Below, one piece after another: positions 1-64,000 of a stretch of DNA of 64,000 nucleotides. Made by a program: the position numbers and the translations under genes. Location of the stretch: NCBI GenBank assembly GCA_944472135.2, contig OX235270.1, forward strand, positions 78,687,168-78,751,167, read 5' to 3'. The notes under the pieces were generated by a model. The model saw only the letters and a program-made list of their open reading frames with translations. It had not been told where the DNA came from and did no database searches. Origin of the DNA: Trichobilharzia regenti (Eukaryota; Platyhelminthes; Trematoda; Strigeidida; Schistosomatidae). The stretch's first letter is position 1; every line of letters starts with the position of its first letter.

Positions 1-63
1 CTACCGTCACACTTTCACGTCTGTTCAAACTGTTGGGTATCACCCATATATGTAGGGCTTCAG

Positions 64-284
64 CATACAATTTTGTTTATTATACACGTTGATACTTGTT
101 TCATGAGTTATTTGATTGGACAAAGTTTTTTAAAAACAAAAGATGTCCTTTTTATAAATAAACCTCCGTTATGTTAATTTCGATTAATTTCCCTGAAGAA
201 GTTCGGACCAGATTGCCGAACGGAACGTTGAAATTACTCATTTCAATTTAGCTGAGAATTTACAAATATAATTTTTTACAGATG
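64..284 (+). repeat. PLE-type terminal repeat, copy 1
   Basis: About 215 bp are shared with 54348-54560 at high but imperfect identity, in the same orientation. The shared block contains a hairpin (GTTCGG at 201-206 pairing with CCGAAC at 216-221) between a CTGAAGA-like and a GAAAC-like box, and ends in an AT-rich tail near 279. The layout resembles the terminal repeats of Penelope-like elements, which carry small hammerhead variants. No RT or endonuclease coding is attached, so this is a solitary terminus or a non-autonomous copy. Confidence 0.5.
192..230 (+). ncRNA. Small hammerhead-variant motif (PLE type), core mutated
   Basis: The order is CTGAAGA (193-199), a 6-bp stem (201-206 with 216-221), then GGAAC where GAAAC is expected, then GTTG. 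Stem III would be almost absent, as in the small PLE hammerhead variants reported to cleave as dimers. An extra A lies between the core and the stem. The A-to-G change in the GAAA box should reduce or abolish activity. The assignment rests on motif order only. Confidence 0.35.
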
Positions 285-1675
285 TCTACTTCTCACTCGG
301 CGCCCAATTATTTTGGAACTATTCGGTCAAATCTTGATCACAGTCCATATGAATATATATATATATATTAAGAAACAAATTTCTTAATTGTTTATCGTCT
401 GTAAATAGTTTTCAGCAAAATATATAAAGAAACAATATCAGTTTCTATTGTATCTCCTCAGGTTACAATCCATTATACATTAGTTTACAGATATGTATTA
501 ATTGTAAGCTGACAATGGTGATTTACTAAAGGGAATGACAAGATTATTAAAAATTAGACATTTAATCATAGATAAGATAATACACAATAGTTAAATATGT
601 GGTAATGAGAGTTATGAGAACAGCGTGGTTATGAGAGTTAAGAGACAAGCAAAATAGAAACGACTAAGTAATTCTAAAGTATAAGTGGATAGGTCGAGTT
701 TGAACCACTAAGTCACTGGTCAATGACAGTGATGACGAAATTCAGTAAAAAGGAGATTTAAAAAATGTATGCAGTAAGTATAGTTAGTTAGATCTTATCT
801 GACTATGAGAATCCTTATGGTTATACTGACTTAATCCGAACACAAGCTCTGAAGTTATTTATTTAAATCTGTATATGATCGCCTATAAACAGTATGCAAA
901 TACTAAGCTCTATGATATGATTTGACAGCACGCAACAAATCAGCTTAAATGCTTACCTTTTACCCACTGATCATCGATCACTGTCAATCACATAGAACGA
1001 AATGGACTTTTAGATACTTATTATTTGCTCTCTACGCAGCTACAATGATAGATGTGATGTGATGTATTAGCTAGGCTTTTTAGCTGTATGAATGAGTGGC
1101 TGTAGTGAACTTATTTATAAACTACATTGTCTTCAAGTAGTGCCTAAAATCGTTTACTCCTTATAACGAATAAATGTATGATTCAAAATGAAGTGGACAC
1201 TTCTATATTATTTCCTTCCTGTATTACAAACCTATAAAAATAGAAATTTAAGTCTCGTTATGCTAACTCTAGCATCATTATAAAAATACAGATTGATAAT
1301 TTATGACACCCAGTAGGTTCTTTCGTTATTGATGCTGTTTTTAGACAACACTATCATCTTGTTTATCTGCCTATAATATAACAGTTATCTAATGCTTGTA
1401 AACAAATACTGGGTTGATGTAAACACTTTGGTTGTATTTAGAGTGTGCCACTTTAACAACAGATCTTTTTAAAGCCGAAGTGTTTACTCCTATCAAATAA
1501 TGTTGCAAATGAAAGACACCTGCAAGTTATTTGATACTATCGTCATATAACCATAAATATAAGGGTAGATTACTTGAGAATTATCCCAAGTATATCAGAA
1601 TAAATGTAGTAAATTGCAGTGTAGACTGCGGTATTATAAATCATTCACTGATAAACTGATTTTATTTTCCTTCAC
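285..1675. other. AT-rich stretch without recognised genes
   Basis: I see no open frame, retroelement motif or tRNA-like box here. A short (AT)n run lies at 353-368. The stretch probably belongs to the intron following exon 3 of the minus-strand TMEM26-like gene. Confidence 0.5.
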
Positions 1676-1893
1676 GTTCCCCCATGGAACATAGGGCTTT
1701 AAGCTAGTGGCTTGAAGTTTCTGTAACAATGCTTAATTTTAAAGGATGGGTTTGCTAGCCTCATGCCCAACCTTTCCTCTCTACCAGGATTATTTCTGTC
1801 TTAGAGAGGTAAAGGAGTGCATCGGGCGCGGATCAAACCCCGGACCATGTGCATGGTCGGCGGGCGTCCTAACCAATATGCCAATGATGCACA
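1676..1893 (-). mobile_element. tRNA-headed SINE with an RTE-like 3' tail
   Basis: Read on the minus strand, a tRNA-like head with a box-B-like GGTTTGATCC sits near 1840-1890, followed by a body. The 3' tail (about 1676-1720) carries the 'GCCCTATGTTCC' motif found at the 3' ends of the RTE copies in this window. Sharing a tail with a LINE is how many SINEs recruit the partner LINE's reverse transcriptase. A plus-strand body-plus-tail fragment of the same type is at 30415-30625. Confidence 0.6.
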
Positions 1894-2687
1894 CAAATAA
1901 ACTGATATTTTTTTAATTTGATAAAAGATAAATTCAGAATAAAAGTAGCAGAAATAAATAAAACCTCCTACAAATAGTTGTTTTGATCATGTTGAAGATC
2001 ACTTAAGAACAACTAGTACTAATGTTTATGTGAGTATAGAAAATCTCAGTTTTTAAACTTAAGGCTGCATTTAATATTATCAAAGAAGGATTTAAGTTTT
2101 AAGTATTTGGAAAACGGGATAGTCGATAATAAAAATAATCAAATTGAAAGGGTTGATGACGATGGTAATTTTATGATATCCTATAGTTCCTAGCTGTTCA
2201 CTAGAAACAATCTTATTGCTAAGTTATAATACACCCAGATGCGGATAATTCAACTTGTTTAGTGTAGAAACATACGTAAGGGGAAAGGGAAATTTTATGT
2301 AGCTCAGTATACAAGTTAGTGGATATATTTCATTTGCGTGTACTATAATAAATGAAATAAAATGTCATTCGTAAACCACTCATAAATTATTTGTGGTAGA
2401 CAATTGAACAAATTTCATTTTGTAAGTCAAGGTGAAATATTACTTAGCACACTAGTAATCATCAGGCTTCTGACTAACTCAGTTAGTTCATCTCTCCAGT
2501 AACGAAACATACTGAGTTTATCAGCCAAAACTACGGTTCAGAAACAGTGTCACATAAAACCCCTATTAGTGAGCTAAAAGAGATCCCTCATGTGTGTCAT
2601 TATTTCATCAATATAGCTCATATAGTTAGCCAGAAGATTGAATTTTTAAATATACTTTCAGAAACATGGAGAAATAGAAAATAATAC

Positions 2688-2816
2688 CTGATGTGCTGAT
2701 GTATCACGAGCTGTTCTTTGTGTTCTTGGGGGTTCTGTTGTCGTAGTTATTGTTGTTGTTAAATACACTGAATGTATATACTCCTCGATTTCTTCACCCA
2801 TAATCATCATACTTTC
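2688..2816 (-). CDS. TMEM26: TMEM26-like protein, exon 3 (partial gene)
   Basis: This 129-nt exon (43 codons, phase 0) lies between a TTTAG acceptor (AG at 2818-2817) and a GTATTA donor (GT at 2687-2686). It continues the frame of exon 2 exactly, adding residues 257-299. The peptide has an acidic start (ESMMIMGEEIEEY) and a Thr-rich run, so it is probably a loop between membrane segments and matches the poorly conserved stretch after the third helix in vertebrate TMEM26. Later helices must lie left of position 1; I found no further exon at 1-2687. The exon call rests on splice sites and phase, not on sequence conservation. Confidence 0.6.
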
Positions 2817-4309
2817 CTAAATTGAGGAAATACACTCAATATACATTTACTTAATATATGATAATTATCAAGTGATTTGAAATATAAATAAAAAGTCATT
2901 AGCCTTGAAGAGGTGAATCAATGTTATGCAATCGGAACGTTACGAAATGAACACACACCCCTATGATTTTCAAGTGAGTACAATACTTTGATAAAGCTAT
3001 TAGCATTAAATAGCGAAACGTCAGTAAAAACAATATTGTTTTGTTTTTTATTCACTGAGAAATACAAAAACCTTTATTATAATGAGTAGTTTCGTATTTC
3101 TTGTTGATTGATTACAATGGGCAAAAATGTTCCGTCTCCTAGAATGGGTACTTCGACTATGTCATGGTGATTGGTGACTATCAGTGAAATGAGGAGTGCT
3201 AATTTCGTCATATCCGTAACCCATCGTCTCAATCTCTCTAATATACCCAGTAAGTAATGGTAAGACTCAAACCCAGAACCCATAATTTCAAACGCCATCA
3301 TTCAAAGAAATGTATTTTTACCCTTTTTTCAAACTAGAGCGCTTTTTTTACTTGAAGCTTTATCACAAATTTCGACAACTCATAGATGTTTAAATCATCT
3401 TAGAAAATGAGCAACAGTTTTTATCAATTGTTACGAGGAGAACTGGAAGTTGTTCAGTTTTTGAAGTAAGAGCACGTGCCAAAGTGGCCTAAATAATTAT
3501 TGCCTTCTTAAAGTGTAATAAGAACAAGTGGTAGTAAGCCAAATCTATGTTATCTGATTGAACTTTGTTCGTGACTAAATCCATCTAAAATTAGTATATA
3601 TATATACATATGTTTTGCTTGGAAGTTAACTTGGATTATACCAATAAGTTATGTCAACTTTATTATTATTAAGTCTACAAAAATATTGTAGATATGATAT
3701 TGTAGAACAATCCTTGATAGATTGTGAATTCTTTTATCATTTCAGTTATGAGAAAGACATAGTCCAGCGAAGAAAATTTCTTTTATCAATAAACTTATCT
3801 TCTGAGGGTATACAGTCGCATTTCTAATGAGTAGAATGTCTAGCAGTCTATTATTAGACAATAGTGACAGCTAATAGTTGCCAAGGTGTGTTCTCTAATG
3901 ACAGGAAAAATGTAGCGCCATATTAGATGGAAAATAAACTGAGTGCCTACCTGACAAGTGTAAAGAAAAACAACTAACTAACTAATAATAATAAAAGTAT
4001 CCTATCAAATTTCAAATCTTTACTTTCGTTGTCAGGTTAACTATTCCGTGGTAATTTTGCTACTGTCAGAAACTAAATCATGGTAGGTACATGAATTTTT
4101 ACCTTATTTAGTATTCAATAATAAGACTGTTGCACGTTCTAGTAAATGTATATGTGACTGTACATTTACTGAAGAACTGTCTTTTATTATTTGTCAGCGT
4201 AGCTTGTTTCTAGTACCTTACAGTTTCTAAGATGGTACAGAATAACGACGCATAGTTTCTAGCTCAGATAAATTTAACTAGTGAAGTAATGTAGTTAGTT
4301 ATAACTTAC
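2817..4309 (-). other. Intron 2 of the TMEM26-like gene
   Basis: GT-AG intron of 1,493 bp between exons 2 and 3. It holds a decayed tRNA-like stretch (minus, about 3230-3300, with a box-B-like GGGTTTGAGTC) that gives a chance 74-codon frame, and a dispersed repeat at 3765-3860 shared with 52544-52660. A GAAACGTC-containing hairpin at about 2990-3025 may be a remnant of a PLE terminal repeat. Confidence 0.55.
3765..3860 (+). repeat. Dispersed repeat, copy 1
   Basis: About 100 bp are similar to 52544-52660 in the same orientation, including AGCGAAGAAAATTT and a later block around GTCTATTATT. Identity is moderate. The family was not recognised; it could be a fragment of a PLE or SINE. Confidence 0.45.
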
Positions 4310-4496
4310 ATTTTCACGTGACATCATTGGAATTTTATCAATCCACATTGGTTGTGAGTATGCTGGAGTAGAATTTCGAGCTGATATTAATTCATATAAT
4401 GCAGAAGCGTTATTAGCTTGATCCATATGATGTAATTCAATAATCCAGATTGGCGGACAAGCACAGATAAGGTAGGTGAAGTTGCATAAGGAAAAC
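4310..4496 (-). CDS. TMEM26: TMEM26-like protein, exon 2
   Basis: This 187-nt exon starts after a TTTTAG acceptor (AG at 4498-4497) and ends at a GTAAGT donor (4309-4304). Its first base completes the Trp codon split by exon 1, and 62 full codons follow, so exon 3 begins in phase 0. Residues 195-256 start with a hydrophobic helix (FSLCNFTYLICACPPIWIIE) followed by ELHHMDQ. This matches the conserved WFSP...LYLIS...PSLWLLELHH region of vertebrate TMEM26, with the W-F junction exactly at the splice. The rest is a hydrophilic loop. The match across the splice junction is the strongest evidence for this gene. Confidence 0.85.
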
Positions 4497-6264
4497 CTAA
4501 AATTATCAAACAAAGCAATAACTTTAATTTGGTAGTAAGAAATGCTGATAGAGTTTATTGGAGTTGTAACCAATAGTCTAGATGTAAGCCTCAACTGTTC
4601 AATAAATTCCAGTGTTCCACAATGGATAACAACAAATGAAAGTACATATCCATGTGAAATTTGTCCACTGAGAAGCGAATCAGTTTATTACAAATGTGTG
4701 TCTGTCAAGTAGGTGTTCACAAGAAAGGATATATTTGAATTCTAGTGATATTTGTAGAAAAATCATTTCTACTGATCACGTAAATTCAATAGAATGTCGT
4801 ATTCATACATTTACATATAGACGTCATCTACTTCGTTCCGACCTAAATTGTCCCTCTTCAGAGTAGATTTTGTTTATCTTCTAATTTTAAAAATTTTGTA
4901 CTGCTTTCTAAGGTTTATTTATACACAGTATAAACTATTTTGTATATAACATAAACTGTTTTTTATTATCATTTGATATTTACCTATGAATAAAAAAAAT
5001 TACAAATTTTTTTTATCTAAATTAGTTTTATTATTTTTATACTGTACATGTTTGTTTTCACTGAACCTTACTTATATTGCACAATGTCACCAATTGTACT
5101 GATTCACTTTGCTGCATGTATGACATACATAAATGTTGGATTTAGTCATCTGTTTCTTATGATAGACAGGAAAAACAAATTGATTCTCTGAAATTTCAAT
5201 TGAATTCCATTGTCTGTGAGACTGAGTGCACTGATACTTGCTGATTGCGACAGTTCACCTACGTGTTATGACTTAAAATTAGAGAAATGTGGACTCATAT
5301 TTTCAAAATGATTAAGTCATTCAAATGAATAGTTTTCACTGTTCGTACAAAAAACAACAACATACTTCCTACAAAAAACCTGCATTTGTCAGCAGAATGT
5401 CAAAATAACGAGACTATGCATTAATCAACGTATACTTGTGATTGATGATCCAGTGAAAGTTTAGTTACGTTGAACGTGTAATATGAATGAAACTGATTAT
5501 CTAGCCATCTGTATCTAGTGAATTTCAGTTCAGCGTCCTGTAACTTGTAAGGTGGAAAACTGATGCCTAAAATTACAAACACGTTTCTTTTCCTGATCCA
5601 GAATGCTTAAACTCCAAGCTTTCACTGTCATTCCAGAAAACACACTTCTCAGGTTTAAATTCAAGAATAAATACGGAATAGTAATGAAGTCGTCAGTATG
5701 AATCCTAAGCATTATCAAAGCATCTATTCATTGAATCATTCTTCAAATATAACACCAGTGTCACTTTTTGAATTTTCCCTAAATGTTTACGAAAGATGCT
5801 TTCCGATATCTGCTAATGCTCTTCACCGGTTCCAGTGTCTTCTCTGGCTACCTTATTAACAAGCATAGGGCTTTTGAAGTATAGGATTTTGATTACTACT
5901 ATAGAATCAGGGATGCATTTGAGCGAAAATCATGCTATCATTATCAGCACACTGTAAAACCAACACGTTTGGTTTGTCAGTGGAAGCTGATTCACTCACG
6001 ATCTCACTCCTGTTTTAATAACTCAATGCACTTCAGCACCTTAAGCAGGTCAGATAGTTATTTTTTTCTTTAAATCCCTTAGTTTTCCTTATTCATAACT
6101 GCCGGAACCCCAGAAGTAAACTGTTTTTAAAAGATAACAAGATAACAAAATGACAATACATGAATACATTATGAGTTCACTGCCATTAAATAAATCTACG
6201 GAGACTAATTTTTGATTTATAACTCGACAATAACTTCCTTGACAAACTTCAAACTAATCTTCCA

Positions 6265-6447
6265 ATGAAAATTGTACAGGATGAACTATTATATATTTGT
6301 TTACTAGATAGTTTTACAACACAGGAAGAAAATGTTATGATGTCTAGTAACATTTTTTTAAACTCTAAACCACGAGTTAACAAAAGTTCATGGTCATTAT
6401 CATCAGAGGAAATGATAAGTCTTAAAAAGTTGTTGAAAAAAAAATAA
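6265..6447 (+). CDS. Unrecognised short ORF in intron 1
   Basis: A 60-codon frame with balanced composition, ending in a Lys-rich tail (KKLLKKK) and TAA. The frame stays open about 14 codons upstream of the ATG to a TAA stop, with no AG acceptor between, so it does not look like an internal exon. I do not recognise the protein. It may be a fragment of a processed copy or a chance frame. Confidence 0.15.
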   Translation: MKIVQDELLYICLLDSFTTQEENVMMSSNIFLNSKPRVNKSSWSLSSEEMISLKKLLKKK

Positions 6448-7264
6448 AACAGGTTATTTTTTCTCTTTTCTTTATTTATCTTCCTACGCAAAACTTTAAT
6501 AATACAGTTAGACAGATATAGCACTGTTTCCGAATAACTTTAAAGTACACACAAAAATTATGGCTAATACATAACGAATATAAACAAAACTGAAAAACAA
6601 AAACATTCAGATTTCCTTGTCAGCCTACTTAAGATGGTTACATCAAAATTGTTAAATGTCTTTATCGAAATGTTTACAAACAAAAAATATGCATGAAATG
6701 AAAATGTGAATGAAAAACAACAAATAATTAATTGAAGAATGATAAATTGTGTTGTGATTATAAATAATCAGGTGTATTCGAAACTTCAATTAGTAAATTA
6801 TACTGTTTGGCTGTAATAAATACATTAGTGAGTAATTAAGTATTATTACAGTGTCCAAGTTTTTCACACATATAAAAGTACTTTTTAACCAATTTTCTGT
6901 AGATGGCCGATAGTATAATGATAATAGTACACAAGTTTAAAACTTGGCAAACTATTTCATTATTTGACAAACAGCAGAGCATCACTCTTCATCGTAATGA
7001 AACGCTTAGGAGTAGCTTTGCTTTTGGTTGCAAACGGGAAATTAGATGATGTAAAATAAACGAAATGTATGTTATATGATGCTGTTTTGCACTAATGTTT
7101 TTTGTTCTGACGTTAAATGGTGAAAAAATTATTATGCTAGGACTCAGTGACAGTTTCTATTAGGGGACTTCTGGTAACAATATACTCACGCTTATCGAGC
7201 TCATAGGTTATACAGATATGGTAAGATATGTATGCAATTATATGGAAATTGGTTTACAGTTATT

Positions 7265-7480
7265 TTCCCCTCAGTACAGGTGACAGCCGAAGGGGGACAT
7301 CTTCTGTCCTCATAGTATTCTAGTCAACACGAACTGTGTGGTACAGATTCGTCTGAGCACAACTGCTTATTGCATCGTAGTTAGTTAGATTAGATAGAAT
7401 ACCAGGTTTGCAACTGGCTTTGAACCACCGAATTCCATGTTACCAACCTGCTGCTCTACATGCTGGGCTAAGATAAGTAA
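7265..7480 (-). mobile_element. Decayed tRNA-derived SINE (distinct family)
   Basis: On the minus strand, about 7475-7400 contains a box-A-like TAGCCCAGCATGTAGAGC and a box-B-like GGTTCAAAGCC at tRNA-like spacing. The head differs from the other SINE families in the window. The remaining body to about 7265 is unrecognised. Confidence 0.4.
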
Positions 7481-8160
7481 CCAGCGCTTAGATGTTCAAT
7501 TCGCCTATATTCTTGATAGTTTTTTTTGGGTGTGGTGAATGTCTGCTCATAATCACCTCACTAGCCAGAATAATCAGTCGACCACATGTTCTGATGGGGA
7601 CATTAAAACATACTTGTTGATTTGAAAACACATCTGTTCAGTTTAAACCATACTTTTGCAAAATATCAGCAAAGTACAAGTTCAGTTCCGGCTGAAACAT
7701 CCAAATTTTTCCAGTTAAGCGTTTCGAAGGAAATGTAAATATAATCTATGCATAACTACTCTTATTTCTTTTCATCAAAGCTTTTGGACAAGGTAAATAA
7801 AAGCTGTGGTGAGATAAGATGAAAACTATTTAGTACTTTCTGACAGTTATTTGCTTTGATAAAATATAATTAAGCTTTTTGAAGTGATTTTGCTGCAATC
7901 ACCTTATTTTTTGATTGCAATTTGTTTCAGCCTGCTTCGCAAATAATAATTCTGCGCAACACTGACTAAGTTATTTCCCTGCTTCACCTACTGATGTCAA
8001 GACAGGGAAATGATATTTTGCCTTATCAGTGACTCCTAGGATTCGGAAAATTTCAACTTAAAAAAGAATGATTTCTTTACGATTTGTTATGTAATATGCC
8101 AAACCCTGAAGTGAAAAAATCAAACCTATCGGTGGCTCCTTAGTGATTACCTTGTACATA

Positions 8161-8356
8161 AATTTTTTTTATTATTTTTGATTACAGATTGATTCCACAC
8201 AGTACTTTTCGTACAAGTATGGAATTTTCAGCATGGATATCGGTAGCCCAAATTTCGCAGGCCGACCATTGATATCAGGTGTGCGTCGGCAGGGGATCGA
8301 ACCTCGGACCATGTGCATGGTTGGCGAGAGTCCTAACCACTGTGCCACCAATGCAC
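8161..8356 (-). mobile_element. SINE-D copy (tRNA-headed, no ribozyme)
   Basis: Minus-strand insertion of about 195 bp. The tRNA-like head is at the right (box A in GGCACAGTGGTTAGGACTC, box B GGTTCGATCCC), the body has CCGATATCCATGCTGAAAA, and an A-rich tail forms the poly-T start at 8163-8175. Related copies are at 11062-11262, 16396-16585, 17764-17920 and 38918-39117. Such elements are transcribed by RNA polymerase III and borrow LINE machinery. The 76-codon frame across it is not a gene. Confidence 0.75.
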
Positions 8357-9289
8357 ATTGATATACTTGAAATAATCTCAATTTAGAGTTTAATAAATTC
8401 AAAATCTATACTATTAACAATATTCCCTGTGGAAATTACTTTTGAGATAAGCATATTTTGTCTACTAGCTCTAGTTTGATTTTTATCAAAGTTAACAAGA
8501 TTGTCTCTTCTCATGAGAACTGTATTCCACCTGTAGTCGTTTAGGTTGACTCATTCTTTTGTTCAAAGTCGGAAACTGTTTGGTCATCTTAATGAATATA
8601 TAGTGGGTACAGAAGAACACTGCACTTTCCACAGTTTATCTGCATAAAGACCATATTTATTCATATACTTGTGTTTTCACTTATTACAGTCATTAAATGT
8701 AAAACCTTCCCCAATGTATTAATCCTCATATCAAAGGTGTTGTAATGTCCTAAGATTTTTATGAACCTGTACGCTTACAGATAATTACTTCAAAACTACA
8801 TGAATTAATAAATAAATTGTTCAGTAAATAATATTCAAAAAATATTTTATGCCTTTATTAAAACAAAGTATTTAGTAAGTCGAACTCACATCTTATAAAT
8901 GACACGAGAGATAACTGTTATAACTGTCATGACATGGAATGTTTATTTTTAAAAGTACCTATTTTTGGTAGAGTATGCTTTGATAAAAGTGTTCCCATGT
9001 TGGCGTTATATTCACAGTTAATGGCATTCCGAATCTGTGGCACGTGTTCATAACAGTGTGATTTTTACTTGTGATTATTTTGACTGTATCAGTGGTAGGT
9101 ATAAATCAAACGTCATGAATTCCCATGACGGGATAAATATATACAGAGTAATTATAATTCATCTTTTGGATATCACTGGAAGGCAGTAACCATCGTATGT
9201 GGGAACAGAAGTAAAATTTTCAAGAAACTGTATAGCATTTCATTTTAGGTAAAATTAGTGTAAGAGACTCATTATCAAATCATTAGGCA

Positions 9290-10600
9290 AAAGGTTCATT
9301 TGATCTGACCGATATGTTAGACACCTGGAACATTAAGGAAAAGGTTATGTGCTCAATCGACATAGCATCTTTATTCACTAATGTTCCTCTTCATGAAACT
9401 ATTGGTTTCATTTGCGATTACATCAGAAGCAATGGGATGAACTTGTCTATTCCTGTCATTTATATCAGAGACATTATCTTAATGTGTACAAAAAATATTA
9501 GATTCACCTTCCAAGAAAAGGCATACAAACAAGTCAATGGTGTTGCGATGAGGAGCGCTCTTGGGCCCGTATTAGCAGATATATTCATGTCGAAATTAGA
9601 GAAGCAAATGCAAGGTATGCTTGGAGAATTTATGCTATATAAACGTTATGTAGATGATACTCTTATTATTGGTAATAATAGTAAATCTATTGAGAACGTT
9701 ATTACTCTATTCAATCATATTCATCCAAATATCCGAGTGACTTCCGAACTCGAATAGAATAACAAACTTGGTTTCCTTGATATTACAATGACCAGGAGAG
9801 ATGATGGAACGATTCAGCAATCTATTTTTCGGAGACAGACAATATCTTCATTTTACCAGTTTTGTTCCTATCCAGTACAAACGTTCCCTAGTGAAATGTT
9901 TGTTCTCAAGGGCCCGAAAAATATGCACGAGTGACACATTGATGGATGCGTTTCGACATATACATTCAGTTTTATTAGCTAATGGTTATCCGGAGAACTT
10001 TATCACTTGTCACAGTAAAGAAAAACTATATTTCGAAAAGACAGCCTCTGTACCAAAGAAAGCTATCTTAATTCACCTTGAATAGTAATTCAAGGGTGAC
10101 CAGATTATGCAGTTGACAGCTCAAAGACTTCGGTCAGCCATCAAACACACATTCTACGCCGCATCTCTTTTTCTCACTTGCCGAACATTTTCGATCTCTG
10201 TACCTACGATTAAAGGACGGAATTCTGTGGACTCTACTTCAAACTGTATCTACAAGTTCACCTGCAGTTGTGGTTACACCTATATAGGTAGAACCAACAG
10301 AATGTCCCAATATTGTCGTAAAGAACATGTTCCAAAATGGTTATCAAAACTTATCGAAAATCACAATGCGAATAATCTGAATAGAAATCCAGTATCATTC
10401 ATTGCAAAACACTTATTAATATCAGGTCACAAAATCAATATTAATGACTGTTTCACAATTATTTCACACAACTCTAATTCAAGGTTATTGAAGGTGATGG
10501 AAGCACTTTGGATTAATCACATGCAGCCTAAACTGTGTGTACAAAAACAGTAGACTTCAAACTTCGGTTACCCTGGACTACTTGACCTATTTAAATATGA
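9290..10600 (+). mobile_element. Penelope-like element, 5'-truncated and frameshifted
   Basis: RT palm, thumb and GIY-YIG endonuclease follow each other on the plus strand in the order typical of endonuclease-bearing PLEs. The N-terminal RT region is missing or decayed before about 9314, and no terminal repeats were recognised. The 3' side ends within about 80 bp of the RTE fragment starting at 10683. Confidence 0.8.
9314..10553 (+). pseudogene. PLE reverse transcriptase with GIY-YIG endonuclease, broken
   Basis: The first frame (9314-9757) carries RT motif A (SIDIASLFTNVPLHE), motif B (QVNGVAMRSALGPVLADIF, with Arg and Ala where Gly and Pro are usual) and the catalytic YVDD box (about 9651-9662, in KRYVDDTLIIG). 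It runs into a TAG at 9757, and the downstream product continues in another frame from about 9801 (thumb, YLHFTSF...KRSLVKCLF). Two in-frame stops near 10083-10088 follow, then 10107-10553 gives the endonuclease with CSCGYTYIGRTNR, EHVPKW and a C-terminal QPKLCVQKQ. The family reverse transcribes its RNA at a target cut by the GIY-YIG domain. At least one frameshift and two stops make this copy inactive. Confidence 0.85.
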
Positions 10601-10682
10601 CTGGTCATTAGTATGTACTTTTGTTTTTTATATAACTGAGTAATTGTCATGATCATTATTTTATCATTGTTAACCATGTTAG

Positions 10683-11764
10683 TTAGTGAGGACGGGAGGG
10701 AGGCAAGGCTGTCTACTATCGCCAATGATCTTCCTGATTTCAGTAGACTGGATAATGCGATAAACAACGGCCAATGAGGAAACAGGCATAAAATGGACTC
10801 ACACAAAAACTTGGAGGGTCTGAACTTCACCGATGACATATGTCTGATTTCCCACAAACTGGAAGATATGTAAGTGAGAAGCAACAAGTTGGCAGAAGAA
10901 GCATCAAAGATAGGACTTCCTTTAGGTGAACTTAGATAAAACAGAGGTGATGAAGATTCCTTGCCAACACCAACAGCAACAACATTAACAGACAACAATC
11001 AGCATAAATGGGAGGAACCTGAAAGAAACAACCTCCTTCACCTATCTACCTCGGAAGCATCGTTTTATTTATTCTTTATTCTTGATTACAGCTTGATTCC
11101 ACACCGTATTTTTAGTGCAAGTGTGGAAATTTCAGCATGGATATCGTCAGCCCGAAATTCGCAGGCCGACCATAAATATCAGGTGTGCGTCGGCGTGGGC
11201 TCGAACCCCGGACCATGTGCATGGTTGGCGAGAGTCCTAACCACTGTGCCACCGACGAGGATACCAAAACCAGAGTCAGAAAAGCAAGACAAGCTTTCAT
11301 TACTCTCAAGTCTGTGTGGAGGTCGACAGCACTCAGCATCAAAAATAAAATTTTCAACTCCAGTGTGAAGTCAGTCAGTGCTACTCACGGATCAGAGACT
11401 TGCGTTGCGCGTCATAAAGAGCATCTCAAACAAACTAGAGACCTTCATTAACAGTTGTCTTCGCTCAATACTCAAGATCAGATGGCCGGCGAGAAAAGAT
11501 CAGCATCGGGGATCTCTGGCAATGAGCGAACCAACTCAGCAGGAACCGATTGTGAAACAAATAGACAGGAACAAAAAGGAGATGGATTGGCTGGTCATAC
11601 TCTGAGGGAACCATCAAGTGACATCACTAGACAAGCCACTGCTCGAGTGGAACCCGAAAGGGAGGCGGCGAGTTGGTCGTCAGTGTGAGGGTGAGGTGAC
11701 TTGGAGGAGGTCATGTGAAGAGGAGATGAAAGCGTGTGGGCAGACTTGGAGCGGGGTGAAAAAG
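10683..11764 (+). mobile_element. RTE-A LINE fragment, truncated at both ends
   Basis: The left end starts in RT motif B (VRTG.RQGC.LSP) and runs through the C-terminal domain. Stretches correspond to 41805-42720, and the 3' part (11390-11640) is nearly identical to 42345-42600 and 51027-51280. A SINE-D copy is nested at 11062-11262 and replaces a few bases of the element. The copy ends around GGGGTGAAAAAG without the usual 3' tail, so the 3' end was lost. The open frames here are shadows or remnants. Confidence 0.8.
11062..11262 (-). mobile_element. SINE-D copy nested in RTE-A
   Basis: A full minus-strand SINE-D: T-rich left end at 11062-11085, body, and tRNA-like head ending in the complement of GGTGGCACAGTGG near 11262. 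It interrupts RTE sequence that is continuous at 42160-42220, with a small target deletion. It is therefore younger than the RTE insertion. Confidence 0.75.
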
Positions 11765-11765
11765 T

Positions 11766-14700
11766 TTATTATATAGAAAACTTTTCATTTGAGAAATAAA
11801 TTATTTTTGAAAACATTTACCAAAAAATTCTTTTGTCACCGAGATATGAAAGTGAATTTTAATAGTTTTCTGTTAAAAGTTGAAAGTTTCGCTGAATTGG
11901 CAAAGTTAAACCATAAACTGTATCCTCAAACATGTGTTTCGTTTTACTAAAAGTCTCAAGTTCAAACTGTCTAGGGAATTAGTAACTGACTGAATAACTT
12001 TACCAAATCTGTAAGCAAGACAATGTTTACCACAACAATACGATATTTACCGACAACGCATGCTTTCATTCTTGTTCCAGTTAAATTTTAAATTTCGGAC
12101 AAAATAAAGAATAAAGTGTTTTTTGGTCAAAAAGTTAAAGGTAACAACTGTTGTTACTTATTACTTACTGAAACGTTGCATTCACTCTACTGAAATACCT
12201 CTGGAAAAGACAGGGAAAAGCACACAAAAGCCATAAATAAACTGAACAAAAGTAGTGATAAAATCGGTCATAAAATTTATCCATTGTTTTGAAGTCTTTT
12301 CAAATTCCTTACGGAAAGTACCTCACATGCTATTATTGTCTGATACAAAAATGTCACTATAACCATAGAATGGAAGGGAAAGCATACAAGCTACAGTGGA
12401 GAATTAATTCAGAATAACAGAAATGTCACGACGTATACTTAGTTTACATTTACTAATTCATTTATTTGTCCAATATCAGATGGCAGGAAATGTCACTGAA
12501 CTCAATATATTTAAGTTTAAAACCACGATTTTACAGGAATTTCAAAGGATGCAGTTGAGACTAACTCATTTTCTGAGAAGCCGCCCAGTTTATAATAGAC
12601 TATATTTGCTTCAGATGGTTTAAGACTAAATTTGAACTTTTTTCAGCCTTATTTATCCATAGGACTTGCAAGAATTTCGGTGTGACTGTATTATGTCTCC
12701 ATGTTTGATGACTATCATAACATCAGTCTTCGATGTGTTTCTGCATTCAGCAAATGTAATTATATAATAACCCGTTAAAAATGTCAGAGACTGATAGTTT
12801 TCTCCATTAACTATATAAGAATTTCTTCATATTTGTGGATGTAGAGACGAAGATTTCTGAAGTCACATTGTGCATTAGATGAATGGATAGGAAAATTGAC
12901 AGCTTTATGGGTTCTGAAGACAGAAATTTTATCGCTAATGTTTTAAATCATTTGTACAGTTAGCCGAACATTTGTAAAGTGAGATTTTATGCTTTATAAC
13001 AAAGAAAATTCATTGAAATCGTACTAGTGTTAACATCAGCGTTTTTACATGCATTCAATTTCATTTTATTGCATGTCTAAACTTATGATAAGAATAAACA
13101 GCTAATTCTGCTTAAATACTTCTAGTAACAATAATATACTTAAAGATGCAGATTCACATCAAATTACTTAAATGTCAGATGTCCAAAAACAATAAAAATA
13201 AAAACGTCTTACCAGTTATGTGACAGTAGTGATATAATATGCGATAATATCAACTTTGTAAAGATGAAGTGTGCAAAAAAGTTAGCAGTTGTTATCTGCT
13301 GTTTTTGTTATCGATGGAGCTGAAATGCAACACAGATGTTTCGCGCTTTAATATTAAATGTGACACGCATAACCACACGCCTAACGGTCATGCTATGTCT
13401 AAAATTATGGAGCATGCCTAGTGATGTAAACGGCGCGCGGGAATAAAATGAAACACCTAACAGAACTGAGGACGGAAATTATAGTAGTGGATGAATTATT
13501 AAGTAGCTAAATCAATGATTGCCAGTAAAAAAAATTGGAGCAGTATTCAAACCAACTGTGGCCAGACAACTCCGTGACATTGCATTAGCAGCAATAAGCA
13601 ATTTCGTGCGAATGAATTCTTATAGGCTACGTTCACATATTAATCATCAAAGCAAGGTTCTTAATGCTTTATCAGATTCTTGCTAGGAGAAGACAGCACC
13701 AGCGTAAAATTTAAATTAACTCACAACCAGTCCACATTAATGTAAACAAAGTTTGATGTCATAATATTACTCAGAAAAGCAGTCACTATGATGTAAATCT
13801 AATTCTCTGAAAGCTGACTTAATGAAATAACCAGCTCGCATGCCCTCTGCACTACACACAACATTGTGACTGTGTTTCAGTACAGTGTCACACATAAAAG
13901 TTTTATTGATCTTTTACCTGCTTGGTAGTATAAAGTGATTTGTGTGGGAAATCTATTGTAGGTATTACGTAGGAACATCAATGCTTTACACATAGCATAA
14001 ATTGATAAAATATTAGAAAATCAACCTTGTTCAATTTTTTATCCTGTAAACCCACAGCCTTATTGTTTAAACAAGAAATAAAAGGTTGAAATCTAGTCCA
14101 GTATGCGTTGTACATTTCAGCATCCTACATTTTCCGATAATGCAATTTTTTGATGATAAAATTGTTTTGGTAAATTTTGTGAATATTTCAGCTAAATTTT
14201 AGGAACAGTAACAGAAGCGAACTGATACTGTAGACTTTAAACAATCTCTTTTATTATGTTAGCCTTAATATCATCTGTTTATTTTACCTCCAGATATATT
14301 GATTGCATTTCCATACATATCAAAATTTCGGGTGAAGTGGTTGTGTCATATGCCCTCTGATGACGAAATGTGTAATGTTGTTGTTGTGTAATGTTCATCA
14401 ACCTTTATTATTTTCACTACTGATGGCATATGTGACTACGTATCAAATGACGGCTGTTCTGCTCAACATTTCGCTGTATCCCACTGCATACTATTATTGT
14501 ATTTCCCAGAAGAGAAGATATGAAAAGATCAATGCGAGCTATCTTAAGTATCTTTCCAACACTGGTATGTTGATGAGGATTCATATGGTAAGTGTTGTTG
14601 TGATGATATAGAGAATGTTGAATTATAGAGATGAAATGACTTATAGGCTCATGAATTAAAATCAGTGAAGGTAGACAGGACATATATTATCCATAGTATC

Positions 14701-16009
14701 TACATTCTTCTGCGAGTGAAAGAAGTAAGATTAAGGCGAAAAGAGAGTAGAACTGTTCATACCGAAGCATGACTGCAAATACGAAGTGATCAACACATAG
14801 TGAAGACAGTTTGCCTGGGATTCTGAGTCTTGAAGAAATCAATCCTTAAAGTTCATTTCTGATGAGGTTCAAAGTTGACCATAACGCTATTCATGCCTTC
14901 ACTCCACGTGAACTTGGGGATTCTAAAAGGTCTCAGTTATCCATTTAATAGCTCTCTTTTTCTCGACACTTAATTTGTTTCACTTCAGCATCATTCATTC
15001 TCTCTTCTTTTATTTTTTATGTAACGTTCACGTTTGTGACAATTTGAACTAACACACCTTTACCCGAAACGCTGATCTGCCTGTCAATAAATTGTTAATA
15101 GTATTTGACAATTTTATCAATAAAACAAAAGACCTAATTTTGAGTAAAAGAGCTACTCATCTGTTGAAGTTAAGTAAACTTAATTTTGTTGTAAACTTCA
15201 AAGTTGAAGATAACCTAACTCATCTAATCGGCAAATATAATTTCAAAAATTTTGGTGGGTTATTATAACAAACTGGGAGCTTCAAGTCTGTTTACAGGAA
15301 CTTCCAGATGGATCATTGCTTCTTAATACCTGCCACTAAAGTGCTTTATCTCTCAGACGGTCTTTGTTTCTCTTAGGTTGAAATGTGTCTTTATAGGTGC
15401 ATCACAACATTCATAACTTAAACACTTTATACTTAGCTCCTTTAGTTGTTGCTTTGGATTCATCTAAATGATATATCCTTTTATAACACAGATAAATATT
15501 CTAGTGATCATTATGTGTATTTATGGACCATATTTATGCTTAGATAATATAATAAATATTTAATAAACTCATTCACCATAACTGGAGCTTTACAAGTTCC
15601 TTTCATTATAATGGTTTTTGCACACAAACGAAGTGGACTGTAAAAATTTGACAGGTATAGAAAAGCCTTGAATTTCACTTGGTAAAATTACGTTTCGCGA
15701 AGTGAATTGATAGTGATACACATTTTAACAATCCTCATGTACAGATACCACTACCTTCAGTTGCGTTTACGGTTATTCCTAAATCGTTGGTTGCGAAATG
15801 ATGCTACTTAACTGCCTTTTAGAGATTTTCACTAGGTTTTTCAATTCTAATATCGTAATTAGGAACATTGAACAGGCTAAATGTGATTCACGACAATGTT
15901 GTCTTTTTACACCTGAATTTTTCGAAAGCGAATAGTGAAGTGAATAATAATCCGGCACGAAATGGGGGATGTTATGTACAAAGAAAAAGTTGTGAATCCA
16001 GGCAACTTC
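11766..16009. other. AT-rich intronic stretch, nothing recognised
   Basis: No retroelement domain, tRNA-like box or long coding frame was recognised over 4.2 kb. Frames at 12423-12623 and 14360-14683 have unremarkable composition, lack splice context and look like chance. Confidence 0.45.
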
Positions 16010-16262
16010 TTCCTATACCCAGTTATTAGCGAGCATCAGATTAGTTTTCAGGAGTGAGTTTATGGGGATTTGACTTGTTTCAAGCTTGATCATTTGAAGA
16101 ACCATTGAAAACCAGGTCCTGGGTTCTAACCTAGGTGAATGCGGACTACCAATGAACTCCAAACAAGGACAAAACAGCCATTCAGTACTCCCTATTTTTC
16201 AATGATTCTGCAACTGATATCAATCCGTGGTCAAAACTGAAAAAAAATCAAATCCCTAAAAA
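16010..16262 (+). mobile_element. SINE-C copy (hammerhead SINE), heavily decayed
   Basis: Box B survives as GGGTTCTAACCT (about 16118-16130). The ribozyme region (16143-16190) keeps the stem II flank and CAGTACTCCC but has lost the CTGANGA core. The end resembles the 401-bp monomer of 58974-61861 (TCTGCAACTGATATCA, AAATCCCTA). This is an old insertion. Confidence 0.55.
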
Positions 16263-16395
16263 TGTACTCTTGAAAATAAGGTTGAACTGCCAAATTAGAA
16301 GGACAGCATATTGGTACAAACTTACAATTATACCCTAAGGTATTCACTAGAAAAGACAAAATTCTATAAATCGTAACATTTCATAAGGTAATGTA

Positions 16396-16585
16396 ATTTT
16401 TTATTTTTGATTACAGCTTGATTCCATATTGTATTTTTAGTACAAGTATGGAATTTTCAGCATGGATATCGTCAGCCCAAATTTTCCAGGCCGACCATTG
16501 ATATCAGGTGTGCGTCGGCAGGGGATCGAACCTCGGACCATGTGCATGGTCGGCGATAGTCATAACCACTGTGCTGCCGACCCAC
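16396..16585 (-). mobile_element. SINE-D copy
   Basis: Minus-strand copy with a T-rich left end, the body CCATGCTGAAAATTCC read in reverse, and a tRNA-like head at the right (box B GGTTCGATCCC at about 16520-16530). Near full length. The 61-codon frame at 16508 is a chance frame across the head. Confidence 0.7.
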
Positions 16586-17315
16586 AATGAACGAATCGCG
16601 AAGACAAAACTTATACATCAATGTTTCCAAAAGCGAATGATATATCATGTAAAGTCAATGAAACCTCCATCTGCAAAATGTAAGTTACCTTAAGAATATC
16701 ACAGTCTTCTTTATTATAATAATACTCTAAGGCTTTATGACTGTCGACCCACGTTGAAAAGGTATGAAAAAACTTATTAAAATTTCGCCAAACACACCAA
16801 AATAGACGCTAATAATGTCTCCTAGAATAATACCAAAAAATTAAAAATGCCGCATATCACAAATACTCAACTGGTATTAGAAAAGTTCAGATTCGCATTA
16901 GTAATCCTACAGTTATCAGTTTTTATTATTTTATTATTTATTTTAGCCTACCGGATTGCCAGTGTCAAGCATTAACAAAGTTACTTTCACGGTAATACTC
17001 TCTAATCACTGAAAAGTACCATCTTGTATATTTTCTGCAGGTCGTTTATCTACAGATCTGGCACGAGTGTATAAACGAAGTAAAACAGAAAAAGTCTTCA
17101 GTAAGTTAAGTTGTCATGAAGAAGCTGTTCGGAATCGGCTGTAATTATGAAAGCTGAAATAAGGTTTTTTGAATTAGCCATCAGATCTTCACTAAACAAC
17201 AAATATGGTTCTAACTTAAAATTAATTCTTTCAATCCAAAATTTGTGTTAAATTTTATTAGCTAAATTGAGAAATAATAGGTTGCATGAATTTATTATGT
17301 CACATCTTACACAAT

Positions 17316-17640
17316 TTACCAATTTTCGTGTGTGTGTGGACACACATACATAGAGAGGAGTAATCGCGCTTTGCACGTGAGGATGGGAGAGCATAGCCCA
17401 AAATGGTTAGAAAAACAAATGAATTGTGACAAGCTAATAGATGCAGGTGTCAGACAACCAACTTCGTCTATAGCTAAACATCTAATCGAGATGAACCACA
17501 AGATTGATGTTAACTCAGCCTTTAAGGTCATCTATAAAAACGGTCAAGGGCATTTACTGAAATACACCCAGACTATAGCTTATATATGTCCAAACCAAGT
17601 TCACTTTTAACGGTTTGAAAAAATTTGGGCATTGGGTATA
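17316..17640 (+). pseudogene. PLE GIY-YIG endonuclease fragment
   Basis: A 92-codon frame at 17332-17610 reads CGHTYIERSNRALHVRMGEH, then SPKWLEKQ and SIAKHLIEMNHKIDVNSAF, matching the endonuclease of the PLE at 10107-10553. The second Gly of the YIG box is Glu (YIER), so the active site is damaged. Only the last domain is present, in keeping with 5' truncation. A snap-back palindrome follows directly. Confidence 0.7.
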
Positions 17641-17649
17641 TGATATTCA

Positions 17650-17738
17650 TTATAATAGACTTTTTTTTGTATTTCCCAATGAATGAAAAAACAAAACGAG
17701 ATTCATTCATTGGGAAATACAAAAAAAGTCTATTATAA
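17650..17738. repeat. Snap-back palindrome after the PLE fragment
   Basis: An arm of about 38 bp at 17650-17687 (TTATAATAGAC...CCCAATGAATGAA) recurs inverted at 17702-17738 with a 14-bp spacer; only the length of one T-run differs. It lies just 3' of the endonuclease fragment and could be an inverted duplication of the element's 3' end. Confidence 0.7.
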
Positions 17739-17763
17739 CGAGACTATAGCTATTCATAAACTT

Positions 17764-17920
17764 TATTTTTATTATTATTATTATTTTTTTGATTTACAGC
17801 TTGATTCCACACTGTATTTTTGGTACAAGTATGGAATTTTCAGCGTGGATATCGGTAGCCCAAATTTTGCAGGCAGACCATAGATATCAGGTGCGCGTCG
17901 GCGGAGGCTCGAACCCCCTT
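17764..17920 (-). mobile_element. SINE-D copy, head truncated
   Basis: T-rich left end (17764-17792), body and part of box B (complement of GTTCGAGCC), then an abrupt stop at about 17918. The tRNA 5' half is missing, as in ordinary 5' truncation of retroposed copies. It begins only 26 bp after the palindrome at 17650-17738. Confidence 0.65.
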
Positions 17921-19180
17921 TGTGTATTCAAAAACAGTTTGTTATTAATCTTAACATACCTTGGTAATCCTTATATGATTGGATTACCAAACGTTTCTGT
18001 TAATTATTCTTAATTGTTTTTTGTCACTTTGTTTAATTTAACTTTTCCATATATATTGACTTGACAAGTAAATGTGTGATCAGATTGTTCGAAATATATA
18101 GCGCAAATACATCACATTTTTCAGATAATCTCCGTCTTCTAATAACGCTATCAAAATTTATGAAAGGGACTAATTGTTTCAAATACATTCACAAATGCTT
18201 AAAGCATGATGGCAAAATTCCTTCAGTGTTTAATTAAATTCATCAAAGAATACTACAAGTTACCATGGTAACCCAATTACCAACACGGCACTAGATAATT
18301 TCTCACCACAGAGTTAGTGACTCAGATTAGTGGCTATCCTAAATTTCAGTAATCTCACTGTTGTTCTCGAACATGTGTGGCGTTCAAAAATCGATACTGA
18401 CAATAATTATAAGAAATGTGAAGAACCAGGTGGATGAATTTTCTTGGAAAAGCTAACGAAATAGGAAAAATGTTTAATACACCAAGAAGTCACATTTTAA
18501 TAACAAAAGATAAATTCATTGTACAGTGGATTTCTGGTGACAAATAACTTTTACATTTTGCTATCCTATTGCCAAAACTATACAACTTTGAAATCGAAAA
18601 CCTTATTGAACCATTTGCCTCTGCTTTATTTTGTTGATGATACAACTTTTAAATGTTTCTTTAAAAGTAAGCATTGCTCGAAAGTTCAATACTGGGAGGT
18701 TTTCATATATATCACACAGTTGTGTTTCTGTTGTTCGACAATAAATATCACAAATAACATCTAGACAACAGACAAATGTTACTCGATTTTTGGAATGGTT
18801 GCATTCAACATATGGCGTTTATTTTTATAGCAAGATATTAACTCAGATTAAATTGTACTATTAGCATATATAAATCTTTTTTTTTATCTGAAATAGTTGT
18901 TTAGTTATTCTCTACTAAATGCAGATAATGTTATTTTTTTGACGGAGTACGCTGTGAATTCAGCAGGGACACTTTTCTTCGATTTCGTTTATTCAAACTC
19001 ATGGAAGGTGAAACAAGCTGAAACAAAATGCAATGGATATTAGATGATTGATTAAGCGATATTAGTAAAAGCTATGGAGGAAATTCTGCCACCACTTGTA
19101 GTTTTCAGAGAAACATACCTTCATTTTCAATGAATTCAATGAATCTTGTGAAATTTTAACTTCTGTTCTTAATCTGAGAA
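17921..19180. other. AT-rich intronic stretch, nothing recognised
   Basis: No domain, tRNA-like box or convincing exon was seen. The frame at 18519-18764 has no recognisable motif. Confidence 0.45.
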
Positions 19181-19562
19181 TATAATATTTACTGTCGTTA
19201 CAATAAAGGCCAGTTAGTTATGCGGCGGATACATTTTTAACGTAGAATAACAGATTAGTTATGGGGTGTCAAAATAAATAGTCGTATTTGTGTGACAAAC
19301 GTGCTAGGGTGAAATCGGTTACCAAAATATTGTGAAACGGGAGACAATGGTGGTAGTTAATCATAACAGATTTGTAGAGTGTGGGGTAGGAAAATTGACA
19401 AATCAGTTCAAGGTTATAAAAGGCGCCAGGTGAGTGAGTGGCTAGTACAAAGTGGTCTGAGTTAAACAGGAGATAGTAAGACTGCAATGAAAGGTTCATA
19501 ATGAAATAACGAATATGTGAAATGAAACAGGTGGAGGCATATTTTGAGAAAAGAGATAATAT
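19181..19562 (-). repeat. Left inverted arm of the PLE fragment
   Basis: Reverse complement of 20049-20430 over 382 bp. It ends at AAGAGATAATAT, directly joined to the endonuclease reading IGRTIRQVHLR. It contains no coding of its own. Confidence 0.85.
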
Positions 19563-19866
19563 AGGGCGCACGATTAGGCAGGTTCATCTACGGGGTCGAG
19601 GACATTTACCAGCTTGCTTCAGCAGGGGGGGAATTAAGTGCATAAAAAGCTCGATCCTGTCACACTTGGTCGATACTGGACATCGTATCGATGTCAACAC
19701 AGCTTTCAGGGTTATATACCGAATTTCGAAGTCGTTATCACGTACAGTTCGCTTACGTCTCCTAAACATAGCTGAAGTTGTTGCAATAAAATCGACTAAA
19801 CCTGAACTTTGTATCCAAAAAGAACACGTCCAGACGCTGTTCCTAACGTGGCCAAACTTGGATTGA
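19563..19866 (+). pseudogene. PLE GIY-YIG endonuclease C-terminal part
   Basis: The peptide starts at IGRTIRQVHLR and reads SSILSHLVDTGHRIDVNTAF and STKPELCIQKEHVQTL to a TGA. The IGRT box and the C-terminal half match PLE endonucleases, but the upstream CxC...Y part is replaced by the inverted arm. The lineage differs from the copy at 17316-17640. Confidence 0.7.
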
Positions 19867-20048
19867 AGAGTTTTCTTCTCACCAATAATGCTCCTTCCCC
19901 TTAACCCTCTTGGTTTTTTTCCTTTGCTTACTATTACAAATATTATTATTACCACTATTATTATTCGTCATAATTTGTGCCCTTCATGCAAACATTCCCT
20001 CAATACTATCGAATTTTTCATTTATACTATCCGAAATTATTATTAGTG

Positions 20049-20430
20049 ATATTATCTCTTTTCTCAAAATATGCCTCCACCTGTTTCATTTCACATATTC
20101 GTTATTTCATTATGAACCTTTCATTGCAGTCTTACTATCTCCTGTTTAACTCAGACCACTTTGTACTAGCCACTCACTCACCTGGCGCCTTTTATAACCT
20201 TGAACTGATTTGTCAATTTTCCTACCCCACACTCTACAAATCTGTTATGATTAACTACCACCATTGTCTCCCGTTTCACAATATTTTGGTAACCGATTTC
20301 ACCCTAGCACGTTTGTCACACAAATACGACTATTTATTTTGACACCCCATAACTAATCTGTTATTCTACGTTAAAAATGTATCCGCCGCATAACTAACTG
20401 GCCTTTATTGTAACGACAACAAATATTATA
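20049..20430 (+). repeat. Right arm of the PLE fragment (3' end)
   Basis: Native-orientation copy of the 382-bp arm, continuous with the PLE 3' UTR (19867-20048). This shows the left arm is the inverted extra copy. Confidence 0.85.
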
Positions 20431-20871
20431 TTTTATAATTGTATAAACCTGAAGAGAAATTACTGAAAAGAATATTCTTCGTTCAGATTGACTTTTAATT
20501 CATAATATGGGAATATTTCACACCATTAAATCTTAATATGAGAAGTTGGAAAAGTGACTTTGCAGGTAAGAATACTGAACTGATACCTCACTGAATTAAC
20601 ATTAAGTTAGGCTGGTCAAATTTATCGTTCTAACAGTTGTGTAATTCGATCGCATAATACAACTGTAGTTGGTTGTCATCTCTGAGGTCAGTAGAAAAGG
20701 TGTAATGAAACATGATTACTTATTGAATTGAATTTTTTTTTTACTTTCCCGTCGATTGATTGGACCGAAGTGCTTGGTCTCAGGTTGACATGTCGGTTTC
20801 TTGTGCAGATGCTTCGACGATGTCTGGTCATTTAATCAGTATACAATTGGTGGATGGTGGCTAGCAGTGGA

Positions 20872-20916
20872 ATCCAGGATGCGCATTTCGTCCTATTTGG
20901 GGCTCGTCAGCTGGAT
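20872..20916 (-). ncRNA. Hammerhead ribozyme, Sm-alpha type (left arm)
   Basis: On the minus strand: stem I ATCCAG with CTGGAT, intact core CTGACGA, stem II GCCC/GGAC with loop CAAATA, GAAA, and a two-base-pair stem III with a GCGC loop before the AUC cleavage triplet. Stem II has one C-A mismatch where U-A is usual. Otherwise it has every conserved core base. Confidence 0.85.
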
Positions 20917-21012
20917 GTACCTGCATTTCTCAGTGAGTGATGGTGTTCCCACTATGGTCACTGGGTTCGAGCCTCGGTGGGAACATCATCACTCATTGAG
21001 AAATGCAGGTAC

Positions 21013-21057
21013 ATCCAGATGACGAGTCCCAAGTAGGACGAAATGCGCATCCTGGAT
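21013..21057 (+). ncRNA. Hammerhead ribozyme, Sm-alpha type (right arm), C3 mutated
   Basis: Stem I ATCCAG/CTGGAT and stem II GTCC/GGAC are perfect, GAAA and the AUC triplet are present, but the core reads ATGACGA. C3 normally pairs with G8 in the active site, so this copy should be inactive. It complements the left copy, whose core is intact but stem II is weakened. Confidence 0.8.
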
Positions 21058-21920
21058 TCCACTGCTAGCCACCATCCACCAATTGTAAACATGATTACTG
21101 ACCGAAAGAGTGAAAACATATGATTAAATCAACCAACATTTATGCACAAAAGCTGCGGTTGAGAAAAACATAACGAAATTGCCGTTATAGAAGGCGGTGA
21201 AATAAGGTCTTCCAGTAGTTTGTGAAATCTAGCCGGTGTTCACTCGAGTATCCTTTAGTTTGATATATTACCGCTTGCAATGAAGTAATTATCCTATAAT
21301 TATTAGTGATTTTCAATCTAAAATTTAATATGAGTCACCATCGTAATTTAGACTACAGCTTAGTGCCTGGTATAAAACCCCTATGGCTACATATTTGAAT
21401 TAAGCTACTTTTTTCCGGCAAATTGGCGCTTCTATAGTTATATACATGCACTTGACATGAATTAGGCTATATGATGAAAGGACGCCACGCTGTATAATTA
21501 GTACTCAGTGTTTAATGCATAATGTATTTCCGTCAGTTGTAAACACTATACAAATGTCCAGCTACCAGTTGCTTTTTACAAACAACTTTATAGAAACTTT
21601 CATCTTTATCGGCAGAGTAATTATTCAGACTTAACTTATGAAAAAATTATGCTACCGGATGTATTTTATCACATAATAAATAAGCAAATTGTTGCAATAT
21701 TTGTTAGATTTTAAATATCATTTACACCTCATTACCTATTCTTTTATGGCATATTTTCCCCTGTTTCCACCCTATGGTATTAGTCAAGTGATTTACAATC
21801 TTTGTCCATCCTAACATTTTACTTAATTACTGTCACTTTACCATCAGATTAAGAAGACTGCATGTTCAGTATTTATGGTGTTCTATAATACTAGCAGATA
21901 AAACTAGTCATTGTATCATT

Positions 21921-22070
21921 CTTCATATTCTAGTAACTTCAAATATGAGGTTAGAAATATAGATGAGTTGTTTTCTCACAGTTTGCCAAGTTATGAGTAG
22001 ATTTGTGTTTACAAATTGTAGACCTCATGCAATCTCTCAATTTCCCCTTCAATCGATCACAATGTACAAC
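21921..22070 (+). repeat. Inverted dispersed repeat, copy 1
   Basis: About 150 bp recur inverted at 25413-25562 with only a few differences. The family is not recognised and carries no coding. The pair brackets exon 1 of the TMEM26-like gene. Confidence 0.75.
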
Positions 22071-22769
22071 GAAGTAAAATATCTTAAATAGTCTATATCT
22101 CTTATTGTCATGACATTCATGAAAAATTAATTTTGTCCTGATAAAAACAACACAAGAGTATAATAATATAGCATTGTTTATGAATTCTTGCCATGTGCAA
22201 AGACGGAAAATTTATCAAAACTCTTCCCTTCATTTTACTGAAGACACGCAGAGCATTAACAGTCCGAACTCGAAACCCTATTGTCAATTAAAATACTTAA
22301 TAACTCTGAAGTATGCGTTTCATTCTTCTTATAGTTTGTACAGTTTGTTAAGAAGTTATCTGGTTAATGACAAATAATTTCGCGTCTTAGTATATTGATA
22401 AATTCTTGCCACCCTCTCCCTATTAGTATTCTACGGAATTCTATGCTGACTGTCATTCATAAATCTCGCCTCACGATTGAGAAAAATCTAATCTCTGTAG
22501 TAGGAACAGCAACTATGGTCGCTGAACGTCGTTTGACTATTTCTTCCTCCTAGAAGAAACATCCAGCCCTTAAATGAAAGAAATGTGGACAGGCTTTGGG
22601 AAACTAAGGGATACTGAAACACTGCCTTACGATTTTTGTCATTCTCATTCAGAACAATAGCTTAAGCATCACCTTCTTATTTATTATAATCAAAAAGGAT
22701 GACTTCCATACATAAAAATTAAAATGTAATAATTTCATGAATAAAATGTAAGAGAAATGCGAAACTCAC

Positions 22770-23350
22770 CATTTTGAAATTGTTGGTGCTACGGATTTGC
22801 CAGAAATGTATGAATTAATAGCAATAATTAAGTCAATAAGAAGAGGTAGAATTGTCAATGCTAAGAACCAAAATCTTCTGTCTTCTTTCTCCCTGACAAC
22901 AGTTACAATAGCAGTACATGTAAAGCATATAAATCCAATGCGCACAATTATAGCTCTGAAAGCAATAACCAGATGTACAAAGGTAATCCAACTTTTCCAA
23001 CAGTATTTACCATATTTATGTGTTCGCCAAGATGGAATTTTAGCTGATTTTGAAAAGGTAAGGCTTGTTGTTCCACTTTTACTATTAGATCGAATCCTTG
23101 GAGATTTCGGTCTTTGCACTGATGAGATACTGAGCGAAGAATTGGATGGTTTCATTTCTGCATAGGGATTAACAGGATTTTCAGGACAATTTAGAGATCC
23201 AGTGGTTCTGTTGGATTTCCCAGAAGGACAGCCGAAGTCATTTGTTCTTTCAGTCGTATCAGCAGAGTTACAGGATATATTTTCGGACATTTGATGTTCT
23301 TTGGCAATTGGTGTTGCAGGACAAACTTCAATAACACACGAAGGTTGCAT
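22770..23350 (-). CDS. TMEM26: TMEM26-like multipass membrane protein, exon 1
   Basis: This 581-nt exon encodes residues 1-193 plus two bases of the Trp-194 codon and ends at a GTGAGT donor (GT at 22769-22768). The ATG at 23350 follows an in-frame TGA about 30 nt upstream; an upstream 5' UTR exon ending at a GACAG is possible. Residues 1-115 are a hydrophilic Ser/Asn-rich N-terminus that vertebrate TMEM26 lacks. Residues about 122-152 and 160-182 are hydrophobic helices around VVREKEDRRFWFLALTILP, matching VTEVKKEPRYWLLALLNL of the family. The last residues ISKW lead into WFS across the splice. TMEM26 is a poorly characterised membrane protein; no enzymatic role is claimed. Exons 2 and 3 are at 4496-4310 and 2816-2688. 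Confidence 0.85.
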
Positions 23351-23889
23351 GATTGAGTAGTTGGACCGTTGAAATTTTCAATATAATGCTGTCAAACAAA
23401 TTAAATAAATACAACTGTTTGTACAAGGTGACTAGATAGAACTGTTAAAACCACCCTAAGTAATGAAATGTATATGTAACTGAAAATGAGGTAAAAGACA
23501 GACAGCATTTGCTTATTTTTATCATTATATTAATTTTATTGTGGGTTTTAGACAGTTGCATAAATCATTTTCTGAAGATAACTTTATTACCTTCTTTCAA
23601 CATTCTTTACCTTCCCAGTAGAAGATAGAATTCAAGTTTCTCTGTTTCTGTGGGGATGGCGTTGTTTTTAACGGATTGGGGTTGCTAGTCTCACTCCAAA
23701 CAATAGTTTTTTCTCGCATTACTGGCAAGTTATAAATTAGGTGAGGTTTGGAGCAGAGTTAACCGGTAGTCAAGCCAACAGCTGTAAGGTGGCTAGTGAG
23801 CATTCTATGACAGAACTAATGACTTAGAATCAGCACTGAATAACAGGCTCTAGACTACGAAGACACATTTTTAAATACATCAGCATTTT
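23351..23889. other. Upstream region of the TMEM26-like gene
   Basis: Presumed 5' UTR and promoter side of the minus-strand gene; no TATA box or defined start was identified. About 23640-23710 resembles the body of the SINE family seen at 1676-1893 but is strongly decayed. Confidence 0.35.
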
Positions 23890-23918
23890 TTAGATAGTTG
23901 GAGGCGATCGACAGGAAG

Positions 23919-23965
23919 CCTTGGACCTAGGTTTCATGCTAGATGGCACTCACCAGTCAGCAAGC
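23919..23965 (-). ncRNA. Hammerhead ribozyme family B, core interrupted
   Basis: The minus strand reads CTTG, then CTGACTGGTGA where CTGACGA is expected (a 4-nt insertion), stem II GTGC..GCAT, GAAAC, GTC and CAAGG. The insertion separates the two halves of the catalytic core, so activity is unlikely. Confidence 0.6.
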
Positions 23966-24093
23966 CGTATCTGCTAACTTGAAGGAACTCATGTTCATTC
24001 TGAGATTCAAAACTGCGTCATCCTGTGCTGCATTCAGAGACGTTACCACTGAGCTATTCGGGCTCAGTGAGTTCCTTCAAGGTTGCAGATATG

Positions 24094-24136
24094 CCTTGCT
24101 GACGAGTGCCAAATAGCATGAAACCTGGGTCCAAGG
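24094..24136 (+). ncRNA. Hammerhead ribozyme family B, intact core
   Basis: Stem I CCTTG/CAAGG, core CTGACGA (24099-24105), stem II GTGC/GCAT with CAAATA loop, GAAA, minimal stem III (AC/GT with CTGG loop) and the GUC triplet ending at 24131. All conserved bases are present; one stem II pair is G-U. Confidence 0.8.
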
Positions 24137-24299
24137 TTTCCTGCCTATTGCTTCCAACTATCTAATATCATCAAATCAAGGTGCATTGTGATGACGAGCT
24201 ACCTAGAATGGTGGCCACATTGCAAACCTGACTGAAAGAATTGAGTCTGCATCAAAGAAAGGACTAGACACGTCACACTAGTTACTAGTGTCCAGTGAA

Positions 24300-25412
24300 A
24301 ACATCAATGTTTAATATGCTTATAAAAATTTGAGTAGGTTAAGTAATTCAAAATTCTCACTAAGCATGATTTATGCAAGCCTTAGGTCATATGAGCTTTT
24401 AGCGGAAATATAAATATTGAAAACCCTGAGTTGATTAAAAGACTGCTTACGAATCGTTCTTAAACACTAACAGAGAAATAACTTCTTTTTTTATCCTTAT
24501 CAGCAATACGTACCTGGAAATATCGGACTATTAATTTTGGATTTTTATTTAAAAATATACCGTCAACCATTCCTAGAAAAAGACCATTTTTTCTTTCGCA
24601 AATTATTAGGTTCCATGATATTGTGGCCAAAACTATAGAAATTCACTCACCATACATACAGAGAGTAATTTTCCTGTGATTTAATACCTTTTTTCAGCTT
24701 TTCTTTGATAAACTGTACGTCTTGTTATTCCTAAAGGAGTGGTCTCTCGTAATATCTTCGAGAGTGGAAAAGGTATTCTGTTCATAAAATTTTAATGATG
24801 AATTTGAATGTTGACTGCTTTATATAATAGGTGTGCAAAATAATATGATGAAACTAAGGTAAACAGTAAAGTTAAGCTGAGCATTTTAGACAATAATTAA
24901 AAAGTGATAAAAAGCTAAGTGTAAAATTTATCTCCATGCCTCGATGTTTATAACTTTTATCAGTCACCATCTGCCGAAACAACCCCTGATAACAGTCCGA
25001 AACACATTACCAGCTGATTATGTCTTTTAACGACGTTCATTTTATCCTTTCAAAGTTGTTCACTCAATACAATGAACACAAAGTAAGCTTTCCAACGTAC
25101 CCTTTTGTCAAATAGTCAGTTCACTCTACATGGCATGTCGATATTAGTAGACATGAAGTACTGTTACAGAAAAATGAATATTTTATTCAGTCTAAAAATA
25201 TTTCAGCTACCATCTATACAGATAATGTTTGATGTGTAGGCCTTTTATGCAGATCACTATCGTGAAATAATCTTCTAAGTTTATGCACAAATACGTAAGC
25301 AATTTTCAAAACATGTGAATTTTCAATGAAGAAAGATGGTGCGTTGCTAAGATCTCTCATTCGCCCTTCACCTACATACTAATTTTTGTGGAAATACTTG
25401 CTGCAGTTGACA
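24300..25412. other. AT-rich stretch, nothing recognised
   Basis: No coding domain or SINE head was identified. A CTGATAAC...CCGAAAC stretch near 24990-25005 has only a superficial likeness to a hammerhead variant. Confidence 0.4.
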
Positions 25413-25562
25413 GTTGTACATTGTGATCGATTGAAGGGGAAATTGAGAGATTGCATGAGGTCTACAATTTGTAAAAACAAATCTACTCAAAACTTGGCAA
25501 ACTGTGAGAAAACAACTCATCTATATTTCTAACCTCATATTTGAAGTTACCAGAATATGAAG
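25413..25562 (-). repeat. Inverted dispersed repeat, copy 2
   Basis: Reverse complement of 21921-22070 with few differences. Immediately right of it (25605-25700) is a TTTCGAGCACAATTT block with a GATATC hairpin and GAAACGTTA, which shares sequence with 35470-35525 (inverted) and may be a PLE terminal repeat. Confidence 0.7.
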
Positions 25563-26352
25563 AAGTACACAAACTTCAGCAGTCTCACAGTGTTATGCAC
25601 TAATGTTTACTTATGACATTTCGAGCACAATTTATTGCTCATAATCATATCAAGGACTTTGATATCGAAACGTTATCAGAACATGAGACTTTAACAGAAC
25701 AAATTTTACCCATAACGGAATTATACAGTAACACAGTGCACAAGTTATTTTCTTATATCAAAACTTCAGCAACCCTATAACATATGGCAATTATGGTCTT
25801 TTCTGGGAATTTCCAAAAGTCAGACAAAATGACATATTTGTGGCTAATTCACTTCATAACCACATAAAAATTAAAGTTAGAAATTACTATCAGTTTTCAG
25901 AAATCATTGTCCTGCCATTCTGTACCATTCTCTGAGATCTCTCTTTTTAAAATATTGAAGTGCTGAAGAATGTCTAGAAGGTTAGTGTCTGGAGAAAGTG
26001 AAAGGAAGCATGATGCCTGGCACTTTTATTGATAAGGTATCTTTTTTATAATATAATGATCACAATAAAACACAGAGCTAGACAAGTTAATATAAAGTTA
26101 TGTTAACTCAGTTTTAAAAATACATTTGAAAAATTTCACGGAACAACGTTAAATTTATGAAAAATAAGCGTTTCTTTACAATAAAATATAATCTTAATCA
26201 TAGCAAGACTTAAATCATCGTTTTCAGAGGTGCATGCATACAATCGTCAAGTTAACAACCCAAATAAGTGTATCCAGCTGATGCAAAACAGAGATATTCA
26301 ACTTTCGTTTAATTCATAGATATTCGTCAAATATAGTAGAAGTTAATTTGGT

Positions 26353-26607
26353 GTGTCTCAAATGATTATTGGGGTAAACAATGGTTTTATGGGTGATAGT
26401 GATTTCAACAAAATTTACAGATACCTTACCATTCAGTACGGCCAGGAAAAATATCAGCACATAGATATCGATACCAGAACCCAGTTTATGATAAGCATGT
26501 GCATAATATCTATGACCACGAGATACCTATCAAAATTCTTAGCAAAATATATTAGTTTCAATAATATTCGTGGGTTAAATGATATTTATCAAGCAAATCT
26601 CGCCTAG
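26353..26607 (+). CDS. Unrecognised ORF, 82-84 codons
   Basis: The frame from the first ATG (26359) has coding-like composition with several Met, Asp and Tyr residues and ends at TAG just before the RTE-B 5' region. No family was recognised and no splice sites stand out. It could be a remnant of an older element or a chance frame. Confidence 0.2.
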   Translation: MSQMIIGVNNGFMGDSDFNKIYRYLTIQYGQEKYQHIDIDTRTQFMISMCIISMTTRYLSKFLAKYISFNNIRGLNDIYQANLA

Positions 26608-28680
26608 TTAACTGGCTGGCTAGTTTTCTAGTCAGTCCCAATCCCGGGTGAACAGGGAGGGTTGGGCATGGTGCCAGCAACACTATACAAAAAATGCTGT
26701 CAAACTGCTAGAAAAACTTCAACGCACAAAATATATAATAATAATACAAAAAATTCAAATAAAAATCTTATTCTTCGCTGGAATCGGAGAGGTAAAATGG
26801 CATTATGAAAGACTTCACTCAGCCAATTAGTCAGCCGATGTGTCTTCTCTCTATGGAAGCAAGAGTAAGAATGGGTACGTGGGATGCCCGTACAATGCAC
26901 GAGGCTGGCTGGGAAGGCTGCCCAGTTAGCTAAAGAGATGCGAAGATATGGGTTAGAAGTACTGGGTATATGCAAAAGCAATCAGAATACATGTGAATTG
27001 ACAAAATTGTTAACAGGAAGGTCAGTAATCTACTGAGGTCACCACGAGCACACTGAGGCAGTGGGTGGCTACAATGATGTCACCATTGGCAGGTAAGGCC
27101 TTATGCAGTGGGAATTAATTTCATCCTGCAGGATCTTGACAGCAAGATTCAACTCAGAAGGAAGTAAGCTCACAATTATCCAGTCCTACGCACGGTGCTA
27201 CAAATAACGCGGAATAAGAGAAGAAAGACTTTCACAGACGACAACAAACAGCAATGGACAACATCGCGAATGATGACACCGAAATCCTAAAGGGTAATAT
27301 GAATGCCAGTCGGACCAGGAGCAGACAATACAGGAGGAGAACTCATCATAAGTCTAGATTCTCTAGGAGAAATGCATGAGAACGGAGAACACTTCGAAGA
27401 TTTTTCCGCTTTCAATGATTTGGTGGTCGGAGGAAGTGTGTGTACGAGCACAAGTATTGCACAAGGCCACATAGATTTCATATCAATCTCAAGGGTGTGA
27501 AGACGCAGCCATTGTGCTGGACACAAAGTCGGGAAGACGAGCAGATGTGGTCGGGCTTACACCATCACCTAGTTCGAGGAACCTTCAAGGTGAAGCTGAT
27601 ATCCTCCAGAACAACTGGAGATGTACCACAATTCAAGTTCAACACTCAGAAACTGAAGGACAAAACCACAAAAGATGTCTTCACTACAGATTAGATCAGA
27701 GCGAATTCGGAGACACTACGTGGCATCACTGAGGAAACCAGTGTGTGTGTGTGTGGAAGAACACTGTAACTAACTCTCTGGAGGTGATGTTCAAAGAAGC
27801 GTGTACAACTGTTCTAGGAAGAAAGAAGAGACAAGACAAGGAATAGCTCTCAACGGACACCTACCTGAAAGTTAATAGCAGAAAGTGTGGTGAGAGCTGG
27901 CTGTTAGTCAAAATTGGTGAACAGTAATTAACGTCAATGTTTATGTCCACAATATTGGTCGTGAGAAAAATGAGAACAAACGCTTTGCGTAGGCGGATAC
28001 AGTTAACATATAGATGATCTGACATTCAAGAAACAGCCAAAAAGAGATGCAAGGTTAACTTTCTGTGAGAAACAACCAATCAGAAGACTCTGTTTTTCTG
28101 CTAACAATAATATATAATATGTACATGATAATCTATAAATATGTGTTGATATCCTTAATTAACGATCTGTTTCCTGGTCCTTGTCTTCTGTTGTTACAAG
28201 AGGAGAGGAGGATGGTGAGAGAGATGACTTAATGCAAAGATGGGCAAAAGAAGGAGAAGCATTATTCACAGCCATGTACACTGCACTGAATCAAGAAAGG
28301 CGTGGGGAAGGGAGCTAGGAGAGACAAAAGAATCGGCAACAAGGAATTCTGGTTAAGAACATACCAACTATGAGCAGATCGCTCAACAAATATGCAGACG
28401 AAATTGGAGATGGATTGTGCATACATTGAGGAGGGAGTCAAGTGACATCGCGCTCAATGCAGTTCATCTCTCGAGTGTAATCCTGATTTGAAGCGACGAG
28501 TCTGTCTTTGGTCCGAGGGTGACATGTAGGAGATTGTGTGGGGGGAAGTAGATGACAGATTATGGACGGTCGTGAACCCAGCTGAAGAGAACGTTAGAAG
28601 ATAGAAGGAAGTGAAGATGTGTTGTGGAAGCTTTATGTTTCACTCCGAACTCAAGGGAATAATAATAATAATAACTACTT
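26608..28680 (+). mobile_element. RTE-B LINE, reverse transcriptase deleted
   Basis: The 5' region is followed by a decayed endonuclease start (VRMGTWDARTMHEAG at about 26866, the WNVRTM start of the AP-endonuclease domain) and the endonuclease-to-linker region to 27885. A solo LTR interrupts at 27886-28198. The element resumes at 28199 and then jumps at about 28331 to its 3' domain, matching 38630 onward. This skips about 1.4 kb that would hold the RT catalytic motifs. It ends with a (TAA)n tail near 28673. The frames at 27303-27732 are remnants. Confidence 0.8.
27886..28198 (+). mobile_element. Solo LTR nested in RTE-B
   Basis: A 313-bp block with TG...CA ends (TGTGGTGAG to GTTACA), absent from the otherwise matching RTE-B copy at 57740-57790. 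Flanks AAAG and AGAG suggest a 4-bp target duplication with one mismatch. TATAAATA at about 28135 could be the promoter TATA box. It is homologous to 30943-31247. Such solo LTRs arise by recombination between the two LTRs of a retrotransposon; a Ty3/gypsy type is plausible from the 4-bp duplication. Confidence 0.75.
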
Positions 28681-29999
28681 CGTGTTCAGCATTATTTACC
28701 ATATTTAATTCCGGATACATTTCTTAATATCTTCAGTACCTTTCTTTTATTGTAATATCAGACTTTCTTGTAGGTAAAACATAAATCATGGAAAAGACAA
28801 AAATGAGCTATATATATATATATATATTCTCTTCTGTAGGTAGAGCTACTTAAATCAATCACAAGTGCTTAAACGCATATTCACTTGTGTACAATAAAAA
28901 AGACCACATTTCTAAGCAGTGCACACATAATCATATCTGAATACGAACAGTAAATCAAGGCCTGCATAATTAGATAGAATAAAATTATTTATGTAGACAT
29001 TGATTCTGTGCATGATTTTTAATAAACCTGATGTTTTGAATAATTAAGAAAAAATAAGATTATTGTGACACTTGTATATTTATGTTCCTGTTTTAATTTT
29101 TTCTCCCCTATTTATCAACTGATATTTTATTTACTGTCTAAACTGAGTAAATAAATAGCTACAAAATGACAAGTATGACAAACAACATCTACGATAAAAT
29201 ACCACGAGGAAGAGGTGGAACACTGATTAAAACTTGGAGACGTCAATTCAATATTTAGCATTTTTATTTCTCATTTTTAAGATATAACCAAAGTTTCAAG
29301 TATCGGTTTGTAGGAATTTAGTTTGATAACCAAACTGTTATTTGATGTTTACATATAATTATGTCTAAACAGTATGTAGATAGAAAAGCACATTGGTTAT
29401 GAAGTCTTGAAGTTGTTTTCTATTCTAAACACTTTGTGTGAAGTAAAGAGAATAAGAGTGTATGTAAAAAATACGTTGTAAACTGGTTTAATTTTGATTT
29501 CGATAGTAGTTGTGGTGGTCTGTTGTTCTTATCCCTAAACAGTTTATTTGGTTGGCTTCAACTATCCACTAATTCAGAATAATCAGGTATGCTTACTAGT
29601 GTCCGTAAAACAATGTTTCAAATATTTAATACTTCATTGATATTTTTGCAAAGCATGTCAGTGCATTCCACCGAGTATATCATACCCTTGAGATCCTAAT
29701 GATAGTTTAAGTTGAAAAGCAAGATTATATCTTCTTTACAACTCTTAGTCACTTCGAGGAGGTGTGATAAATATTAAAGACTTCTTGTGACAGACAATCA
29801 CTGAAAAGATTGAGAAAAGATCATAAATAGTTTTCCAGCATTCATATCTAGAAGTTTAGTAAATCGAAGTTATATATGAAAAACTGTAAAGAGACAGGAG
29901 ATGCTGAGTGCTAGCTTTTGTCAAGTGCAATATATCATCATTTCAAACTAGCTAGTAAAGTAAAAATCAATATATCTATTCAGTTATTCATTCATAAAA
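28681..29999. other. AT-rich stretch, nothing recognised
   Basis: It contains an (AT)n run at 28809-28828. No coding, tRNA-like box or ribozyme was recognised. Confidence 0.45.
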
Positions 30000-30388
30000 A
30001 TTTACCATATAAATATATTAGAGAAGATCTGTAGCTCAGGATGTATGATTTTGATGTAGTTGTGTTCTCTGAGCTGGATGGTTTATTCACTAAGCTTTCA
30101 TTGTCGTACTAGGAAGCATCTTCAGCGCATACTTCAATTTGAAGTGAACTTTTAGAACTCTTCACGAGTTTATTAGTCATCCCTCCTGGTGACCTTGAAC
30201 GTGACTGGTTGTTTTTGCTTGTATTCACACCCTCTAGGCTACTTGTACTGATACTGATTGTTTCCTTGACCTAAATTTTGACCCTTTGTGTATAAGATTT
30301 CCTTCTTTATATTGGTAAATTTTGTCTGTGTCATAGACAAATAAACCATCCAGCTTTGCAAAAACAACTACATCAGGATTTACCATAT
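30000..30388. mobile_element. Small element with imperfect terminal inverted repeats
   Basis: The left end (30052-30087, TGATGTAGTTGTG...GGATGGTTTATT) recurs inverted at 30340-30375. The unit is bounded by an 11-bp direct repeat ATTTACCATAT (30000-30010 and 30378-30388). The interior has no coding. The minus strand at about 30130-30090 reads GCTGAAGATGC...AATGAAAGC, a possible PLE-type ribozyme remnant. It could be a MITE or a PLE terminus inserted as an inverted pair. Confidence 0.5.
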
Positions 30389-30414
30389 TAATAATACTTC
30401 TCATTTCTGTGATA

Positions 30415-30625
30415 GAGGTAATGATCTCGCATTACCACCGAAGTACCCCTACATCATGCTTAGACAGTAGTATGCCGGTAAAGAGAGAAGGTCGTGTGTG
30501 GGGCTAACATCCTCAACACGTAAAACAAAAATTTGAAAAAAAACACCACTTCTACTGAAACTTGAAAACCTGAAGCTTGAAGTCCTATGTTCCACTCAGA
30601 ACTCAAAGGAATAAATTAACATGTT
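30415..30625 (+). mobile_element. SINE/RTE 3' fragment
   Basis: The body (GTGTGGGGCTAACATCC) and 3' tail (TCCTATGTTCCACTC, AGGAATAAATTAA) match the minus-strand SINE at 1676-1893 and the RTE-B 3' end. The 5' head is missing. Confidence 0.55.
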
Positions 30626-30942
30626 AAAAAATGATTATCTTTTATTACTACAGCTTAAAATGTACTTTAATGTAGTTAAAACGTATGCCCAAACGTACAC
30701 ATATCATACATGGTCTACCTGCTCGGGTTTTGTTATTGAAACCAAAAGCCTTTTAACATATTTACCTTCCCACTGGACAATGAATTAGAAATTTATCATC
30801 CTATATATTACTGACTGTCTGATATGGGTAGCTGGATAGCACTCACGTCAGACATCAGCCTGATTTAATAAGACAAAGACTGGGAATTTTCTAGTTGCAC
30901 AGGTGAAAATTGCTCCTAAAAGGATATCAGTCTGAATAGTAC

Positions 30943-31247
30943 TGTGGTGAGAGCAGGCTGCTGGCCAAGTGGTAGACATTAATTCACGTCAATATCTAGG
31001 TCACTAATATTGGCCGTGAGAAAATATGAACAAGGCTGATTCAACAACCATTCACAGCAGACTTAACGTGGGTAAATAAGATTCGCAGATATATGGCTTA
31101 ACTTTCCGAGAAACCAGAAACAACCAATCAGAAGACTGTGTTTGTCTGCTTGAATAAGCTATAATAATGTACATGAAATATATATAAATACGTGCTGATT
31201 TCCGTAATAAAACGATCTGTTGCAGGCCCTTGTCTTCTGCTGTTACA
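30943..31247 (+). mobile_element. Solo LTR with perfect 4-bp target duplication
   Basis: A 305-bp block, TGTGGTGAG to GTTACA, homologous to 27886-28198 and flanked by GTAC on both sides (30939-30942, 31248-31251). It keeps a TATATAAATA box (about 31180-31190) and an AATAAAACGATC motif upstream of the 3' end. No internal retrotransposon sequence remains. The 86-codon minus-strand frame is a shadow. Confidence 0.8.
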
Positions 31248-31251
31248 GTAC

Positions 31252-31744
31252 ATTGGAAAGAACACTTGTGTATGATGTATGTATATGTTACACTTTTATC
31301 AGTGCACAACAATCATCCAGTAAATAGGCTTCCACATAAATATTTAGAACCGTAAAATTTCATTTTCTTTAGGAAGTGATTATTTTGAGAGAATGAGGCA
31401 TTTCTAATTTATTATCATCTGTCGGACAGCGGAACTTAGACTGTGTGAACTGAATAGTTTTCACTTACTGATGTTCGCTTATCTCTTTCAAAGTGATTTC
31501 CTTTTCTTACTGAAAGCAACTTACAAAATGGTCAGAGGTATTTCTAAATTACTTTAGATGTTTTTTTAATTAGTGTAAGTCTTTTTCCATTCAGGCACTT
31601 TGCAAGATATAATTATTAATAATGGATGAATAGATTATTTAATGCTGAATTGACTGTACGATGATTCGGATATTCTCTTAATACCCAGTGTATTCAAATA
31701 TACCTTAAATTTTAAGTGATTTAATAAACTCTAGGGTTCATTCT
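31252..31744. other. AT-rich stretch, nothing recognised
   Basis: No feature was identified between the solo LTR and the decayed RTE. Confidence 0.4.
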
Positions 31745-32840
31745 CGGAATAGGCTAGATTCAGGCAAACAAACATGTGCGGACCAGGTTGCATCATTCCG
31801 CATCGTCATCAGATAGTGACCAGAAAGCCAGTCAACTGTCTAGCTCAAATTCATCAGCTTTGAAAGGGCTTTAGAAAAAAGCGAATATAAAGTAACATGG
31901 CTGCTACCCCATAGCTACGGAACTCAGTGCCAAAGATATTTATGAACCTTGTAGCTGTTGGATAATAGCCATACACTGATGACACACGCCAAATAACTTA
32001 CGAGGGAGAGCTCACCGAAAGCACCTAAATTGAAGGCATCAGTAGAAAAAACCACGAATTACCATCGGTGATCTTTCCGATTGTAATGTGACAGTGGAGA
32101 ATGAGAAGGTGTTCATACGCTGATCTGATAAAATTACTCCAGGAGATCTGGCCTTGATATAGCACTTACGTCTCATTTCGCGAAACCCTGATGATATACA
32201 AACGAAGAGCAAGAAGTTGGCAAAGGTGGTAGAAAGAATAAGAACTCAGGTGAATATAGAAAGCAAGGAGGTGATGAAATTACCGATCACCACCAATCGG
32301 AGAAATCCGATGGAAGTCATCTGTTCCGCCTTCTTGGACAGAATTACTTCATGTACGGGTAAGCGACACGAATGATGGCACAGTCAGCCATATGAGATCT
32401 CATCAAGAAAGGTGATCACTACTTGGTGATAGATCTGCAGCAGCTGGTATTAATAACAAGAATTTAACACAACAATTTCAGGTCAGTGTTTCTACTTAAC
32501 TAGTGCGTGCTTTTCAAGAAGCGTTTCCAATAGCCTACTGCAAACTTTCTTCAGTAGCTGAAAATAAGATAGACGGTCGTCAGCAAACCAAATGAAAATA
32601 TGCTACTCACCCTATATGCAGATAGTCATGAAAGTGGATTGGGCATGCTCTCAGAAGAGCTTAAAATGATATGACATCCAAGAGTAACACGGGGAAGATC
32701 ATATGAAAAAATGAAAGCTTGTGGCCAGTCAAGTAGCCAGCTGAAGGTGACGACAGAGAAACCGATGCGACAGAGATGTGCTACTGAAGCCCTACATTAT
32801 ACTTGTAACTTAAGGAAGCAATAATAATAATAAACTCTAA
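31745..32840 (+). mobile_element. Decayed RTE-type LINE fragment
   Basis: Broken frames spell RT landmarks in order: a CADQVASFRI-like segment (about 31775), LWLLPHSYG (about 31895, for LWKLLRHYG), KKLAK and VMKLP near 32210-32285, and an RTE-type 3' end (GAAGCCCTACATTATACTTG, then (AAT)n at 32820-32833). Many stops and indels mark an old copy. It matches neither RTE-A nor RTE-B closely. Confidence 0.65.
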
Positions 32841-33589
32841 ATAATGTCCGTGGAGACATTATTTTATTAGATAACTAGACTTTGGATGTGATGCTGGTCA
32901 GAATTTGCTTTGTCACTAGCAATTTACATTTAATTTCTCCAATCTTTTGATATTTTCGGTTAATTTTTCGTTTACATCTATCCGAAATAATATAAGTAGT
33001 CATTTGTTTCTTCACCATTTTGGTGTATGGGAGTGAAATATTGTACTTTACCAGTGATTGGTTGAGTCATTTTGAACAAATGTTATTTGGTTGTCCTCGG
33101 CAAATTTTTTGAGCTGCAGTGAGTTTTGGTTTTCTCGGTTAATAGTGTCATATTATTTTTCCCATATAATGTCTAGTGATTCCTGCTTTCTTTAAAGTGT
33201 TGACTTGTGTCAGTTGTTTTTGCGCATAATAGACCTCTCACATTCTTATATTGTATTCTGCTAACGAAACAATATTCACTGACAATCTCTTTCAATTTTT
33301 GTAATATAACTGTAGAAAATATATTGTTGATCAAATGATATCATATTCAACTTGGGTCTGTCTTATAATTATTTCGTTTCATGAATAAAAATTATAATTT
33401 CGGCTAAATAATACTCATTATTACTAGCTAGTCTTGATGTATTCTTAATTTAGGCATTTGATAGGTAATATATATGTCCTCCAATGTCCTGAAAACTTCA
33501 CCTCGATATTAGAAAAATGTAGGAAAATACCTACTGCAATTTAATTACACTTTACATTTTCATTTTGATAAGATCTGTTAGTTCCCTTC
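32841..33589. other. AT-rich stretch, nothing recognised
   Basis: No coding domain, SINE head or ribozyme core was seen. Confidence 0.4.
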
Positions 33590-35530
33590 TTTTGTGAGAT
33601 ATTACACTTGAGAAAGGTCACATCTGTTGGCATGTAGAGTCTGTGACAGTGAAGAATAGCAAGTTTCCTCCGAATCATCTTTAGTATGTCATATGAAATT
33701 TACTACTTTCTGTGCAAAAATACTTAAGAAGCTAGACAAATCACTTAATGATAACAAACTTGTGACTAATTTCCCTGTAAATCCAGAGTAATATGTTATC
33801 AAGCTATCTTCTTTAACACTCCCGGCACTACTCAGAACTAGATCTTTACTTCTTCAAAAGTATTTCTTAGGACTTGAAATCCATGCACAATTGACGCCTC
33901 TTGTTCCCGTTTCTGATGATCATCATGGTTGGTTCAAAGCAAAGTTAGTTGACATTGCTCACCAACTCTGCAATGGTCATACAATTCAGAAAATTATCCT
34001 AACATCTGAGCACTTTAAAGCTCTAAAAGAACTAGAGCATAATACTGACATCGTTGTCCTCAGACTAGATAAAGGTTGTGGTGTGGTTTTGATGGAAAAA
34101 ATTGAATAGAAAAATAAAATGTTATTCATTCTTGGAAACAATGACAGATTTACCAGAGAATCCACTTCGGAATATGTGAAGAATGTACAAAATAAGGTGA
34201 CAAATAATCTAGTAAAACTCTTAGACATAAATGCAATTAATAGAGGGAAATTAAACTCACTAAAGCACACAGAATCCCAATTACTATATGTGTGTGGTCT
34301 GCCTAAAACACATAAGCCTAATATGCCTCTCCATCCCATAATGTCAATGTACAGATCCCCAACGCACAAACTTGCAAAGTGGCTGGTGGAAATATTAGAC
34401 CCTATTAGAAGAATCTTATGTACGTCTTCATTGAAAGATACTTTTGAGTTAGTAGATTGTCTTCATAACGTCGATAAAAAGGACAAAACCATGTTGTGCT
34501 TAGACGTTGGTTTTTTATTTACGAGTGTGTACCTCTTTACAGATGGTTGACATTTTATGTGACTACATCTCTTGCAACAATCTCCTATTAACAATATCTA
34601 TATCTTATTTAAAATATTTACTGTTTCTATGTACTAACTATGTTAAGTTTACATTTGAGGGAGAGTATTTTCGCTGGATTGATGGTGTTGCTACGGAAAG
34701 CCCTCTAGGTGCATTGTTAGATGATATACACATGTCGCATGCTGAAAACCTAGCGGAGGACGTAATTAGAAAAGCTTAAGTCATCTAGATGACGTAACAG
34801 TCATTTGTGATAAACCAACAGATGCTATAGAAATCACTGACCAGATCAATAGAGTACAAAACAGCATATCGCTAACATACGTTGAGGAGAATAATGATTG
34901 CTTGCCATTTTTAAATATATTCACAAACAGGCAACAAGACGGGTCAATAAAAACGATCTGTCTGAAAAACGTTCACATGGACAGGAAAGCATCTAAATTA
35001 TCGTAGTTTCTGTCCACTACAGTATAAAAAGGCGTTGGTTAAGTGTTTGTTCAAACGCATTCACTCTATATGTACGACCGACACAAATGAAGAAGAAACA
35101 CGAAACCTCACTGAAATAGTGTTAGATAACAATAACCCTCTGTGTGTGACAAGTACGTGTATGAACGGAATGTCTGAAATGTGTTTCGTAAATAGATTAC
35201 ACGTTTCAGATAAATTATATCTTCATATTGTATTGTTGCAATTCATAAGTGGAACTAATTGCTTTACATTTTGGAATTCCGTATTATCTTTAAAATGTGA
35301 GTTGTCGAGTACATAAAATATTGGGAATATTTTTGTTAGAATTTGCCACTCCTCATTAGATAATTTTATTTGATATAACATACTGTGATATAATAGTATT
35401 AATAACTCTATGACATTTCAAGGGTTATTTATTTCTCATTATCATAATAATGTATTCACACGATTTCCTAACCTGCTTCATATGGCATGATAATGGACAG
35501 CAAATTGTGCTCGAAATATCGTCGACCTAT
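33590..35530 (+). mobile_element. Penelope-like element, decayed, no endonuclease
   Basis: A possible 5' terminal motif (ACTTGAGAAAGGTCACATC at about 33605) precedes RT sequence. RT covers 33891-34779 and the thumb runs to about 35180. The right end (about 35470-35530) shares AAATTGTGCTCGAAAT, inverted, with 25605-25635, suggesting a PLE terminal repeat. No GIY-YIG domain follows the thumb. Confidence 0.7.
33891..35180 (+). pseudogene. PLE reverse transcriptase, broken
   Basis: Frames in order: 33891-34109 (DIVVLRLDKGCGVVLM), 34119-34550 (VCGLPKTHKPNMPLHPIMSM, then LDVGFLFTSV for motif A), 34507-34779 (RWIDGVATESPLGALLDDI for motif B) and about 34780 onward (HLDDVTVICDKP where PLEs have YxDD), then 35035 (VKCLFKRIHSICTTDT) for the thumb. 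The catalytic Tyr is replaced by His, and a TAG at 34107 plus frameshifts break the protein. The RT differs clearly from the copy at 9314-10553, so two PLE lineages are present. Confidence 0.8.
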
Positions 35531-37044
35531 AAATATTATATCAATATGTATCTCATCAACTAAACCGATCTAATATGAGATTATGTTCTACCATAGTGCC
35601 CGAACGGCTCCTTAAATGAGTTGTACGCTGAAGTTTCTAAGAGGAAGAGGAATAATAGCAATGGAACATCCAGCTTTTATATCGTAGGGACGCTATAAAG
35701 CAAGAGAAATATTTACCACTTCACTTTATATCTCATTGTTCTGTTTTGGTTATTAGATCTGTTTTCAGTAGTTTGCTTGTATTCCATCTTATTGGGTTAG
35801 AGTGAATTTATCGGTAGATATTCTGTTGCCTTCGCAAATAATTTCCTAATGTTATTTTATCATATGTGCACTTCCTGTAGTTATTAAAACAGTCATAATT
35901 TTCTGAAGAGCTTTAAGTTGTTTATCAATGTGTATGCAGCATTTTAGTTGATTTTCGCCTGTCTTTCTGAATTTTAATGCACTTGATCCCTTCTTTAACG
36001 TTTACTAGACTTGAAAATTATGGAAATCTTAGATCGTGAGGAAATATATCACATATAGATGTACCTAGTGCCTTAGCGCTCAGAAAAAATGTTAAAATAC
36101 ACCGGTCAGTGTACGCAGGCTCAGATTTCCAAAATGTAGCGTAACAATTAAGACATTGGGTAATATTTAATCTAAGTATGGGAGTGGATAGTAAAACTTA
36201 ATAATGATGAAATGGAAGAAGGTATACTTCTAATTCATAGTCTTCTGGTTGAAAGGTGTGAATTAGATGAAATGGTTACACATAGAAGAAGTAATTTAAT
36301 GTAGCCATACTTAATGATGTTAACTTTTCAGTGCATAATGCAGAGATATAAATACTTCCGGTTGATGACCAAACTTAAAATGGTAGGTTTCTAAATGGGT
36401 TATAAAATCTAAATATTACTAAGATTTTATTTCCAAATTGTTTATCAAATATTCTAAAATGAATAAAATACAAACACTTAAAAGTACAATGATTGTTATA
36501 AAGATAGCTGAAACTAAGAATCAGGTTACTATGCTTTGACTTTTCAGTGTGGCAAGAGTAGAAAAAAGGAAGTCAAATATCCTGGAAACAGTTACTAGCA
36601 AATCGGTTTCAAAGTTTTTTTTCAGGATTTCACCATTATTAAATGTTATTTTTGTGGAAATAAACCTTGAATGAAATTATGTTGAACCATAGGTACTTTA
36701 ACAAGAAAATATCTCACTTAGATCAAAATCCAAAATGCTAAATTTTATCGAATAAAATGAGATTACCGCTGAAACACTGAATAATATTTTAAGAGAAGAA
36801 AAGTAAGGAATCCAAAAAATTATTTTCAGAATGTTAGGTAGGAGACCTTATCTGAGCATACAAATACTGTAAACTCTGAGTTTACAAAAATAGATCTGCG
36901 CAGTTCGGAAACTAGTTTATTGTCAGAATTGTTTTTCGCAGTAGGTACCCCAGTATAGACGTTTTATATTTGCTAGTGCTCAATCGTTAGGTCATAAGCA
37001 TGTGCAAGAAATTTCGTTTCAGCTAAGTTTGTATCGGTCACTAC
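35531..37044. other. AT-rich stretch, nothing firmly recognised
   Basis: No element or long frame was seen. A 51-nt open segment at 36332-36382 lies between a TTTTCAG acceptor and a GTAGGT donor and could be chance. Confidence 0.35.
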
Positions 37045-39165
37045 ATTGAGGAGAGGAGGATGGTGAGAAAAAAGATGACTCGATGCAAAGATGGACAACA
37101 GAAGGCGAAGTTGAGTTCAATGTACACTGCACTGAATCAAGAGAGACGTTAAGAAGAGTGCTAGGAAATACAAAAGAAGATTCTGCGACATACTGGCCAA
37201 CAACTAAACCGCAAGAGGCAGGGCGTGGGTAAGAGGGAGAGCTCAGGACACTATATCAGATAATCAGGTCACTCGGTAGTCGGGAAGAGATCAACGCAGG
37301 TGAAACATATAAAAGGTGGTCATGGGAACCTAGTTACCAAGGAGGAGAAACAAATAAAACAATGGGATGATCACTTCCAAGCACTCTTAAATCGACCATT
37401 AACCACAACTCGTCCAGAAATACCGCCACCACTACCAACAGCGCCCACACAACTGCCAGCCAGTGGACACAAATTCTCCAACGTAATCAGAAATCCTGAA
37501 GGCGATCAAGCTAATGAGAGCCAGCCAAGAAGGCCGTAGGGCCAGGTGGAATTCCCTCCTAAGGGCTGAAAGACGGACCTATAGACTGAAGCAGATTTGA
37601 TCACGCCATTACTGATTGGAGGATAGACTTACTAGTTTGTTAAGTTACCGAAAAAGGGTGACCTACGCCTCACTCTGCAAGAACCGGTGTGGAATAATGT
37701 CCCTGTTAATGCCATTGGATGCAGAACTCCACCAAGGCCACAGGAACAAGGTGGCTGCATTCAATAAAGGCAAATCATGTGCTGATCATATTACAGATGC
37801 ACGTATCATCATCGAACAAATCATAGATTGGCAGTCAACCTTATCGACTAGGAGAAGGCTTTGATCAGACAGCGTTGGCAGCTTATACACTACGGCATGC
37901 AGTCTCCAAGTATTTACCAACCTCGTTCAACATCTGGCTATATGATAATGCCTGCCACGTATCAGGTCACTTAGAACGGAAAACTCAGCGAGGCGTTAGA
38001 ATTGAACACAGGAGAAAGATAAGTTGGCTGGCTGCCTATCATCACAAACGATATTGCCAATTCATGTGGACTGGACTATGGGTTAGACTGTACGTTGGCA
38101 GCGAGGAGACAGGAATACGCTAGACAACCGGTAAGAAGACTCTAGAAGATCTGAATTTCGCGGGTGGATGATATATGTCTAATGTCAAACACTCGAAGAC
38201 TTAGAGGCAGGCGAAAACTGAAAAAAGCTAGTTGAAGAGTGAGGAAGCGAAGACAGGACTCCAGGGGAACAAAAAGGAGACGGAGGTGATGAACCACAAC
38301 GACAACAACAACACCCAGCACCAATCACCATCAACGGTAGAGATTTAACATAGATTACCTACTTCACTTAACCAGCCAGAAAGCATCGTATCAACAATAG
38401 GCAGTAATAATTGATGAAGAAGTCAAAACCAGTCAGAATCCGAAAGGCAAGCTAAACCTCATCAATCTCAAATCAGTTTGGAAATCTTACAAACTCGACC
38501 AGGATTAGGAACAAGACTCGGATTTTCAACACAAATATCGATGAAACCTGACCAACCTGACTTTCATCAACAGCTGTCCCCTTCACTGTCTCCATAGTGA
38601 AGATAACATAACCAGCCGGCAAGAAAGAATCGGCAACAAAAAATTCTGGTTGAGAACATACCAACTATGAGCAGATCGCTCAACAAATATGTAGACGAAA
38701 ATGGAGATGGATTGTGCATACATTGAGGAGGAAGTCAAGTGACATCGTGCTCAATGCAGTTCATCTCTCGAGTGTAATCCTGATTTGAAGCGACGAGTTT
38801 GTCTTTGGTACGAGGGTGACATGTAGGAGATCGTGTGGGGAGGAGTAGGTGAGAGATTATGGACGATCGTTGGCCGAGTTGAAGGGGACAGGAGAAGATA
38901 AAAGAAAGTGGAAATGTTTTTGTTTTTTTTGTTTTTGTTTTTTTGATTACAGCTTGATTCCACACTGTATTTTTGGTGCAAGTATGGAATTTTCAGCATG
39001 GATATCGGTAGCCCAAATTTTCCAGGCCGACCATAGATATCAGGTGTACGTCGGCAAGGGATCGAACCTCGGACTATGTGCATGGTGGGCTAGAGTCCTA
39101 ACCACTGTGCCACCGATATATTTTGAAGCCTATGTTCCACTTTGAACTCAAGGGATTAATAATAA
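37045..39165 (+). mobile_element. RTE-B LINE, 5'-truncated, RT region present
   Basis: It starts at GAGGAGAGGAGGATGGTGAG, which matches 28200 and 57770. The RT region follows: KRWSWEPSYQGGE-like start near 37310, KGKSCADHITDARIIIEQII (about 37770-37830), LRHAVSKYLP...LYDNACHV (37875 onward), then the 3' domain from about 38630. Stops and frameshifts break every domain. A SINE-D is nested at 38918-39117 just before the 3' tail. Flanks TCGGTCACTAC and TCAGTCACTAATG may be a degenerate target duplication. Confidence 0.8.
38918..39117 (-). mobile_element. SINE-D copy nested in RTE-B 3' end
   Basis: T-rich left end (38918-38944), body, and tRNA-like head with box B GGTTCGATCCC (about 39058-39068), ending at the complement of GGTGGCACAGTGG. 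It splits RTE sequence that is continuous at 58770-58790. Near full length. Confidence 0.8.
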
Positions 39166-39329
39166 AATAATAATCAGTCACTAATGAAGAAAACTAGTTA
39201 ACAAAAAGCAGACCTCAAAAGGACCGATCTATTCACCAGACAGCAACTAATATAATCTTCAGTATCGATAAAATGTATCGATAAAATTCACACTTGGAGT
39301 ATCGTGCACTTTGCATTAGGCTCGACAGT

Positions 39330-39480
39330 ATTCAACTGATGACAGTAGTATGTGGGTATACTGGAATGGTTGTGTTTTCTTAGTTGCGTTGTTTATTTGA
39401 TAGGCCTTCATTATACTTCCAGACTACTTCTGTATCTTTTACTTCAGTGCAGTGTCTGTTTCAGGAATACCCCTTGAATG
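39330..39480 (-). repeat. Possible PLE-type terminal repeat
   Basis: On the minus strand, CACTGAAG...TAATGAAGGCC followed by ATCAAATAAACAAC resembles the minus-strand end of the element at 30000-30130. Similarity is partial and the family assignment is tentative. Confidence 0.3.
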
Positions 39481-40689
39481 ATTTGACTACCTTGGTTGGT
39501 TCTCTGCCTGCTACAGTTGTTTTTTGCTTATTGTTACCGGTCGGACAGCCAGCAGAGTATCTTTTCTTCAGTGTCGAATGTGTGGCGAGCTAATAAGATT
39601 GTCTTTGTTGAAATGCGCGTGCCATATGTTTAAATCTTTTAGAAACACTGGTCTCATGTCAATGTGCACTTGAGTTGGCTGCTTTAGATCTCAGTAGAGA
39701 TTTCGGAAGTCATAAAGAATCAGTTTTCGTGATTTGATTAAATAACTGCTAGAAGACTTTATTTAATACTACACATTAAGTTTTGACTTTCTAGGAAGGC
39801 ACGATTTTACCTTTATTTGCTTCATATGCCCAATGAAACTAATCAAAACAATTTTTTAATTAGCATGTAAAGGACATATGGCGTGGACAAGGCTAAATTT
39901 TATTCTTTTCACTCATATGTTAACTGATCTAAATTTCGTGAGTCTGTAGTTTATTCATTGAAATTAAGTCGAAAATTTACATTTGAACATCTGTTCGACT
40001 GAGAGAAAAAACTATATGTTACTAGTATAATGTATTCATATCTAAAGCAAGGTCTGTTGTACGTTTTCTCGGTTAACGTTAAATAATAAACCAGAAAGTA
40101 ATAATTGTATTTACTTTTAGCTAGGCGTAGGTCGTTTGTTGTGTAGATAAGTGAAAATGTGCTTGAGAAATAGATGCAGTATGTGTAGTTAGTTTTTCCA
40201 AAATGAAAGCGGATGTGTATTTAAGCCAATTTATTACTGTAGATATTATCACACCAGCCATTTCTCAATAGGTTTAGTCTTAGAAAAGAAGAAGATTCGC
40301 CTATGATTAAAATATGAGCAGTAAATATTAGCGTGTCTTAATATCTTGTTCTTTAATGAAAATAAGGAAGAAAGGAGTGAGTTCAGAAAATCTTAGGGAT
40401 GCTAACAGACTTACAGTGGTCATAAATTTAAGGGTAAGGATAGTTTTGCCCTAATTAATGCATAGTAGCGTAACTTAGTTGTGCGTACCGACAGCAGTTA
40501 TCAACCACTGACTATTTGATTCGAGCTAAATGCCCATCTACCTTTCATTTTGATATCACAGAGCATCATATGCATACTCATGTAGCGCGTATGACTCATT
40601 TGTAGTGATTTATATATTTGGGGATCCTCATCACAGTTACTTTCATCTTAAAGTTTGGAAGGGCAGCAAATAGGAATTTTTAACAAATA
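39481..40689. other. AT-rich stretch, nothing recognised
   Basis: No domain or repeat head was identified; the frame starting at 39384 is unremarkable. Confidence 0.4.
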
Positions 40690-40825
40690 TCACATCATGG
40701 AGGATTTCATCATGAGCTGACATCAGTTAAAGAACCACTGGAAAACCTGGGAGTACTGGACAACTGTTTCGTCCTAGTTTGGGACTCTTCAGCAGTACGC
40801 ACCCACAGGGGTTCCAATACTTGAA
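40690..40825 (-). mobile_element. SINE-C copy, truncated before the tRNA head
   Basis: A minus-strand 3' part of the 401-bp hammerhead SINE: GAGCTGACATCAGTTA, then the ribozyme (40753-40798), ending just after GCACCCAC where the tRNA-like region would start. This is a 5' truncation. Confidence 0.75.
40753..40798 (-). ncRNA. Hammerhead ribozyme family C
   Basis: The minus strand reads GTACTG, core CTGAAGA, stem II GTCC/GGAC with CAAACTA loop, GAAA, minimal stem III, GUC, CAGTAC. Stem I is six perfect pairs and all core bases are conserved, so it could still cleave if transcribed. Confidence 0.85.
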
Positions 40826-41241
40826 AATGTCACATCAGTTATTTTATGGCGTACTAACCAATTTACTACGAATAATATGACGAGGTATTCATCTGATATG
40901 CTGTGATACAAGACTTTGTTTCCCTTTTAAGAATGTATCTGATAAGTAAATAATGCGATGTGGCCTTACTAAGTAGAGAATAACCCTATGGAAAATAAAA
41001 ACATTCCATTTTATAAGGAAATATAAAAATAAAATACAAATAAAAACTCCCAAAAATAAAAAACTGAATCAAAAAGTAGTAGGTTATTGACAGGAGTGCA
41101 GACAGTTTGTAGAGATACATAGTACTGTGCAATGATCAGTCATGACATGTTTTACATATTATATGAAAATAAAAAATAGTAAGTAAATCTGACAGCTTCG
41201 TTTTTAAAATTAGTGGCTTTTAATCGTGCATTAGCTTACTG

Positions 41242-42808
41242 TAACTATGAAGTTCTGAATGCAATCAAGATGCTAAAAGCTGGGAAAGCAGCAGGATCAG
41301 ATGGAATCCCAGCAGAAGCTTTGAAAATAGACCCAGAGACAACAGCGGACTTGATGACGCCATTATTGGAGAAGTTGTGAAAAGAGGGCAAAGTACCTGA
41401 GGATTGGAAGAAAGGATACTTATTCAAACTTCCAAAGAACGGAGACTTAAGTCAATCCAAAAACTGGCGTGGAATTATGCTCCTGTCCATCCGAAGCAAA
41501 ATACTAAGCCCTGGATGCAAAACTCCTACCGGAACCAGCTGGATTCAGGAGAAACAAGTCATGTATTGATCAAATCGCCACTCTACGAATCATCATTGAG
41601 CAAAGCTTGGAATGGCAGTCCCCTCTCTATCTCAACTTCATCGACTTTGAAAAGGCCTCCGACAGCGTCGATTGAGTGGTCATTTGGCAACCACTTCTCT
41701 ACTACGGGGTGCCATCGACAATTATACATCTCATCCAACAGTTAGTTGTACGACAATGCTGCATGCCAAGTAATCCACAACGGGAAACTTACGGAAACCT
41801 TCGAAGTGAGGACGGGAGTGAGGCAAGGCTGCCTATTATCGCCAATGATCTTCCTGATTGCAGTAGACTGGATAATGCGACAGACAACGGGCAGTGAGGA
41901 AACAGGCATAAAATGGACTCACACAAAAAACTTGGAGGATCTGTACTTGACGGATGATATTTGTCGTATTTGCCACAAATTGGAAGATATGCAAGTGAGA
42001 AGCAACAAGCTGGCAGAAGAAGCATCAAAGATAGGACTTCAAGTGAACATAGATAAAACAGAGGTGATGAAGATTCTTGGCCAACACCAACAGCAACAAC
42101 AACAGACGACAGTCAGCATAAATGGGAGGAACCTGAAAGAAACAACCTCCTTCACCTATCTACCTGGGAAGCATTGTTCCAACTACAGGCGGACGGAACT
42201 GACGAAGATATCAAAACAAGAATCGGAAACGCAAGATAAGCCTTCATTACTCTTAAGTCTGTGTGGAGTTCAACATCATTCAGGATCAAAAATAAGGTCC
42301 GGATTTCCAACTTCAATGTGAAGTCAGTCAGTGCTACCATACGGATCAGAGACTTGCGTTGCGCGTCATAAAGAGCATCTCAAACAAACTAGAGACCTTC
42401 ATTAACAGTTGTCTTCGCTCAATACTCAAGATCAGATGGCCGGCGAGAAAAGATCAGCATCGGGGATCTCTGGCAATGAGCGAACCAACTCAGCAGGAAC
42501 CGATTGTGAAACAAATAGACAGGAACAAAAAGGAGATGGATTGGCTGGTCATACTCTGAGGGAACCATCAAGTGACATCACTAGACAAGCCATTGCTCGA
42601 GTGGAACCCGAAAGGGAAACGGGTAGCGAGTTGTTCGTCAGTGTGAGAGTGATTTGGAGGAGGTCATGTGAGGAGGAGATGAAAGCGTGTGGGCAGACTT
42701 GGAGCGAGTTGAAAAGGTTGGCAGAAAACAGAAGGCAATGGAGACGTTAGGCTGAAGCCCTATGTTCCTCTAGGAACCATAGGATATAATAATAATAATA
42801 ACTATGAA
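41242..42808 (+). mobile_element. RTE-A LINE, 5'-truncated, with 10-bp target duplication
   Basis: The longest RTE-A copy here, flanked by TAACTATGAA (41242-41251 and 42799-42808). It starts in the RT fingers (VLNAIKMLKAGKAAGSDGIP) and ends with GCCCTATGTTCCTCTAGG and a (TAA)n tail, the usual RTE 3' end. The endonuclease domain is lost to 5' truncation. The 3' part is nearly identical to two other loci, indicating recent activity. Confidence 0.9.
41254..42755 (+). pseudogene. RTE-A reverse transcriptase, broken
   Basis: Fingers (KAGKAAGSDGIPAEALK), PEDWKKGYLFKLPKNGDL with NWRGIMLL (41397-41490), motif A (NFIDFEKASDSVD, about 41630-41670), then a frame change. Frame 41746-42321 carries motif B (VRTGVRQGCLLSPMIFL) and motif C as LTDD, where RTE elements have FADD. 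A Gln run (QQQQQQ) follows NIDKTEVMKI. The C-terminal domain (IRWPARKDQHRG) is in another frame to about 42750. A stop at about 41379 and at least two frameshifts make it inactive. Confidence 0.85.
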
Positions 42809-45458
42809 TCTGATTTGAAGCAATCGATGCTATATTTGAGGAAAGAAAGTAGGTTTTATTCAGCTGTTCCTAATATACATTGTTCTGTGATGTGATACAA
42901 ATTTCAAACGACTATTAAACCAAAGCCTATTCATTTTTCCCTTTGGCAATTTTCTTACTATAGCTGTAATTGCAGACGTGGGCGTTTATTGTAATTCTAT
43001 TTACGAAAGCGTTAAACTGTCTGTCAGATTAAATTCTGAGCAAATATTCACTAAAGATCTTTTATAATCTTCGAATTTTCGTCATTCTTTTGTGTTAGAA
43101 ATTTTTGAAAAAGAGCTGATCTACAGAAACTGAACAAGTGTTGATGATTCTTCCCTTTTTATTCATTGCTTTAATACCAATAACACTGAATGAATGTTTC
43201 TACTGACAATGTACCAATCATAATGTCCAGTTCTACACAAAATTTAACTGGTTTCAGAAGTTCTGAAACTCTTTTGGTATTTCACTTTTGTATTTCAATT
43301 CACTGAAGAACTTATTTGCCACAAACGCTTCTTCCAATAGCCAATGATTACTAACAGTAATTTTCAGCATAACTTACTGACAAACTCACTCCACAGGTCT
43401 TATTTAAGCATTTTGTTATGAAAATGTAATTACGAAAAGATGAATACAGTATCTTACGTCAAAACAAATCAAGTCTTACATATTAATAAGATCTGATACG
43501 GGGTACTGGAATGATCTTTTTTATAGACAATTATGGTAGTGTATTTACCTACATATTAGTTCATTTGCAATTTTTAGAAAAAGTGCTATCGGCATCGTTT
43601 CCTCTATTTTTCTATTTGTGTGCTTAAATGATAAGCCCTTATAGCGTAGTCTTGCAGTATTATAATATTTTTTCTAAATGCTAAATAAGCTAGAGACAGA
43701 CAAATGTTTACTTCAGACTTTGTGAACGTCATGAATTTTGCTATCATCTTTGCCATTAAGACCGATTTGTTTGGGTATCTTACGACATAAACGTCTCAGG
43801 AGCATGCATCAGAAGTCTGAAGTGATTAGATCGTATTTCAGAAGGATAGATATCAAATCCAAAGGTTGATTTGATCCCGAATCCTAACTGTACACGAATA
43901 TGCTATGCGTGTATACTGTATTGACCACTACAGTGTACTTGTCTAATAATTCTTCCATTTCATAAAATTCTTCGACCACTTAAGTGGAATGTCAACTTTA
44001 TTTTCAGACATGTGTTAAATATTAGGTTTTATGGGCTTGTGTTCCACAGGCTACCAAAAGATTAAACATATAAATGATTCAGGGCCCTGAAATCTACCTA
44101 ATGGAGGTAGATGTGTTTTTAGAAGTCCATTGAGGTATTCATGTAAACTTATTACCATTTAAGGTTAGCCGAATTTCTGTTTTGATCAAGCAATGTGTCC
44201 CTTCGTTTTTAAAATGGGCGTCTAGTCGGTTATTAAGAAACAATATCGAGTTACTTCTTCCGTTAATGCGGAAGCTGAAATTTTCTTTTATTCTAATAAA
44301 TAAGTTCTGAACACTATTCATGAAGACTCATTCCCTTAACACGGGAATTTGTCACATACATCGTATTCAGGATGGAAGCTTCTAACCTGAGTAAGCCTGA
44401 AATCATGGATGGTTTTTTTCTCAGCATTCTTTTAACAATTTCTCTTTCAAGAAAGACTTCCATATTCTTGTTTTGTTAACAAAGATCTCACTGTCGTATT
44501 TCTTATTCATTTTTATGCATTGACTTGATATTGAATTATGAAAATGTCTTCTGTGAAACTTCTTTAGCATGATTATTGTTAAATACATCATGTCAATTAA
44601 ACCTATTTCTAACAGAGAAGTGTTATTATAACTAATAAAAATAGGCCGAGAGTAATTACTGTTGCATTAAACTGTTTATTTAAGTTCATATAACTCAGAT
44701 TCAAACTGTCCTATACAAAAGACCAAAGCGAAAATGTTTTGTGTACAGGATTCGGCAAAATGAAAATGTCTTCATGGCCATTCACCATTTACAAGGAACA
44801 ATACGTGTCGCGTAGATTAAAAGAAAGATAGACTTCAAAAATAACTATCATTCAAATGTCTGAAATCTTCAGTCATGTTTTATTGGAATTTTAAAGTTTC
44901 TAGTTAACCTATAAAGGTTATATTCTATCCATCTGTTCATTGGGAGTATGAATTACTTGCCTCGGTAGCACATATTCATTCTTTTTAAAAGAAAGTAAAT
45001 ATATATATGTTATTCTGGATCCATCCTCTTAATATCTGTAAATGTCAGTACACCACACTTAAAACCACCAGTCTTCAACCAGGTGGCTTTACCTTTCTTG
45101 TAAAATGCGACAACCAGAAATCTAAGCTGTAGTTAGCTTTATTTATCCAACTAAACTTTCACTTCAGACAATAATCAACTGGCATCCATTTTCTTCCAAA
45201 TAAATTAGACAACTAGGTTTGGTTGCGTACACCGTTAAAAAAATTAACACATTCCTCGTTGACAGGGTAACTGACGAAAATTACACTCATCTTATGAAAA
45301 TTAAAGTCACTACCGAACAGAGAAACTGTTAAGCATTAATGTAAGATCTGAAGTAATGAACTTTAAAAAATGCTTTAAACTTCAATATACCATTAATTTA
45401 AAAAAAACAGCAAAATGATAATATTTTATTAAGAGCAAAGATTCCATAGATGACAGGT

Positions 45459-45500
<42 letters not shown>

Positions 45501-46809
45501 TAGATACTTGATATCTACCCTCTGTACGTTGGTCAGCAAACCACTGCGTTACAACATAGATACTAAGTAGATTTAACATCAGATAATTGGGCTTATAATT
45601 ATTATCATAATAAAAACGTCAAGCGAATAAGCTTCATAAAGCTGAATCACAATGCATTCATTGAACAAAATTAGCTTATGATTTTTGTGTGGTTAAACTT
45701 TAAAATAATTTTTAAGCAATAGAACAGTTAAATGCTTTACTTTCGTAGCGCCACAGACTAACCATTTGCTTGCCAATACACAATAAGGTTAAAACATTGA
45801 CTGGTGTTATGAATCAGGATGATATTAAAACTTCTCGTCTCAGCACCTCAAAAGCTCCCGATCATCTTAGTTTTTAGATACTCTTCTAACCAAACACTTT
45901 ATGTGAGAAAGCTGTTTTCGTCTTGGTGTTACCTTGTGGCAGACAATGACGCCAAATTAATTTGGTAGTTGATCTATAAGCGTAAAAATAAGTTTCTCAT
46001 GTGTAACTTTATTATGTTCACTAGGAAAACTGAATCATCAGAACAAGAAACACTATGCTTTTAGAATTATGATGATTGATCATCGATATTTCTGATGAAA
46101 AAGAATTATTAGCTTAAATTTAAATTTCATATTAGTTAGATTACACTGATTTCATGAAATTTAAACAGGTTAGCAGTAAAAGTGTTTGGCATTTACTCAG
46201 AGAATGAGTGAATTTAAAAATGACAAGTATTAAATGAGTGACAGAAGGTAGCAGTCCTTAAACTAGTACCAATTCTCACCATAATGATGCCAAGAGATAT
46301 TTATAAAAGTATCTGTTTAACCCTGGAAGGTTTAAATGTACAAAAATAATCTTATTTATTAGGCCTGAGATAATAATTAGACTATTTTAAGTCATCTGCT
46401 TGCATGCGCAACATAAAGTGCTACTGATAAGAATAATAATAGTAATATATATATGTAAGTGAAACCATTACACTGTAAGACCTACTTCATCACATCAAAA
46501 CATTGTGGTTTATGATACAAACTAAATTGTAACTTCCCGTTATTTTCCTATGAATTGCTAAATTTTTTGTTTCAGTTTATTCCTCTGCTGGAGAACGTTT
46601 TCACAGTCTACTCAAGATAAGTTACAGTCATGAAATAAAATTTAGGATTCCACCACCCTAACTTGTAAAATAAGATACTTGGATTTAAAGAAGATGTGGT
46701 CGTTATCTTTCAACTAACATGATTTTATGCATTTAAGTAGAATCTACGATTCGATGTGTTTCTTTCTGCAAGTGCTGTATAGTTAAAACAACAGAAAGCT
46801 TCTTAACTG
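42809..46809. other. AT-rich stretch, nothing recognised
   Basis: Four kilobases without a recognised element or exon. An (AT)n microsatellite is at 45461-45498. The frame at 44139-44321 (minus) has no identifiable motif. Confidence 0.4.
45461..45498. repeat. (TA)n microsatellite
   Basis: About 19 uninterrupted TA units. Similar runs are at 50110-50140, 62793-62819 and 63395-63446. Confidence 0.95.
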
Positions 46810-47060
46810 TTACATTACTATTATTATTCCCTTGGGTTCTGAGTGGAACACAGGACTTTAACAGATCACCTAAATTTCATCCTGCGTCCCCCCCCCCTAT
46901 CTAGTTTCACGATTGTCCATAAGCTCTCATTTTCTCCTCATACGATCTCCTCCATGTCACCTTTGGGCGCCCAACCCTCCGTTGCTTATCCGAGTTCCAC
47001 TCGAAGATCTGGCACGCGATGTCACTCACCAGTCTCCCCAGTGTGTGCCCAGTCCATCTT
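46810..47060 (-). mobile_element. RTE-type 3' end fragment
   Basis: The minus strand reads the C-terminal domain (MDWAHTGETGE, then a GDMEEIV segment) and the 3' tail TGTTCCACTCAGAACCC with (AAT)n at the left end. A poly-C run near 46888-46896 interrupts it. The frames at 46843-47216 are shadows on the opposite strand. Confidence 0.7.
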
Positions 47061-50000
47061 TGTTTCCTGAAGGATATTTGTTTTTTTTTCGGAACTCCTT
47101 GTTGCTTAGCCTCTCTAACGAGCTATGCAATCTTCAGTATCGAGCTAGTCAGAACAGCTGTTGATAAAAGTCTGAAGACTTTTGGGAGAGAATTTAGTGA
47201 CACGCAATGTCTATGAATCATTTAGGAGAACTGACTAGACATTAGTGCTAAACATCTGGATTTCGTTCTATATGCTTAGCATAGCAGATTTCCACATTTA
47301 TTTCAGAGCGATCAATGTTGAGCTTGACTTTTTTATCCTGCCTTTGATATCAATATCCATGCCGCCTTTATACTGCCCAAATAAGTGAAAGAAATGGTCT
47401 TTCACATGTAATTCCGTATTTTGCTTTATTGGTAACGATGAAACTTTTTACTGGTACAAATCCTAATGACACTCTTCAAATTTTAAATACTGTTAAATAA
47501 AATCTTTTGCTTGAAAAATTGACAAATGTTATGGAGCGAGAGACGGTTAGACGGTTTTTTGGAGTTTAAATTTCAATTGGTAAAATATAACAGTTATGTC
47601 TGAAGTTACTCTGCCTATGGCAAAAAGAATTTGAATCCAATTAAGAGTGGGCATAATAGTTGGAATATTTCTTCCTGATCATCAACAATTCATGTACTCT
47701 TTTTTTTAATATGACATTTTCAAACTCGGAAAAAAACTGGAAATTTCTTTTAGAAAACAAGCGGGAATTAGTTACAATCACTGATGCACCAAGGGATATT
47801 TTTTAAATGCTGAAATTTGCACTCGGTATGATGCATAATTTTTTTAAAATTTAATTTTCCTTCTATATGATGCAAAACCTAGTATTTTCTAGCCTACATA
47901 ATTAATGGTAGCCTGTATGAACTGTCTGTCGATTAAATTAGTAACCAAATTATATTCATTACTTTGCTTGATAGAAATAGAAATACCCTTTTCTAGTCAC
48001 CGCTAAGCCTTTACATTTTTTTGTTTAAATAAGAAATAAGGTCACTTGAGCATTGAAAAACAAAAGAGTAGGTGTTTCAAGCTGCGAAGCAATTCTACTT
48101 TCAGTGTAAATAGTCTAGAACGTTTTTTTTTCAAAATGAGTGTGTTAACTCTGTTCTTAAAATATGTTTAGAAAGAAAACGCCTGCATGCTGGCTACTAC
48201 TGTATTTCCCTATAAAAAATGAAGCTAGTCCAAAATGTACTCTCGTTAACAATAATAAGATGCATGTCATGATGGTTGATATATCAGTTGACAAGGAATA
48301 AAAAAAACTGGAACGACAGTTATGTATTCTCAACAGTCTTGCGTCATTCTTCTTTTAGCTAGTTATCTATATTATTTTGTATTGTATCCATAGCATTATT
48401 TCTATTATGATATTCCTGTTTGTAAGCGACTTAATAAATGCATTCTAGAAACATAAATTTATAGAGGCTGGAGATTTTTAAATGAGAAATCCTGAGAAAT
48501 AGTACTTTTATCTCTAGTGGAAAACGTACATCCATCTTTACTAATTTACTGAACTCTTATAATAGTCAAATAGTTATTTTCTCATATATAATATCTAAGA
48601 TGAAGTCAGTCTTTGAAATTAAGCCTATAACTTAGCTTCATAAGGCGGTGTGTATTAAAGCCTTGTTAATCTCAAAATTTGTGTAGTGCATCTGCCTTAC
48701 CCAAGCAACCGGACCGATTTCATCTAAGGCAAATACAAAAGTTAAAAAGTATAAATAAGGAAGGTTAAAGGCTGCGATTATTCATAAAACATCAGCAATG
48801 TATACAATGTTGTTAATGAGATGATTTCAGATGACTTATCAGCCACTGATATAAATATGTATAGAGTCATAATGAAAGTAATGATTTTCTACTAACTTCG
48901 ATTTTTACCAAGAAACCGAACAAATGAACAGATGTAGCTTCATCATAATAGAAAATCCAGAAGGAAATTTAATGAGTTCATTAGTTTCTACTACTGAGCA
49001 ATATTAAAATCTGTAACTTAAATGTAATAGGTTAGAATTTGATTGAAAAGTCATATAAACAAACTTAATTGACCAAATTCCAGATATTTAATTAATATAT
49101 ATACAACTTTAATGCAATTTTACTCAAATTTACTAATAATTTTACTCCCGAATAATGGAGTTTTGTTATAATAAACTAATCACATTTTCAATTGTCAATA
49201 AGCATTCGATGAGTTCTGTCATTCTTCCTCTTTCTATTAGACACAAAAACAAAAACTGTAATCAGCTTCTCTGATGTATCAGTATCGATGACTCTCAACT
49301 ACAAGGAAGAGGTTTTATTAGGTACTCACAAACTTGAAGTAAATTCCTAGTGACATTCAACTGGATTCATCCAAACAAAATAGAAAAACTGATCAGCATC
49401 TGTCCTGACATTTAGAAACCTGATTGACCAAAGTTTATAAAAACTACTGAGAAATTTCTTAGGATTACAATAGAGGCCTAAGGTGACTTACTCACATTAT
49501 GTCTCTCTTTGTACTTTATTTAACAGCACTTTGTCAGATGTTTGGGATTATATTTTCTATGAATCAATTTCATTCTGTTTGAAGGATATAACAGCATGGT
49601 GACATTTGATAGTAACATTTAGCATCTCTAATACTTCTGTAAAACAAGATAGCCTCTTGCGTCATGGTATTCGCTGAAATCTAGAATTAAGTTTTATCGG
49701 TGAAAAGCTTTTATTTGGTGAAATCTTCTCCTGTAGCTATAGTTTCAGACTTTTATTTATTTTTAATGAATGCGTACAAATTACATAAATGCACCTAATT
49801 GTGCTGCTTTGTTCGACCTTCACTTAGGTTGTATGCAATACACCATATGACATAGTACTATTATCTAATACTTGAAAGTTTCTTTATTATCAGAAACTGG
49901 AATGTAACTGAGTGTTTTATGAATTCATTATGGCAATTTACTTGAAGAACAAATCACTGAGATAAAAATAAATAAGTGGTTTCTTTCTGTAAAGCAGGCA

Positions 50001-50104
50001 AATAGACGTTGATTTATGTATTTAATTTGAACTCATTATTTACATTTGCAACTATAAACAATTATGTTTCGAGATAATGGATTTATATTTTCAATGTGCA
50101 GTAC

Positions 50105-50142
<38 letters not shown>

Positions 50143-50903
50143 ATAATCAGGATGTTGAAATATTCTTGGTTGTTCATGCCATCCAAAACTGAATATTTAG
50201 TTATTTGTTCAATGTATCGGTTAGAAAAGTAACTGACATTTCTGTCTTATTTTACTTCTTTACAATTGGACAATCTAGAGAACTCAGGTTCTTTTTTATT
50301 TCACTAACGACTCACTGGGGTCAGATTTTACTTGTTTACATAAAATGAATAGTTTTTTTACTCAGTTAAAAGTTTTATCAACAGTAAGTTGAAGTTTAAT
50401 CATGCTTAATGACATCTGGATCATTTACTATTTTTATTAACAGTGTTAGTAATACATTTTAGCATTTACAAAATAGACTTCTGCATCAAACGGTATGTCA
50501 ATCATCACTAAACTTGTTGTTGGTAAAACAAAATACATATAGAACGGAAGAGTGTAAAGTTTGTTCTATACGATTACGCTTGTTTACATGGATTTTTATA
50601 AATATTTCTTTCCTAGATAAACTGGAATACATTTATCAATTAACATTGTAGAATTATAATCAGCCAAGTAAGCAAATATATGAATTGTAAAAAATACACG
50701 GAGACGTTATTTTGATAAATGTACACTATCTATCTAAAAACCATTTCAAAGTACACAGAAAGTGAGTTATGCAATTTTAAAATATTGCTTAATCACTTCT
50801 GAAGTTTGTAATATTTTACTCCATTTGCAAAGACGAATTGTGTTACTAGGAATTTCATATTATCCCTTTTTCGACTTAACCATATAAGGATTTGCTAAGA
50901 CAC
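47061..50903. other. AT-rich stretch, nothing recognised
   Basis: No coding, tRNA-like box or ribozyme core was found in 3.8 kb apart from an (AT)n run at 50110-50140. Confidence 0.4.
50110..50140. repeat. (AT)n microsatellite
   Basis: About 15 AT units without interruption. Confidence 0.9.
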
Positions 50904-51488
50904 AATGTTACAAGCTTTCATTACTCTCAAGTCTGTGTGGAGAAGATGAACAACACTCAGTATGAAAATGAAAATAAGATCCGGATTTCCAACTTCAATG
51001 TGAAGTCAGTCAGTGCTACCATACGGATCAGAGACTTGCGTTGCGCGTCATAAAGAGCATCTCAAACAAACTAGAGACCTTCATTAACAGTTGTCTTCGC
51101 TCAATACTCAAGATCAGATGGCCGGCGAGAAAAGATCAGCATCGGGGATCTCTGGCAATGAGCGAACCAACTCAGCAGGAACCGATTGTGAAACAAATAG
51201 ACAGGAACAAAAAGGAGATGGATTGGCTGGTCATACTCTGAGGGAACCATCAAGTGACATCACTAGACAAGCCATTGCTCGAGTGGAACCCGAAAGGGAA
51301 ACGGGTAGCGAGTTGTTCGTCAGTGTGAGAGTGATTTGGAGGAGGTCATGTGAGGAGGAGATGAAAGCGTGTGGGCAGACTTGGAGCGGGGTGAAAACGT
51401 TGACAGAGAACCGAACGCAATGGAGAATTGGGCGGCTGAAGCCCTATGTTCCTCTAGGAATTAAAGAAAATAATAATAATGTTACAAG
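50904..51488 (+). mobile_element. RTE-A 3' fragment with 11-bp target duplication
   Basis: A severely 5'-truncated insert of about 570 bp, flanked by AATGTTACAAG (50904-50914 and 51478-51488; the last bases overlap element sequence). It covers the C-terminal RT domain and 3' tail (GCCCTATGTTCCTCTAGG, (AAT)n). The 66-codon frame at 51041 is identical in protein to those at 42359 and 11405. Clear target duplications and high identity mark a young insertion. Confidence 0.9.
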
Positions 51489-51836
51489 AGATATACTTAA
51501 ATAACACTTACTACTGCCGGGGCTTCAAATGAAAAATGTATTTGGACCTAAAAACTGTTGCGTATTGAAATCTGTTTCAAAGTATGCATATTATTTTTAA
51601 TACTAATCAATTGTTCCTATTCGACTTTAAAAAAAATCATATATTACCTGGTAACTGAGAGGGTTCTACGGAATACAACAATTTTTATACTTAGTACTAA
51701 GTCATTCAAGAACAAAAGTTTAACCTACTGATAATAGCTAGCATAAATGTGTACGAGATGAAATCCGTGATGAAAGTGTTTGGATCGATAGTATTTGAAC
51801 AATTATAACCGTGCATTCTTGCGGGTGTATAGGAAA

Positions 51837-51983
51837 ATGATCACAATAATAAGAATTCTCTCATTATTATTGTTTAATTTATCTCAACTAGTTAACACTA
51901 TACAGGAAATTGAAAGCTATCGAATAACCATTGATCTTGGATATAATGTATCAATACCTCACAAGTTCTTCAGTGTACAATGA
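51837..51983 (+). CDS. Possible first exon of a secreted, heparanase-like protein
   Basis: The ATG at 51837 begins a 48-codon frame with a strong signal-peptide pattern (MITIIRILSLLLFNL), then a hydrophilic stretch with YRITIDLGYNVSIPHKFFSV. The '(H)xFLSV' context resembles the N-terminus of GH79 heparanases, where a TID segment follows. A donor may lie at the GTACAA inside FFSV (about 51972); otherwise the frame stops at 51981. No second exon was found in the window. The family call is tentative; the signal-peptide character is better supported. Confidence 0.3.
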   Translation: MITIIRILSLLLFNLSQLVNTIQEIESYRITIDLGYNVSIPHKFFSVQ

Positions 51984-52311
51984 AAAATGAAGGAATCAAT
52001 AAATACAAAATTCACTCTTCGCATTGATAGGAGTTATGTATTGTTCATCCGTTTTCCTGGATTATAAACCATCATATAAAATCTCCGTAGATGCTGAAGA
52101 CCACTTAACTTGGAAGCAGTAAAGTCTGCAAAGATTAATTCTTAAGAATTAATCACATGCTTGCTTGTAACTGATTGCCTGACGAGGTTTCCTGGAGTTT
52201 TTGTTAGAAGCCTTTACCAGTACAGACCAACAGGAAAGATGCAGGGAAAAATACTGCCTAATGACATTGTCTGGCGTTGGCGTTAAATATAGTGAACTGG
52301 AAAAAGTTAGG

Positions 52312-52470
52312 ACTTATGGGATGTCGTGAGTTCGTTCCCCGGTAGTACATGGATGCGTACTGTTGAGGTGTCTCCCACCAGGACGAAACAGCTGCTCACT
52401 AATTTTCAGTGGTTCTCTAAATGATGATAATTTGTGATCAGACTTGAGACCAATCGAATCCAGGCAAACC
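52312..52470 (+). mobile_element. SINE-C copy, decayed
   Basis: Remnants of the tRNA box B (GAGTTCGTTCCCCGG), GCGTACTG, stem II flank GGACGAAACAGC and TCAGTGGTTCTCTAAATGATG align to the 401-bp monomer. The ribozyme core reads TTGAGGTG, so it is inactive. Confidence 0.6.
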
Positions 52471-52543
52471 ATAACTTGAAAATTCTCACCAATAAGTTGT
52501 TGAATTTTGTATTTGAGTCATGAAGAAAACAAAAGGACAAATT

Positions 52544-52660
52544 CAGCGAAGAAAATTTTCTTCATCGACGAAATCATCTTCAGAGGCTGTAAAGTCGTAT
52601 ATATATTTACCAAAAATGTCTAGTGGTCTATTATTCAGTAATAGAGGGTGACAAGTGGTG
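52544..52660 (+). repeat. Dispersed repeat, copy 2
   Basis: Similar to 3765-3860 in the same orientation; family unknown. Confidence 0.45.
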
Positions 52661-53384
52661 AAATTCCTCAGAAGTAGCTTTCGAAGTAAAAAAATAAAAG
52701 TTGTAAATTACGTGATACTCATGACTCAATAAAGTTTTTCAGTGATTTTGTATTTGTTTAAAATTGCAATATATCTATACATATATATAATCATTGATAA
52801 GGATCTAATTGCCTCCTACATTCCCATGAATTGCATTTTACTAGTAAAACTGTCTAACGTAAAGACTGTATTTACCTGAGATCAAATTTTTACAACTAGA
52901 TTTGTGTTATTTCTTTGCTAACCGGCATTTTTACATCCCCATCTTTCATCCATTTCATATTACTTCAAGCATAACTCATACTACCATTACTGTGCTGCGG
53001 CTGTTGGTACTCATATCTGTTTGTACGATTTTAGGCGTAAGACTGGTTGTTATAAATTAAAAATATCTCTCGTATTCTAACTCTGTTTTCCACTTTAAAA
53101 ACCGAATTCATTTAATTCTAAGGGGCTGTAAACGTATTACGTGAAGAAACACAAATAAACTAGAGAATTCTGACTGTTTACTATTAAATACCTAGGTGTT
53201 GACTTGCATGTAAAAATTATAAGTGTAGGTAAAACAGAATTATTAATAAATGCTGTGTATAAAGAATCGGTACAGTTATTTCAAAACACAATTACTAATC
53301 AAGTTATGGTTTGTAGGGATTTGATTGGTTTCAGGATTTCGTCATGAGCTGACATCTGTTAGAGAACCACTGGAAAACCTGGGA

Positions 53385-53430
53385 GTACTGGACAGCCGTT
53401 TCGTCCTAGTTTGGGACTCTTCAGCAGTAC
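53385..53430 (-). ncRNA. Hammerhead ribozyme family C
   Basis: Stem I GTACTG/CAGTAC, core CTGAAGA, stem II GTCC/GGAC, GAAA, stem III with GGCT loop, GUC cleavage triplet. Core and stems are intact. Confidence 0.88.
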
Positions 53431-53674
53431 GCACCCACCGGGATTCGGACCCAGGACCTTCCGGTTACAAGGCTAGCGAGCTCGTAGACCATTAAGCCAC
53501 CGGGACCCGATCCAATGGTCCTTGAATTCTAGCTTCTGCCAATTCACGACATAGCGCAACCGCTAGCCAATGTCTTCGGCGAGTATTTGTCCTCACACCC
53601 GACCGGCTGCACCCTACTGGTCACAACTTAACACTGGAACCCAGGTAACTACCTACCTGAATCTCGGTGGGTGC

Positions 53675-53720
53675 GTACTGCTGAAGAGTCCCAAACTAGG
53701 ACGAAACAGCTGTCCAGTAC
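53675..53720 (+). ncRNA. Hammerhead ribozyme family C
   Basis: Same layout as 53385-53430 on the opposite strand; core CTGAAGA and six-pair stem I intact. The insertion ends 62 nt downstream of its predicted cleavage site (after 53714). Confidence 0.88.
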
Positions 53721-53907
53721 TCCCAGGTTTTCCAATGGTTCTCTAACTAATGTCAGCTCATGATGAAATCTTGAAGCAATTACTAATCACGAAGTAATCC
53801 ATGAACTTGTATGTAACCAGCAGTAATATATGCATTTTTCCTATTATTGTATTCTTTTATAACATAAACAATACTGTAACCTGCAGCTTCAAGAGAATTA
53901 AACAAAC

Positions 53908-54135
53908 CTCCATATTTTCAATACTATTCGAAGTTTCTCCACATCCTCCATTTTAAAAGTTTCAGAATTCCAACATAAGTTATTTTTAAGTGTAAGCTCA
54001 CCACTTTGTTTTCAAGACATTTAAACAAATTTGTAAATAAATTATGAGCAGTTTCTTCATCAGTGTCCATAGAATATATGAAAAATTGACTATTTAGGAC
54101 ATATTCAGCACTGATTATCAACCTAATCTGTCTTA
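53908..54135 (-). CDS. Candidate exon(s) of an unrecognised gene
   Basis: The minus strand has AATTTCAG (AG at 54137-54136) before an open, coding-like segment 54135-54002 (AEYVLNSQFFIYSMDTDEE, then HNLFTNLFKCLENKV) and a GTGAGC donor (54001-53996). A second short exon 53945-53908 (DVEKLRIVLKIWR) could follow a 56-nt intron in matching phase, ending at GTTTGT, but its acceptor is weak. I do not recognise the protein. Codon use and splice sites favour a real exon over chance. Confidence 0.4.
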
Positions 54136-54347
54136 CTGAAATTACACAGTTCAATAAAAATATAAAATACCTAACTCACTAACTAATAATACTTGGTCAA
54201 AGTTCCCGACTGTTTATATCTACTTATGGAGACGTTAAGACATTGTTTTACAACTGTTTATCCGCACACACATACACACTGTGTTTAAAGTGTTTAACAA
54301 AGGTATATCAATATTTGTAAGTCTGAGGTCAAATTTTGATCACAACT

Positions 54348-54560
54348 CGTACAATTTTGTTTATTATACTCGTTAATATTTGTTTTATGACTCATGATTG
54401 GACAAAGTTTTTAAAAACAAGAAGTGTTCCTTTTATATATAAACCTCTGTTTTGCTAATTTCGATTAATTTCCCTGAAAAAGTTCGGACCAAATTGCCGA
54501 ACGAAACGTTGGAATTACTCATTTCAATATCGCTGAGAGTTTACAAATATAATTTTTTAC
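54348..54560 (+). repeat. PLE-type terminal repeat, copy 2
   Basis: Second copy of the block at 64-284. Its hairpin motif at 54474-54511 reads CTGAAAA, GTTCGG/CCGAAC, GAAACGTTG: here the GAAA box is intact while G8 of the CTGANGA core is A, the converse of copy 1. Confidence 0.5.
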
Positions 54561-55704
54561 CTAACAACTTAATTTAAAATAACAGCAAGTGCATAGCCTA
54601 TATCCTCATCCCTTGGTCTCTTTATCTTCTCCTGTCTTCACTTCACTTATTTACCATTTATTGATTCGCGTAGTTACATGTACAAAATTCACTGTTGACC
54701 ATCGTTTAGCAGAGACTTTTTGTATAAGCTAAATTACATATAATTATGAACAAACATATCATGTCGTTTTGACATTAGCCCAGTTGACACTGATAAAGTG
54801 GATAAACCGATTATCTCCGAAAATAGATTAGCTAAGCCTTCAACTTAATGTCTGAATGAAGATAAGAGAAAGACAAAAAGTACAAGAAAGGAACGTAGAA
54901 TCATTTAACACATCTGTATTAGTATTTTTTTTTCATCTCAATTCAAAGTCATAAAGGGAATTCGTGTATGCAACATATCTCAGTTAGGTCATTTTTCAAA
55001 AATTAATCTTTAGATAATGCAGTTTCTCTTCCTTCTGCTTTCCTTCAACTCACTTATTTCAGAGACTGTATGTTTCATCTAAAACAGCGTTTCTTATAGC
55101 TTAAAAACGTTATGTGAGGATGTTCATCATGAAACGAAATATATATATATCTATATACGATCTGTTTTAGTTTATTTATCTAGTTTATTTATTAACAATT
55201 ACGAAGCATGTCTTCATTCTCCTACTGTATTATATTTCTTTTCTTTTCTAATACATAAAATAGGTGAGGGATGTAAAAATATCAACATTTATCAAACCCT
55301 TGTTGAAATATTTATTAACAAAAAATGTTACATAGGTCTGTGATGTAAAAAAGAGGTCAATATTTTTGTGGTGATAAATTAGCTTGTACAGTAACTGTCA
55401 TATGAAGGTGGATAAAATTTATGCACAATCAATATAAATGTATGATTGTATAATTGCCTGTATCCATATAACCTAATTTAAAAACGCAGTGTTTATGCAC
55501 TAATTAAAAAGCTATATACTATTAAATATTCTTCTCCATTTGTAAACTGACTGGGAAACATGACCAGTCACCAATGAAAATGAAGGTGTAGGGAAGTTAG
55601 TAGTAGTTAATCTATTTCTGATCTCATAAATTCGACCCTCAGACTTATTTTTGATGCAGAAGCTTAAAAGTTCGTTCAAAATTACATATCACGTGGAATA
55701 CGAT
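54561..55704. other. AT-rich stretch, nothing recognised
   Basis: No element, tRNA-like box or exon was identified. Confidence 0.4.
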
Positions 55705-56065
55705 GAGCCCGCTAGTGACTGGCTACTGGAAGAAGTTGCCTGTAGTTTCAGTAGGAAGTCGTGATCAGTGGGAGCCATCCAGTCAGGAGTGAGGATTGAG
55801 TTCTTGCCGTGCTAGACCACGAATTGGTAGAAGTTAGAATTCGTAGGCCATTGAATCGGTTCCTAGTGGCTGAATGGTATACGAGCTTCCCTTGTAAGTG
55901 GAAGATCCTGGGTTCTAACCCTGGCTGTGGGTGCGTACTGCTGATGATTCCCAAACTAGAATGAAACAGGTGTCCAGGACTCCCCGGTTTCCAATGGTTC
56001 TCTAACTGATATCAATCCGTGTTCTAACGTGAAACATATAGAATCCCTACAAAATAATTCTTGAA
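55705..56065 (+). mobile_element. SINE-C monomer, diverged
   Basis: A single unit starting at CTAGTGACTGG, as in the 401-bp repeat, with a tRNA-like segment (55858-55934, box B GGGTTCTAACCC), the ribozyme and the 3' end TAGAATCCCTACA. This shows the family also exists as a monomer. No clear target duplication was seen. The minus-strand frame at 55748-55954 is a chance frame. Confidence 0.75.
55935..55980 (+). ncRNA. Hammerhead ribozyme family C, stem II weakened
   Basis: The core is the canonical CTGATGA and GAAA is present, but stem II (TTCC/GAAT) has two mismatches, and stem I (GTACTG/CAGGAC) has one. Probably degraded. Confidence 0.6.
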
Positions 56066-56534
56066 ATCATAATGAATGTAAACCAAATATAAGGCTAGTT
56101 ATTTCTATCTCCTAGTTGCTGAGCTGCAATGAATAATGAAATTTTTCAAATGTGTTAACCAATACCACACGTTGTCTATAATAATTTATTCAACAAAAAT
56201 ACCTGAAAATAAACATACAAACTAGCTAGAGTACTATATCCCACGCATAGATGTTAAATGTATGTATTTATGAGTAGTCTCATAAATGTGACTATTGTCA
56301 AGGTTTTCTTTTAAATGGTTTTACTCACAGAACCAGGAGTCTTCCGCTTTGTATTTAATTGACCACATTTATATTAATGTATAAATTTATGAAGTCGCAG
56401 CATTCAGTTAGGCATGCACTAGACTCAGCAAGATGAATGTCACATTTCGTTTGTGGGCAAACTGAGGCATCAAAATACACCACTCAAGCTCTAGTTGTCA
56501 AACAAAAATAAGATTTTCCCTCACGTAGTTTACA

Positions 56535-58830
56535 AGCTATCTAGTTCCCTAGCCGGGAAGACAGACGGGTAGGAGTGGGCCTAGCGACCCTATACCACAA
56601 AACCATTCAAACTGCTACAGAAACTTAAATGCACACTAAAAACTTTAAAAACGCAAAAGGTATAAAACATGAACTCATTTCTCACTAGAATCTCAAAGGC
56701 GAAATGACGCGGGCTAGTGAAAGCCTTCAGGAAGCCATTCAGTCAGCCGATGTGTCTTCTTACAATAGAACAAATGTAATAATAGGGCCGTGGAATGCCC
56801 ATACAATGTACGAGGCTTGCAGAGAAGGCTACCCAACTGGCTAAAAAATGCGAAGATACTACACAGAAGTGCAGACGGAGTGGATGTGGGTTGTCAAAAT
56901 CGTCAGCTGGAGAGTCAGTAATCTACTCCGGCCTGATCATCAAGACGACAACTACGAACACACTGAGGCAGTGAGTGGCTATAATGATACAGTGGAAACC
57001 AACTTCATCCTGCGGGATAATGACAGCAAGATTCAACTCTAAAGGAAGTAAGGTCACAATTATCCAATGCTACTCACTGTGCGTCAAACAACGCGGAACA
57101 AGAGAAGAATGAATATTTTTACAGACAAGTACAAACAGTAATGGACAATATCACAAATGATGATATCGAAATTCAAAAGGGTAATATGAATGCCAGTCGG
57201 ACCAGGAGCAGACAATACAGGAGGAGAACTCATCATAAGTCTAGATTCTCTAGGAGAAATGCATGAGAACGGAGAACACTTTGAAGATTTTTCCGCTTTC
57301 AATGATTTGGTGGTCGGAGGAAGTGTGTGTACGAGCACAAGTATTGCACAAGGCCACATAGATTTCATATCAATCTCAAGGGAGTGGAGACGCAGCCATT
57401 GTGCTGGACACAAAGTCGGAAAGACGAGCAGATGTGGGCAGGCTTACACCATCACCTAGTTCGAGGAACCTTCAAGGTGAAGCTGATATCCTCCAGAACA
57501 ACTGGAGATGTACCACAATTCAAGTTCAACACTCAGAAACTGAAGGACAAAACCACAAAAGATGTCTTCACTACAGATTAGATTAGAGCGAATTCGGAGA
57601 CACTACGTGGCATCACTGAGGAAACCAGTGTGTGTGTGTGTGTGGAAGAACACTGTAACTAACTCTCTGGAGGTGATGTTCAAAGAAGCGTGTACAACTG
57701 TTCTAGGAAGAAAGAAGAGACAAGACAAGGAATAGCTCTCAACGGACACCTACCTGAAAGTGAATGAAAAAGAGGAGAGAAGGATGGTGAAAGAGAAATT
57801 TGACTAAATGCAAAGATGGGCAAACGAAGGAGAAGCTGAGTTCACAGTAGTGTACACTGCAGTGAATCAGGAAAGAGGTGAGGAAGAGTGCCAGGAAAGA
57901 CAAAAGAAGATTCTGCGACACACTGGGCAACAGCTGAAGCAGAAGAGGCAGGGTGGAGAATACTGAGTTGATGAAGTTGCTAACTGCCTTCATTGGAAAA
58001 AATATAAAGGGAGTGACCTCCTTCATTCACTAAATTTCTCAGCTTCATCTAAAATGCACGTAGATGGTATACACGTGGAAATTAAAGTCAGCCATATTGA
58101 AATGAACAAGGAAAGTAATATAAGCAACTACTGCTACGAAATCAGAAATATGTCACTTCATTCACTTATCTAGGAATCATCGTTTCAACTACAGCCAGTC
58201 ATAATTGATGAAGAAGTCAAAACCGGTCAGAATTCGAAATGTAAGATACACCTCATCAATTTGAAATCGGTTTGGAAATCTTACACACTCGAATAGAATA
58301 AGGAACAAGACTCGGATTTTTGATACAAATGTCACTGAAGTTAATCAGTCAGTTACTTCTTCTATATTGGTGAGAAACATGAGCTTCAAGTTACGAAAAG
58401 CATTTCCATGGGCTGCTGCAGACTTTCATCAACTGCTACCACTTTCACTGCTTCCATATTGAAGGTGATATGGCCAGCCGGCAAGAAGGAAGTCACAACA
58501 AGAAACTCTGGTCGCGAACATACCAACTATGAGCCGATCGCTCAACAAGTATGTAGAAGAAAATGGAGATGGATTGTGCACACATTGAGGAGACAGTCAA
58601 TTGACATCGTGCTCAATGCAGTTTATCTCTCCAGTGGAATCCTGATGTGAAGCGACGAGTGGAACTTTAGTGTGGGGTTGACATGTAGGAGATCGTGTTG
58701 GGATTAATAGATGAGAGATTATGGACGGTCGTGGAGCCAGCTGAAGAAGACAGCAGAAAATAGAATAAAGTGGAGATGTGTTGTGGAAGCCCTATGTTCC
58801 ACTTTAAACTCAGGGAAATAATAATATTAT
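56535..58830 (+). mobile_element. RTE-B LINE, reverse transcriptase deleted
   Basis: Same organisation as 26608-28680: 5' region, decayed endonuclease start (WNAHTMYEACREG, about 56790), linker, then a jump near 57965 over the RT catalytic region into the C-terminal domain (58030-58760) and a 3' tail (CCTATGTTCCACTTTAAAC, (AAT)n). The block 57177-57763 is about 98-99% identical to 27293-27880, whereas the flanking parts differ much more. The deletion end points differ from the other copy, so the RT losses were independent. Confidence 0.8.
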
Positions 58831-59068
58831 AATTATAGTATTTGGGTTTATTTCAGATGCCTGTGTTTATATTTGTGTTGTAGGGGTGGTTTTTTGGTTA
58901 GTCAGAAAGGTAAATATTTACTGAGAAGTCAGTCAATAGTTTTAAATAATGCTACGAGGTCTAATTAGTAGTTTTTAAGTATTGGTTTGTTGTAGGGATT
59001 TTGTTTGATTGCATGGAGGATTTGATCATGAGCTGACATCAGTTAGAGAACCACTGGAAAACCTGGGA

Positions 59069-59114
59069 GTACTGGACAGCTGTTTCGTCCTAGTTTGGGA
59101 CTCCTCAGCAGTAC
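59069..59114 (-). ncRNA. Hammerhead ribozyme, array unit (minus 1)
   Basis: Stem I GTACTG/CAGTAC, core CTGAGGA, stem II GTCC/GGAC with loop CAAACTA, GAAA, stem III with AGCT loop, GUC triplet. All conserved core positions are intact. Confidence 0.9.
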
Positions 59115-59469
59115 GCACCCACCGGGATTCGAACCCAGGACCTTCTGGTTACAAGGCGAGCTCGTAGACCATTGAGCCACTGGGACCCGATCCAATGGTC
59201 CTTGAATTCTAACTTCTGCCAGTTCACGACATAGCGCGACCACTTCGCAATGTCTTCTTCGGTGAGTTACTGCCTCATCTTCAACCTGCTGTACCCTACT
59301 GGTCACGGCTTCCCACTAGAACCCCAGGTTAACTGCCTGAATAGGGCCAGTCACTAGTGAGCATCAGATGAATTTTTAAGTATTGGTTTGTTGTAGGGAT
59401 TTTGTTTGATTGCATGGAGGATTTGATCATGAGCTGACATCAGTTAGAGAACCACTGGAAAACCTGGGA

Positions 59470-59515
59470 GTACTGGACAGCTGTTTCGTCCTAGTTTGGG
59501 ACTCCTCAGCAGTAC
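59470..59515 (-). ncRNA. Hammerhead ribozyme, array unit (minus 2)
   Basis: Identical layout 401 bp to the right of the previous one; the unit breaks off in the adjoining tRNA-like region. Confidence 0.9.
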
Positions 59516-59680
59516 GCACCCACCGGGATTCGAACCCAGGACCTAGTTCTAGTGGGAAGCCGTGACCAGTAGGGTACAGCAGGTTGAAGATGAGGCAGTA
59601 ACTCACCGAAGAAGACATTGCGAAGTGGTCGCGCTATGTCGTGAACTGGCAGAAGTTAGAATTCAAGGACCATTGGATCG

Positions 59681-59753
59681 GGTCCCAGTGGCTCAATGGT
59701 CTACGAGCTCGCCTTGTAACCAGAAGGTCCTGGGTTCGAATCCCGGTGGGTGC
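59681..59753 (+). other. tRNA-like head of the 401-bp monomer (representative)
   Basis: 73 nt with box A TGGCTCAATGGTC, T-arm CTGGG-TTCGAAT-CCCGG and a partial acceptor helix (CCCA with TGGG). No standard anticodon arm could be assigned. It ends exactly one base before the ribozyme stem I at 59754. Other copies: 60082-60154, 60483-60555, 60884-60956, 61285-61357, 61686-61758 (plus) and 59115-59187 (minus). It probably supplies an RNA polymerase III promoter. Confidence 0.75.
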
Positions 59754-59799
59754 GTACTGCTGAGGAGTCCCAAACTAGGACGAAACAGCTGTCCAGTAC
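59754..59799 (+). ncRNA. Hammerhead ribozyme, array unit (plus 1)
   Basis: GTACTG 59754-59759, CTGAGGA 59760-59766, stem II 59767-59781, GAAA 59782-59785, GUC 59791-59793, CAGTAC 59794-59799. Predicted cleavage is after 59793. It is a type I ribozyme, entered through stem I. Confidence 0.92.
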
Positions 59800-60154
59800 T
59801 CCCAGGTTTTCCAGTGGTTCTCTAACTGATGTCAGCTCATGATCAAATCCTCCATGCAATCAAACAAAATCCCTACAACAAACCAATACTTAAAAATTCA
59901 TCTGATGCTCACTAGTGACTGGCCCTATTCAGGCAGTTAACCTGGGGTTCTAGTGGGAAGCCGTGACCAGTAGGGTACAGCAGGTTGAAGATGAGGCAGT
60001 AACTCACCGAAGAAGACATTGCGAAGTGGTCGCGCTATGTCGTGAACTGGCAGAAGTTAGAATTCAAGGACCATTGGATCGGGTCCCAGTGGCTCAATGG
60101 TCTACGAGCTCGCCTTGTAACCAGAAGGTCCTGGGTTCGAATCCCGGTGGGTGC

Positions 60155-60200
60155 GTACTGCTGAGGAGTCCCAAACTAGGACGAAACAGCTGTCCAGTAC
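60155..60200 (+). ncRNA. Hammerhead ribozyme, array unit (plus 2)
   Basis: Identical to plus 1, offset by 401 bp. Confidence 0.92.
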
Positions 60201-60555
60201 TCCCAGGTTTTCCAGTGGTTCTCTAACTGATGTCAGCTCATGATCAAATCCTCCATGCAATCAAACAAAATCCCTACAACAAACCAATACTTAAAAATTC
60301 ATCTGATGCTCACTAGTGACTGGCCCTATTCAGGCAGTTAACCTGGGGTTCTAGTGGGAAGCCGTGACCAGTAGGGTACAGCAGGTTGAAGATGAGGCAG
60401 TAACTCACCGAAGAAGACATTGCGAAGTGGTCGCGCTATGTCGTGAACTGGCAGAAGTTAGAATTCAAGGACCATTGGATCGGGTCCCAGTGGCTCAATG
60501 GTCTACGAGCTCGCCTTGTAACCAGAAGGTCCTGGGTTCGAATCCCGGTGGGTGC

Positions 60556-60601
60556 GTACTGCTGAGGAGTCCCAAACTAGGACGAAACAGCTGTCCAGTA
60601 C
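60556..60601 (+). ncRNA. Hammerhead ribozyme, array unit (plus 3)
   Basis: Identical to plus 1, offset by 802 bp. Confidence 0.92.
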
Positions 60602-60956
60602 TCCCAGGTTTTCCAGTGGTTCTCTAACTGATGTCAGCTCATGATCAAATCCTCCATGCAATCAAACAAAATCCCTACAACAAACCAATACTTAAAAATT
60701 CATCTGATGCTCACTAGTGACTGGCCCTATTCAGGCAGTTAACCTGGGGTTCTAGTGGGAAGCCGTGACCAGTAGGGTACAGCAGGTTGAAGATGAGGCA
60801 GTAACTCACCGAAGAAGACATTGCGAAGTGGTCGCGCTATGTCGTGAACTGGCAGAAGTTAGAATTCAAGGACCATTGGATCGGGTCCCAGTGGCTCAAT
60901 GGTCTACGAGCTCGCCTTGTAACCAGAAGGTCCTGGGTTCGAATCCCGGTGGGTGC

Positions 60957-61002
60957 GTACTGCTGAGGAGTCCCAAACTAGGACGAAACAGCTGTCCAGT
61001 AC
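60957..61002 (+). ncRNA. Hammerhead ribozyme, array unit (plus 4)
   Basis: Identical to plus 1, offset by 1,203 bp. Confidence 0.92.
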
Positions 61003-61357
61003 TCCCAGGTTTTCCAGTGGTTCTCTAACTGATGTCAGCTCATGATCAAATCCTCCATGCAATCAAACAAAATCCCTACAACAAACCAATACTTAAAAAT
61101 TCATCTGATGCTCACTAGTGACTGGCCCTATTCAGGCAGTTAACCTGGGGTTCTAGTGGGAAGCCGTGACCAGTAGGGTACAGCAGGTTGAAGATGAGGC
61201 AGTAACTCACCGAAGAAGACATTGCGAAGTGGTCGCGCTATGTCGTGAACTGGCAGAAGTTAGAATTCAAGGACCATTGGATCGGGTCCCAGTGGCTCAA
61301 TGGTCTACGAGCTCGCCTTGTAACCAGAAGGTCCTGGGTTCGAATCCCGGTGGGTGC

Positions 61358-61403
61358 GTACTGCTGAGGAGTCCCAAACTAGGACGAAACAGCTGTCCAG
61401 TAC
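61358..61403 (+). ncRNA. Hammerhead ribozyme, array unit (plus 5)
   Basis: Identical to plus 1, offset by 1,604 bp. Confidence 0.92.
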
Positions 61404-61758
61404 TCCCAGGTTTTCCAGTGGTTCTCTAACTGATGTCAGCTCATGATCAAATCCTCCATGCAATCAAACAAAATCCCTACAACAAACCAATACTTAAAAA
61501 TTCATCTGATGCTCACTAGTGACTGGCCCTATTCAGGCAGTTAACCTGGGGTTCTAGTGGGAAGCCGTGACCAGTAGGGTACAGCAGGTTGAAGATGAGG
61601 CAGTAACTCACCGAAGAAGACATTGCGAAGTGGTCGCGCTATGTCGTGAACTGGCAGAAGTTAGAATTCAAGGACCATTGGATCGGGTCCCAGTGGCTCA
61701 ATGGTCTACGAGCTCGCCTTGTAACCAGAAGGTCCTGGGTTCGAATCCCGGTGGGTGC

Positions 61759-61804
61759 GTACTGCTGAGGAGTCCCAAACTAGGACGAAACAGCTGTCCA
61801 GTAC
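61759..61804 (+). ncRNA. Hammerhead ribozyme, array unit (plus 6)
   Basis: Identical to plus 1, offset by 2,005 bp. The array ends at 61861, 63 nt after this predicted cleavage site (61798). Confidence 0.92.
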
Positions 61805-61873
61805 TCCCAGGTTTTCCAGTGGTTCTCTAACTGATGTCAGCTCATGATCAAATCCTCCATGTAATTAGTAGTT

Positions 61874-62467
61874 CACAAATGTTTGTTCACAAAACTATAA
61901 AAAAGTCCTTACCAAAGGAGTAATTTACTAACAAGGTGTAGCAAAGCCACGACATTTGTTACACTTGCAAGCCCCCTTCGATCGATGATCCAATCTCAAT
62001 GCACACAAAATATATCGATACATTTTCACTTCATTCTTATTTGTTTTTTCCCACAAATAGGCAAAAGTATTTAAGTTAATATAAAATTATTCACTCGTCT
62101 TCATCATGCTTCCTCTGAGATGCCTCGAAATGGTCCAGTGACACAAGAATCATACTAGTGAATAATAGTCACAGCTACTTGGAAACGCTGGAATTGTGAC
62201 TTCCAAACACGAAAAAAAACCATTGACTATATCTTACAAGTTATTTTTAGATTGACAATCACGGCTTCAGTACATAATGAGAAACGGAAATTTCAGTGTA
62301 ATTCACTCAAAATGTAGTTAATTAATACATTAATCAAAATGCCCCTAGAGGGAAATTAATTATAGTTTACAGGACATGAAAGCTATAAATTCTCAGGAAA
62401 TACGAAAAAATTCTAAAACGTCAAAGGAAAATCCTTCTAGGCTGAAAGTATTCAACAGAACCAACTC
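61874..62467. other. AT-rich stretch, nothing recognised
   Basis: No feature was recognised between the array and the coding-like stretch at 62468. Confidence 0.4.
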
Positions 62468-62830
62468 TTAATCATAGTCTTTTTTATTAATTAGAAATGT
62501 AATTGAATCAAACACTAAATCTGTGGTTGAGTAACTAATAGCTTCATCACATTCCACAGCTGTTTTTCTGAACAATCGAAGTATGTAAAGAGATCTGCTT
62601 GAAGTAGCTAATAACTTTAATGTTGTGGGTATAAGTGCTATACAATGGTGATTAGGGGTTAACAAGTTGAATGAGGGAGCATTTTGTCTTTTTCGTAGCA
62701 GAAAAGTAGCATTTTTTTAGTGGATACATCATTCACATTTTTTTGGTAAATATTTACGTGGCCAATTAATGAGCTAAAGTCTACATTAATTTGTATATAT
62801 ATATATATATATATATATAATACAGTCACG
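62468..62830 (-). pseudogene. Coding-like stretch with a frameshift, unrecognised protein
   Basis: Two overlapping minus-strand frames both look coding. The first (about 62800-62659) reads INVDFSSLIGHVNIYQKN and LLFCYEKDKMLPHSTC, then stops. The second (62700-62468) reads NHHCIALIPTTLKLL, SLYILRLFRKTAVECDEA and FLINKKDYD, then TAA. A one-base indel near 62650-62660 would join them. An (AT)n run (62793-62819) sits at the upstream edge. This could be a last exon with an assembly error, a pseudogene or an element fragment. I do not recognise the family. Confidence 0.35.
62793..62819. repeat. (TA)n microsatellite
   Basis: About 13 TA units at the upstream edge of the coding-like stretch. Confidence 0.9.
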
Positions 62831-63392
62831 TAATATATCCCATAAAAACATTGTACAGGTTTACTCAATCTAATAATTTGGCAAAAACGGTGAATACATT
62901 ATGTTAACAATATATCTTGTGATGTTAAATACATTTGATTAATGTAGGTACTATACAACCTGTATATGAAATGCTAGAGGCAGTTTTCCGCAACTAGGTA
63001 AACTTTGGATTACCATTTATATACATATATATACATATATATTGAATAATAATAGTCAAAAATAGGAAAGCATACCACTAATTGTCATTCAGCAAGCGTA
63101 TATATGCATATCCCAGTACTACTACTACTAATAATAATAATACCAGTGTTGATGCATTCTAGTCAGATAATCACAACTTCCGTTAAACTGCAAAACTAGT
63201 ATCATTTATTCTCTATGGTAAAATATTTAATGTACTATCATCTATCTTCTATCCTAATTACATGATTAAATAATTACGCAATGACAGTCCAAACGATTTT
63301 TATATTGATAATAAAAATACATTCAGAGTAAAAATAAATAATTTGTACATGTTTTAAAATACTGTACACCAGAGTATTTTGATAATATTTAG

Positions 63393-63449
<57 letters not shown>

Positions 63450-63646
63450 TTTATTCCAAAATACTGAAATGTTCATTTGACATCAGTTTTATTTCAGGAA
63501 GTTTTGATAACACACTGGATGTCTTTGAAGTTTCCATTTGTTAAGGTTTCCAGCATTATTATGTAACATTAAAGGATATAATAAAATCAATCCATTTGAA
63601 AAACCTATAACATGAAAAATACATTTCGGTTTATTATATTATCCTT
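62831..63646. other. AT-rich stretch with microsatellites
   Basis: It holds (ACT)n/(AAT)n at about 63117-63142 and a long (AT)n run at 63395-63446. Nothing else was recognised. Confidence 0.5.
63395..63446. repeat. (AT)n microsatellite
   Basis: About 26 AT units, the longest simple repeat in the window. Confidence 0.95.
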
Positions 63647-63860
63647 TAATTCCTAGAGGAACATAGGGCTCCAGCTGCGCATCTCCATTGCCTTCTGTTT
63701 TCTGCCAACATTTTCACCTCGCTCCAAGTCTGCCCACATGCTTTCATCTCCTCCTCACATGACCTCCTCCAAGTCACCCTTGCACTGACGACCGATTCAC
63801 CGCTTCCCTTTCGGGTTCCACTCGAGCAATGGCTTGTCTAGTGATGTAACTTGATGGTTT
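63647..63860 (-). mobile_element. RTE-A 3' end fragment
   Basis: The minus strand matches the last 210 bp of RTE-A (42585-42775): GTGGAACCCGAAAGGGAA, the AGGAGATGAAAGC segment and the tail GCCCTATGTTCCTCTAGG at the left end. It is strongly 5'-truncated and very similar to the other copies. Confidence 0.85.
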
Positions 63861-63897
63861 CCGCTTCTGTACTTTTAATGTTTGTATTCTTGTAAAG

Positions 63898-64000
63898 AAA
63901 TACAAAATGCATTGACAACTAGAAGATTTATTGAATCTCTGGCTGAGGAAATAGTAACTAGTCGAAACTTTAAACGGACAAAAAGAACATCGGCAGCTCA
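63898..64000 (+). CDS. Possible exon at the right edge
   Basis: After a pyrimidine-rich stretch ending TTCTTGTAAAG, the frame AA ATA CAA AAT GCA TTG reads ALTTRRFIESLAEEIVTSRN and stays open to the window edge. Composition is coding-like but no family is recognised and no donor is visible. It could also be a retroelement remnant. Confidence 0.3.

Follow-up and report, generated by a model that had tools for sequence, protein, structure and literature searches.

The array and its surroundings

The window analysed here, a stretch of 64,000 nucleotides of Trichobilharzia regenti (contig OX235270.1), comes from a 954-Mb genome and lies on one of its eight very large contigs. A PLE (Penelope-like element) protein recorded under T. 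regenti agrees with this genome at 100% over 579 residues, and a Tmem26-like protein encoded in the window shows 68% identity to a Heterobilharzia americana protein. At 58962-61873 it contains 401-bp units in two opposed blocks, arranged head-to-head (Table 1), as established by direct reading and by a repeat search that set the exact unit period at 401 bp. The preliminary description had reported monomers of this length, about 1.4 on the left and about 5.8 on the right, head-to-head within a perfect 12-bp repeat, and this account is borne out in full. Once the whole duplication is assigned to the flanks, the insert proper spans 58974-61861. Its six complete units are all identical, and the inversion is not attributable to chance, because the 573-nt arms are 100% complementary.

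Every unit of the array carries one type I hammerhead, two on the minus and six on the plus strand, and the eight complete hammerheads noted previously are all returned by Rfam model RF00163, each at 53.5 bits against a gathering score of 34. By the GTC rule, we assume that the ribozyme at 60155..60200 cleaves after 60194; unit positions are numbered throughout from the hammerhead cut. The unit also presents a tRNA-like head, in which the sequences at unit positions 297 and 341 resemble the A and B boxes of an internal pol III promoter, as in tRNA-derived SINEs; ARAGORN, run with the bacterial code on this eukaryotic sequence, called no tRNA gene in the unit. The longest stop-free frame of the insert has 90 codons, so that the insert holds no protein-coding frame and, specifically, no reverse transcriptase (RT) plus GIY-YIG frame.

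Table 1. Features of the 401-bp family in the window (positions are those of the window; unit positions count from the hammerhead cut).
Feature	Position	Strand	Remarks
Older head-to-head copy, same 401-bp family	53289..53789	.	within 13-bp duplication CAATTACTAATCA
13-bp duplication copies of older copy	53289-53301, 53777-53789		CAATTACTAATCA
Left 12-bp target duplication	58962..58973	.	TAATTAGTAGTT; perfect match to right copy
Left arm, mapped	58972-59544	-	573 bp, 1.43 units
Left arm without duplication	58974..59544	-	~1.4 units; outer end at unit position 101-103
Type I hammerhead	59069..59114	-	RF00163
Type I hammerhead	59470..59515	-	RF00163
Head-to-head joint	59544..59546	.	one extra base (59545), microhomology absent
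Right arm, mapped	59546-61865	+	2320 bp, 5.79 units
Right arm without duplication	59546..61861	+	~5.8 units; outer end at unit position 63-67
Type I hammerhead	59754..59799	+	RF00163
Type I hammerhead	60155..60200	+	RF00163
AC-rich predicted loop with both start sites (one unit given)	60245..60308	+	unit positions 51-114
tRNA-like head (one unit given)	60482..60555	+	A- and B-box-like motifs
Type I hammerhead	60556..60601	+	RF00163
Type I hammerhead	60957..61002	+	RF00163
Type I hammerhead	61358..61403	+	RF00163
Type I hammerhead	61759..61804	+	RF00163
Right 12-bp target duplication	61862..61873	.	TAATTAGTAGTT; perfect match to left copy

The arms of the older copy in the window read as one end per start site (see below). 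A further hammerhead pair at ~20842-21087, which we label SM-alpha-like, is also head-to-head and constitutes a nearly perfect palindrome; no common flank longer than 6 bp was found around it.

Metazoan non-LTR retrozymes are described, in the portion of the account by Cervera and de la Pena (2020; PMC7229834) drawn on here, as tandem units of 150-450 bp with a type I hammerhead, GC contents below 50% and no LTR, accompanied by duplications of more than 4 bp and by a proposed circular RNA intermediate. The window element is like them in its 401-bp unit, its 5.8 tandem copies, its hammerhead in each unit, its GC content (0.494), its 12-bp duplication and its lack of a coding frame, and the earlier reading of the array as one insertion of a retrozyme-like multimer, with a period equal to the hammerhead spacing, is supported. 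The 401-bp family differs from retrozymes as that portion describes them in its head-to-head arms, its two fixed outer-end sites and the 12-bp size of its duplication; the words 'inverted' and 'head-to-head' are absent from the text of PMC7229834. A second point of comparison is provided by the SM-alpha retroposons of schistosomes, characterised in the part of PMC8490949 cited here as SINE-like and endowed with a hammerhead, two traits that the window element shares in a schistosomatid host. The 335-bp relative named in that source is unlike the window unit, which is 401 bp long and has another stem I.

Insertion sites and units of the 401-bp family

A search of the 954-Mb genome with one 401-bp unit as the family query gave at least 205 matches, and those listed correspond to the window array and 35 further clusters, taken as 36 stretches. 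Three stretches that end at contig ends (L041-L043) were excluded from end mapping, and hence from end-site and duplication counts, resulting in 34 loci (the window plus 33), while L042 was excluded from rare-base and unit-difference counts. L030 and L044 are one insertion, yet both are counted among the 34 loci and their 51 arms; the older window copy at 53.3 kb is not among the 34. Two arms occur in 17 of these loci, every one head-to-head, and over all fetched stretches and the window the adjacent arm pairs divide into 19 minus/plus and no plus/minus. The inverted multimer within one duplication, which the preliminary description had singled out as unusual, is instead a habit of the 401-bp family and of Penelope-like elements (PLEs), and corresponds to the known look of Penelope-like insertions in the cited part of PMC3846280.

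The positions of the outer (3') arm ends along the unit are far from evenly distributed. Within two ranges chosen after inspection of the data, unit positions 58-76 and 97-108, lie 45 of the 51 outer ends and 4 of the 51 inner ends; given that choice, a p value for the contrast serves as no more than a guide. The modes of the outer ends fall at 67 (10 ends) and 103-104 (14 ends), about 37 nt apart and separated by CAATCAAACAAAATCCCTACAACAAACCAATACTT; the RNA at both modal start sites is AAU, and the neighbouring target DNA is often ATT. A predicted fold of the circular unit places positions 51-114 in one loop, and positions 64-104 constitute the least paired 41-nt window of the 401 in that prediction, with an A+C content (0.83) that is the highest, tied. 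Both arms map to the two sites in 12 of the 17 two-arm loci and use different sites in 10 of these 12, a count to which the older window copy does not contribute; at L010 and L029 both arms start from the same site. The other five loci have one arm that maps elsewhere (positions 22, 33, 85, 89 and 234). Read by eye, L019 and L035 fit the two-site rule, since a 12-bp duplication in L019 (TGAATTTATTTC, at 2801 and 6659) puts its left end at ~68 and the right end of L035 continues to ~100.

Duplications of at least 9 bp were found at 19 of the 34 loci, with a mode of 12 bp (10 loci), and were not called at the remaining 15. As only 12 of 1122 mismatched left/right pairs have one, these duplications are not a product of chance. 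The targets were analysed on a set of 19 duplications, made up of 18 loci and the older window copy, with an AT run at L009 excluded. They are 81% AT, as compared to 65% for the window, and 14 of the 19 have AAT in their first five bases or ATT in their last five, against 0.19 of random 12-mers. At the inner joints, the arms overlap by at least 2 nt in 12 of 17 loci with mismatch-tolerant mapping and in 10 of 17 with exact mapping, versus 0.157 by chance.

The units themselves are close to uniform within an array. Full units show no difference at all in seven of the 21 arrays that have at least two of them, including L016 (21 units), L023 (14) and L019 (9), and the median difference is 0.6 within an array versus 3 between the same arrays. 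Both window arms carry a rare base at unit position 214; of the 36 loci that possess a full unit, 34 lack it (L009 has it), and hence both arms were probably made from one template species. Likewise, a base private to the locus is present in both arms of L014 and another in both arms of L021, with one L014 unit lacking it. In L031 a run of eight A's is found in 6/6 minus units and AAAAACAAAA in 2/2 plus units; judged by its units, this locus is the outcome of two templates, each copied repeatedly. Such uniformity suits rolling copying of monomer circles, and could also result from a linear multimer whose source array is uniform. Two arrays, L039 and L041, are mixed.

Two further observations concern the composition of individual arrays. 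Older and younger units stand in phase within one array in L024, L029 and L036, which gives the impression of an older copy lengthened or converted by a subsequent one, and the 12.5-kb contig that includes L041 and L042 (C22) is almost entirely a mixed array of the 401-bp unit. The single insertion represented on two contigs by L030 and L044, whose aligned blocks are 99.2-99.3% alike, has an array 1478 bp long on one contig and 683 bp long on the other, a difference that may stem from two haplotypes or from the assembly.

Penelope-like elements in the same genome

The window contains a broken PLE of family F1 at 9290-10574, part of which we take to be a GIY-YIG domain, although Pfam did not call one there. 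Broken copies of several PLE families are in fact present in the window (9290-10574, 17299-18201, 19561-19860 and 33681-35310), and the genome is full of families like them.

Family F1 was searched for in the whole genome, with the best 150 of 58,572 first-look candidates being scored. Many of the F1 matches listed have frames of ~830 aa, and some are in tandem with a 2603-bp period. Among the matches listed, inspection by eye identified at least 15 head-to-head pairs and no tail-to-tail pair. Fourteen of 15 pairs were examined; they had been chosen as opposite-strand, so that their orientation carries information only in view of the lack of tail-to-tail pairs among the matches listed. In 12 of the 14, the ends of the two arms fall at PLE positions 215-222 and 242-249, one arm in each range, the exceptions being 190/243 and 244/16. 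A duplication of 12-16 bp is present in 13 of the 14 pairs, AAT or ATT lies at the cut in 8 of these 13, and each of the four joints read overlaps by 2-5 nt. In family F2 both ends were reached at two loci (505/480 and 473/510), both of which fit the two-site pattern, and a third locus provided its left end only. The ten ends of family F4 are scattered over 359-420, less sharp than two sites.

This signature can be set beside that of characterised PLEs. According to the cited parts of PMC11167929, a lizard PLE cleaves both target strands in vitro and extends them, with a preference for ATT, from two adjacent start sites in an AC-rich stem loop whose interval is the known tail; the hammerhead is dispensable, unprocessed RNA is the main substrate and the start site is not homologous to the cut DNA. 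The pLTRs of rotifer PLEs, as covered in the part of PMC3846280 used here, are arranged head-to-head, and one of them bears a tail. The retrozyme shares with these elements and with F1, F2 and F4 what we read as extension of both strands, two adjacent internal start sites (the tail) and AT/ATT targets, as well as head-to-head copies with the tail on one and tandem arrays. It is unlike PLEs in its 401-bp unit, in having no long frame and in its full type I hammerhead.

A resident PLE with a start-site loop homologous to that of the retrozyme was not found among F1, F2, F4 and the fetched DNA. Four nine-mers are shared with F1, where about four are expected, and the loop has no sequence match to it; no AC-rich match was seen by eye at the F2 and F4 ends, and none was obvious in the ~420 bp downstream of eleven PLE fragments. 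A low-stringency search of all fetched DNA retrieved retrozyme-like pieces and weak matches only. Regarding ribozymes, Rfam (E up to 1) found no hammerhead in resident PLE units L045, L047, L049, L076 and L077, nor did a strict core pattern, which minimal variants could escape, in F1, F2 and F4.

Proposed insertion mechanism and competing explanations

We consider it likely that the array is a non-autonomous retrozyme of the metazoan kind and that machinery of the Penelope type inserted it by target-primed reverse transcription, priming on both strands of the target, with the template probably copied round a ribozyme-made circle. Under this scheme, transcription and hammerhead cleavage would generate a 401-nt RNA, presumably closed into a circle, and a PLE enzyme would cut AT-rich DNA leaving 12-nt 3' overhangs. 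The two DNA 3' ends, often with ATT, would anneal in one AC-rich RNA loop at two AAU sites some 37 nt apart, usually each end at a site of its own, and the cDNA from each would travel the circle for anything between part of a turn and many turns. Joining of the cDNA 3' ends, often via 2-7 common bases, would then give rise to a head-to-head array, and filling of the overhangs would leave a single duplication. What we infer here is that the template is a circle and not a linear multimer, which protein acts, that transcription takes place and how the steps follow one another.

The case for this reading lies in the joint occurrence of several traits that can be read in the DNA itself. Arm pairs are exclusively minus/plus (19 versus 0), the outer ends concentrate on two sites (45/51) that usually differ between the arms of a locus (10/12), duplications cluster at 12 bp, targets are of AT/ATT type, units are near-uniform, and microhomology is present at the joints of most loci, with overlaps that exceed chance. 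Both start sites are located in the least paired and most AC-rich stretch of the predicted circle. The same signature is seen in the resident PLEs, F1 (12/14 pairs and 13/14 duplications) and F2 (2/2), and the lizard PLE behaves alike in the cited parts of PMC11167929. Several results count against it, namely the want of a matching-loop PLE in F1, F2, F4 and the fetched DNA, the spread of F4 ends, the off-site arm at 5/17 loci, the 15/34 loci without a duplication of at least 9 bp, a window joint without microhomology, and the mixed arrays L024, L029, L036, L039 and L041. The lizard data in the same parts of PMC11167929 also weigh on this side, as the hammerhead is unneeded in vitro, the RNA is unprocessed and the start site is not homologous to the cut DNA.

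A more general proposition, to which we would give even chances, is that retrozymes are natural circular templates of PLE-type enzymes, and that a two-headed enzyme extends both strands, with one start site each, rolling round one circle or sometimes two (L031). If true, a head-to-head multimer would directly document target-primed reverse transcription that proceeded from two strands and in rolling-circle fashion, and the head-to-head pLTRs of Penelope elements would have a simpler reason, without recourse to self-priming.

The alternative that fares best maintains PLE-type two-strand priming, with the template being a linear multimer transcribed from an older array and the hammerheads bypassed; we see it as a genuine possibility that falls short of probable. 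Mixed arrays such as L039 and L041 could serve as its source, the difference in A-runs between the L031 arms (6/6 versus 2/2 units) is obtainable from a mixed array, and RNA of the lizard PLE served in vitro without being processed (in the cited parts of PMC11167929). Moreover, protein-coding F1 forms tandem arrays with its 2603-bp period, and a circle is not known there. Repeated copying of a monomer fits better with seven of 21 arrays being free of differences over as many as 21 units (L016), given an inter-array median of 3.

In L1 twin priming, two target strands prime on one RNA and produce a head-to-head insertion within one duplication, with arms that are consecutive on the RNA and one of them starting at the poly(A) tail. 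Classical twin priming by a LINE of RTE or CR1 type could likewise yield a head-to-head insertion with one duplication, and a non-PLE-type RT is present in the window at 41746-42321. We nonetheless deem mobilisation by a LINE unlikely. Unlike those of L1, the retrozyme arms overlap on the unit and begin at two internal sites, and the use of two such sites, one per arm, together with AT/ATT targets, matches the resident PLEs and, in the cited parts of PMC11167929, the lizard PLE.

Just as unlikely, in our estimation, is the insertion of a single unit followed by unequal exchange and gene conversion, from which the multimer and its uniformity would have arisen. L030 and L044 speak for such a process, as one insertion that differs in unit number between two contigs, and so do the old and young units in phase at L024 and L036. 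The preliminary description had taken the single duplication to exclude later unequal exchange; the contrast of 1478 and 683 bp at this one insertion contradicts that argument, and a single duplication cannot date the multimer, because later changes in unit number remain inside it. Crossing-over, on the other hand, does not produce arms that are inverted and that both begin at start sites on the outside, and short-armed two-arm loci have the same ends.

Snap-back self-priming of one cDNA, proposed for rotifer PLEs (in the cited part of PMC3846280), is a highly unlikely source of the inversion. It would agree with the six of 17 loci where the inner ends lie at most 40 nt apart on the unit, and with mirror-like joints at L022 and L040. 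In the other 11 loci the inner ends are 67-193 nt apart, and those arms are therefore not the hairpin of one cDNA; both outer ends, in addition, are at start sites adjoining target DNA. Snap-back was accordingly rejected as the general cause of the inversion, being unsupported in 11/17 loci. An assembly artefact in unit number or inversion is barely credible, for while identical units make the unit count impossible to verify by sequence alone, the same anatomy recurs at 17/34 loci with differing targets and joints, and in PLEs.

Insertion by a PLE-type enzyme would not be without precedent as an idea. The relevant parts of a review (PMC7761336) state that retrozyme repeats have no conserved motif revealing the mobilising enzyme, and name PLEs and Terminons, both with hammerheads and both co-occurring with retrozymes, as likely mobilisers; a role for PLEs in moving retrozymes has thus been suspected in print (PMC7761336, PMC8969392, in the parts cited). 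Among the open-licence papers listed by literature searches, no title or abstract opening reports start sites, head-to-head arms or a PLE insertion signature for retrozymes, which is weak evidence of absence. An insertion signature common to a retrozyme and resident PLEs bears on which enzyme moves animal retrozymes. It combines head-to-head arms and a 12-bp duplication with AT/ATT targets and with a pair of start sites inside a single AC-rich loop, of which each arm usually takes its own; through it, one animal suffices for testing the partner, the circular template and the two-strand mechanism.

Some minor elements were encountered alongside these repeats. By eye, an abundant repeat was seen to contain a hammerhead-like motif that is minimal but for its long stem II, in the window at ~54467-54520 and in the right flank of L049, and this repeat is perhaps the pLTR of another PLE. 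The segments at 8164-8349 and 11068-11253 are two copies, 89% identical, of a different short repeat of tRNA-like appearance. Finally, a retrozyme scrap of ~70 nt in L025 (~5231-5330) begins at the second start site, is flanked by ACATTAGTTTTT repeats and lies directly downstream of a PLE fragment.
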